From Halorubrum sp. GN11_10-6_MGM (GTDB lineage: Archaea; Halobacteriota; Halobacteria; Halobacteriales; Haloferacaceae), in the NCBI RefSeq assembly GCF_005435165.1, contig NZ_SGUC01000029.1, positions 1-38,236 on the forward strand: a stretch of 38,236 bases of DNA. Direction: 5' to 3'. The position numbers were made by a program, and so were the translations under genes. The notes under the pieces are model-generated. The model worked only from the letters and a program-made list of their open reading frames with translations. It searched no databases and was not told the origin of the DNA. Below are positions 1 through 38,236 of this stretch, in pieces (positions within the stretch are counted from its first letter, which is position 1; the number at the start of each line of letters is the position of its first letter).

Positions 1-30
1 CTTTTGAGCCAGCGACGCGGCTTGCTTAAC

Positions 31-72
31 GAAGCGGAAGAGTAGTTTGGACACATTCGGCTCTTCCGCTTC
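31..72. repeat. 12-bp perfect inverted repeat
   Basis: GAAGCGGAAGAG at 31-42 is the exact reverse complement of CTCTTCCGCTTC at 61-72, with an 18-nt loop. There is no following T-run, so a terminator is not indicated. It could be a structured end of a gene or element lying left of the window. Function unknown. Confidence 0.6.
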
Positions 73-297
73 GCTTCCACCTTTACAGCGACGCTATCCC
101 GCCGCCTTCTGCGGATTCAACAGAGCAGAGCATTGTGACTGCGAATACTGAGTTTAGGTGTGTTACTCCGCGTATCGCCACGCGCTCGGATCGTTTCAAT
201 CCACATACGCTCTTACGTACTTCGCGAAATAATCAATTGCTTATGTGTCAGTAGCTATAAACGAAATAGTATGCGATACGTCGAACAGTGAAGTTGA

Positions 298-531
298 AAC
301 CCCGACGGGTCCGCGGAACGCGGCTCATGGCCCGCCGAACCGATCGGAGTCGTCCTCTGGGCGCTCGCGCTCGCCTCCGTTCTCGTCGTCGGGACGTTTC
401 TCGATCCCGCCGAGATCGGTTCCTCGTGGCGGGTCGCCGTTTTGACCAGTCTCCGGGCGTTCGCCGGCGTATTCGTGTCCTTCGCTGTCTTTCCCATCGT
501 TCGGAAGGTGGGGTTCTTACCAACGGGGTAA
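298..531 (+). pseudogene. Possible remnant of a small membrane-protein gene
   Basis: This frame opens just after a TGA at 295-297 and closes with TAA at 529-531. Its product has two hydrophobic stretches (around ALALASVLVVGTFL and FAGVFVSFAVFPIV), separated by a short polar loop and followed by a basic end, as in small haloarchaeal membrane proteins. The reading frame has no ATG, and its only TTG comes too late to give both segments. Two in-frame stops (289 and 295) lie just upstream. The parsimonious reading is a decayed or 5'-truncated gene. A chance open frame in GC-rich DNA remains possible. Confidence 0.3.
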
Positions 532-744
532 CGAGGAGTCGGGTCCATCGCGGTCTTTGATTCCTGCTTTCGATCCCGACGCCACGCCAAACCCCCTTCG
601 CCGCGTCTCGCTCTCGTTTATTATTGCGAACACTCGTGACGCGACTGAGAGCATCGGCGGTGCCGGCCACCGGCCTTCGGCTCGAAACTCCTGATTCGCG
701 GTGACACACCCCTTCTCGATTACTACCCCGTAGTTCAGCGGTGG

Positions 745-750
745 TTTTAT
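745..750 (+). promoter_or_regulatory. TATA-like box for the gene at 779
   Basis: TTTTAT about 29 nt before the ATG, within an AT-rich stretch. The spacing fits a haloarchaeal promoter giving a leaderless or near-leaderless mRNA. Confidence 0.45.
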
Positions 751-778
751 TACAGATTAATTGAATATTCTATTTCAC

Positions 779-1249
779 ATGAGACAACTAGTAACACAGC
801 TGTTCCGCACGTACGGCGTATTGGCGGTTATCGTCGCGGGATTCACCGCGCTGTGGGCGCTCGGCGTCATCGACGTGGCCGTTCCGATCGTCGGATACGC
901 TTGGTTCGCTGTCGCCGCGATCGGAACGGTCGTCGCCGTCGGAATGACCACTCGGAAAGACGATGTCGTCGAGGCCGACGCGAGCACCGAACGTGTCGAG
1001 GAGTTCGAAGAGGCCACAGTCACTGGTCTCCCACTGAATCTCTACGTCGGCGCGCTCGCCGCGTGGGCGGCTGTCTCGTTCGGCTGGGTCCTCGGCGGTA
1101 TGAGTGCCGCCGGACTCGAGGTGGTCGGCTACGGATGGCTCGCGATCGCCGCGTACGGAGCCATCGTCGGCATCGGACTTGCGAGAAACCATAACGACGA
1201 ACTCGCGACTGCCGTGAACCCCTCGGAAACGCTCGACACCGACTCCTGA
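779..1249 (+). CDS. Four-helix membrane protein with internal duplication
   Basis: A 156-residue integral membrane protein of unknown function. Four hydrophobic segments form two pairs, and the pairs resemble each other: the first ends in IVGYAWFAVAAIG, the second in VVGYGWLAIAAYG, each followed by a hydrophobic run and a short charged stretch. This points to duplication of a two-helix unit. A charged linker (about residues 62-85, many Glu) separates the halves, and the tail is acidic. I chose the ATG at 779 over the in-frame TTG at 761, because the ATG sits the usual distance after the TATA-like box. The next gene, also a small membrane protein, follows after 156 bp. I do not recognise a named family. 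Confidence 0.75.
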   Translation: MRQLVTQLFRTYGVLAVIVAGFTALWALGVIDVAVPIVGYAWFAVAAIGTVVAVGMTTRKDDVVEADASTERVEEFEEATVTGLPLNLYVGALAAWAAVSFGWVLGGMSAAGLEVVGYGWLAIAAYGAIVGIGLARNHNDELATAVNPSETLDTDS

Positions 1250-1375
1250 CGCTTTCCACGGCATATGCCGTTCAGGAAGCGGTCACAGCGATAGAGCAGT
1301 CACAGATTCGCGATCACGCCGCGGGCCTGTTTGCTCACCCACCAAATTCTCTCGACTGATATCTCGTGGAATGGG

Positions 1376-1381
1376 CTTATT
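1376..1381 (+). promoter_or_regulatory. TATA-like box for the gene at 1406
   Basis: An AT-rich CTTATT stretch in otherwise GC-rich sequence, about 26 nt before the ATG, consistent with a leaderless transcript. Confidence 0.35.
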
Positions 1382-1405
1382 CCTCGGTAGGGCGGATCGA
1401 CAGTC

Positions 1406-1645
1406 ATGAACGTTCACACCGGGGCAGTCGATACGAGTGTCGGGTTCGGAACCGTCGTGTTGCTCATCGGGGCCGCCCTCTGGGTGCTCCAGTTTTCCTT
1501 CGGCGTCTTTGCCAGCTGGGGGTGGGCTCTCATCGTGGGCAGCGCGTGGACGGTTCTCGGTGTCCTGCTGTTGTTCCCCGACGTCCGGCTGTACACGGGG
1601 GCCCAGTCACCAGCCGAGGCATACCACAACGCAACCGACGATTGA
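1406..1645 (+). CDS. Small two-helix membrane protein
   Basis: A 79-residue protein with two predicted membrane helices (about residues 14-31 and 37-57). They are joined by a very short loop containing a Trp-Gly-Trp turn. A polar C-terminal tail includes the PAEAYHNA stretch. The compact hairpin architecture resembles many uncharacterised haloarchaeal small membrane proteins. The gene lies between another small membrane protein and a convergent epimerase gene, with about 90 bp to the latter. Function unknown; the call rests on coding appearance and hydropathy. Confidence 0.65.
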   Translation: MNVHTGAVDTSVGFGTVVLLIGAALWVLQFSFGVFASWGWALIVGSAWTVLGVLLLFPDVRLYTGAQSPAEAYHNATDD

Positions 1646-1733
1646 CGAGCGACACATCGGTCTCACACCTGTATCTCCAGCGGATCTTCTCTACAAAGTA
1701 TGCTTCCGTAGGTCGCTCACGTGACCCTGATGG

Positions 1734-2618
1734 TTACCTCTCGTCGCTTGCGGGGGCATCTCGCCACGAGTGCGCCGGCTCCCAGCCGAGCAGCCGCTCC
1801 GCCTTCGAGCAGTCGAAGACCGACTCGTCGCCGTCGAGGTCGCACTCGGGGAGAAGCTCGCCGTGAACCGCTTCGATCGTCGCGGCGGTGTCGCGGCCGA
1901 GGAAGTTCTCCGCGGCGACGATCAGGACGGCCTCGTGGCCGTCGACCTCGGTCTCCGGGTCGATCGCGGCCTCGATCGCCGCGACGACGTCGCGCACGTC
2001 GACGGACGACCAGCAGTTGCCGCTCGGCTCGGCGGTCGCGGGGTCGAACGTCTCGCGCGCCTCGCGCCGCCGCTCGTCGCCCGGGAACGTGACCCACGAG
2101 AGCCGCAGCGAGACGGCGCTGACGCCGTGTTTCCGCGCGGCGCTCGCGACGATCTCCTCGCCGACGACCTTCGAGAGGCCGTACGGGTCCTCCGGCTCGG
2201 TCGGCGTCGCCTCGTCGATCGGGAGGCGATCGGGGAGCCAGTCGTCGGCGGCGAAGACGGTGCCGTAGCAGCTCTCGCTCGACGCCCACGCGATCCGCGC
2301 CCCCGCGGCGCCGGCGGCGTCGAAGACGTTGTACGCGCTCTCGACGTTGTTCGCGAACACCCGCGAGCCGGCGTGGTCCTCGGGGTGCGGGATCGCGGCG
2401 AGGTGGACGACGGCGTCCGGCGCGGCGGCGTCGATCACCTGCCGCGTCTCGCCGTAGTCCGTGAGGTCCGCCGCTCGGTAGTCGACGTCGTCGCGGCGCT
2501 CGTCGGTCGGCGGCGCCTCGCGGTCGACGGCGACCACCTCGCGACCCGCGTCGGCGAACGCGTCGACCGTCCACGCGCCGACGCCGCCCGCGCTGCCGGT
2601 GACCAGTACGGTGTCCAT
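1734..2618 (-). CDS. NAD-dependent epimerase/dehydratase (extended SDR)
   Basis: A 294-residue extended short-chain dehydrogenase/reductase, the family that epimerises, dehydrates or reduces nucleotide sugars using a tightly bound NAD(P). The N-terminus carries the Rossmann glycine motif TGSAGGVG straight after the first strand. The acidic residue closing the second strand (VAVDRE) favours NAD. The catalytic elements are a Ser-rich strand (ASSES) and Tyr-x-x-x-Lys (YGLSK), and the length is normal. The substrate cannot be read from sequence. I start at the Met beginning MDTVLVTG rather than six codons upstream, because the Rossmann strand then begins at residue 3 and an AT-rich box lies about 25 nt upstream. 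No glycan genes are adjacent. Confidence 0.9.
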   Translation of the reverse strand: MDTVLVTGSAGGVGAWTVDAFADAGREVVAVDREAPPTDERRDDVDYRAADLTDYGETRQVIDAAAPDAVVHLAAIPHPEDHAGSRVFANNVESAYNVFDAAGAAGARIAWASSESCYGTVFAADDWLPDRLPIDEATPTEPEDPYGLSKVVGEEIVASAARKHGVSAVSLRLSWVTFPGDERRREARETFDPATAEPSGNCWSSVDVRDVVAAIEAAIDPETEVDGHEAVLIVAAENFLGRDTAATIEAVHGELLPECDLDGDESVFDCSKAERLLGWEPAHSWRDAPASDER

Positions 2619-2638
2619 GTCACGGCGAGCGCACACTG

Positions 2639-2646
2639 CTAAAAAG
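2639..2646 (-). promoter_or_regulatory. TATA-like box for the epimerase
   Basis: On the minus strand this reads CTTTTTAG, about 25 nt before the chosen ATG at 2618. It supports that start and a leaderless mRNA. Confidence 0.4.
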
Positions 2647-2714
2647 GCACGGCGATCCGGGGTCGCGCGACGGGATGTGAGCCCCGTCCGGGCGTCCGGT
2701 TCGCAGCCGTCCGT

Positions 2715-2909
2715 CTAAGCCGACGCCTCGTAGCCGGCGTCCTCGATCGCGGCCACGACGGCGTCGACGTCCACGTCGCCCTCGACGGTCGCGGTGCCCG
2801 CCTCGTGGTCCGCGCTGGCCGACTCGACGCCGGGAAGTTCGCCGAGCGCGTCGGTCACGTTGTCCTCGCAGCCGGTACACGACATCCCCTCGACGTCTAT
2901 CGTCGTCAT
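2715..2909 (-). CDS. HMA-domain metallochaperone, CopZ-like
   Basis: A 64-residue protein consisting of one heavy-metal-associated domain (ferredoxin-like fold). The metal site is GMSCTGC, the classic GMxCxxC that binds Cu(I) or another soft metal between two cysteines. The remainder fits the family (ALGELPGVESA, then DAVVAAIEDAGYEA). Such free-standing proteins carry copper to P1B ATPases or act as buffers. I start at MTTIDVEG, since residues upstream are Arg-rich and not family-like. It is transcribed away from the Lrp/TRASH regulator gene 162 bp off. In Halobacterium an Lrp/TRASH regulator and a small HMA protein belong to one copper response, so this pair is probably copper-responsive. 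Copper specificity is inferred. Confidence 0.88.
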   Translation of the reverse strand: MTTIDVEGMSCTGCEDNVTDALGELPGVESASADHEAGTATVEGDVDVDAVVAAIEDAGYEASA

Positions 2910-3070
2910 ACGCGCCCGTTGGCGCCGCGGGCACAACTGCCTTTCCGTCGCCCCCGAGGCCGACCGCCTTTCGGGCCGCTGCTGCCCGTTCGATCCGCTC
3001 GGATGCCCTAACCACCCGGCCGCTCGATCCGCCCGGACGGCTTTTGTCCGCGCCCGGCGAACGCCCGGAC

Positions 3071-3661
3071 ATGCGCACGCTCGACGAGACGGACCGGGAG
3101 ATCATCCGGCTGTTGCTGGCCGACGCGAGACGTCCCTACAGCGACATCGCCGAGCGCGTCGACCTGTCTGCGCCCGCCGTGTCCGACCGCGTCGACCGGC
3201 TCCGCGAGGTGGGCGTCATCGAAGGGTTCACGCTCCGGATCGACGGCGACGCACTCTCCGACGGGCTCAGGGTCCTCGCGACGCTCGCCGTCGCGCCCGC
3301 GGACGCCGAGCACGTCCACGCGGCGGTCGCGGGTCACGAGCGCGTCGAACACGCGTTCCTCACCGCAGACGGCGAGGTGACGGTCGTCGCGCGCGTCGAG
3401 GAGGGGACCGCCCGCGATCTCGTCGACGACGCGGTCGGGCTCGACGCGGTGACCGAGCTGTCGGTGCGGCCGCTCGACGCCCACGAGTGGTCGCCCGCGG
3501 TCGGCGACGCGGACCTCGCGGTCGACTGCGTCGAGTGCGGAAACACCGTCACCGCCGAGGGGGAGTCGGCCCGGATCGACGGCACGCTGTACCACTTCTG
3601 TTGCGACTCCTGTCTGGAGAACTTCGAAGGGCGGTACGACCGGATCGAGGAGGGCGCCTAG
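3071..3661 (+). CDS. Lrp/AsnC regulator with C-terminal TRASH metal domain
   Basis: A 196-residue transcription regulator. Residues 1-55 form an AsnC/Lrp winged helix (LDETDREIIRLLL, then DLSAPAVSDRVDRLREVGVI). An Lrp-like sensory or oligomerisation region follows. Residues about 150-190 form a TRASH domain, with one Cys pair (CVECG) and a second (FCCDSCLENF) that can coordinate metal. This architecture matches the copper-responsive Lrp-TRASH regulators of haloarchaea such as Halobacterium VNG1179C. The likely role is sensing copper and switching on efflux and chaperone genes. The neighbouring divergent gene is a CopZ-like chaperone, a natural target, and a P1B ATPase lies 20 kb away. The ATG at 3071 was chosen over a TTG nine codons upstream because it directly precedes the conserved helix. 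Confidence 0.88.
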   Translation: MRTLDETDREIIRLLLADARRPYSDIAERVDLSAPAVSDRVDRLREVGVIEGFTLRIDGDALSDGLRVLATLAVAPADAEHVHAAVAGHERVEHAFLTADGEVTVVARVEEGTARDLVDDAVGLDAVTELSVRPLDAHEWSPAVGDADLAVDCVECGNTVTAEGESARIDGTLYHFCCDSCLENFEGRYDRIEEGA

Positions 3662-3729
3662 CCGGGGACGGCACTCGACGCGTCGGAGAGAGTAACGTAC
3701 TTGAGTGCCCGCCGGTTAGCCGCACTCGC

Positions 3730-3842
3730 AGTCCCGTGGTGTAGTGGCCAATCATAATGGCCTTTGGAGGGAATTCGACCGCCACACGCGGTCGGACGCC
3801 CGAAGTCAGCCATTGACGGCGGTTCGAATCCGCCCGGGACTA
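3730..3842 (+). tRNA. tRNA-Gln (UUG) with an intron
   Basis: The 7-bp acceptor stem pairs AGTCCCG (3730-3736) with CGGGACT (3835-3841), followed by A3842 as discriminator. The T stem-loop is GGCGG-TTCGAAT-CCGCC (3818-3834). The anticodon stem ATGGC (3757-3761) pairs with GCCAT (3809-3813), placing anticodon TTG at 3764-3766. Between positions 37 and 38 lies an insert of about 40 nt (roughly 3768-3807), the usual archaeal intron site. It carries a 7-bp hairpin, CGACCGC/GCGGTCG. Exact splice points may shift by one or two bases. Haloferax also has an intron in this tRNA. No CCA is encoded. Confidence 0.92.
3768..3807 (+). other. tRNA-Gln intron (about 40 nt)
   Basis: Everything between anticodon-loop position 37 and position 38 that is not needed for the cloverleaf. 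Its centre is a perfect stem, 3776-3782 with 3788-3794, with a 5-nt loop. It should be removed by the tRNA splicing endonuclease, which recognises a bulge-helix-bulge. The ends are inferred from the fit of the mature tRNA. Confidence 0.75.
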
Positions 3843-3893
3843 CTTCTTCGCCGATTCGCCTCGCGAGTCTCTGGTCCGTCGTTCGCGAGCCGC

Positions 3894-4334
3894 CTACGCC
3901 CCGTCGAAGAACTCGTCGAAGAGGTCGACGACCCGTCCCGCGATCTCGTCGCGGATCTCGCGGACGCGCTCGACGTCCTGCCCGTGTGGATCGTCCAAGG
4001 CCCAGTCGCGACCCTCGACGCCGTCGGCGAGCGTCAGCGTCGAACATCCCATGGTGGCGACGACGTCGCACGCGTCGAGCTCCGCGGTCGAGACCTCTCG
4101 GGGGACGCGGTCGGCGAGGTCGATATTCACTTCGCGCATCGCTTCGACGACCTCGGGGTGAACCTCGTCGGCCGGGTGCGTCCCGCCGGTGACGATCTCG
4201 ACGCGGTCGTCGAGGCCGCGCTCCCGACGCTCCCGCTCGGCGAAGGCGGCCGACATCTGGCTGCGGCCGGCGTTCTGAACGCAGACGAACCCGAACGTCA
4301 CGACCCCGCCGCTCTCGCGGTTCTCGTCGCTCAT
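3894..4334 (-). CDS. Arsenate reductase-like / low-molecular-weight phosphatase family protein
   Basis: A 146-residue protein of the LMW tyrosine phosphatase/ArsC fold. The phosphate-binding loop CVQNAGRS (C18 to R24, the CX5R signature) follows the first strand, and the conserved Asp-Pro (DDPHG) appears near residue 115. Two further cysteines, C89 and C97, sit where thioredoxin-coupled arsenate reductases keep their disulfide relay pair. That favours arsenate reduction over protein dephosphorylation. No arsenite exporter or arsenic regulator is adjacent, so arsenic detoxification is an inference. The gene faces the tRNA-Gln gene, with about 50 bp between their ends. Confidence 0.82.
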   Translation of the reverse strand: MSDENRESGGVVTFGFVCVQNAGRSQMSAAFAERERRERGLDDRVEIVTGGTHPADEVHPEVVEAMREVNIDLADRVPREVSTAELDACDVVATMGCSTLTLADGVEGRDWALDDPHGQDVERVREIRDEIAGRVVDLFDEFFDGA

Positions 4335-4376
4335 ACCCGAGCGTTCCGACGCGCCGGCATAACGGTTCCTAAGAGA

Positions 4377-4384
4377 GGTATATA
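4377..4384 (-). promoter_or_regulatory. TATA-like box for the arsC-like gene
   Basis: A TATATA-containing stretch (CTATATAC on the minus strand), about 45 nt before the start at 4334, in an otherwise GC-rich gap. A short 5' leader is implied. Confidence 0.35.
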
Positions 4385-4427
4385 GGACTCTGTACGGCGC
4401 GGCGGCGACCCGACGACCCGCGACCGC

Positions 4428-5093
4428 TCACTCCAGCACGACGGAGAACCCCCACGTCGCCGACGACTCCAGCTCGTCGTCGTCCCCGACGATCGCGATC
4501 CGCGTCTCGAAGCGGTACTCGCCGACCGGGAGACAGGCGTCCTCGCCGGGGGTCGCGTACAGGTCGACGAGGCGGTCGCTGGACGCGCCGGCGTCGAGCT
4601 CGAACGTGCGGTACTCCTCTGTCGTCGCGATCGCGTCGGTGAGCCGCCAGCAGTCGGGTTCGGCGGGGTACGACCCGTCCGCGGGGAGCAGCACGAGCGC
4701 GCCGGTCCGGTCGGTCACGTACTCGAAGTGCGCGGCCCGCCCCTCCCCCGTCCTGACGCGCTCGTCGCTCGCGTTCGCGAGCGTCACGCGGAGCCGGGGC
4801 GGGTGCTCGCTCGTCGCGGCCTCCCGGACGACCTCGACCGCCGGTTCGATCGCGATCGCGGGGTCGTCGTCGACGGCGACGATCGAGACGCCCGGGCCGC
4901 CGGTGCCCTCGGGGCGCGTGCCGCCCGCGTCGCCGCCTCCGCCCCCGTCGGACCCCGGCAAGTCGTCGCCTCCGTCACCGTCGTCGCTCTCGTCGCCGCC
5001 CGGACCGCCGGACGCACACCCCGCGAGGAACGCCAGCCCGCCGACGCCCGCGGCGCCGACCCCGCGGAGGTAGCCCCGTCGCGTCGGTGTCAT
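4428..5093 (-). CDS. Tat-exported lipoprotein of unknown function
   Basis: A 221-residue secreted protein. The N-terminus TRRGYLRG is a twin-arginine signal, followed by a hydrophobic stretch and a lipobox LAGC (Cys about residue 26), so it should be folded inside, exported by Tat and lipid-anchored outside the cell. A Gly/Asp-rich linker (about residues 28-68) is typical of haloarchaeal surface lipoproteins. The rest is a beta-rich domain with VSIVAVDDDPAIAIEP and RLRVTLANAS, resembling an immunoglobulin-like surface domain. Two cysteines (PDCW and DACLP) may form a disulfide. The substrate or partner is unknown, and neighbours give no clue. Confidence 0.78.
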   Translation of the reverse strand: MTPTRRGYLRGVGAAGVGGLAFLAGCASGGPGGDESDDGDGGDDLPGSDGGGGGDAGGTRPEGTGGPGVSIVAVDDDPAIAIEPAVEVVREAATSEHPPRLRVTLANASDERVRTGEGRAAHFEYVTDRTGALVLLPADGSYPAEPDCWRLTDAIATTEEYRTFELDAGASSDRLVDLYATPGEDACLPVGEYRFETRIAIVGDDDELESSATWGFSVVLE

Positions 5094-5191
5094 AGGTCCG
5101 ACAGCACCGGCGTCGGCATAGCCTTGTTTGCGCCGACACCTCCCGGCCGTTCACCTATGTCATTTTTTACCATGCGGATCGTGGACGATTC

Positions 5192-5689
5192 ATGGACATC
5201 AGCCAGTACCGGGACGCGGTGGCGGCGAACCATCGCGAACACGGGTTCGAGACGGTGGAAGGCGGGGAAGACGGGTTCGACCGCGTGTGGGCGATCCGCG
5301 AGGCGGACGACACGCTCGGCGACATGGCCGTGCTGGCGACGCTCGTCGAGGTAGACGGGACGGACGGGATGGACGCGGCGGGACTCGTCGAGGTCGCGTC
5401 GTCGTTCCGCGACGTGCTCGCGGACCGGATCGACGCCCGGCCCGAACGCGCGGACGGCGGCGAGTCGCAGACCCCGATCGGCTACGTGACGTTCGCGGTC
5501 GACGACCCGGACGCGTCGCTGCTCGACGCGATGTCCGGCTTCACCGTCGCGAAGCGGCGCACCAACGTCTTCCCGCTGGTGTACGACACGGCGGCGGAGC
5601 GACTCCACCGCCACGAGGTGCCGCGACTGAAGGGCCGCGGCATCTACCGCCGGCAGGCGGACGACGCCGAGCGGCTCTTCGACGTGTAG
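5192..5689 (+). CDS. Conserved haloarchaeal hypothetical protein
   Basis: A soluble, acidic 165-residue protein with no signal peptide, membrane segment or cysteine. It opens with a helix (MDISQYRDAVAANHREHGF) and has alternating beta and helical stretches. A basic segment (VAKRRTNVFPLVYD) is followed by a short Arg-rich tail (LKGRGIYRRQADD). No catalytic motif is visible, and I do not recognise the family. It is transcribed alone, between the divergent lipoprotein gene and the convergent actin-like gene. The coding call rests on typical haloarchaeal composition and a clean ATG start. Confidence 0.7.
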   Translation: MDISQYRDAVAANHREHGFETVEGGEDGFDRVWAIREADDTLGDMAVLATLVEVDGTDGMDAAGLVEVASSFRDVLADRIDARPERADGGESQTPIGYVTFAVDDPDASLLDAMSGFTVAKRRTNVFPLVYDTAAERLHRHEVPRLKGRGIYRRQADDAERLFDV

Positions 5690-5753
5690 GCGATCGACGA
5701 CCGACCGCCGGGCGTCTCGATGTCAATAAGAAATCAGCCCGCTCGCGCGCCGC

Positions 5754-6806
5754 TCAGACGAGTCGCTCGGCGATGCGCGCCGCGCCGTCGGCGGCCGCGG
5801 TCGCGGGGTCCTCGGGCGAGACGACCTCGACGTCGCGGTCGAGCGCCTCGCTGAGTCGCTTCCCGAACTCCTCGGTGAGCCCGGGGATACACGCCATGCC
5901 GCCGGTGACGGCGAGGGGGCGCCCGAGCGCGAGCTGGTAGGGCTTCATGTGGTCGTTCGCGAGTTCGGGGAGGAACTCGTTGGCGACGGCGTCGACCGCC
6001 TCGTCGATGTAGCGGTCGATCGGCTCCTGAACACCGCGGTCGACGGTGAACTCGTGGCTCCCGCCGCCCGGCTGCTGGACCACGTCGGTGAACGGCTCGA
6101 AGTCGTACACGTCGCCGTGCTGCTCTTTGTACTCCCGCGCCGTCGTCCGGTCGATGTGGACCCGTCCCTGGGTCTCCTCCTCGACGGCGGCGACGATCCG
6201 GCGGTCGACCTCGTTGCCCGTCACCGAGCCGGTCGAGAACGGCGAGAGCTGCTCGCCGCGCCGGTAGGCGCACGCCTCCATCGTCGTCGAGCCGAGGTTC
6301 ACCGAGACGAACACCTCGTCGATCGCGTCGAGGTTGTCGCCGTAGGCGGGGATCGCGCCGCAGAGCGACTCGGGGTAGCTCCGGGTCTCGACCTCGCCGA
6401 TCGACGAGCCCTCGATCACTGACTTGAGGTTCTCGACGCCCGCCTCGTTGTCGATGGTCGGCACCGCGTAGACGACCGCGCTGTCCTCGGGCACGTCGTG
6501 GGCGTCCACGACGGCCTCGAAGAAGCGCTCCGCGTCCGCGACGCTGTCGTCGTCCTCGGGGAGGCCCGAGCGCAGCATGAAGCGCACGCGGTCGGGGTAC
6601 TCCACCGCGGCCTCCTCGCCGAACAGCACCTTCTCTTCGCCGGTGATCGCGTCCTCGTAGGTGGCGAGACAGGTCAGCACCGAGTGGCGCTCGCGACCGC
6701 CCCGACCGTCGGGGATGTCGAGCACCGTTCGGGTGCTGCCCAGTTTCACGCCGACCGCTGCCGATTCGTCCGTGTCGTTGATGTCCGTGGATTCGTCGTC
6801 GCTCAT
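5754..6806 (-). CDS. Actin/MreB-fold ATPase resembling haloarchaeal salactin
   Basis: A 350-residue protein of the actin/Hsp70 superfamily. It shows the expected order: an N-terminal strand (AVGVKLGSTRTVLD), a central phosphate-2 motif (VSVNLGSTTMEACAY, residues about 166-180), and an adenosine motif near the C-terminus (LAVTGGMACIPGL). Length and layout match salactin, the dynamically unstable actin homologue of Halobacterium, which forms filaments and aids DNA partition. A ParM- or MreB-like protein is the alternative. An acidic, disordered N-terminal tail of about 15 residues precedes the fold. Its ATG overlaps the stop codon of the upstream gene (ATGA), so the two are translationally coupled. 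Filament formation is inferred from family. Confidence 0.75.
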   Translation of the reverse strand: MSDDESTDINDTDESAAVGVKLGSTRTVLDIPDGRGGRERHSVLTCLATYEDAITGEEKVLFGEEAAVEYPDRVRFMLRSGLPEDDDSVADAERFFEAVVDAHDVPEDSAVVYAVPTIDNEAGVENLKSVIEGSSIGEVETRSYPESLCGAIPAYGDNLDAIDEVFVSVNLGSTTMEACAYRRGEQLSPFSTGSVTGNEVDRRIVAAVEEETQGRVHIDRTTAREYKEQHGDVYDFEPFTDVVQQPGGGSHEFTVDRGVQEPIDRYIDEAVDAVANEFLPELANDHMKPYQLALGRPLAVTGGMACIPGLTEEFGKRLSEALDRDVEVVSPEDPATAAADGAARIAERLV

Positions 6807-7285
6807 TGGTCACTCGCACACGAAGCGATCCGGACGATGGAGACGAGGCTGATCCGGTGATCCGCGGGGGTGAACACTCGGTCGCGCGTCGGGGCGTCGA
6901 ACCCCTCTAACCGGCGCGAAAGCGCCGCGACCGCGTCGTCGCCGACCCAGTCGAGCTCGCCGTAGTAGGACAGCGCGTCCCGGCTCCGCACGTGGCCGCC
7001 GACGTCGACGAGGTAGCCGAGCCACTCGCCGATCTCGCGTTCCGCCGCGGGCGACGCCGGGATCGCCGCCAGATACGGTCGATCCCCGCTGTCGCCGTTC
7101 AACCGCGCACCACGCTGACGCTGGAGCAGCTCCGTGAACGCGGCCGAGCGCGCCGCCTGCTCGGCTCTGTTCCGGTTCGGCCGCCGGAGCGCCCGCTCCC
7201 GAGGCGCTCCGTCCGCACCGTCTCGCGGGGCGTCCGCGATCCGGCGCAGCTCCCGTACGTCGTATCGTCGTGGATTCAGACTCAT
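6803..7285 (-). CDS. FlaD/FlaE-domain protein coupled to the actin-like gene
   Basis: A 160-residue protein. Residues about 70-125 match the FlaD/FlaE domain of archaellum accessory proteins: a PYLAAIP start, a conserved Trp-Leu helix (EIGEWLGYLVDVGG), then ALSYYGELDWVGDDAVAAL. The N-terminal half is basic and probably disordered. In archaella this domain belongs to the FlaC/D/E complex, which links the motor to chemotaxis and positioning proteins. No other archaellum gene is present here. The gene overlaps the downstream salactin-like gene by 4 bp. An orphan FlaD/E protein tied to an actin homologue suggests a role in polar placement, segregation or cell organisation. That role is inference. 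Confidence 0.75.
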   Translation of the reverse strand: MSLNPRRYDVRELRRIADAPRDGADGAPRERALRRPNRNRAEQAARSAAFTELLQRQRGARLNGDSGDRPYLAAIPASPAAEREIGEWLGYLVDVGGHVRSRDALSYYGELDWVGDDAVAALSRRLEGFDAPTRDRVFTPADHRISLVSIVRIASCASDQ

Positions 7286-7330
7286 GTTTCCGTCCGTCGT
7301 TCGCGTCCGTACCCGAACCGTCTCGGCGGG

Positions 7331-7339
7331 GTTATATGA
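7331..7339 (-). promoter_or_regulatory. TATA-like box for the FlaD/E-actin operon
   Basis: A TTATATGAT stretch (ATCATATAA on the minus strand), about 50 nt before the start at 7285. It is the only AT-rich block in the gap and likely drives both overlapping genes. Confidence 0.4.
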
Positions 7340-7430
7340 TAGTTGGCTCTCAGTTATCAGCGGTGAGAAACTACGGGCGACGGAACGGCGCGACCGTCCC
7401 GAGTGCCGATCCGACGCGTGCGGGCCGCGC

Positions 7431-8255
7431 TCAGTCGACCAGTCGGTTCGCGACCGCGACGCTCCCGGCGGCGAGAACGCCGCCGGCGACGACGTCGGTG
7501 ACCCAGTGGATCCCGAGGAACACGGTGGCGACGACGATGCTGCCGGCGAGGAACGCGGCCACGGGCGTCCATCGCGGGAACTCCTCGTGCGTCGAGACGG
7601 CCGCGAGCACCACCGTCACCGACAGCGCGGTGTGAAGCGAGGGGAAGACGTTCGTGGCGGCGTTCACCTGCGAGGTGAGCTGCGTCACGCCGCCGAACCA
7701 GTCGAGGAGCAGCGGCTCGACGGTCGCCGCGCTCGGGTCAGCGCCCGCGACGGTCGGGTAGTTTCGCGGGCCGTACGCGACGATCCCGGCGTAACAGGCG
7801 ATCGCGACGGCGTAGTTGACCGCGTACGCCGCGACCAGCCGCTTCAGCGGGCGGAGGCGCTCGGCAACGGCGTACGCCGCGAGCGGAAACGCGAGCAGCA
7901 CGACGTAGCCGACGACGTACATCGGGCCGAAGTAGTACACCGCCCAGCGCGGGACCGCGTCCTGTATCGCGGCCACGAGGTCCCCCTCCACCGCGTAGAT
8001 GGCGGTCGTCGCGCGGTAGCCGTACTCGAAGGAGAACGCCTCGATGCGGCGGATGAACCCCTTGTTGACGGCGAGGACGAGCGCAAGCCCGCCGACGTAC
8101 GGCGCGATCCCGACCGCGCGCTCGCGAAGCAGATCTTTGTCGGCGAGGACGCTCCGGATCCGGTCGACACCCACGCAGACCGGCAGCAGCGCCGCGAACG
8201 CCGCGATCGAACCGCCGAAAACGCCGACCAGTCCGAGCGGGACTCCCCCGGTCAT
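7431..8255 (-). CDS. PAP2-family membrane phosphatase/phosphotransferase
   Basis: A 274-residue multi-pass protein with about six hydrophobic segments. It carries the PAP2 signatures in order: a loop with YGPRNYP (first motif, weak), NVFPSLHTALS (second motif, catalytic His) and GIHWVTDVVAG (third motif, with the nucleophilic His and its Asp). These enzymes hydrolyse or transfer phosphate on lipids such as phosphatidate or isoprenoid phosphates, or make inositol phospholipids, at the membrane surface. The loose first motif and the PSLHT spacing resemble the inositol-phosphotransferase (Aur1-like) branch. The substrate cannot be fixed. The start follows from the first Met before helix one. It shares no operon with its neighbours. 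Confidence 0.85.
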   Translation of the reverse strand: MTGGVPLGLVGVFGGSIAAFAALLPVCVGVDRIRSVLADKDLLRERAVGIAPYVGGLALVLAVNKGFIRRIEAFSFEYGYRATTAIYAVEGDLVAAIQDAVPRWAVYYFGPMYVVGYVVLLAFPLAAYAVAERLRPLKRLVAAYAVNYAVAIACYAGIVAYGPRNYPTVAGADPSAATVEPLLLDWFGGVTQLTSQVNAATNVFPSLHTALSVTVVLAAVSTHEEFPRWTPVAAFLAGSIVVATVFLGIHWVTDVVAGGVLAAGSVAVANRLVD

Positions 8256-8404
8256 CGGCGAGGGCTCACCGTCATCAGTCAGAAGAAGGGTAGACCCGGA
8301 GGCGCTTTACTCCCCCGATATCGGCGGATCGGGCGTCCGTTGTCACGGCCGCCGTCCGCGCTGTTGCGGTCGTCTTCCACGCTGTCGCGGCCGTCTCCCG
8401 TGCC

Positions 8405-8923
8405 TCACTCTGCGTCCGTCTCGGCCCACGGGAGGGGCTCGGTACACCAGTGACAGAAGTCGAGGTCGGCGTCGGTCTCCTTGCCGCAGTTGGGGCAGGT
8501 CACCTCCAGCGACTCGTCGCCGTCGTCGGTCACGGAGGCGGCCGGCGGGGTTCCGCCGTTTCCAGCTCCCTCGTCGCCCTCCGCGTTCGCGGCTTGCCGC
8601 CGTATCGCCTCGGCGGCGGCGTCGACGCGGTCCCGATTCGCGGCGTCCGCCCGTCCGACGAGGTACGCGTCGAGCGCCGACAGCGCCGACAGCAGGACGA
8701 TCGGGAGCGTCACGTCGGTCGGGACCGCGGCCGTGACGGCCGCGGGGCCGGCGAAGGGGTCGACGGGCTCGACGTCGTACAGCGCGAACAGCGCGACGCC
8801 GCCGCCGACGATCGTCAGGTGCCACAGCAGCGCCCGCCCCCACCGACGGAGGGAGAGGTGACCGAGCCCCGGGAAAACCAGCGCGAGCACGGCGGCGAGG
8901 ACGGGGCGCAACTGGTTTCGCAT
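8405..8923 (-). CDS. Membrane protein with C-terminal zinc ribbon
   Basis: A 172-residue protein. The first about 95 residues hold three hydrophobic segments, beginning with an amphipathic FPGLGHLSLRRWGRAL turn, a motif typical of small haloarchaeal and TM2-like membrane proteins. An Ala/Glu-rich cytoplasmic linker follows. The C-terminus is a zinc ribbon with CPNCG and, 12 residues on, CHWC, four cysteines suited to Zn(II). The start at 8923 follows a TATA-like box by about 25 nt. It matches an uncharacterised haloarchaeal family; a structural or protein-binding role of the ribbon is likely but unproven. Confidence 0.8.
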   Translation of the reverse strand: MRNQLRPVLAAVLALVFPGLGHLSLRRWGRALLWHLTIVGGGVALFALYDVEPVDPFAGPAAVTAAVPTDVTLPIVLLSALSALDAYLVGRADAANRDRVDAAAEAIRRQAANAEGDEGAGNGGTPPAASVTDDGDESLEVTCPNCGKETDADLDFCHWCTEPLPWAETDAE

Positions 8924-8945
8924 ACGGTCCGGCTTCGGTCGGCCC

Positions 8946-8954
8946 GTATTTAGG
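8946..8954 (-). promoter_or_regulatory. TATA-like box for the zinc-ribbon gene
   Basis: CCTAAATAC on the minus strand, about 25 nt before the ATG at 8923, fitting a leaderless transcript. Confidence 0.4.
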
Positions 8955-9040
8955 CCTGCGGTGTCGCGACGAACGGCCGCGGCCGGGCCGTCGGACGCCG
9001 TCGCGCTCCCGCCGTCGGCTGCCCGTCCCGGATAACAACC

Positions 9041-9048
9041 GTTAATCG
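9041..9048 (+). promoter_or_regulatory. TATA-like box for pantoate kinase
   Basis: GTTAATCG, about 25 nt before the ATG at 9071, in a GC-rich divergent gap. Confidence 0.3.
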
Positions 9049-9070
9049 CGGCCCGCTCGTCGCCCGGCAC

Positions 9071-9991
9071 ATGAGCAGCCAGCGGGCGACCGCGTTCGTC
9101 CCGGGTCACGTCACCGCCTTCTTCAGCGCGTACCCGGCCGACGACCCGACGGCCGCCGGGTCGCGGGGCGCGGGCCTGACGCTCACCGACGGCGTGACCG
9201 TGCGGGTGTCGGCGCCCGACGAGAGCGGCGGCGGGACGGTCGGCGCGGGCGGCGACGCGAACGGTTCCCGCACTGTCGACGGCGAGACCGGATCGATCGG
9301 CGCGGTCGACGACGTCCTCGCGGACCTGAACGCCGCGGGTGCGGACGTCGCGGTCGAGACCGACCTCCCGATCGGCGCCGGCTTCGGCGTCTCCGGCGCC
9401 GCGGCGCTGGGCGCCGCGCTCGCCGCGAACGAGGCGTTCGACCGCGGGCGCTCCGAGAACGAGCTCGTCCGGCTCGCCCACGCCGCGGAGGTCGGTCGCG
9501 GGACCGGCCTCGGCGACGTCGTCGCGCAGGCGCGCGGGGGAGTCCCGGTCCGGCTCGAACCGGGCGCGCCGGGGACCGGCGAACTCGACGGCGTCCCGGC
9601 GACCGCGCGCGTCGAGTACGTCACCTTCGGTGAGCTGTCGACCGAGGCGGTGTTGGGGGGCGACACCGCCGCCCTCACGGCGGCGGGCGAGGACGCGCTC
9701 GACCGACTCCGCGCCGACCCCCGTCTCCCGACGCTGATGGACGCGGCCCGCGGCTTCGCCCGCGAGGCGGACCTCCTCGTCCCGGAGGTCGCCGAGGCGA
9801 TCGAGGCGGTCGACGCGGCCGGCGGCGAGCGGACGGACAGAGGGACGGACGGCCGCGGCGCCGCCATGGCGATGCTCGGCCGCACCGTCTTCGCGCTCGG
9901 GACCGGGCTCTCCGACGCGGGCTACGATCCCGAGGTCTGTCGGATCGACGCCGCGGGGGCCCGGCTCGTCGCCAGTCGGGACGGGGAGTAA
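9071..9991 (+). CDS. Pantoate kinase (archaeal coenzyme A synthesis)
   Basis: A 306-residue GHMP-superfamily kinase of the archaeal pantoate kinase group. It phosphorylates pantoate to 4-phosphopantoate; phosphopantothenate synthetase then adds beta-alanine, the archaeal bypass of the bacterial PanC-PanK order. The N-terminus has the diagnostic FVPGHVTAFF. The ATP loop is LPIGAGFGVSGAAALG (about residues 100-115), the GHMP PxGxGxGxS variant. A later conserved block reads GRGTGLGDVVAQ. A Gly/Asp-rich insertion at about residues 50-75 is a haloarchaeal expansion. No other coenzyme A gene is in the window. The next gene follows after only 32 bp and may be co-transcribed. Confidence 0.9.
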   Translation: MSSQRATAFVPGHVTAFFSAYPADDPTAAGSRGAGLTLTDGVTVRVSAPDESGGGTVGAGGDANGSRTVDGETGSIGAVDDVLADLNAAGADVAVETDLPIGAGFGVSGAAALGAALAANEAFDRGRSENELVRLAHAAEVGRGTGLGDVVAQARGGVPVRLEPGAPGTGELDGVPATARVEYVTFGELSTEAVLGGDTAALTAAGEDALDRLRADPRLPTLMDAARGFAREADLLVPEVAEAIEAVDAAGGERTDRGTDGRGAAMAMLGRTVFALGTGLSDAGYDPEVCRIDAAGARLVASRDGE

Positions 9992-10023
9992 GGATTTTGT
10001 CTCGGTCGGCCGGAAACACGGAC

Positions 10024-10833
10024 ATGGCCGAATCGCTCCGCTCGTTCTTCGACGAGCTCGAAACGCGGGACCGGCACCTCGTCCTCCTGAACCGGTCGTC
10101 GCCGGATCCGGTCCGGGGACTGCTCGACTCGCTACTCGACGGCCAGCCCGTCTCCGTCAGTGAGGTCGACGCCGACTCAACGGCGGACGACGCCGACTCG
10201 ACGGCGGCCGACGCCGACTCGACGGCGGCCGACGACGTGGTCGCGCTCGTCGAAGACGGCGCCGTGATCGCGCGGTCGCCCCTCGACGAGCTGCTCGAAT
10301 CGGTGCTGCTCATCAACTCCGACCTGTACAAGACCGGCGGGATCGAGCTCGGAGACGTCGCCCTGCCGGCCGTCTTCGAGGGGCTCGACGAGGTCCCGTT
10401 TCGGGTCCGCGGCTACCCCGCCTCGAACAAGGAGAAGCTCCTCCTCATAGTCATCTCCCGCGTGATAGAGCGGATCGCGGCGGAACACGGGGCCGGCACG
10501 CTGCGCGCCTCCTTCCAGCGGCTCTCGCGGATCGATGACGAGCGCGGCACCCGGTCGGTGTACGAGCGAGTCGCTGGGAGCGGCGTCGACGTCCACGTGT
10601 ACGGCGTCGGTGACGCGGACTCGCTGTCGAGACTCCCCGTAACCGTCCACACCGGGACCTCATACCCGTATCGTCGGTCGTGGTTCGTCGTGTTCACGCC
10701 GCCGGAGGGAGCCGACGGCGACCACGTCGCGCTGCTCGCGCTCGAAGACGAGCCGAACGTCTGGGACGGATTCTGGACGTTCCGCCCGGAGCTCGTGACG
10801 CGGATCGAGCGACACATCGCCGAGGAGGTCTGA
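10024..10833 (+). CDS. DICT sensory-domain protein
   Basis: A 269-residue soluble protein resembling the haloarchaeal DICT-domain family, a predicted sensory domain otherwise fused to diguanylate cyclases and two-component proteins. The N-terminus LRSFFDELETRDRHLVLLNR is the typical opening. Later come DEVPFRVRGYPASNKEKLLLIVISRVIERIA, here described only by its ends (residues about 125-155), and a C-terminal block with FVVFTPPEG. Archaea generally lack cyclic-di-GMP signalling, so the ligand is unknown. Residues about 50-70 are a threefold ADSTAAD repeat encoded by a 21-bp tandem repeat. I start at the ATG at 10024, which directly precedes the conserved helix, rather than a TTG nine codons earlier. 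Confidence 0.72.
   Translation: MAESLRSFFDELETRDRHLVLLNRSSPDPVRGLLDSLLDGQPVSVSEVDADSTADDADSTAADADSTAADDVVALVEDGAVIARSPLDELLESVLLINSDLYKTGGIELGDVALPAVFEGLDEVPFRVRGYPASNKEKLLLIVISRVIERIAAEHGAGTLRASFQRLSRIDDERGTRSVYERVAGSGVDVHVYGVGDADSLSRLPVTVHTGTSYPYRRSWFVVFTPPEGADGDHVALLALEDEPNVWDGFWTFRPELVTRIERHIAEEV
10171..10233 (+). repeat. Three tandem 21-bp units inside the DICT gene
   Basis: Units at 10171-10191, 10192-10212 and 10213-10233 each begin GCCGACTC and encode ADSTA(D/A)D. The last two are identical and the first differs at two bases. Being a multiple of three, copy-number change would preserve frame. It forms a linker-like, acidic segment. Confidence 0.85.
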
Positions 10834-10892
10834 GGCGGGCGGACCGTGGAGGCTCGTCGGTTCGAGGCGCCGAGCTTTGGTTTATAATCATC

Positions 10893-11318
10893 TCGCGGTG
10901 GCGCGTGCCGACGAGCGTCCGAAGGGCGCGAGTCGCACACGCGAGGGAGTACGGTGGTCCGGAGCGAAGCGGAGGACCACCGACGAGGCTGGGGAGGCGT
11001 GAGGTGCGGTCGCGGTGCGTTCCCGCGAGCGAAGCGAGCGGGAGCACGGAAGTCGCAGCCCGCGCAGCGAAGCGAGCAGGACCGTCTTCCGGAGGAGTGG
11101 GACTCGAAGGGGCAGTCGTGAGGGCGGCGCAGGCGAAGCAAGCACCGCAACGAGGGAGCGAACGAAGTGAGCGACCGAGTGAGGAGCACGGCGAGCGTGC
11201 GCCGCCCTCACGACTGGGGCTTTGGCGGTTGTCGTCGTCGATCTGTGGCCTCTCGCGTACGGCCAAGCAGCTGGGCTTTGGAGGTCTTCTCTGTCGATCT
11301 ACAGTCGACCATTTATAA
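10893..11318 (+). repeat. Structured repeat, left copy (R1)
   Basis: A multi-hairpin element upstream of srp54, matching the reverse complement of 12848-13214. It begins CGCGGTGGCGCGTGCC and ends near ATTTATAA. In order it holds: hairpin H1 (GCGTCC/GGGCGC, one G-U pair); hairpin H2 (10952-10960 with 10974-10982); a 138-bp conserved core (10981-11118); and a 19-bp perfect stem H3 (11113-11131 with 11198-11216). A tail starting GGCTTTGG follows, in two diverged copies (from 11219 and from 11274). Open frames here are frame shadows. H1, H2 and H3 differ in sequence from the other copy yet still pair, which suggests selection on folding. Confidence 0.85.
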
Positions 11319-11393
11319 CCGACCCGCGGTGCCGACGAACGTACTCCCCGCTGACCACGCTCGAAACGTATCCGCGCCCGCCGACGAACAAAG

Positions 11394-11399
11394 CTTTAC
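11394..11399 (+). promoter_or_regulatory. TATA-like box for srp54
   Basis: CTTTAC, about 26 nt before the ATG at 11425 and downstream of repeat R1, so srp54 appears to have its own promoter and a leaderless mRNA. Confidence 0.4.
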
Positions 11400-11424
11400 C
11401 GCGTCGCCCGCCTAGCTCCGGCAA

Positions 11425-12819
11425 ATGGTACTCGACGACCTCGGTACGTCCCTGCGGAGCAGCCTCGACAAGCTCCAGGGCAAGACCACGCTCTCCGAGA
11501 GCGACGTCGAGGAGATCGTCAAGGAGATCCAGCGCTCCCTCCTCTCGGCCGACGTCGACGTCTCTCTCGTGATGGAGCTGTCGGACTCGATCAAGACCCG
11601 GGCGCTCGACGAGGAGCCGCCGGGGGGCACGACCGCGCGCGACCACGTCCTCAAGATCGTCTACGAGGAGATGGTCGAGCTGGTCGGCGACTCCACGCAG
11701 CTCCCCCTCGAAAACCAGACGATCCTCCTCGCCGGGCTCCAGGGCTCGGGGAAGACGACCTCCGCGGCGAAGATGGCGTGGTGGTTCTCGAAGAAGGGGC
11801 TCCGCCCCGCGGTGATCCAGACCGACACCTTCCGGCCCGGCGCGTACGATCAGGCGAAGCAGATGTGCGAGCGCGCCGAGGTCGACTTCTACGGGAACCC
11901 CGACAACGACGACCCGGTCGACATCGCCCGGACCGGCCTCGAAGAGACGGCCGACGCCGACGTCCACATCGTCGACACGGCGGGGCGGCACGCGCTCGAA
12001 GACGACCTGATCGCGGAGATAGAGGAGATCGAGGGCGTCGTCGACCCCGACCGCTCGCTGCTCGTCTTGGACGCCGCGATCGGGCAGGGGGCGAAAGAGC
12101 AGGCCCGCCAGTTCGAGGAGTCGATCGGCATCGAGGGCGTCGTGATCACCAAGCTCGACGGGACCGCGAAGGGCGGGGGCGCGCTCACCGCGGTCAACGA
12201 GACCGACTCCTCCATCGCCTTCCTCGGCACGGGCGAGACGGTCCAAGACATCGAGCGGTTCGAGCCCTCCGGCTTCATCTCGCGGCTGCTCGGGATGGGC
12301 GACCTCAAGCAGCTCTCCGAGCGCGTCGAGCGCGCGATGCAGGAGACCCAGGAGGAGGACGGCGACTGGGACCCCGAGGACATGCTGAAGGGTGAGTTCA
12401 CCCTGAAGGACATGAAGCGACAGATGGACGCGATGAACAAGATGGGGCCGCTCGACCAGGTGATGGACATGATTCCGGGGCTCGGCGGCGGGATGATGGA
12501 CGAGCTTCCGGACGACGCGATGGACGTCACCCAAGACCGGATGCGCCGCTTCGAGCGCATCATGGACTCGATGACCGAAGAGGAGCTGGAGAACCCCCGC
12601 GTCGTCGGCCAGTCGCGCACGGAGCGGATCGCCCGCGGCTCCGGCACCGACGAGGAGACGGTCCGGCAGCTCTTAGAGCAGCACTCGATGATGGAGGAGA
12701 CGATCGGCCAGTTCCAGGGGATGGGAGAGGGCGACATGCAGCGCATGATGAAGAAGATGGGCGGCGAGGGCGGCGGTCTCGGCGACATGATGGGCGGCGG
12801 CAAGGGCCCGTTCAACTAA
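11425..12819 (+). CDS. srp54: Signal recognition particle 54 kDa protein
   Basis: The 464-residue GTPase subunit of the archaeal signal recognition particle. It binds 7S RNA and signal peptides emerging from ribosomes, then docks on FtsY at the membrane. Domains in order: a helical N domain (1-90); a G domain with P-loop GLQGSGKTT (about 104-112), [15 protein letters not shown] and [10 protein letters not shown]; and a Met-rich M domain (about 300-450) ending in a flexible Gly/Met tail ([11 protein letters not shown]). Length and motifs are standard for haloarchaea. It is transcribed alone, bracketed by inverted copies R1 and R2 of a structured repeat. Neither repeat looks like 7S RNA, which is not found in this window. 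Confidence 0.97.
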
Positions 12820-12847
12820 CGTATCGTCCGAGCACCGATCGTTCTCA

Positions 12848-13214
12848 CTTATAAATAGCTGACCGCGGAGCGACAGCGAACACCGCCGAAGCCCCAGTCG
12901 CGAGGCGGGCGTACACTCGCTGCGGTCCTCGCTCGGTCGTTTCACTCTCTCGCTGTGGTCCTTGCGTCGTCTACGCCCGCCTCGCGACTGCCCCTTCGAG
13001 TCCCACTCCTCCGGAAGACGGTCCTGCTCGCTTCGCTGCGCGGGCTGCGACTTCCGTGCTCCCGCTCGCTTCGCTCGCGGGAACGCACCGCGACCGCACC
13101 TCACGCCTCCCCAACCTCGTCGCTGGCGGCCATCGCTCCGCTCCGGCCGCCAGCGACTCCCTCGCGCGTGCGGCTCGCGGCCTGTCGGCCGCTCGCAGGC
13201 ACGCGCCACCGCGG
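12848..13214 (-). repeat. Structured repeat, right inverted copy (R2)
   Basis: The inverted counterpart of R1, downstream of srp54. The core 12985-13122 matches the reverse complement of 10981-11118 at 137 of 138 positions. Outside the core the copies diverge but keep their stems: H3 is 19 bp (12895-12913 with 12972-12990), H2 is 12 bp (13120-13131 with 13145-13156), and H1 is GCGGCC/GGCCGC near 13178-13193. The H2 loops remain similar (GGAGCG, R, AGCG). R2 lacks the duplicated tail seen in R1 and meets TTATAAAT at its srp54-proximal end. No coding function is supported, and the rest of 12,820-13,299 shows only the MFS promoter. Confidence 0.85.
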
Positions 13215-13267
13215 TGTTAGTCGTGGCGATATCGATCGCTACCGGCAGCCGCCCAGCGCTTCAGGCA

Positions 13268-13274
13268 CTTTATA
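13268..13274 (+). promoter_or_regulatory. TATA-like box for the MFS gene
   Basis: CTTTATA, about 26 nt before the ATG at 13300, outside repeat R2. Confidence 0.45.
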
Positions 13275-13299
13275 CGGATGACCGGGCTACGCTCCGGCG

Positions 13300-14532
13300 A
13301 TGAACCGGGACCGGATCGGCGAGTACGACGCCCTGGTCCTCGTCTCGCTCGTCTGGTTCCTCGGGAAGTTCGTCCGCTACCTCTTCCCGCCGCTGTTCGA
13401 GTCGATACAGGGCGCCTACGGCGTGAGCAACGCCACCGTCGGGACCGCGTTCACCGGCTTCATGGTCGTGTACGCCCTCCTCCAGTTCCCGAGCGGCGCG
13501 GTCGCGGACCGGCTCGGGCCGGTGCGGGTGATCGTCGCGGGCGCGCTCGTCGCCGGCGCGGGGTCGCTCGCGATCGTCTTCGACGCGCCGTTCGCCGCGC
13601 TGGTCGCCGCGATGCTCATCGTCGGCGCGGGCACGGGCGTTCACAAGACCGTCTCGGTGCGGCTGATCGCCCGCGTCTACCCCGCCCGCACCGGGCGGAT
13701 GCTCGGCGCGCACGACACGCTCGGCGCGATGGGCGGGGTCGCCGCGCCCGCGGTCGTCGTCGCCGTCCTCTCGGCGCCGCCCGCGATCGCGGCCGTCCTC
13801 GCGCGGCTCCCCGGGGCCGACTGGCGCGCGCCGTTCCTCCTCACCGGCGTCCTCGCGGTCGGGCTCGCGGTCGCGACCGCGGTCCGGCTCTCCGGCTCGC
13901 CCGCGGCGACGGGGGCGACCGACGACGGCGGCGACGACGCGGACCCCGACGCGAGAGAGTACCTCCGGCTGTTCCGGGACCCGCGGTTCTCGGCGTTCGT
14001 GCTGGTGACCGTCGGGTTCTCGTTCGCGCACAACGGGCTGGTCGCGTTCCTCCCGCTGTACCTCTCGGAGGCGGCCGGGCTCGCGACGTCGACCGCGAAC
14101 CTCCTCTACTCCCTCGTGTTCGCGGTGACCTTCGTCCAGCTCGTCACCGGCGATATTTCCGACCGCGTCGGGCGCTTCCCCGTGATGGTCGGCACGCTCG
14201 GGCTGGCGGCCGCGGCGCTCGTCGCGCTCGTCTCGCTCCCGGACCTCGGCGCCGGCGCCGTCGCGACCGCGATCGTCGTCGCCGCGTTCGGTCTCGGCTC
14301 GCACGGCTTCCAACCCGTGCGCAGCGCCTACCTGATGGAGCTGCTCCCGGAGCGACTGGCGGGCGGGGGCCTCGGCGTCGTCCGCACGCTGCTCATGGGC
14401 GCCGGCGCGCTCGCGCCGGGCGCCGTCGGGATCGTCGCCGACGCGGTCGGCTTCCGGCCCGCGTTCGCGCTGCTCGCCGGCTCGATGGGGCTCGCGGCGG
14501 TCGTCGCCGGCGGGCTCTGGGTCACGGAGTGA
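13300..14532 (+). CDS. Major facilitator superfamily transporter
   Basis: A 410-residue, twelve-helix secondary transporter of the cytoplasmic membrane. Motif A loops appear in both halves: SGAVADRLGPVRV after helix 2 and GDISDRVGRFPVM after helix 8. The central cytoplasmic loop (about residues 200-225) is Asp-rich. Helix 1 carries charged residues (FLGKFVRYLFPP), which may contribute to substrate binding. Family members exchange sugars, organic anions or drugs using ion gradients; the substrate here cannot be assigned. The gene is monocistronic, with its own TATA-like box and a convergent DUF2237 gene 37 bp downstream. Confidence 0.9.
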   Translation: MNRDRIGEYDALVLVSLVWFLGKFVRYLFPPLFESIQGAYGVSNATVGTAFTGFMVVYALLQFPSGAVADRLGPVRVIVAGALVAGAGSLAIVFDAPFAALVAAMLIVGAGTGVHKTVSVRLIARVYPARTGRMLGAHDTLGAMGGVAAPAVVVAVLSAPPAIAAVLARLPGADWRAPFLLTGVLAVGLAVATAVRLSGSPAATGATDDGGDDADPDAREYLRLFRDPRFSAFVLVTVGFSFAHNGLVAFLPLYLSEAAGLATSTANLLYSLVFAVTFVQLVTGDISDRVGRFPVMVGTLGLAAAALVALVSLPDLGAGAVATAIVVAAFGLGSHGFQPVRSAYLMELLPERLAGGGLGVVRTLLMGAGALAPGAVGIVADAVGFRPAFALLAGSMGLAAVVAGGLWVTE

Positions 14533-14569
14533 GTGCGGTGCGCCGGACTCCCGCCGGCGCTCGCGGCGC

Positions 14570-14989
14570 TCAGTCGAGGCTCCCGGGCTCGAACGTCTCC
14601 GGGTCGAACTCGTGCTCGCGGAGGCGGTCGGCGTCGACCGCGCGCAGCACGGACTCGTTCGTGGCTTCGAGGACGACCGGCGGGGCGACCCCCGCGTCGG
14701 TCGCCTCCAGCCACCGACCGACGCAGAGACACCAGCGGTCGCCCGGCTCCAGTCCGGGGAAGTCGAACTCGGGGCGCGGGGTGATCAGATCGTTGCCGCG
14801 CTCGCGGCTGTACCGCAGGAACTCGGCCGTGACGACCGCACAGAGCGTGTGTTCGCCGACGTCGCCGTCGACGTCGCGACAGCGCCCGTCTCGGCGGTAG
14901 CCGGTCACCGGGTCGCGACCGCAGGGCGCGAGTTCGCCGCCGAAGACGTTGCGCTCCTCGAGGTCGCCGTCGGAGTCGTCGGTCGACAT
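14570..14989 (-). CDS. DUF2237 family protein
   Basis: A 139-residue protein matching DUF2237, a widespread but uncharacterised family. Conserved features run in order: NVFGGELAPCG, DPVTGYRRDG, HTLCAVVTAEFLRYS, RGNDLITPRP, FPGLEPGDRWCLC and APPVVLEATNE. The cysteines in CG, LCAV and WCLC are family-conserved and could hold metal or redox chemistry, though this is untested. I begin at MSTDDSDGD, since residues before it in the same frame are Arg-rich and not homologous. An acidic 10-residue extension precedes the domain. It is convergent with the MFS gene and divergent from PolX (134 bp apart). No function is established for the family. Confidence 0.9.
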   Translation of the reverse strand: MSTDDSDGDLEERNVFGGELAPCGRDPVTGYRRDGRCRDVDGDVGEHTLCAVVTAEFLRYSRERGNDLITPRPEFDFPGLEPGDRWCLCVGRWLEATDAGVAPPVVLEATNESVLRAVDADRLREHEFDPETFEPGSLD

Positions 14990-15090
14990 GGAGCGGGGTT
15001 CGGTCGCCGACGGGATAAGCGACCGGCGGCGGCGAGACGGGCACCGCCCGCGCGTCGAACGCGTCGACCGGTCGTCGGGCGTTCGCCCCG

Positions 15091-15100
15091 CGGTATAAGT
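15091..15100 (+). promoter_or_regulatory. TATA-like box for polX
   Basis: CGGTATAAGT, about 27 nt before the ATG at 15124, giving a leaderless mRNA. Confidence 0.45.
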
Positions 15101-15123
15101 GGCGCGCCGTCGAAGCGTCGCCA

Positions 15124-16941
15124 ATGAGCCGGAACGACGAGGTCGCGACGCGGCTGGAGGAGTTCGCCGACCTCCTCGAAGCGACGGGCGTCGAGTACAA
15201 GCCGACCGCCTACCGACGGGCGGCCGAGAACGTCCGCGACCACCCCGAGCCGATCGAGGGACTCGCGGCCGACGGCGAGGAGTCCGTCGCCGAGATCGAC
15301 CGCGTCGGCGACGCCATCGCGGCGAAGATCGTCGAGTACGTCGAGACCGGCGAGATCGAGGAGCTGGACGAGCTCCGCGCAGAGCTGCCCGTCGACATGG
15401 CCGGGCTGACCGCGGTGGAGGGGGTCGGCCCGAAGACGGTCGGCTCGCTGTACGACGCGCTCGGAGTCTCCGACCTCGACGAGCTGGAAGCCGCCGCGGA
15501 GGCGGGCGAGATTCAGGAAGTGTCCGGCTTCGGCGCGAAGACCGAGCAGAACATCCTCGACAACGTCTCGTTCGCTCGGGAGTCGCGGGAGCGGACCCGG
15601 CTCGGCGACGCCCGGCCGCTCGCGGACGACGCGCTCGCGTATCTCGCCGACCGCGACGCCGTCGAGTCGGTCGAGGTGTGCGGCTCGATCCGGCGCTGGA
15701 AGCCGACGATCGGCGACGTCGACCTGCTCGTCGCCAGCGAGGCGCGCGAGCCGATCGTCGAGGCGTTCACCGACTGGGAGGAGGCGGACGCGACGATCGA
15801 GGCGGGCACCGGCAAGGCGAGCGTGCGCGCGGACGGCACTCGCGTCGACCTCCGGATCGTCGACCCCGACGAGTTCGGCGCCGCGCTCCAGTACTTCACC
15901 GGGTCGCGGGCGCACAACGTCGCCGTCCGCAACCGCGCGATCGACCGCGGGCTCAAGCTGAACGAGTACGGCCTCTTCGACGTGAGCGACGTCGACGAGG
16001 CGGCCGACGACGCCGGAAATGACGCAGGCGGAGGCGACGCCGCGGGCGGCGACGAGGGGGACGCCGCGGAGCCCGATTCGACCCGCACCGGCGAGCGCGT
16101 CGCCGGCGAGAGCGAGGATGGGGTCTACCGCGCGCTCGACATGGAGTTCGTTCCCCCCGAGCTGCGAGAGGACCGCGGCGAGGTCGAGGCGGCCGCCGAT
16201 GGGCGGCTCCCTCCCCTCGTCGACGAGGGCGACCTCCGCGGCGACCTCCACACGCACACCGACTGGTCCGACGGCGGCTTCTCGATCGCGGAGATGGCGC
16301 GCGCGGCCGCCGAGCGCGGCTACGACTACCACGTCGTCAGCGACCACGCCACCGGCCCCGGGATGCTCGGGGGCGTCGGCCTCGACGAGGCGGCCATCGA
16401 GGAGCAGGCGGCGGCGATCGACGAGGCCCGCGGGGAGGTCGAGATCCCGATCTTCCACGGGATCGAGGCGAACATCGACGCCGACGGCGGCCTCTCGACC
16501 GACGACGAGACGCTCGCCGCCCTCGACCTCGTCGTCGCGTCACCGCACGCCGCGCTCGGGCAGGATCGCGAGGCGGCCACCGAGCGGCTGGTCCGCGCGG
16601 TCGAACACCCCCACGTCGACGTGCTGGGCCACCCGACCGGCCGCCTGATCAACGAGCGGCCCGGCCTCGACCCGGACGTCGAAGCGGTCGCCGAGGCGGC
16701 CGCCGCGAACGGCACCGCGATCGAGGTGAACGCGAACCCCGCCCGGCTCGACGCCGACGGCGAGTTCGTCCGGGCGGCGGTCGAGGCGGGCGCGACGATC
16801 GCCGTCGACACCGACGCGCACTCGCCCCGCGAGCTCGACTACGCGCGGTACGGGGTCCACACCGCCCGGCGCGGCTGGGCGCGGGCCGCCGACGTGCTCA
16901 ACGCGCGCTCGCTCAACGGGCTCCGGTCGTTCCTGCTGTAG
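15124..16941 (+). CDS. polX: Family X DNA polymerase with PHP exonuclease domain
   Basis: A 605-residue repair enzyme joining a Pol-beta-like polymerase to a PHP phosphoesterase that provides 3'-5' exonuclease or AP-site activity in base excision repair. Residues 1-85 are the 8-kDa lyase-type domain, and helix-hairpin-helix motifs follow (VEGVGPKTVGSLYD; VSGFGAKTEQNILD). The polymerase site has GSIRR at 187 and metal-binding D198, D200 (GDVDLLV) and probably D242 (RVDLRI). After an Asp/Gly-rich linker (about 290-340), the PHP domain begins at DLHTHTDWSDG (H376, H378) and continues with SDHA, HGIEANI, HPTGR and DTDAHS. The metal-binding histidines and acids appear intact. The linker is longer than in bacterial PolX, a haloarchaeal trait. 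Confidence 0.95.
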   Translation: MSRNDEVATRLEEFADLLEATGVEYKPTAYRRAAENVRDHPEPIEGLAADGEESVAEIDRVGDAIAAKIVEYVETGEIEELDELRAELPVDMAGLTAVEGVGPKTVGSLYDALGVSDLDELEAAAEAGEIQEVSGFGAKTEQNILDNVSFARESRERTRLGDARPLADDALAYLADRDAVESVEVCGSIRRWKPTIGDVDLLVASEAREPIVEAFTDWEEADATIEAGTGKASVRADGTRVDLRIVDPDEFGAALQYFTGSRAHNVAVRNRAIDRGLKLNEYGLFDVSDVDEAADDAGNDAGGGDAAGGDEGDAAEPDSTRTGERVAGESEDGVYRALDMEFVPPELREDRGEVEAAADGRLPPLVDEGDLRGDLHTHTDWSDGGFSIAEMARAAAERGYDYHVVSDHATGPGMLGGVGLDEAAIEEQAAAIDEARGEVEIPIFHGIEANIDADGGLSTDDETLAALDLVVASPHAALGQDREAATERLVRAVEHPHVDVLGHPTGRLINERPGLDPDVEAVAEAAAANGTAIEVNANPARLDADGEFVRAAVEAGATIAVDTDAHSPRELDYARYGVHTARRGWARAADVLNARSLNGLRSFLL

Positions 16942-17011
16942 CTCCGGCTCCGTCCCGGACCCGTCCGCCCGAGCGCAACCGGTTTCCCCGCCCGCGGCGT
17001 AGCCGTCGCCA

Positions 17012-17743
17012 ATGGAACGCGACCGCGCCGTCGACCGCTTGGAGACCCTCGTCGACCGCGTCGAGAGCGAGCCGATGCCGGTGCCCGTCCGCGAGGTGTG
17101 GGCGTTCGGCGACGTCGCCCTCGGTCTCGACCCGGTCGACCGGCTCGACGTCTACCTCACGAAGGACGTGATCATGGGCGGCGACGCCGACGCGGCCGCC
17201 GAGTTCGAGGCCGAGTACGGCGTGAAGGGCGTCGGGACCACGGTCGACGCCGAGTGGGCGCGGGCGCACCCGGACCGCGTGCGCACGAGCGACAACGGGT
17301 ACGCGGCGCCCGAGAAGTGTCTCGCGGCCGAACTCGTGGACAGCGAGGGGCTCCGTCCCTCTGGCAGCGAGGGACACGGTCCCTCGGGCAACCGGGCGAA
17401 GCCCGGTGACAGCCGGACGCACTCCGGCGACGACGAACCGATCCACCTCGAAGTGTGTAACGCGAGCTTCGAGGACAACGTGCGCCAGCGCCTGAAGGGC
17501 GCGCTGGCCCGCGACGCCTACGAGGAGGTGCTCGACCCCCGCGGCGTCTGTCTGTGGGTCGACGGCGAGCGCGACGACGAAGCCTTCCAGCGCCTGCGCG
17601 AGGCCTCGCTGGCGATGCCGACGCTGCCCGCCGCGCTCGAAATGTTAGGCGCCGACGAGGACGCCGCGAACGCGGCCGCGGACGTGCTCGAACAGCAGCG
17701 CGCCGAGCAGGAGGGGGCGTCGGTGCGCGGCGACATGGTGTAG
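17012..17743 (+). CDS. Conserved haloarchaeal protein carrying a hairpin-array insertion
   Basis: A 243-residue soluble protein of a haloarchaea-restricted family; from memory it fits DUF7095, which I cannot confirm here. The N-terminal part (VPVREVWAFGDVALGLDPVDRLDVYLTKDV) has the look of a small alpha/beta domain. The C-terminal part is helical, with a conserved CLWVDGE stretch. Between them, residues about 109-140 form a low-complexity Ser/Gly/Pro insertion (SEGLRPSGSEGHGPSGN). It is encoded by four successive DNA hairpins and looks like an in-frame insertion rather than part of the fold. The neighbouring polX ends 70 bp upstream. Function unknown. Confidence 0.78.
   Translation: MERDRAVDRLETLVDRVESEPMPVPVREVWAFGDVALGLDPVDRLDVYLTKDVIMGGDADAAAEFEAEYGVKGVGTTVDAEWARAHPDRVRTSDNGYAAPEKCLAAELVDSEGLRPSGSEGHGPSGNRAKPGDSRTHSGDDEPIHLEVCNASFEDNVRQRLKGALARDAYEEVLDPRGVCLWVDGERDDEAFQRLREASLAMPTLPAALEMLGADEDAANAAADVLEQQRAEQEGASVRGDMV
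17341..17430 (+). repeat. Intragenic array of four short hairpins
   Basis: Four adjacent palindromes inside the coding sequence: GAGGG/CCCTC (17345-17349, 17357-17361); GAGGGAC/GTCCCTC (17369-17375, 17379-17385); CCGGGC/GCCCGG (17392-17397, 17401-17406); GCCGGA/TCCGGC (17412-17417, 17423-17428). They are separated by short related spacers (GGCAGC, GGCAAC, TGACAGC, GGCGAC). Stem sequences differ while spacers stay alike, so this is a repeat of hairpin form rather than sequence. Confidence 0.8.
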
Positions 17744-17813
17744 CCGGCGGACGGGGGTCGGCGCGTCTCCTCCCCGCTCCTCTCCACTCCGGCCGCGTTT
17801 GGCCGCCACCGGA

Positions 17814-17823
17814 CGGTTTTTTG
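17814..17823 (+). promoter_or_regulatory. TATA-like box for the aminotransferase
   Basis: A CGGTTTTTTT run, about 27 nt before the ATG at 17846. It may also serve as a T-rich stop for the preceding gene. Confidence 0.35.
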
Positions 17824-17845
17824 GCGGGTTCGCCGTGTGGACCGT

Positions 17846-19000
17846 ATGCCGACTCCCACCGACCGCGTCCGCCGCGCGGAGCGCTCGCGGATCCGCGTGA
17901 TGTTCGACCTCGCACAGCGTCACGACGGCGACCTCGTCAGACTGGAGGTCGGCGAACCCGACTTCGACACGCCCGAGCACGTGATCGACGCGGCCGCGAG
18001 CGCCGCCCGCAGCGGCGCGACCCACTACACCTCGAACGCGGGACTCCCGGAGTGCCGGCGGGCGATCAGCGACACGCTCGCCGGCGAGTACGGCGTCGAG
18101 CACGACCCCGACGAGATCGTCGTCACCGTCGGCGGGATGGAGGCGCTCCACCTCGCGGTCCTCGCGACGGTGTCGCCGGGCGAGGAACTGCTCGTCCCGG
18201 GGCCGGCGTGGCCCAACTACGAGACGCAGGCGACGCTCGCGGACGGAACGTTCCGCGAGGTGTCGATGCCCGCGGAGACGGGGTTCGCCCTCGACGCGGA
18301 CCGCGTGATCGACGCGATGAGCGACGACACCGCGGCGGTCGTGCTCACGACGCCGTCGAACCCCACCGGCCGCCTCTTCGACCGCGACGAGTGCCGGGCG
18401 GTCGTCGAGGCGGCGGCCGATCGCGACGCGTACGTGATCGCCGACGAGGTGTATCTCGGGCTCACCTACGACGGCCCCGCCGAGGGGATCGCCGCGTACA
18501 CCGGACACCCGGACCACGTGCTGACGGTCGGCTCCTGCTCGAAACGGTACGCGATGACCGGGTGGCGGCTGGGCTGGCTCGCCGGCGACCGCGACGTGAT
18601 CGACGAGGTGGCGACGGTCCGCGAGTCGACCACGGCCTGCGCGTCGAGCGTCGCCCAGCACGCCGCGATCGCGGCCCTGACGGGTCCCCAGGAACCGTTC
18701 GAGGAGATGTACCGGGCGTTCGAGGAGCGGCGCGACCTCGTCGTCGACCGGATCGACGCCATCGACGGGCTCTCGGCTCCCCACCCCGAGGGCGCGTTCT
18801 ACGCCTTCCTCGACCCCGGAATCGACGCGCCCGCGGTCGACGTCGCGAAGTACCTCCTCCGGGAGCACGGCGTCGTGCTCGCGCCCGGTGACGGCTTCGG
18901 CGACACGGCCCCCGGGCGGCTCCGGCTCTCCTTCGCGAACTCCGTCGACCGGTTGGAAGAGGGGTTCGACCGGATCGAGGCCGGGCTGGCGGAGTACTGA
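17846..19000 (+). CDS. PLP-dependent class I/II aminotransferase
   Basis: A 384-residue fold-type I aminotransferase, close in pattern to archaeal aspartate/aromatic aminotransferases. Motifs in order: EVGEPDFDTP (N-terminal substrate loop), TVGGMEALHLAV (cofactor phosphate loop), TTPSNPTGRLF (PLP-contacting Asn), IADEVYLGLTYD (Asp for the pyridine nitrogen, Tyr for the phenolate) and GSCSKRYAMTGWRLGW with Schiff-base lysine K233. The C-terminal arginine that binds the substrate carboxylate is in GRLRLSFAN. It transfers amino groups between an amino acid and 2-oxoglutarate; the specific amino acid is not determinable. Start at MPTPTD rather than a GTG three codons earlier. The gene runs toward the reductase gene, with 45 bp between ends. 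Confidence 0.93.
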   Translation: MPTPTDRVRRAERSRIRVMFDLAQRHDGDLVRLEVGEPDFDTPEHVIDAAASAARSGATHYTSNAGLPECRRAISDTLAGEYGVEHDPDEIVVTVGGMEALHLAVLATVSPGEELLVPGPAWPNYETQATLADGTFREVSMPAETGFALDADRVIDAMSDDTAAVVLTTPSNPTGRLFDRDECRAVVEAAADRDAYVIADEVYLGLTYDGPAEGIAAYTGHPDHVLTVGSCSKRYAMTGWRLGWLAGDRDVIDEVATVRESTTACASSVAQHAAIAALTGPQEPFEEMYRAFEERRDLVVDRIDAIDGLSAPHPEGAFYAFLDPGIDAPAVDVAKYLLREHGVVLAPGDGFGDTAPGRLRLSFANSVDRLEEGFDRIEAGLAEY

Positions 19001-19045
19001 GCGCCGGCCCCGTCGTCACCCCCGCTCTCCGCTACCCGCGACTCC

Positions 19046-19774
19046 CTATCGCATCAGCTCCCCGCCGTTCACGTTCAGCGTCTCGCCCGTGACGAACGTC
19101 GCGTCCCGGAGGTAGGCGGCCGCGTCGGCGATGTCCTCCGGCTGGCCGTACCGGTCGACGGGGATCTCCGCCAGCTCCTCGCGCTTCTCCTCCGGCGTCC
19201 GGTCGTCGGTCATGTCCGTCTCCACGTGGCCGGGCGCGATCGCGTTCACCCGCACGTCGGGCGCGAAGTCGGCGGCGTGGCTCCGGGTGAGCGAGAGGAG
19301 CGCCCCCTTCGAGGCGGCGTAGTGGCACTCGATCGGCGCGCCGGTGTGCGCGAGGATCGAGGAGACGTTCGTCACCGAAGGGTCGTCGTCGGACTCCGCG
19401 AGGTAGGGAAGCGCCGCCTTCGTCACGTTGAACGCGGAGTTGACGTTGACGTCCATGATCCGGTCGAAGTCGTCCGGATCGAGCTCCGCGGTGTACACGT
19501 GCTGGTCGATCCCGGCGTTGTTGACGACGTGGTCCACCCCGCCGAGCGCGTCGGCGGCGGCCGACACGAGCCGCTCGGCCGCGTCGGCGTCCGACACGTC
19601 GGCGCCCACGACCACCGCCTCTCGACCCCGGTCACGGACCGCGTCCGCGACCGCCTCGGCGGCCTCGTCGCCGGTGTGGTAGTTGACGGCGACGTCGTAG
19701 CCGTCGGCGGCGAACCGAAGCGCGATCGCCCGTCCGATTCCCCGCGAAGACCCCGTCACGAGCGCGGCTGGCAT
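19046..19774 (-). CDS. Short-chain dehydrogenase/reductase, FabG-like
   Basis: A 242-residue classical SDR. It has the cofactor motif TGSSRGIG (7-14), NNAG (85-88), the catalytic Ser in NVSS (about 138), Y152 and K156 in YAASK, and the C-terminal FVTGETLNVNGG typical of 3-oxoacyl-ACP reductase-like enzymes. Tyrosine in NYHTGDE after the second strand, without an acidic residue, favours NADPH. Archaea lack a standard fatty-acid synthase, so the substrate is more likely a ketone in lipid, polyhydroxyalkanoate or secondary metabolism. The upstream methyltransferase gene on the same strand ends 51 bp away, so an operon is possible. Confidence 0.9.
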   Translation of the reverse strand: MPAALVTGSSRGIGRAIALRFAADGYDVAVNYHTGDEAAEAVADAVRDRGREAVVVGADVSDADAAERLVSAAADALGGVDHVVNNAGIDQHVYTAELDPDDFDRIMDVNVNSAFNVTKAALPYLAESDDDPSVTNVSSILAHTGAPIECHYAASKGALLSLTRSHAADFAPDVRVNAIAPGHVETDMTDDRTPEEKREELAEIPVDRYGQPEDIADAAAYLRDATFVTGETLNVNGGELMR

Positions 19775-19825
19775 GTCCTATTCGTCGCCCCGCTCCGACT
19801 TCGGCCTTCCGGACGCGGCGGTCGC

Positions 19826-20737
19826 TTACGCCACCCGCCCCACCGTCACGTCGAACGGGACGTACTCGACGCGCTCGTACTCCCCGGCGCCGATGGCGTC
19901 GACGACCTCGCGACCCATATCGCGCCAGCGGCCGCGGAGGTCGTCGTACTCGGCCTCGGAGGTCGCGGCCACCAGCTCGTCGCGGTGGTCGGCCAGCCCC
20001 GCGCCCGAGGCCTTCCGCGCCGCCGAGCGCAGCGCGGCCTCGGCGTACGGCGGCTCGGTCCGCTTCTCGTGGACGTACCGCCGGGTGCGCACGTCGACCA
20101 GCCCGGCCGCGTCGAACGCGTCGCACACGCGGTCGCCGAGCGCGACGTCCGTCTCCACGCCGTCGACGTACGCCTCGCGCGCCTCGCGCTCCAGCCGCTC
20201 CTCGGCGTCAACCGTCGAGGCCACCCGCACGTCCGCGTTGTCCGGCTCGATCGCGGCGACGAGGTCCCCGGAGACGCGGGCGAGCTCGCGGACTGCGGCG
20301 GTCGGGTCCGGGAGGTTGATCAGCAGCGCCTGACAGACCGCCAGATCGACCGCGCCGTCGCGGACCGGCAGTCGGGTCGCGCCGCCCGCGAGGTAGTCGA
20401 TCCGCCCCTCGCGGTCCGTCCCCCGCCCGGATTCATGGTCCGCTCCCTGCTCGGACTCGCCGCTCGCTCTCTGCTCGGCCTCGCGAGCGACCGCGAGGAG
20501 TTCCGGGTCGGCGTCGACGCCGATCACGGTCGCGCCCGTCGGGTCGGCGTCTCCCGCGTCGCCCCCCTTTCCCGCGCCCGCCTCTTCGGCCAGCACGCGG
20601 GTCAGCTCGCCGGTGCCACAGCCGACGTCGAGGACGCGCTCGCGGCTCGCTAACTCGAGGTCCGCGAGCGCGTCGCGGTCGTCCTCCCACATCCCGCGAC
20701 GGGTGTGTTCGAGGTACTCGGCGGAGAAGCGTCGCAC
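19826..20737 (-). CDS. Class I SAM-dependent methyltransferase
   Basis: A 303-residue methyltransferase with a Rossmann-like fold. Motif I is VLDVGCGTGELTRVL (about residues 35-49). The acidic residue ending strand 2 is in VIGVDADPELL, and motif IV lies near VRDGAVDLAVCQALLIN. An Asp/Ser/Gly-rich insertion (about residues 86-110: residues like RASGESEQGADHESGRG) lies between strands 2 and 3 and is probably a surface loop. The C-terminal 130 residues form an alpha/beta cap with YVHEKRTEPPYAEA. The acceptor molecule is unknown. It sits upstream of, and co-directional with, the FabG-like reductase, and has a TATA-like box of its own. Confidence 0.87.
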   Translation of the reverse strand: MRRFSAEYLEHTRRGMWEDDRDALADLELASRERVLDVGCGTGELTRVLAEEAGAGKGGDAGDADPTGATVIGVDADPELLAVAREAEQRASGESEQGADHESGRGTDREGRIDYLAGGATRLPVRDGAVDLAVCQALLINLPDPTAAVRELARVSGDLVAAIEPDNADVRVASTVDAEERLEREAREAYVDGVETDVALGDRVCDAFDAAGLVDVRTRRYVHEKRTEPPYAEAALRSAARKASGAGLADHRDELVAATSEAEYDDLRGRWRDMGREVVDAIGAGEYERVEYVPFDVTVGRVA

Positions 20738-20757
20738 GGACCCGCTTCGCCGCGGGC

Positions 20758-20768
20758 GAAAATAAACG
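20758..20768 (-). promoter_or_regulatory. TATA-like box for the methyltransferase
   Basis: CGTTTATTTTC on the minus strand, 21-31 nt before the ATG at 20737. Confidence 0.45.
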
Positions 20769-20806
20769 TCCGGAGATCGGTCGCGGTCAGCCCTCCGTCC
20801 CGCTCC

Positions 20807-21289
20807 TCACTCGTCGCCCTCGGGACTCGCGTCTTCGTCGCCGTCACCGCTTCCGAACCCCAGCAGGTCGGCGGCGAGGACGGCGGTCACGCCGGCGCAG
20901 TAGCCGACGAACGCGCTGGTCACGCCGATCGCGGCGAAGCTCACCGTCACGTCGCCGATCGCCGGATTCCCCCCGTTGACGCCGGGGACTCCGACGACGG
21001 TCCCGAGGAGGACGAACCCCCCGAGGACGGCGGCCGGCACGACGCCGACGGCCAGACACGCCGGCCCGCCGCAGCGCGCGTACGCCCCGGCGGCGGCCAG
21101 CGGCCCGGGCGCGTAAAACACCAGCAGCGGCAGGAGCCGGTCGGTCAGGGCGCTCGCCGTCGTGGCGCCCACTGACTCGGCGACGAAGGCGGCGACGAGC
21201 GCGAGCGTCACGGCGCCGGCGAACCCGACCACCAGCCCGACAGCGCGGTCGCGGCGCCGCCCGAACAGCAACCCCTCTGTGGTGGGCAT
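20807..21289 (-). CDS. Four-helix membrane protein, unknown function
   Basis: A 160-residue integral membrane protein. Four hydrophobic segments can be seen (about residues 17-40, 50-66, 75-98 and 115-145). Loops contain YARCGGPAC, a close cysteine pair, and a Gly/Asn-rich turn VPGVNGGNPAIG. The C-terminal tail is short and acidic (GDGDEDASPEGDE), as usual for haloarchaeal cytoplasmic tails. No transporter or enzyme motif is visible and I do not recognise the family. It precedes the methyltransferase gene by 69 bp on the same strand, but each has a promoter-like box, so they may be separate units. Confidence 0.72.
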   Translation of the reverse strand: MPTTEGLLFGRRRDRAVGLVVGFAGAVTLALVAAFVAESVGATTASALTDRLLPLLVFYAPGPLAAAGAYARCGGPACLAVGVVPAAVLGGFVLLGTVVGVPGVNGGNPAIGDVTVSFAAIGVTSAFVGYCAGVTAVLAADLLGFGSGDGDEDASPEGDE

Positions 21290-21310
21290 GTCCGTGGATC
21301 ACTCACGCGG

Positions 21311-21320
21311 TTACTTAAAA
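21311..21320 (-). promoter_or_regulatory. TATA-like box for the membrane protein gene
   Basis: TTTTAAGTAA on the minus strand, about 25 nt before the ATG at 21289. Confidence 0.45.
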
Positions 21321-21372
21321 TCGCGTCGGACGGACGGCTGCCGTCCGGCCCGCCCCCGACGCGTCGCGCCGG

Positions 21373-22248
21373 TCAGTCGCGCCGGAGCTCGCGCACTCGG
21401 TCGATGTTCCACGCGAAGCTCTTCCCGTCCTCCGTCGGCGTCTCCAGCGCGAGCGGCACGTCCGCGAGGGCGGGGTGGTTGAGGAACCGCTCCATCCCCG
21501 CCTCGCCGATGTGGCCCTCGCCGATGTGGGCGTGCTCGTCTTTGTTGGTGCCGCACTCGTGTTTCGAGTCGTTGAGGTGGACGTATTTGAGGTGGTCTAA
21601 CCCGACCACGTCGTCGAACTCCCCGATCGTCTGGTCGACCGCCTCGGGCGTCGAGAGGTCGTAGCCCGCGGCGAAGGCGTGGGCGGTGTCGACGCAGACG
21701 TCGATCTCCGTCTCCGTGCGGTCGATGATCCCCGCGAGGTGTTCGAACTCGCCGCCGAGCTTCGTCCCCGCGCCCGCGTCGCTCTCGATCAGGATCGTCA
21801 CGCCGTCGGGCACGTCGAGGTCGTTGATCACCGAGGCGGCGTTGTCGAGGCCGCCCTCGACGCCCGCGCCCGTGTGCGCGCCGAGGTGGACGTTGACGTA
21901 CGGGATTCCCAGCTTGTCGGCCGCGTCGACCTCCCTTTGCATCGAGTCGAGCGACTTCTCGCGGAGCCCCTCCTTCGGCGTACAGAGGTTCACGAGGTAG
22001 GAGGTGTGGATCACCCACGGCCCCTCCATCTCGCGTTCGGTCTCCGCTCGGAACTGCTCGGCCGCCTCGTCGTCGATGTCCGGGTCCTGCCACACCTGCG
22101 GCGAGTGGGTGAATATCTGTCCGCAGTTGCCGCCGAACTGCTTCTGTCTGAACACCGCGTTCGCGATGTTCCCGTGTGGCGGCGTTTCCGGATCGTTCGA
22201 TGCTCTCGAAGCGGAAATGGATACGTGCGCGCCGACGTTGAGACTCAT
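21373..22248 (-). CDS. nfo: Endonuclease IV (AP endonuclease)
   Basis: A 291-residue TIM-barrel, three-zinc enzyme that cuts DNA on the 5' side of abasic sites in base excision repair. Visible family features: VGAHVSI at the N-terminus (zinc His), the [11 protein letters not shown] strand with the zinc histidines, [29 protein letters not shown] (zinc Asp and His), [24 protein letters not shown] (ends DSKHE and GEGHIG are characteristic) and PLALETP near the end (zinc Glu). Length matches archaeal Nfo. I start at [10 protein letters not shown] because the barrel's first strand begins there and a TATA-like box lies about 25 nt upstream. It could act on the same repair route as PolX at 15 kb. 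Confidence 0.96.
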
Positions 22249-22270
22249 ACCTGACACTGGGGGGCGGCAG

Positions 22271-22278
22271 AAAAAGCC
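22271..22278 (-). promoter_or_regulatory. TATA-like box for nfo
   Basis: GGCTTTTT on the minus strand, about 25 nt before the ATG at 22248. It supports that start. Confidence 0.35.
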
Positions 22279-22312
22279 CCTTCGGAAGCCGTCGTCCGCC
22301 GCCGGACGGAGG

Positions 22313-23197
22313 CTACGTCTCGCGCGTCCGCGATCCCGGTCGCGTCCGGACCCACGCCTCGCTCCGGTACTTCTCCGCGGCGATCTCCTCGGCCCGCTCC
22401 AGCTCGGCGTCCGTCCACGACCCGTCCGCATTCACGGTCGCGTCGGGCGCCGCTCCCGCCCAGTCGAGAAGCGCGGCCTCGACGGCCGCCACCGCGTCCG
22501 CGCGGTCGACGTCGACCAGCTCGTCCATCCCGACGACGCGCTCGCGGAACGCCCCGGGCGTCACCGGCGGGTCGGCGAAGACGCCGAGGTGGCGGCCGGC
22601 GTCCACCGAAAACGTCAGCGACCCGTGCTGGATCACCGCCTCTCGCTTTCGGTACTGCGCGTTGCCCGCGATCTTCCGGCCGTCGCCCGCCTCCTTCCCG
22701 TCGTCCGCGTCGCCGCTGTTCCCCACTCGCGCGACCACGTCGTGCGCCGGGTGAAGCTCGCGGAGGTAGCAGGCCGGGTGGTACAGCGCCGGCACCGACT
22801 CGTCGACGTAGTCCGCGTCGATTCCGAGCCGGTCGAACGCGTCGAGGACGGGCTCGCACAGGAGGTGGTAGCAGTCGAGCAGCTCGCCCGGAACCGTGTC
22901 GGCGGGCACCGCGATGGAGTAGGCGATGTCGCCGCGCCCGTCGTGGTAGATCCCGCCGCCGCCCGTCTGCCGGCGCGTCACGTCGATCCCCTCGCGCTCG
23001 CAGAACGCCCAGTCGACGGTCTCCGGGTCCTGATGACGGCCGAGGGTGAGACAGCTCGGCTCCCAGCGGTAGGTGCGAACGGTCGCCGGCCCGCCCGCCG
23101 CGGCGGTCTCGGCGGCCACCTCGTCCAACGCCATCTGCATCGGGCCGGGGCGGGCCTCCTCGCGGATCAGCTGCCAGTCGACGGCGGGCGCGGTCAT
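22313..23197 (-). CDS. Lipoate-protein ligase A family protein
   Basis: A 294-residue protein of the biotin/lipoate ligase fold. Characteristic stretches: [18 protein letters not shown] (family N-terminal strand), [20 protein letters not shown] (lipoate/AMP-binding Gly-rich loop) and [21 protein letters not shown], which holds the ligase lysine (K of KIAGNAQ). It attaches lipoate, or octanoate, to the swinging-arm domains of 2-oxoacid dehydrogenases or glycine cleavage H protein. The Asp/Gly-rich insert just before KIAGN ([15 protein letters not shown]) is unusual but lies in a surface loop. A bipartite partner (LplB) is not in the window. It is transcribed in the same direction as nfo and the P-type ATPase gene, with short gaps (64 and 62 bp). 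Confidence 0.9.
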
Positions 23198-23259
23198 ACC
23201 CCGACACTCGACCGCCGCTCCGAAAGCCGTTGCGCTCGGCTCCGGCCGCGCCGCCGCTC

Positions 23260-25728
23260 TCAGTCGCCCAGCAGCGGACGCGAGGCGTTCAGCCCGACGA
23301 GCCCGCCGCAGACGACGACGGCGCCCATCGCCGTCAGCGGATTGAACAGCCCGACGAGCGCGACGGGGACCGCGATCCCGTTGTACACCAGCGCGAGACC
23401 GAGGTTCTGTCCCACACGCCGCCGCGCCGCCGCCGCGAGGTCGAAGGTCGTCTCGACGAGCGAAAGGTCGTCGTCGACGATCGCGATGTCAGCGGCGTCC
23501 GCCGCCAGCGCCGTCCCGCTCCCGAGCGAGATTCCGAGGTCGGCCGCAGCGAGTGCCGGCGCGTCGTTGGTCCCGTCGCCGACCATGGCGACGCGGTGGT
23601 CCCGCTGGAGCCGCCGGATCGCGGCCGTCTTCCCCTCGGGCGGAACCCCGGCGAAGACGTGGGCGACCGCCTCCTGCTCGGCGAAGAAGTCGGTCGCCTC
23701 GGGGTCGTCACCGGTGAGGACGACGACCTCGACGCCCCGTTCGCGGAGGCTCGCCACCGTCTCCGCCCAGCCCTCCCGGGGTTCGTCGCCCACGACGACG
23801 AGCCCCTCCGCCCGCCCGTCCCGACCGACGACGACCGGCAGGCGCCCGAACCCCCGTGCCTCCCGGGCCGCGCTCTCGACGTCCGCAGCGACGCGCCAGC
23901 CCTCGTCCACGAACAGACCGAGGCTCCCGACGAGCACCTCCCGGCCGTCGACAGTTCCGGACACGCCCTTCGCGTGCGTGCGGAACTCCCGTACGTCCGG
24001 CTGCGTCGCGTCCGCCCGGCCGTCGACTCCGTCGACGGCGGAGACGACGGCGGCCGCGGCCGGGTGCGCGGCCCGACGCTCCAAGGCGGCGGCCGCAGCG
24101 AGCGCGCCGTCGGGCGCGTCGGTCGAGACCACGTCCATCTCGCCGGTGGTGAGCGTGCCCGTCTTGTCGAAGACGACGACGTCGACTTCCCGGAGCCGTT
24201 CGAAGATTGTGTCGTCGAGGACGACGACCCCTCGCTCCATCGCGTCTCGGATGCTCGTCGCGACTGACAGCGGGGTCGCGACGCCAAGCGCCCACGGAGT
24301 CGCGACGAGCAGCCCGAGCAGCGCCGTCATCGCCGCCTCCGGTCCGCTCCGCCCCACGGCGAACGCGCCGACCCCGACCGTGACGGCGAGGGCGGCGAGG
24401 GCCCACGCAACGCGGGACGCGAGCCGGTCGGCCCGGCGTCGGATCCCGTGGTCGGCGCTCTGGATCGACCACAGCGAGTCGGTGATGCGGTCGACGCTGC
24501 TCGTCACCGGGTCACTGACCTCGACGACGGCGGCCCCGCCGCTGACGACGGCGCCGCCGACGACCTCGTCGCCGGTCCGCTTCGGGACCGGGAGCGCCTC
24601 GCCGGTGACGACCGCCTCCTTCACCGTACAGTCGTCGCCGACGAGCGTCCCGTCGACCGGGATCCGCTCTCCCGCGCGGACGAGGATCCGGTCGCCCGGC
24701 GCGAGCATGCCCACGGAGACCTGTCTCGGCTCGCCGTCCGCGTCCAGCCGCCGAGCCTCGCTCGCCTGCGACACCGTGAGCTCGGTGAGCCGATCCAGCG
24801 CTCCCCGCTTGACCGACGCCTCGAAGAAGGCGACCCCGGTCGCGACCGCCGCTACCACGAGCGTGAGGTCGTAGAAGATATCGTTGTCACCGAGCAGCAC
24901 CGCACCGGTCCCGTACGCGAACGCACTCACGGCGGTGACCGCGACGAGCACGTCCGTCGTCGGCCGCCGCATCTTCAGGCCGACGTACGCCCCGCGCAAC
25001 ACTGGCATCCCGGTGAAAAACAGGATGACCGCGGTCAACACGAAGTAGACGCGCAAAAACAGGAAGCCGCTCGCGCCGGTCAACCGAAACGCCCCCTCGA
25101 ACGCGTCGAGGAACGCGAGGTCCAAGTACGGCGCGAGGTGGGTCGGGTACATCACCGAGACGTACGGCACGAGCAGGAACGCACCAAAAACGATCCCAGC
25201 GGCGTACCGGAGCCCGAGGACCTCGTCGCTTCGGCGCTTCCGGCTCCCAGACATCTCCCGGCTTCGCCGCGCTTCCGCCGAGCCCGTCTCGGAGTCCGCC
25301 GCGTCGTCCCGAAGGAACGCCGTGTATCCCGTCCGACTCAGCGACTCGCGTAGTTCGCCGGCGGACACGGCCTCCGGGTCGTGGGCGACCCGGACCGTCT
25401 CCGTGACGTAGCTGGCCTCCGCGTCGGAGACCCCGGAAACGGAGTCGGCGACGGACTCGAGGTACTCCTCGCACGTCGGAGAGTGCATCCCGTCGATCCG
25501 GAAGAACGTCTCGACGCGGCCGTCGGGAGCCGCCGGCGACGCCGCCCTCGGACTCCCTCCCGGTTCCGACGCCGAATCCGCCCCTCCTTCCGCCGCCGGA
25601 CCGAGCGTGCGCCGGATGTCTCGGCAGCCGGAGCTACAGAACGCGGTCCCGCGTTCGCCGCGGACCGGTTCGCCGCGGATCGACCGCCCGCAGCAGCCGC
25701 ACTCTGCCGTCGCGTTCGATCGGTCCAT
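23260..25728 (-). CDS. P1B-type ATPase with N-terminal TRASH domain and altered metal sites (TPW)
   Basis: An 822-residue heavy-metal P-type ATPase. Residues 10-35 form a TRASH/zinc-finger-like site (C10, C12, C13, C31, C35). Next comes an HMA-like domain whose metal motif reads GMHSPTC (80-86), so the first Cys is lost. The ATPase core is intact: VTGEALPV (actuator), DKTGTLTTGE with phosphorylated D521, the HP motif of the nucleotide domain (RRAAHPAAA) and MVGDGTNDAPAL. The transmembrane site normally CPC is T477-P478-W479, and the last helices keep a Tyr-Asn (ALVYNG) but not the usual MxxSS. Copper export or oxidase loading is the family role, yet the lost cysteines make the ion uncertain. 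Start at MDRSNATAECGCC; the frame upstream is Arg-rich. Confidence 0.9.
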   Translation of the reverse strand: MDRSNATAECGCCGRSIRGEPVRGERGTAFCSSGCRDIRRTLGPAAEGGADSASEPGGSPRAASPAAPDGRVETFFRIDGMHSPTCEEYLESVADSVSGVSDAEASYVTETVRVAHDPEAVSAGELRESLSRTGYTAFLRDDAADSETGSAEARRSREMSGSRKRRSDEVLGLRYAAGIVFGAFLLVPYVSVMYPTHLAPYLDLAFLDAFEGAFRLTGASGFLFLRVYFVLTAVILFFTGMPVLRGAYVGLKMRRPTTDVLVAVTAVSAFAYGTGAVLLGDNDIFYDLTLVVAAVATGVAFFEASVKRGALDRLTELTVSQASEARRLDADGEPRQVSVGMLAPGDRILVRAGERIPVDGTLVGDDCTVKEAVVTGEALPVPKRTGDEVVGGAVVSGGAAVVEVSDPVTSSVDRITDSLWSIQSADHGIRRRADRLASRVAWALAALAVTVGVGAFAVGRSGPEAAMTALLGLLVATPWALGVATPLSVATSIRDAMERGVVVLDDTIFERLREVDVVVFDKTGTLTTGEMDVVSTDAPDGALAAAAALERRAAHPAAAAVVSAVDGVDGRADATQPDVREFRTHAKGVSGTVDGREVLVGSLGLFVDEGWRVAADVESAAREARGFGRLPVVVGRDGRAEGLVVVGDEPREGWAETVASLRERGVEVVVLTGDDPEATDFFAEQEAVAHVFAGVPPEGKTAAIRRLQRDHRVAMVGDGTNDAPALAAADLGISLGSGTALAADAADIAIVDDDLSLVETTFDLAAAARRRVGQNLGLALVYNGIAVPVALVGLFNPLTAMGAVVVCGGLVGLNASRPLLGD

Positions 25729-25900
25729 TCGGATTCGGACGTAGCGGCGGCCCCCACTTACCACCCTCGAACGGACCCTTCTCTCGCGGACAACCGACCG
25801 ACCACGGGTGGGCCGTCGTCCGCGACGACCGAGTTCGGGACCGTGAATTGGATTTGTTATCGCAGCATATAATTTATTGGCCGCGCCCGAACGCGCGTCC

Positions 25901-25908
25901 CTTTTACG
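25901..25908 (+). promoter_or_regulatory. TATA-like box for rio2
   Basis: CTTTTACG, about 24 nt before the ATG at 25931. A second AT-rich block (ATATAATTTATT, 25867-25878) lies further upstream and could serve either this gene or the divergent ATPase gene. Confidence 0.4.
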
Positions 25909-25930
25909 AATCGCCGGAGTAGGAGCGCGT

Positions 25931-26845
25931 ATGGTGCGAAACGTCGCCGGCGACATGGCCGACCTCGACCCCGAGGACTTCTACCTCCTCTCGGGCGTCG
26001 AGCAGGGGATGCGCTTCTCGGAGTGGGTCCGCCGCGACAAGCTCCCGGAGTACGCCGACCTGACGCGCGAGGAGGTCGACTACCGGATCGACCGGTGCCT
26101 CGACCGCGAGCTGATCGAGCGGAAGACGATCCAGTACGAGGGGTACCAGCTCACCTTCGAGGGGTACGACGCCTTGGCGCTCCGGACGTTCGCCGAACGC
26201 GAGACGATCGACGGCGTGGGATCGCCGCTCGGGCTCGGCAAGGAGGGCGACGTGTACGAGGCGCAGTCGTTCCGCCCGCTCGCCCTGAAGTACCACCGCG
26301 AGGGGTACACCAACTTCCGCGAGGTGAACCGCGAGCGCGAGTACACTGCCGACCGCGATCACGTCTCGTGGCTCTACACCGCGCGCAAGGCGGCGGAACG
26401 CGAGTACGAGGCGATGGAGGCGCTGTACCCCGACGTGAGCGTCCCTCGGCCGGTCGACCACAACCGGCACGCCATCGTGATGGAGAAGTTCGCGGGCGTC
26501 GAGCTCGCGCGCGCGAAACTCGACCCCGAGCAGGCGGTCGGCGTCCTCGACTTGATCCTCCGCGAGCTCGCGACGGCGCACGAGCTGGGCTGGGTCCACG
26601 CCGACGCCTCCGAACACAACGTCGCGGTCGCCGAGAGCGGCGTGACGATATTCGACTGGCCGCAGGCGGTGCCCGTCGACCACGAGAACGCCCGGGAGTT
26701 CCTCGAACGCGACGTCGGGAACCTCCTGCGCTACTTCGCTCGGAAGTATCCCCACGAAGTCCCCCGAGACGCCGACACGGAGGCCATCGCCGCCGCCATC
26801 GCCGACGGCTCGTTCGAGAGCGTTCGGGCGTTCGGCGCCGAATAA
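25931..26845 (+). CDS. rio2: RIO-type serine/threonine kinase 2
   Basis: A 304-residue archaeal Rio2, an atypical kinase/ATPase that helps mature the small ribosomal subunit. Residues 1-90 form the Rio2-specific winged helix (FYLLSGVEQGMRFSEWV, later QLTFEGYDALALRTF). The kinase domain has P-loop GLGKEGDVYEA (101-111), the ATP lysine K120 (ALKYHREG), the catalytic loop HADASEHN (D225, N230) and the metal-binding IFDWPQ (D242, the spot phosphorylated in Rio2). All active residues are present. ATG 25931 precedes the conserved winged helix and follows a TATA-like box. It is the last clearly core gene before the lower-GC accessory region. Confidence 0.95.
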   Translation: MVRNVAGDMADLDPEDFYLLSGVEQGMRFSEWVRRDKLPEYADLTREEVDYRIDRCLDRELIERKTIQYEGYQLTFEGYDALALRTFAERETIDGVGSPLGLGKEGDVYEAQSFRPLALKYHREGYTNFREVNREREYTADRDHVSWLYTARKAAEREYEAMEALYPDVSVPRPVDHNRHAIVMEKFAGVELARAKLDPEQAVGVLDLILRELATAHELGWVHADASEHNVAVAESGVTIFDWPQAVPVDHENAREFLERDVGNLLRYFARKYPHEVPRDADTEAIAAAIADGSFESVRAFGAE

Positions 26846-26934
26846 ACCACATACGGCGATACAGAATCTCACTCGGCCAGAAGTTGAGGCCGCTCTTCTC
26901 AATGCATATGGCCCGCTCTGATCAGGTCCTCCAT

Positions 26935-28107
26935 CTAGAGTTGGTCAATTGGCTTGTTAATTATCTCGAAGACTTCACTCGCCCGATAGAACCGATTGCG
27001 CTCTTTTCCGGTGAGTTCTTCGAGTATCCCATCATCCTCCAGCTGAGCAACTAGCCGATTCGCCGTACTGTATTCGACATCTAACCAGTCGGCTGCTGTG
27101 TTCACGTCGAGATACGGGTCCTCGAAGAGTCGCATGACTAGTTCGAGGATATTCTCAGACCGCTCACTCTGGTAGCGTTGTTGATAGTCTTCTCGGAGGT
27201 CGACCAGCAAGTTCGCACGTTGATGGGCCTCATCTGCCTGCGACTGTACACCACGTAAGAAGAACAGGAGCCATTCTTCCCAATCACCGCGCTGGCTGAC
27301 TGCCAAGAGATGATCGACGTATTCTGACCGTCGTGCATTGAAATACGAACTTAGGTAGAGATATGGTTCGGGTAAGAGACCGTCACGCTGTAAGAGGAGG
27401 CTGATCAACAGTCGGCCGAGCCGTCCATTCCCATCAAGAAACGGGTGGATCGTCTCGAACTGGTAGTGAATCAGTCCGATTCGAAGAAGCGGATGAAAAT
27501 CTGTATCCTGACTCGCATACTCGAGCAAGTCTTCAAGAAGATCGGGGATCTCGTTCGGAGGGGGCGGCACGTACCTGGCGTCCTGAATGTATGGTGTACT
27601 ACCGATGAAGTTCTGGGTCGTACGGAGTTCTCCTGGGTCAGCCTCATCCCCACGAACACCCGAAAGCAACTGGTCGTGCATTTTGCACAACAGCTCGACA
27701 GTAATCGGATCGCCAACTGTGATCGCATCTAATCCGTGCGTCAGCGCGCGCAGATAGTTTACGACTTCTTGGGTTCCCTGTTGCCTGTCTTCGTCGATGA
27801 GGGCTTCCTGTCCGGCCTCGTAAGCGTAGATATCTGAAAGGGTAGCATGTGTCCCTTCGATTTGCGAGGATTCCAGTGCTTCCTTTCGGATGAACGGTTC
27901 AATCAGGATCTCTCTTGAGCCAACACGTGGGCCGATACCGTGGAGCCGACCGAGTGCCTGTGTCGCCTCCGCCAGTGGTGTGATGAGCTGTTCAGTGTTG
28001 ATTGAAGGAGGGAGGGGATCAGGCCGGAACGCTGAATACGTCCCCTTCGGTGTCGTCGTAGGAACGATTTCACCGGGAGCCGTCTCGTCGAAGTCATCTC
28101 GCTCCAT
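26935..28107 (-). CDS. Fic/DOC-family protein with inhibitory helix and winged helix
   Basis: A 390-residue Fic protein, the family that transfers AMP or other nucleotide parts from ATP to target hydroxyls. The active loop is HPFLDGNGRLGR (221-232), matching HPFx(D/E)GNGRxxR with catalytic H221. Residues 80-85 (SSQIEG) fit the [S/T]xxxE[G/N] inhibitory helix, here N-terminal to the domain, so this is class II: E84 should block ATP unless displaced. The C-terminal about 90 residues resemble a winged helix (LDVNTAADWLDVEYSTANRLV), a common arrangement. No antitoxin gene is adjacent, in line with built-in inhibition. Base composition is clearly more AT-rich than that of rio2 upstream, which suggests transfer. 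Confidence 0.93.
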   Translation of the reverse strand: MERDDFDETAPGEIVPTTTPKGTYSAFRPDPLPPSINTEQLITPLAEATQALGRLHGIGPRVGSREILIEPFIRKEALESSQIEGTHATLSDIYAYEAGQEALIDEDRQQGTQEVVNYLRALTHGLDAITVGDPITVELLCKMHDQLLSGVRGDEADPGELRTTQNFIGSTPYIQDARYVPPPPNEIPDLLEDLLEYASQDTDFHPLLRIGLIHYQFETIHPFLDGNGRLGRLLISLLLQRDGLLPEPYLYLSSYFNARRSEYVDHLLAVSQRGDWEEWLLFFLRGVQSQADEAHQRANLLVDLREDYQQRYQSERSENILELVMRLFEDPYLDVNTAADWLDVEYSTANRLVAQLEDDGILEELTGKERNRFYRASEVFEIINKPIDQL

Positions 28108-28382
28108 CAGTGGTATTCATACAAATATGCCGGCCACTATTGGTGTTTTCGATGCTAAATCAAAATAACGTGGCGACTGATTGTATCATCACAACTACTC
28201 GGAACCGCTGGAGCTGGATTTAGCAACGATAAATTTCTCACCCTGAATCGAGCCAATGGATGTTGCCACCGCTGAGCCACTGTCTTCACTTACGATTCCC
28301 AGTAAGCACGTACGAACGCACGTCGGAGGATCGTCAGTAGGACGTACGTCTCGTACTTTTGGGTTTGGCAGTGCTCGCAGGG

Positions 28383-28814
28383 CTACATGTCCGCGACGAT
28401 CTCCTCGATTGCCTCGTCGTACTTGTCGGTAAGCATGACGAGTGCGTCCCTAATCTGGGGTTGGATAGCTTCGACCATCTCTTCGACAGCGGGGTCGGTA
28501 GAATCCGGTAAGGAGTACGAGAGGACGATCGTATTCGCGTGATAGTACTTCGTCGTCCCGCCTCGCCCCTCCTCGAAACGGACGACGTCGACGAGATCGG
28601 CGTCCCGCAGCTCGTTGATGTGGTGTCGCACCGTGTTCTCCGTCCGGTCGACGCCGCGGTCCGCCAGATTCTCGTGGACCTCGGTCGCGGTCAGGGCCTC
28701 CTCGCCCAGGATGTCCAGAATCATCGCTCGCATTGGTTCGTCGATCGCGTCCGAAACGCGAGTGTCGCGCACCGCGATGTCTTCGAGACGGTGATCGGTA
28801 CCGGAACCACTCAT
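28383..28814 (-). CDS. Winged-helix (ArsR-like) transcription regulator
   Basis: A 143-residue regulator. A winged helix occupies about residues 15-92 (MRAMILDILGEEALTATEVHENL, then ENTVRHHINELRDADLVDVV, recognition helix around TVRHHINEL). A helical C-terminal region, residues 105-143 (EEMVEAIQPQIRDALV), probably dimerises. It has no cysteine, so a metal would have to be bound by His, Asp and Glu, or the signal is another one. It is divergent from the HMA-P1B ATPase-FmdE operon, with 199 bp between start codons. That is the classic position of the operon's repressor. The start at 28814 was chosen because the frame upstream is not conserved-looking. Confidence 0.82.
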   Translation of the reverse strand: MSGSGTDHRLEDIAVRDTRVSDAIDEPMRAMILDILGEEALTATEVHENLADRGVDRTENTVRHHINELRDADLVDVVRFEEGRGGTTKYYHANTIVLSYSLPDSTDPAVEEMVEAIQPQIRDALVMLTDKYDEAIEEIVADM

Positions 28815-28971
28815 ACGAGAACTGAGAGTGAGCACGGGGGAAAAGGTGGCGGGACGCGGGTGAAGAGCACCTCTCGACACGGCGGATTCCGAACGGACCC
28901 ACACAAGTGAAAGCTCTAGACGACCCGTTTGACCGTTCCGACGACTCATTTCCACATTCAAACATATCATC

Positions 28972-28984
28972 TAAAAAATACTTA
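28972..28984 (+). promoter_or_regulatory. Promoter for the metal-export operon
   Basis: TAAAAAATACTTA lies 30-42 nt before the start of the HMA gene at 29014, in the divergent gap shared with the winged-helix regulator. The operator should overlap it; no clear palindrome is visible by eye. Confidence 0.45.
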
Positions 28985-29013
28985 TGGCAATACGGGCACT
29001 ACGTAGAATTGCA

Positions 29014-29229
29014 ATGAGCGACACAACCCAACTCCGTGTGATGGACTTCGACTGTCCGTCTTGTGCGAGTACCGTCGAACGCGCTCTCGGCAACGTCGAG
29101 GGCGTCGAGGATGTGGAGGTTCACTACTCGACCGGTCGTGTGGAAATCCACTATGACGACAGCCTCGCCGACCCCAACACGTTCGAACAGACCATCGAGA
29201 ACCAGGGCTACACCCCGCAACCCGCCTAA
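29014..29229 (+). CDS. HMA-domain metal-binding protein
   Basis: A 71-residue single HMA domain. The metal motif is DFDCPSCAST, a CxxC site in place of the copper-type GMxCxxC; such variants (often [DE]CxxC) are frequent in zinc, cadmium or lead-handling domains. The rest fits the fold (GVEDVEVHYSTGRVEIHYD, and ENQGYTP at the end). The ATPase gene begins 10 bp downstream and itself lacks an HMA domain, so this protein most likely acts as its detached N-terminal metal domain or delivery protein. The ATG at 29014 was chosen over one ten codons upstream, because the extra residues are basic and not part of the fold. Confidence 0.87.
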   Translation: MSDTTQLRVMDFDCPSCASTVERALGNVEGVEDVEVHYSTGRVEIHYDDSLADPNTFEQTIENQGYTPQPA

Positions 29230-29239
29230 ATAGAGACTT

Positions 29240-31159
29240 ATGAACACGCAACCCATCAAACGATACTACCGCAAACACCGGCAAGCTGTCATCGCCGGGA
29301 GCAGCGGCCTGTTGTACGGTGGCGGCTGGAGCCTCGGCTACCTTACCGGCTTCGACACCGCCAGCGCTGCGATCCTGATCCTGGCAGCCATCGTCGGCGG
29401 GTACGACATCGCCAAAACCGCCTACCACGAGGTCAAAAGCCAAACGCTCGGCATCAAGACGCTCGTGACCATCGCCGCCATCGGCGCCATCGGTATCGGT
29501 GCCTACTGGGAGGCCGCCGCCGTCGTCTTCCTGTTCAGCCTCGGCAGCTACCTCGAAGGGCGGACGATGCGGAAGACGCGGAACGCCCTCGAAGAACTCC
29601 TGGAGATGACCCCCGACACGGCGACGGTCCGTCGGGACGGTAACCTGCAAGAAGTCCCCGCCTGCGAGGTCGAAGACGGTGAAATCGTCGTTGTCAAGCC
29701 AGGCGAGAAGATTCCCGTCGACGGTGATGTCGTCGAGGGCGAGAGCGCCGTCAATCAAGCCCCCGTCACGGGTGAGAGTGCGCCCGTCCACAAAGCCGAC
29801 GGTGACGAAGTCTACGCCGGCACCATTAACCAGGAGGGCGCCATCGAGATCGAGACCACCGGTGCTGGGTCAGACACGACGCTCCAGCGGATTATCCGGC
29901 GCGTGGAGGAAGCCCAGGAAGCCCAGTCCCCGACGGAGAGCTTGATCGACCGCTTCGCGAAGTACTACACGCCGGGCGTGATCGCGCTCTCCATCGGTGC
30001 GTTCGCGGTCACGCAGGACGCGATGCTGTCGCTCACTCTGCTAGTAATCGGCTGCCCGGGCGCGCTCGTCATCGGCCCGCCGGTCAGCATCGTCTCGGCC
30101 ATCGGCAACGCCGCCCGCTCGGGCGTCCTTATGAAGGGCGGCGAACACCTCGAACGGGCCGGTAAGATCGACCTAGTAGCCGTCGACAAGACGGGCACGC
30201 TCACCAAAGGCGAGACCACCGTCGCCGACGTCGAAGGGTTCGGGACGAACGCCCGCGAGGCGCTCGAGCTTGCGGCCATCGCTGAGAAGAAGAGCGAACA
30301 CCACCTCGGTGACGCGATCGTCGCAGCTGCCCGAGACCGTCCCAGCGCGGTTACAGACGGAGGCACAGTCGCCGCCGAGACGGACGGAACGGGCGACGAA
30401 ACCCCGTCGATTCCCGACCCTGACGACTTCGACGTGGTCGCAGGCAAGGGCGTCGTCGCCTATCACGACGGCCGCGAGATTGTGGTTGGGAACCGCTCGC
30501 TGCTCGACGAGCGCGACATCGCTATCCCCGACGACGTCGCCGAGTACGTCCGTGAGCGTGAGGAGCGCGGCGAGACTGCTGTCCACGTCGTGCTCGATGG
30601 GACAGTTGTGGGCGTCGTCGCTATGCGCGACGAACTCCGCGAGGCCGCACCCGGTGTCGTCGCCCAGCTCCAGGATGCGGGCATCGAGACGGTGATGCTG
30701 ACCGGCGACAACGAACGAGTTGCTGCTGCGGTCGCGGCGGAGGTCGGTATCGACGACTACCGGGCCGAACTCCTTCCGGAGGACAAACAGGCCGTGATCG
30801 AGGAGTTCCGTGAGGACCACGTTGTGGCGATGGTCGGGGATGGCATCAACGACGCGCCGTCGCTGGCGACTGCCGACGTCGGGATCGCGATGGGCGCGGC
30901 CGGGACTGATACCGCCATTGAGACGGCGGACATGGCGTTGATGGCCGACGACCTCGAACGCATCCCGTACGCGGTAACGCTCAGCAAGGCGACCCGGTGG
31001 AACATCTACGAGAACGTCGGCGCGGCAGTGCTGACGGTGACGGTCCTGCTTGCGGGCGTGCTGACGAGCTACGTCACGCTCGCGGCGGGGATGCTCGTCC
31101 ACGAGGCCAGCGTGCTCGCGGTCATCCTCAACGGCATGCGCCTGCTCCGGTACGAATAG
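29240..31159 (+). CDS. P1B-type heavy-metal ATPase with CPG motif
   Basis: A 639-residue heavy-metal exporter of the cytoplasmic membrane. It lacks an N-terminal HMA domain, supplied by the gene 10 bp upstream. Catalytic parts are complete: PVTGESAPV (actuator), DKTGTLTKGE with phosphorylated D316, an HH-type variant (KKSEHHLGDA) near the usual HP position, and MVGDGINDAPSL. The membrane metal site is C272-P273-G274 instead of CPC. The last helix reads AAGMLVHEASVLAVILN, where the His-Glu resembles the HEGGT of cobalt/zinc/iron-type P1B-4 pumps. Zn, Cd, Co or Fe export therefore looks likelier than Cu. An FmdE-like gene follows after 32 bp. Confidence 0.92.
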   Translation: MNTQPIKRYYRKHRQAVIAGSSGLLYGGGWSLGYLTGFDTASAAILILAAIVGGYDIAKTAYHEVKSQTLGIKTLVTIAAIGAIGIGAYWEAAAVVFLFSLGSYLEGRTMRKTRNALEELLEMTPDTATVRRDGNLQEVPACEVEDGEIVVVKPGEKIPVDGDVVEGESAVNQAPVTGESAPVHKADGDEVYAGTINQEGAIEIETTGAGSDTTLQRIIRRVEEAQEAQSPTESLIDRFAKYYTPGVIALSIGAFAVTQDAMLSLTLLVIGCPGALVIGPPVSIVSAIGNAARSGVLMKGGEHLERAGKIDLVAVDKTGTLTKGETTVADVEGFGTNAREALELAAIAEKKSEHHLGDAIVAAARDRPSAVTDGGTVAAETDGTGDETPSIPDPDDFDVVAGKGVVAYHDGREIVVGNRSLLDERDIAIPDDVAEYVREREERGETAVHVVLDGTVVGVVAMRDELREAAPGVVAQLQDAGIETVMLTGDNERVAAAVAAEVGIDDYRAELLPEDKQAVIEEFREDHVVAMVGDGINDAPSLATADVGIAMGAAGTDTAIETADMALMADDLERIPYAVTLSKATRWNIYENVGAAVLTVTVLLAGVLTSYVTLAAGMLVHEASVLAVILNGMRLLRYE

Positions 31160-31191
31160 AATCACCAACCAATCCACTCGCAACCATACCA

Positions 31192-31851
31192 ATGTCAGAG
31201 AACACGATGCCGACCGAAACGAACCGCACTGAATCGAACTGGACCGTTGAATACGATGTCGAACCGATCCGGATCCGTGATCCCGTCGCGGAAGCGCTGG
31301 CCGTCCTCGAACCCGGCGAGCCGTTTATCGTGACCTACGAGGACGTCGTGAAGGCTGCGGGGCACTCCTGTCCGACCGCTTCGGGCGCGTATCGCATCGC
31401 CCAGCTCGGGCTGGACGCACTGTACCCGGACGAGGTTCCCGTCCGCAGCGACATCGAGGTGCTGGCGGGCGGTCCGCGTGACCACGCCACCTACGGTGTG
31501 ATGGGACGCCTCATCTCGTATGTGACCGGCGCGGCCCAGGAGGACGGTTTCGGTGGGCTCGCCGGTAGTCACGGTGATCGGACGAACATGCTGACGTTCG
31601 ACGCGTTCGACCCCGATAGTGCTGCCCCGACGTTCCGCTTCCGCCGGACCGACACCGACGAGACCGTCGAGGTGACCTATCACGTCGGCGACGTTCCGAA
31701 TGGCGGGCCAGCTCTCAGCAACCTCCAACAAATCATTGACGGAACAGCGAGCGAAGACGACCGCGAGCTATTCGCCGACGTGTGGCACGGCCGCGTCCAG
31801 AGCGTTCTCTCCGACGACTCGCTATTCACCGTAACGACCGTTGAAACCTAG
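31192..31851 (+). CDS. FmdE-like metal-binding protein in the export operon
   Basis: A 219-residue soluble protein. Residues about 55-85 (VKAAGHSCPTASGAYRIAQLGL) resemble the FmdE domain of tungsten/molybdenum formylmethanofuran dehydrogenase operons, whose GHxCPG-type motif is a predicted metal site; here it is GHSCPT. Two further His-containing stretches (GGPRDHATYGV; AGSHGDRTN) could complete a site. The C-terminal part has DVPNGGPALSNLQQIIDGTASEDD. No methanogenesis gene is present, so a role in formylmethanofuran metabolism is unlikely. The position, 32 bp after the ATPase, suggests metal storage, sensing or delivery. The ATG at 31192 was chosen as the first after the ATPase stop; MPTETN five codons on is possible. 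Confidence 0.72.
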   Translation: MSENTMPTETNRTESNWTVEYDVEPIRIRDPVAEALAVLEPGEPFIVTYEDVVKAAGHSCPTASGAYRIAQLGLDALYPDEVPVRSDIEVLAGGPRDHATYGVMGRLISYVTGAAQEDGFGGLAGSHGDRTNMLTFDAFDPDSAAPTFRFRRTDTDETVEVTYHVGDVPNGGPALSNLQQIIDGTASEDDRELFADVWHGRVQSVLSDDSLFTVTTVET

Positions 31852-31936
31852 GGCGAGAGGATAATCACGACGGAAAACAGAAAAATGACGGTCAGGTTTG
31901 GATTGGTTCGTTTCGGACAGTACCGAACACCTTCCG

Positions 31937-33655
31937 ATGGAGGCGAGTCCGTACAAGAGTCAGGGTCTGGGTGCTCAAGTGGTCTCAAGTAACTCCTCTC
32001 GCCGTGATGTCTTTCGACGAATCGCTCAGCGTCCATACGTCGATTGGCCAGCATACGACTCAACCCCCCTGTACGAGCGGAACTCCTTGGCGGCACTCTC
32101 CGAAGATATCCGCGCCGTTTCTGGAGCCTGGTTTGACCACCAAGCCCACGACTCGATCCAGGCATTTGTCTGTCAATGCCCACTGTCCTACGTGGATTTC
32201 AGTCCGCACGACCGGTATTCGGGTCCGACTCGATACGAGATGCTACAGCTCTTCAGGGCGTTCTTGCTGAAAGAAGTGTATGGCTGGGACCACGAAACAG
32301 GGTTCGTCGAATACCTCCGGCAGCACTCAGAAACCCGTCGCTCGATCGGGTTCGACTCCGTTCCCGACCAGTCGACGCTCTGGCGCAGTTGGAACAAGCG
32401 TTTTAGTGCCGAATTGCGTGAGACAGTCGAGACAGCTGCGCGGACTATCCTCATCAAAGCCCAGAACGCCGATGTCGCCGTCCCACGCGAACCAGAACGG
32501 CATCATCCATCTCAGGATGACGAAGCGGACGAATCGGCCTCAGACAATCAAGTTGTTCTTGACGAAGCGGCACCGATTACGGATCACGTTAGCCGCGTCG
32601 TCTTCCCGGTGTTCTCATTGAACCGTGGTGAAGGCTGTGAGATTCACGAAAACGCGTACTGGGACTTACAGACGTATCTCGGACTTCGTGAGCGACTGGC
32701 TGCGAACGAAGGGGCTCGCAGTTTCCTCTACGAGTCGACTCGGGATCGGACACCGCTGGGTCACGCCCATCGCGAGCACATCCGCGATCTCTCGATTGAA
32801 CAGGTTCGCGAGATGTACCGGCAAGCAGTGAATCGACTGCTGAACGAGGTCGCGGAGACGGAACAGTTCTTTCGAGCGGGCATCGTCGCGATCGACATCA
32901 CTGAAGCAGATCCCTTCACAGGAGATAGAGCGGGCTACGAGGACGAGATTATCGGGACGAAGGAGAAGACCGACGAATATGCCTACCAGTGGGCGACAGT
33001 CCAATTAGTCGGCAATGCCGTCCCGATCGTGCTTGACGCACGGCCAGTTCGGAAGGGTGAATCTCGCTTAGAAATCGTCGAGGATCTCTTGGATTCAGCT
33101 GAGGAGATGGTTCACGTTGATAACGTGCTGATGGACCGCGAGTTCGACAGCCAGCACGTTCTGGAGATGCTCAGCCAGCGCGGGCTGTCGTACGTCGTGC
33201 CGAAACGAATGCAAACCAGTGAAAAAGCCCAGGCCGAGCGGTTGCTCCAGCGCGATCAAGACCGCTACGAGACCGACCGGAAGCTCCACCTCGGCAAGAA
33301 CGAATGGCACGAGACGACACTGATCTACCGTCGGAAAGAGGACTCCGAGCACGACGACCACCGGCAGTACTCGGTGTTCATGACGAATTGCGGGAGCGGT
33401 CACCTCACAGAGTACGGGTTTCGGTGGGAGATCGAGAGCGGCTACAGGTCGATAAAGCGGTTCATGGCGGCGACGACGTTGAAGAATTTTGGGCTTCGGT
33501 TCTTCTACTTCGCATTCGCGTGTCTCTTGTACTCGGTTTGGCGAGCGGTCGATTTGCTCGTCCAAGTCGAGCTGACGGGTGAGTACGAACACTCACCCAT
33601 CGTGACGGCTGACAATACGCTCACGCTGCTGAAGAAGGAGACCGGAATCGGATAG
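31937..33655 (+). CDS. IS4-like DDE transposase (YREK), copy 1
   Basis: A 572-residue transposase. It carries the RNase H-like catalytic acids: first Asp in VAIDITEADPF, second Asp in LMDREFDSQHV, Glu in the YREK signature YGFRWEIESGYRSIK (Y-2-R-3-E-6-K exact), which defines IS4-type enzymes. Residues 1-160 are a helical DNA-binding region with a spaced Arg/Trp pattern. The protein is longer than the about 400 residues usual in haloarchaeal ISH8-type elements. The ATG at 31937 was preferred to a TTG 13 codons upstream. No terminal inverted repeats are obvious, so element ends are unmarked. It lies 85 bp after the FmdE-like gene, and the catalytic frame is intact. Confidence 0.88.
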   Translation: MEASPYKSQGLGAQVVSSNSSRRDVFRRIAQRPYVDWPAYDSTPLYERNSLAALSEDIRAVSGAWFDHQAHDSIQAFVCQCPLSYVDFSPHDRYSGPTRYEMLQLFRAFLLKEVYGWDHETGFVEYLRQHSETRRSIGFDSVPDQSTLWRSWNKRFSAELRETVETAARTILIKAQNADVAVPREPERHHPSQDDEADESASDNQVVLDEAAPITDHVSRVVFPVFSLNRGEGCEIHENAYWDLQTYLGLRERLAANEGARSFLYESTRDRTPLGHAHREHIRDLSIEQVREMYRQAVNRLLNEVAETEQFFRAGIVAIDITEADPFTGDRAGYEDEIIGTKEKTDEYAYQWATVQLVGNAVPIVLDARPVRKGESRLEIVEDLLDSAEEMVHVDNVLMDREFDSQHVLEMLSQRGLSYVVPKRMQTSEKAQAERLLQRDQDRYETDRKLHLGKNEWHETTLIYRRKEDSEHDDHRQYSVFMTNCGSGHLTEYGFRWEIESGYRSIKRFMAATTLKNFGLRFFYFAFACLLYSVWRAVDLLVQVELTGEYEHSPIVTADNTLTLLKKETGIG

Positions 33656-34050
33656 AGAGATACTCTGTCTGGGGCCATCCGGATTCCTGAGTGGCAACGC
33701 TGTCGTGGATCTTGGAAATTCACCGTCTAGTTGGTAGTACGACACGAGAAGACTATCGAGAGTACATCCGAAGCAGCTTCGCCTCGAAAATTTGCCCGAA
33801 ACCACGCATCACAGCCCCTCTAAACCCACTGTAGTCTCAACTTTCATCACTCGGCGTGTCCCACAGTTTCGGAGGATAGGTCAGTTCCAGGTTGAATTAG
33901 CATCAATTCGTGGTGATTTTCAGCGTTCTGGGATCAATTTTGAATTATTACTCTCGAACTACCAGACGAGCGTACGAAATTGCGTGGATTTTGGCGCTGC
34001 TGGATACGGTTGTCACTCTTGAGCGGCGGACCCAGCGAGATCTCAGCGGG
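33656..34050. other. Gap between convergent transposase genes
   Basis: About 395 bp of moderately AT-rich DNA. I see no supported gene: the open frames are short and cross the transposase ends. It should contain the inner ends of one or two IS elements, but no convincing inverted termini or target-site duplications are visible. ATCTCAGC at 34040-34047 has its reverse complement GCTGAGAT at 35683-35690 on the other side of the second transposase, too short to name as ends. Confidence 0.5.
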
Positions 34051-35676
34051 TTAGTCGTGTGGAATCAACGACGAGGCAATGAGCTCAACACACTCACCCG
34101 CAGTCAACACTGGTGCGTAGTCCATCTCATTATCAACATCCGCTTTCAGCAGGAAGTCGGTGAGCCGCCAGATATTGTACAAGAGTACCGCGAACACGAA
34201 GTAGAACAGGCGAACGCGGTAGTCTTTTGAGGAGGTCTTGGCGAGAAAGTCGCCCTTGATCGATTTGTACTCGCTCTCGATTTGCCACCGGCGGCTGTAG
34301 CGCTGACAGAACGTCTCGGCTTCCTCGGGACCGACTCGTAGATTCGTCGCGAAGACGGCTGTTCCCTCCCCACTCGTCGACGGCACGTACAGAAGCCGCA
34401 CTGGATGCGATCCAGATTCTACATGGACAGAAGCCGACTCAACAGCCACCTCTTGGTCGTCTTCCTCCATTTGTTCAAGTACATCCTGCTCAGAGCTGGA
34501 GATCCGCTTGGGAATAAGGTAATTCACATCGAGGTTTGAGAGTGTCTGGAACACTTGTATCGAGTCGAACTCCCGGTCACACAGCACTGTCTCGATCGGA
34601 ACGTGTTCTTTCGCTCGTCGAACCAACCGTCGCACAGTACGATGAATCTGATTCGACGGGTTCTCATCCCACTCAGAGCTCTCTCGGACCGGCTCGACAG
34701 CCAAGATCAGTGGGATGTTCTGTCCGATGATCGAGAGGGTTGCGAATTTGAATGCTCGACCGTCTCTGTCCTCGGTCCCGCTGACCATCGGCATTCCTTC
34801 GACCTCTCCGTAATAGGGAATCGTGGTGATATCGATCGCGGCTGTGACTGGTCGCCGGAACGATGCTTCAGAGGCGATCATGGAGAGTAAGCGATCTGTC
34901 GTCTCATTGAATCCGTTCACGAGCTCTTCAGAATCGAATTGCTTGACGGTGCGGAGGTGGGTGTCACCGTGTGGGCTGTACTCTTCACCACGCCGGTACT
35001 GGAAGCGAGTCGCTCCCTGCGCGGTTCCGCACCGAACCATCCCCATGAACGTCTGGAACTCGAAAAATTGCGTATCCTCGTAAGAGGCGTTCGACGCTCG
35101 ACCAGAGTCAAAGTAATCGAAGGCGTGGTCACGCGCGAGGCGTGTCGTCTGGATGATCTCCTCTTGTGAGAAGGATTCGTCTTCTACTGAGTCTCGGTCT
35201 TCTTTGGTATCGTCAACGATCTCAGTCTTTGGACGAACTTCAGGCGCTGGGATGTCGCGATCGTGGACTTCTTTGACAACGAAGTGGGCAGCAGCGTAGA
35301 CGTACTTGTGAACGGCGTCGTCGAATCGATTTCGCCACGCCCGCGAGAACGCTGATTCGTCGGGCACTCGACTGAATCCGAGGATCGTCGCCACCTCTGG
35401 CTGCCGGGTGAGTCGTCGAGAGAAGCCGGCGTATGAGTCACCCGATATCTCCATGAAAACGAACGAGAGGACCATCGCGCGAAAGGAGAGCGGCGCAGGA
35501 TGCCACGCTGGATACCCGTCTTCAATCGCGTCAGTCGAATGATCGAGGTTCTCGAATACGGTGACGAGGTCTAATCCTTCGAGTTCGTTTCGGATGGCGA
35601 TCCCGAGCTGGTACGCTTCGCACAAAGAGCGTGATCGTGGATGCTCGCCGGGAGCCATGCTATCAGAACCACTCAT
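34051..35676 (-). CDS. IS4-like DDE transposase (YREK), copy 2
   Basis: A 541-residue transposase related in layout to the one on the opposite strand. Catalytic residues: Asp in AAIDITTIPYYGE, Asp in LCDREFDSIQV and the exact YREK signature YSRRWQIESEYKSIK. A hydrophobic stretch after it (RLFYFVFAVLLYNIWRLTD) parallels copy 1 (RFFYFAFACLLYSVWRAVD). The two also share the pattern PxxxSxFSRAWRNRF/PxxSTLWRSWNKRF in the N-terminal region. They are clearly homologous but far from identical, so they represent two different elements rather than one duplicated locally. Start at MSGSDSMAPGEH; MAPGEH six codons later is possible. The frame is intact and the gene could be functional. Confidence 0.88.
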   Translation of the reverse strand: MSGSDSMAPGEHPRSRSLCEAYQLGIAIRNELEGLDLVTVFENLDHSTDAIEDGYPAWHPAPLSFRAMVLSFVFMEISGDSYAGFSRRLTRQPEVATILGFSRVPDESAFSRAWRNRFDDAVHKYVYAAAHFVVKEVHDRDIPAPEVRPKTEIVDDTKEDRDSVEDESFSQEEIIQTTRLARDHAFDYFDSGRASNASYEDTQFFEFQTFMGMVRCGTAQGATRFQYRRGEEYSPHGDTHLRTVKQFDSEELVNGFNETTDRLLSMIASEASFRRPVTAAIDITTIPYYGEVEGMPMVSGTEDRDGRAFKFATLSIIGQNIPLILAVEPVRESSEWDENPSNQIHRTVRRLVRRAKEHVPIETVLCDREFDSIQVFQTLSNLDVNYLIPKRISSSEQDVLEQMEEDDQEVAVESASVHVESGSHPVRLLYVPSTSGEGTAVFATNLRVGPEEAETFCQRYSRRWQIESEYKSIKGDFLAKTSSKDYRVRLFYFVFAVLLYNIWRLTDFLLKADVDNEMDYAPVLTAGECVELIASSLIPHD

Positions 35677-35714
35677 ACGATTGCTGAGATGAATACGTCG
35701 AAAAAGAGACCAAC

Positions 35715-36342
35715 CTATTCCATCTCAGTCATCTGGATTCCCTCGACAAGTGATCTATCGATATCGTCATATTCGATGGTTCGCCCGCCGTGCTCGTCCG
35801 CGAACGTTTCGGCTTCCTCAGTCTCAGAGAATGGGATCAGGTCCGGTCCCATTCCGCCCATCACATCCGTTTCGACGGCGTAAGTGAGACCAGTCGCAGC
35901 GGCGAAGGTATCGGGCGCAGTCGGTGCCGGCATCTTCTTACGTTCCGCTTCCTCAGGAACCTCCCAGTCGACGCCGGAGTAGTCCGTAACGTAGATCGCG
36001 GTCGCCTCTGCACCGTCATCTACCATATCGAAGTGGTACGGAAAGAGTCCGTGCGCAAGCGTGTGGAACCATGCGAGGTGCGCAGCGTCTTCGGATTCTT
36101 CGGCGGCCCCTTCTGGGTTCCGGGTGTACATTGGCGTAGAAGATCTGTCCGTTGGGGCCGCCATGGTCTCCGATCACCATCCCGCCCTGGTAGTCCGTTT
36201 TCTGTCCCGACAAGTCTACTGGGTCGGGAATCGACTCGCCGCTCCCACCGAGACAGCCGGCGAGACCCGCCGCGATCCCCACTCCGATCGCGTGAATGGC
36301 GTGTCGACGCGATCCCGAATTATATCCGGGGCTGTGAGTCAT
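35715..36342 (-). pseudogene. NosL-like lipoprotein gene broken by a frameshift
   Basis: Two overlapping minus-strand frames together give one NosL-like protein. Frame one starts at 36342: SRRHAIHAIG is a twin-arginine-type signal and GLAGC a lipobox, followed by GGMVIGDHGGPNGQIFYAN. Frame two carries the rest, from NPEGAAEESEDAAHLAWF through MGGMGPDLIPFSETEEAETFADEHGG, the conserved NosL C-terminal motif. They join near 36130-36145, where a one-base change would restore the frame. NosL is a copper-binding membrane-anchored chaperone for nitrous oxide reductase and related enzymes. The usual CxxCGM copper site reads TDYQGGM here, so its cysteines are missing too. It may be decayed, or the shift may be a sequencing error. 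Confidence 0.78.
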
Positions 36343-36429
36343 ATAATATCGCTCGGCCACGTGCTAAATACGATTCTGGTACGGCCGTCGAACACCTTGC
36401 TTGGGGGAGACGAGCAACCCGCAGCCGTG

Positions 36430-37227
36430 TCAGTGCCCCATCCCGCCGAGCGGCTGGTAGTGGGGAAACATCGGGTGTGGGAGGTGGACGCCGAGCGCCA
36501 TCAGCCCGTGCGCGAACAAGACGTACCCCAGTACGACGAACACCACACCGAGCAGCCGATGGACGCGACGCCGGTGCGCAACGTCGATCGACTGGATAAT
36601 CGTTCCATAGAGGAAGACAGCCGGGATCGTCCCGATACCGAGGGCACCGAGAGCGATTCCTCCAGTGGTGGGGGAGCCGCTCGCGAAGGCAAACAGATAC
36701 GCGGGATACAGCATCGGGCAGGGAAGAAACGCGTGGACGGCGCCGAGCCCGACAATACTCGGGCTGTTGACGTGCCGGTGAACTCTCGTTGCGAGCCACG
36801 ACGTGACGCGCTGGACGCCCGGGATACGAATATCGCCTCCACTTCCACCGATGACGTACCGAACGCCCGTCGCCACAATGAATCCCCCTACCGCAAGACC
36901 GACAGCACCCCGTAGGAGATCAGCGATCGGTGTCAGTTGGTCGGCGGTGACGAATACGACGCTTCCGAGTGCACCGAAAAGGGCCCCAAGAATCGCGTAC
37001 GTCGTCGCCCGACCGATATTGAACAGGAAGTGCTGGCGAACCTCATAGGTCGTGAGATGACCGGCACGCCCGTCGTTGGCTGTTACCGTCCCACCGTCAG
37101 GCTGCGGCGCCATTTGCTTCGAGTACATCGTCACTAACGGTCCACACATCCCGATACAGTGTGCGCCGCCCAGTACGCCGATAAGAACGAAGAGTACGAC
37201 GTCAATTCGGAACAGTGACTCGATCAT
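36430..37227 (-). CDS. SafE/UreH-type membrane protein (cytochrome/copper assembly family)
   Basis: A 265-residue multi-pass membrane protein with about six helices. The first helix has GGAHCIGMCGPL and the matching half has HAFLPCPMLYPAY, the paired cysteine-containing motifs of the TauE/SafE-like, UreH/CcdA-related family. Members often sit with cbb3 oxidase or copper-protein assembly genes, and the Cys/Met residues suit copper or electron transfer. A His-rich C-terminus (HLPHPMFPHYQPLGGMGH) strengthens a metal role. The loop after helix 1 contains a 25-residue polar insert. The NosL-like pseudogene lies downstream on the same strand, so both probably belong to one copper-delivery cluster. 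A TnpB element lies directly upstream. Confidence 0.85.
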   Translation of the reverse strand: MIESLFRIDVVLFVLIGVLGGAHCIGMCGPLVTMYSKQMAPQPDGGTVTANDGRAGHLTTYEVRQHFLFNIGRATTYAILGALFGALGSVVFVTADQLTPIADLLRGAVGLAVGGFIVATGVRYVIGGSGGDIRIPGVQRVTSWLATRVHRHVNSPSIVGLGAVHAFLPCPMLYPAYLFAFASGSPTTGGIALGALGIGTIPAVFLYGTIIQSIDVAHRRRVHRLLGVVFVVLGYVLFAHGLMALGVHLPHPMFPHYQPLGGMGH

Positions 37228-37289
37228 AGCCGTTCTCGGTTGCGTACGAATTTGTGTCGTCTGGTGTATCTCTCGAACGAGCCCAGACA

Positions 37290-37375
37290 GGTACCACGGA
37301 CGTGTTAGTGAACTACCCTACCCTACTCGCTCACGGCTGACGCCGTTCGCTCCTTGAGGGTAGGGCTTCCTGTTT
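37290..37375 (-). ncRNA. Candidate omega RNA end and guide segment of the TnpB element
   Basis: At the 3' end of tnpB, overlapping its stop codon, minus-strand sequence folds into a hairpin: AGGGTAGGG (plus strand 37357-37365) pairs with CCCTACCCT (37316-37324), with an inner stem ACGGC/GCCGT (37333-37337, 37342-37346). In IS200/IS605 elements the 3' end of tnpB plus the right end form the guide RNA scaffold. The conserved-looking end ...TAGTTCAC stops near 37308. Bases read from about 37307 downward would then be the guide. Structure is seen; RNA identity is inferred. Confidence 0.45.
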
Positions 37376-38236
37376 CCACGACGCGCTTTGCAGATACAGG
37401 CGTATCCACAGGGAGCGCAGTCTCCACAGGCGTTGATTCGGAGTGTCCCACTCCTACATCTTGTAGACCCCGAGAAAGGATGTTCCACGCCGCGTTCGCG
37501 TCCCTGTCCGCCTCAAACCCGCAGGCAGGACAGGAGTGTTCACGGACCCACAACGGCTTCTCCGTCGAGACACCACACGACGCGCATTCCTTAGTCGTCC
37601 CTCTCGGATTGACCGCGACGAAGTGCGTTCCCTCACGCTCGCACTTGTATTCGAGCAACGAGAGGAACGTCCGCCACGCGGCGGAGGCGGTGTTGCGGCT
37701 GTTCGACGGCGACTCCATTATCCCCTTCACGTTCAGGTCTTCGACTGCTACGAGGTCGTACTTCCGAGCGTAGTACGCTGAGAGTTTGTGTAAGAAGTCG
37801 CCGCGCTTCCGACGGAGATCGGCGTGAGACTCCGCAACGCGCCGCCGTTGCTTCTCGTAGTTGTTTGACCCGTGCTGTTTGCGCGAGAGTTTCCGTTGCT
37901 CGCGCTCCAAGCGGTTGCGTTCGTTTGAGAGGTCGAGCGACCCGATCGCCGTGCCGTCGGTGTCGTGGGCGTACTTGAGAATCCCTACGTCGATGCCGAC
38001 ACACCGTTCGGGATTCTCGGGCGGCTCGGGCGGTTCACGGTCCATTTCGATGCCGAACGTGGCGAACCACTCGCCCGTCGGTTCCTTCTTGACCGTGACC
38101 TGCTTGAGTGTCGCGTCGTCGGGGATGGCGCGGTGAAGCCGAATCGGTATGTCCGCGAGTTTCGAGAGTGAGAGGACAGTCTGACCGCCCTTCTTGTCGA
38201 GCTTGAAGCCAGACTGACTGTACGTGAAACTGCGGA
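37323..38236 (-). CDS. tnpB: TnpB, IS200/IS605-family RNA-guided nuclease (5' end outside window)
   Basis: The C-terminal 304 residues of a TnpB (IS1341-type) protein; the frame is open to the window edge (first full codon at 38234), so the N-terminus lies outside. The RuvC-like nuclease is complete: Asp in GIDVGILKYA, Glu in VAVEDLNVKG, and Asp in DRDANAAWNIL. The zinc finger has CASCG and CPACG between the last two. The strand-rich part upstream (KKEPTGEWFATFGIEM) fits the wedge/OB region. TnpB uses an omega RNA made from the element's right end to cut DNA next to a short target-adjacent motif, helping keep the transposon. No tnpA is visible. The internal ATG at 38045 is not the true start. 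Confidence 0.93.
   Translation of the reverse strand, partial: RSFTYSQSGFKLDKKGGQTVLSLSKLADIPIRLHRAIPDDATLKQVTVKKEPTGEWFATFGIEMDREPPEPPENPERCVGIDVGILKYAHDTDGTAIGSLDLSNERNRLEREQRKLSRKQHGSNNYEKQRRRVAESHADLRRKRGDFLHKLSAYYARKYDLVAVEDLNVKGIMESPSNSRNTASAAWRTFLSLLEYKCEREGTHFVAVNPRGTTKECASCGVSTEKPLWVREHSCPACGFEADRDANAAWNILSRGLQDVGVGHSESTPVETALPVDTPVSAKRVVETGSPTLKERTASAVSE

Follow-up and report, generated by a model that had tools for sequence, protein, structure and literature searches.

A haloarchaeal clade of P1B-type ATPases with Pro-Trp at the membrane copper site and extensive loss of copper ligands

Described P1B systems and the ATPase of the window

Specificity of P1B-type ATPases is commonly read from the ligands located in transmembrane helices 6 to 8, and the subclasses bearing SPC or TPC retain Cys or His after the proline as well as helix 7-8 ligands of their own. 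A P-type ATPase may also supply energy to a partner, the main substrate not being carried by the ATPase alone, as in the case of KdpB (P1A). The entry site of Legionella pneumophila CopA is composed of Met148, Glu205 and Asp337 (PMC7558416). A Rhodobacter capsulatus CcoI double mutant with Ala in place of the two CPC cysteines was shown to have lost Cu+ transport and oxidase assembly, oxidase activity being about 2%, whereas its ATPase activity is lowered by only about 30%, with about 70% left (PMC8475189); thus, ATP hydrolysis can run without copper. Rcc01042 of the same bacterium is described as a P1B-like ATPase devoid of the typical transmembrane metal-binding motifs and without a copper phenotype (PMC7558416).

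The window, by which we mean the whole analysed stretch of 38,236 nucleotides of Halorubrum DNA, encodes a protein with TPW at the position of CPC (Table 1). We refer to such proteins, in which Pro-Trp is preceded by Ser, Thr, Cys or Ala, as xPW. Pfam HMA, E1-E2 ATPase and hydrolase domains were recognized in it. Its score against the general P1B model TIGR01525 was 385.9 bits (cut-off 346.25), and that against the NCBIfam copper model TIGR01511 was 333.8 bits, below the cut-off of 397. The five xPW proteins tested with the latter model, namely this one and four further members, gave 334, 373, 358, 337 and 331 bits, all under the cut-off, which two CPC relatives used as controls exceeded (433 and 423); the TIGR01525 cut-off was exceeded by all the tested proteins, xPW and CPC alike. 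The predicted fold is that of a P1B ATPase (mean pLDDT 80) with a helix break at residues 477-480, as expected for the ion site, its best Foldseek matches being ATP7B and CopA, and upon alignment with the solved A. fulgidus CopA, TPW falls on CPC and YN on YN. By motifs, architecture and TIGR01525, the protein belongs to class P1B.

The initial annotation placed the gene correctly (the strand is minus), and its description of intact TGE, DKTGT, HP and GDGTND motifs, of TPW, of GMHSPTC and of the missing MxxSS was confirmed; TGD (residues 672-674) is intact too, and the last helix reads VVVCGGLVGLNASR. Its statement that the TRASH cysteines are canonical holds for four of the five, as the CxxC...FCCxGC pattern of the parent clade is changed to FCSxGC in the xPW clade.

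Table 1. Positions of the features discussed, in window coordinates
Feature	Position	Strand	Remarks
xPW-type P1B ATPase gene, 822 aa (TRASH-like, HMA and P1B core)	23260..25728	-	motifs, profile models, predicted fold
TRASH-like cysteine cluster, residues 10-35	25624..25701	-	C10, C13, C31, C35 kept; parent-clade C32 replaced by Ser
HMA motif GMHSPTC, residues 80-86	25471..25491	-	without first Cys
T258	24955..24957	-	at putative entry-site Met of parent clade (53/54), by position mapping
C367, actuator domain	24628..24630	-	48/48 xPW vs 1/54 CPC
TGE, residues 375-377	24598..24606	-	actuator dephosphorylation motif, intact
T477-P478-W479	24292..24300	-	at Cys-Pro-Cys site
DKTGT, residues 521-525	24154..24168	-	phosphorylation motif, intact
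HP, residues 555-556	24061..24066	-	nucleotide domain, intact
GDGTND, residues 717-722	23563..23580	-	hinge motif, intact
L778	23395..23397	-	Trp in 54/54 CPC relatives
Y782-N783	23380..23385	-	helix 7 YN, kept
VVVCG, residues 804-808	23305..23319	-	at MxxSS site of CPC relatives
SafE/DsbD_2 membrane protein gene	36433..37227	-	95% identical to SafE of the G032 SCO-NosLDFY cluster
Lipoate/biotin protein ligase family gene	22313..23197	-	downstream, 62 bases past ATPase stop

Among the known systems, CcoI/FixI (CopA2-type) shares with xPW proteins ancestry, an N-terminal cysteine domain followed by HMA, the eight-helix P1B core, intact motifs of the catalytic cycle and occasional linkage to oxidase maturation genes. 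The xPW proteins differ in the lack of CPC, MxxSS, one HMA Cys, one TRASH Cys and the entry Met, in the invariant Trp479, and in the absence of an upstream SafE gene. Accordingly, the window protein descends from the TRASH- and HMA-bearing CPC clade, but has neither intact N-terminal metal sites (SxxC in HMA, FCSxGC in TRASH) nor CPC, and its gene does not form an operon with SafE/DsbD_2 and oxidase genes. With CopA (CopA1-type, the detoxifying P1B-1 Cu+ exporter) it has in common the fold, the engine and YN of helix 7, but not CPC of helix 6 or MxxSS of helix 8, nor a TIGR01511 score above the cut-off. CopB (P1B-3, CPH) and the P1B-4 and P1B-5 pumps (SPC/TPC) resemble xPW in having a motif altered around a conserved Pro; however, they retain Cys or His after this residue, where all 48 xPW proteins have Trp. 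KdpB belongs to another subfamily and acts by partner logic, whereas no partner subunit was identified for xPW, and Rcc01042, a bacterial protein, resembles xPW by description only. A search of the open literature yielded no description of xPW proteins as a group; this is weak evidence, since the search did not extend to the bulk of subscription papers, the main P1B classification among them.

Origin, maintenance and residue changes of the xPW clade

Relatives were sampled from 59 genomes near that of the window and from 80 loci of a public genome collection, and 102 full or nearly full haloarchaeal sequences were aligned; 48 of them are xPW and 54 bear CPC. When the motif columns were omitted, all 48 xPW proteins formed a single clade with support of 100, and a mixture-model tree (45 rows, all ligand columns removed) recovered this clade at 100/100, with a single change of state in every bootstrap tree. 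In both trees the clade sits within canonical CPC proteins, indicating that the ligand loss is derived; CPH paralogues made a separate long-branch outgroup in the larger tree. At the level of sequence, ancestry and single origin of the group are thus well established. The first residue of the motif switched several times between Ser, Thr, Cys and Ala, and Trp is invariant (48/48 xPW versus Cys479 in 54/54 CPC proteins, a contrast well outside what chance would give), so that the clade-wide conservation proposed as a check in the initial annotation was found for the tryptophan. A sequencing error or local mutation as the source of TPW, which CPC-bearing orthologues would have implied, is ruled out by the orthologues, as TPW recurs in other Halorubrum and SPW, CPW or APW in wider relatives.

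A PWALGxAT DNA pattern matched at least 50 of 293 Halobacteriales genomes, belonging to at least 18 of 87 genera (these counts are lower bounds, since the pattern overlooks divergent members), with one match of the reversed control; each of the ten matches inspected proved to be a P1B ATPase with xPW. The same pattern gave no match in about 200 genomes sampled from the rest of the phylum. Across some 650 codons, most comparisons within SPW gave dN/dS of 0.07-0.17 and those between close TPW genes gave 0.10-0.12, dS being partly saturated in cross-group pairs. The xPW proteins are thus maintained under purifying selection. A relative from H. tebenquichense (locus L130, 5799-7473; the same as in L068 and L017) is devoid of TRASH, HMA and the first helices, and its frame, which follows an HxlR-type regulator, opens with an acidic stretch instead; lacking the N-terminal third, this copy may be a truncation or a pseudogene.

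Column-by-column comparison of both groups revealed how far the changes extend beyond CPC. In the N-terminal part, Cys32 of TRASH, present in 53/53 CPC rows, is left in 4/48 xPW rows (Ser in 43, Arg in one), and HMA Cys83 decreases from 53/53 to 4/48. Met183 (51/54 in CPC) and Met258 (53/54) are absent from all 48 xPW rows, and Met186 drops from 53/54 to 5/48; by its position, Met258 would correspond to the entry-site methionine of Cu+-ATPases, a site described in PMC7558416. Further along, Cys477 passes from 54/54 to 7/48, Cys479, Met804 and Trp778 are found in none of the 48 and Ser808 in two. As judged from the alignment, sulphur ligands are gone along the whole copper path of the clade, in the case of Cys32, Cys83 and Cys477 in most members. 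A few Haloarcula-type proteins combine CPW with an intact HMA (GMHCATC) and mostly FCCxGC, hence appearance of Trp479 and loss of MxxSS can precede the other ligand losses; together with SPW and TPW members without intact HMA, they provide a graded test series.

All catalytic residues are kept in 48/48 xPW proteins, save that one Thr of TGD is replaced by Ser. Conserved too are D287, E303, D434, Tyr782, Asn783, Asn814 and Arg817, with YN of helix 7 found in 47/48, the remaining protein being truncated. The near-fixed gains are Trp479, Phe184, Cys367 in the actuator domain and Ala400, and position 488 is Ser or Thr in 48/48 xPW versus Ala in 54/54 CPC proteins. Fixed gains within the membrane are therefore aromatic (W479, F184) or confined to one hydroxyl position (488), and no new invariant Cys, His, Met or charged residue was found there across the 48 rows. 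The suggestion of the initial annotation that the subgroup handles another ion thus gained no specific support, and the lack of a new invariant membrane metal ligand, with Ala tolerated at 477, would be odd for a specific ion site. Its broader proposal, a subgroup other than copper exporters, is supported by a single clade combining wholesale copper-ligand loss, an intact engine and purifying selection.

Genomic neighbourhoods of CPC and xPW genes

The parent CPC clade can be regarded as CcoI/FixI-like (CopA2-type). A SafE/DsbD_2 gene was detected at 30 of 44 CPC loci, in many cases directly upstream of the ATPase gene, versus none of 50 xPW loci, and in Haloarcula halophila the CPC gene is adjoined by ba3 oxidase and halocyanin genes. 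Two CPC paralogues are encoded in the genome containing the window; the first adjoins a cytochrome oxidase subunit II-like gene and the second comes after a SafE gene. The xPW gene is thus an extra paralogue, on which normal copper supply to oxidases need not depend. Genomes bearing xPW keep CPC paralogues and often CopB.

Plasmid-borne xPW genes occur in Halorubrum, Haloarcula, Halobacterium, Salarchaeum, Haloprofundus and Salinigranum, where they are accompanied by varied sets of genes for CopB (CPH), CopZ, plastocyanin-type cupredoxin, multicopper oxidase, DsbA/DsbB, CtaA and cbb3- or bd-type oxidases. The Natronorubrum daqingense gene is adjoined by those for SCO, CcdA, TlpA and a 4Fe-4S membrane protein, and the Halovenus one by DsbA/B and multicopper oxidase genes. 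Upstream of a TPW orthologue (genome G032) there are SCO1/SenC, then NosY/NosF-like ABC genes, a NosL-NosD fusion and SafE. In locus L129 (11970-14013), where one gene joins the domains of NosL and NosD and is accompanied by NosF/NosY-like genes and SCO, no nosZ was noticed within the neighbouring 17 kb.

The idea of a function in assembly, one of those raised in the initial annotation, obtained circumstantial support in some subclades from the plasmid copper and oxidase islands, including cbb3 or bd genes near some xPW genes, and from SCO and NosLDFY by the TPW orthologue. On the other hand, copper and respiratory genes are absent at about 28 of 50 xPW loci, chiefly chromosomal ones of Natrialbaceae and Halolamina, and no copper neighbourhood was seen around the Halovivax gene or immediately around the window gene. 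As the plasmid islands are related to one another, neighbour counts do not represent independent events, and independent associations are few, perhaps four to six. A connection with assembly may hold for mobile islands only.

The SafE gene of the window lies about 11 kb from the TPW gene, with transposase-like genes between them, and is possibly a displaced remnant of the SCO-NosLDFY neighbourhood. Two transposase-like genes occupy the segment 32240-35476, between the xPW region and the SafE/NosL-like genes at the right end, which suggests an insertion-sequence-rich junction.

Two candidate partners were rejected. The lipoate ligase gene does not adjoin the orthologues examined. A membrane protein of 380-410 aa with a CACGCCG motif, for which Pfam and NCBIfam gave no match, is encoded convergently to xPW at 21 of 50 loci (e.g., L033, L035, L112, L036) and was found in 80 of 293 Halobacteriales genomes; it is absent from the genome of the window and common without xPW, hence it is not a universal partner.

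Possible function of the xPW ATPases

Loss of ligands, integrity of the engine, selection and the island context are well documented by comparison of genes and proteins, and from these we infer loss of Cu+ transport, transport of something else and a physiological role. The xPW family very probably no longer serves as a copper pump and, by the precedent of the CcoI mutant, should hydrolyse ATP without moving Cu+. Our preferred reading, held tentatively and with a little less than even confidence, is that of a CcoI/FixI-derived P1B ATPase which runs its ATP cycle, has lost the Cu+ path and is coupled to a non-thiophilic substrate. A single ancestral event would have taken the copper path apart, with the ligands still left drifting afterwards. 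ATP would continue to drive the E1/E2 phosphoenzyme cycle, with no Cu+ passing via the known transmembrane sites, and the substrate now coupled to this cycle would be a hard ion, protons or some small solute other than a metal. The conduit might be formed by carboxylates that were retained (D287, E303, D434), Tyr-Asn and new hydroxyls (S/T488 and, in most members, T258 and T265), and Trp479 would fill the former copper site. In the plasmid lineages, the protein would probably help extracytoplasmic copper and respiratory enzymes to mature or protect them. Against this reading speak the lack of a new invariant metal-type ligand in the membrane, the tolerance of Ala at 477 and the loci without copper neighbourhoods. 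It is plausible, if still short of probable, that the clade abandoned metal altogether; xPW would then be the first P1B pump to carry a non-metal substrate, or else would use ATP to regulate or energise the maturation of cuproenzymes and oxidases without transporting anything.

Trp in the site could also mean that the path is simply plugged and nothing is transported. A pseudo-pump of this kind would regulate or scaffold the maturation of cuproproteins or oxidases, or energise a partner membrane protein in it by KdpB-like logic; alternatively, it would sense copper by means of the remaining TRASH cysteines. The bulky invariant Trp479, loss of Trp778 from helix 7, small residues in place of the helix 8 ligands, lack of new ligands, maturation genes in the neighbourhood and the four retained TRASH cysteines are consistent with this explanation, which we nevertheless consider somewhat less likely than the preferred one, as there is no universal partner gene (the commonest neighbour, the 400-aa membrane protein, is missing from the genome of the window) and the retained entry and exit carboxylates suggest a working conduit.

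That Cu+ (or Ag+) is still transported by way of changed ligands, such as Trp through cation-pi interaction plus whatever Cys or Met is left, perhaps with reduced affinity, is quite improbable. Descent from CcoI-like pumps, the copper-gene islands, the cysteine retained by CPW members and the intact HMA and TRASH of Haloarcula-type proteins would fit it; however, most members lack both copper sites of the membrane, the entry Met is lost in 48/48 and the HMA Cys in 44/48, the same genomes contain CPC paralogues and often CopB, and CcoI CPC mutants do not transport (PMC8475189). Transport of another transition metal of soft or borderline character (Zn, Co, Ni, Fe) is still harder to envisage: SPC and TPC variants do occur in other P1B subclasses (subclass table in PMC7558416), but neither Cys or His after Pro nor any helix 7-8 ligand is fixed in xPW. 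That the gene is a decaying duplicate heading for a pseudogene, as the H. tebenquichense copy without N-terminal domains and first helices might imply, is hardly credible and for the clade as a whole already contradicted by open reading frames in 48 members, fixed catalytic residues, dN/dS of about 0.1 and wide spread.

The annotation "cation-translocating" or "heavy metal translocating" ATPase in haloarchaea hides a group which probably does not move copper. A natural clade without the helix 6-8 ligands, with Trp fixed and selection acting on an intact engine, offers a ready-made test of how ATP hydrolysis is coupled to ion binding.

A separate observation concerns the second P1B ATPase of the window (29240-31159, plus strand), which has CPG (GCPGALVIGPPVS) where P1B-2 pumps carry CPC, and which represents a second, independent loss of a CPC cysteine. 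It is part of a cassette (28383-31848) composed of a divergent helix-turn-helix regulator, a small HMA protein, the CPG ATPase and a 219-aa protein bearing the GHSCPTASGAYR motif. A similar cassette, likewise with CPG, lies beside an integrase on plasmids of Halorubrum trapanicum and Halobacterium noricense.
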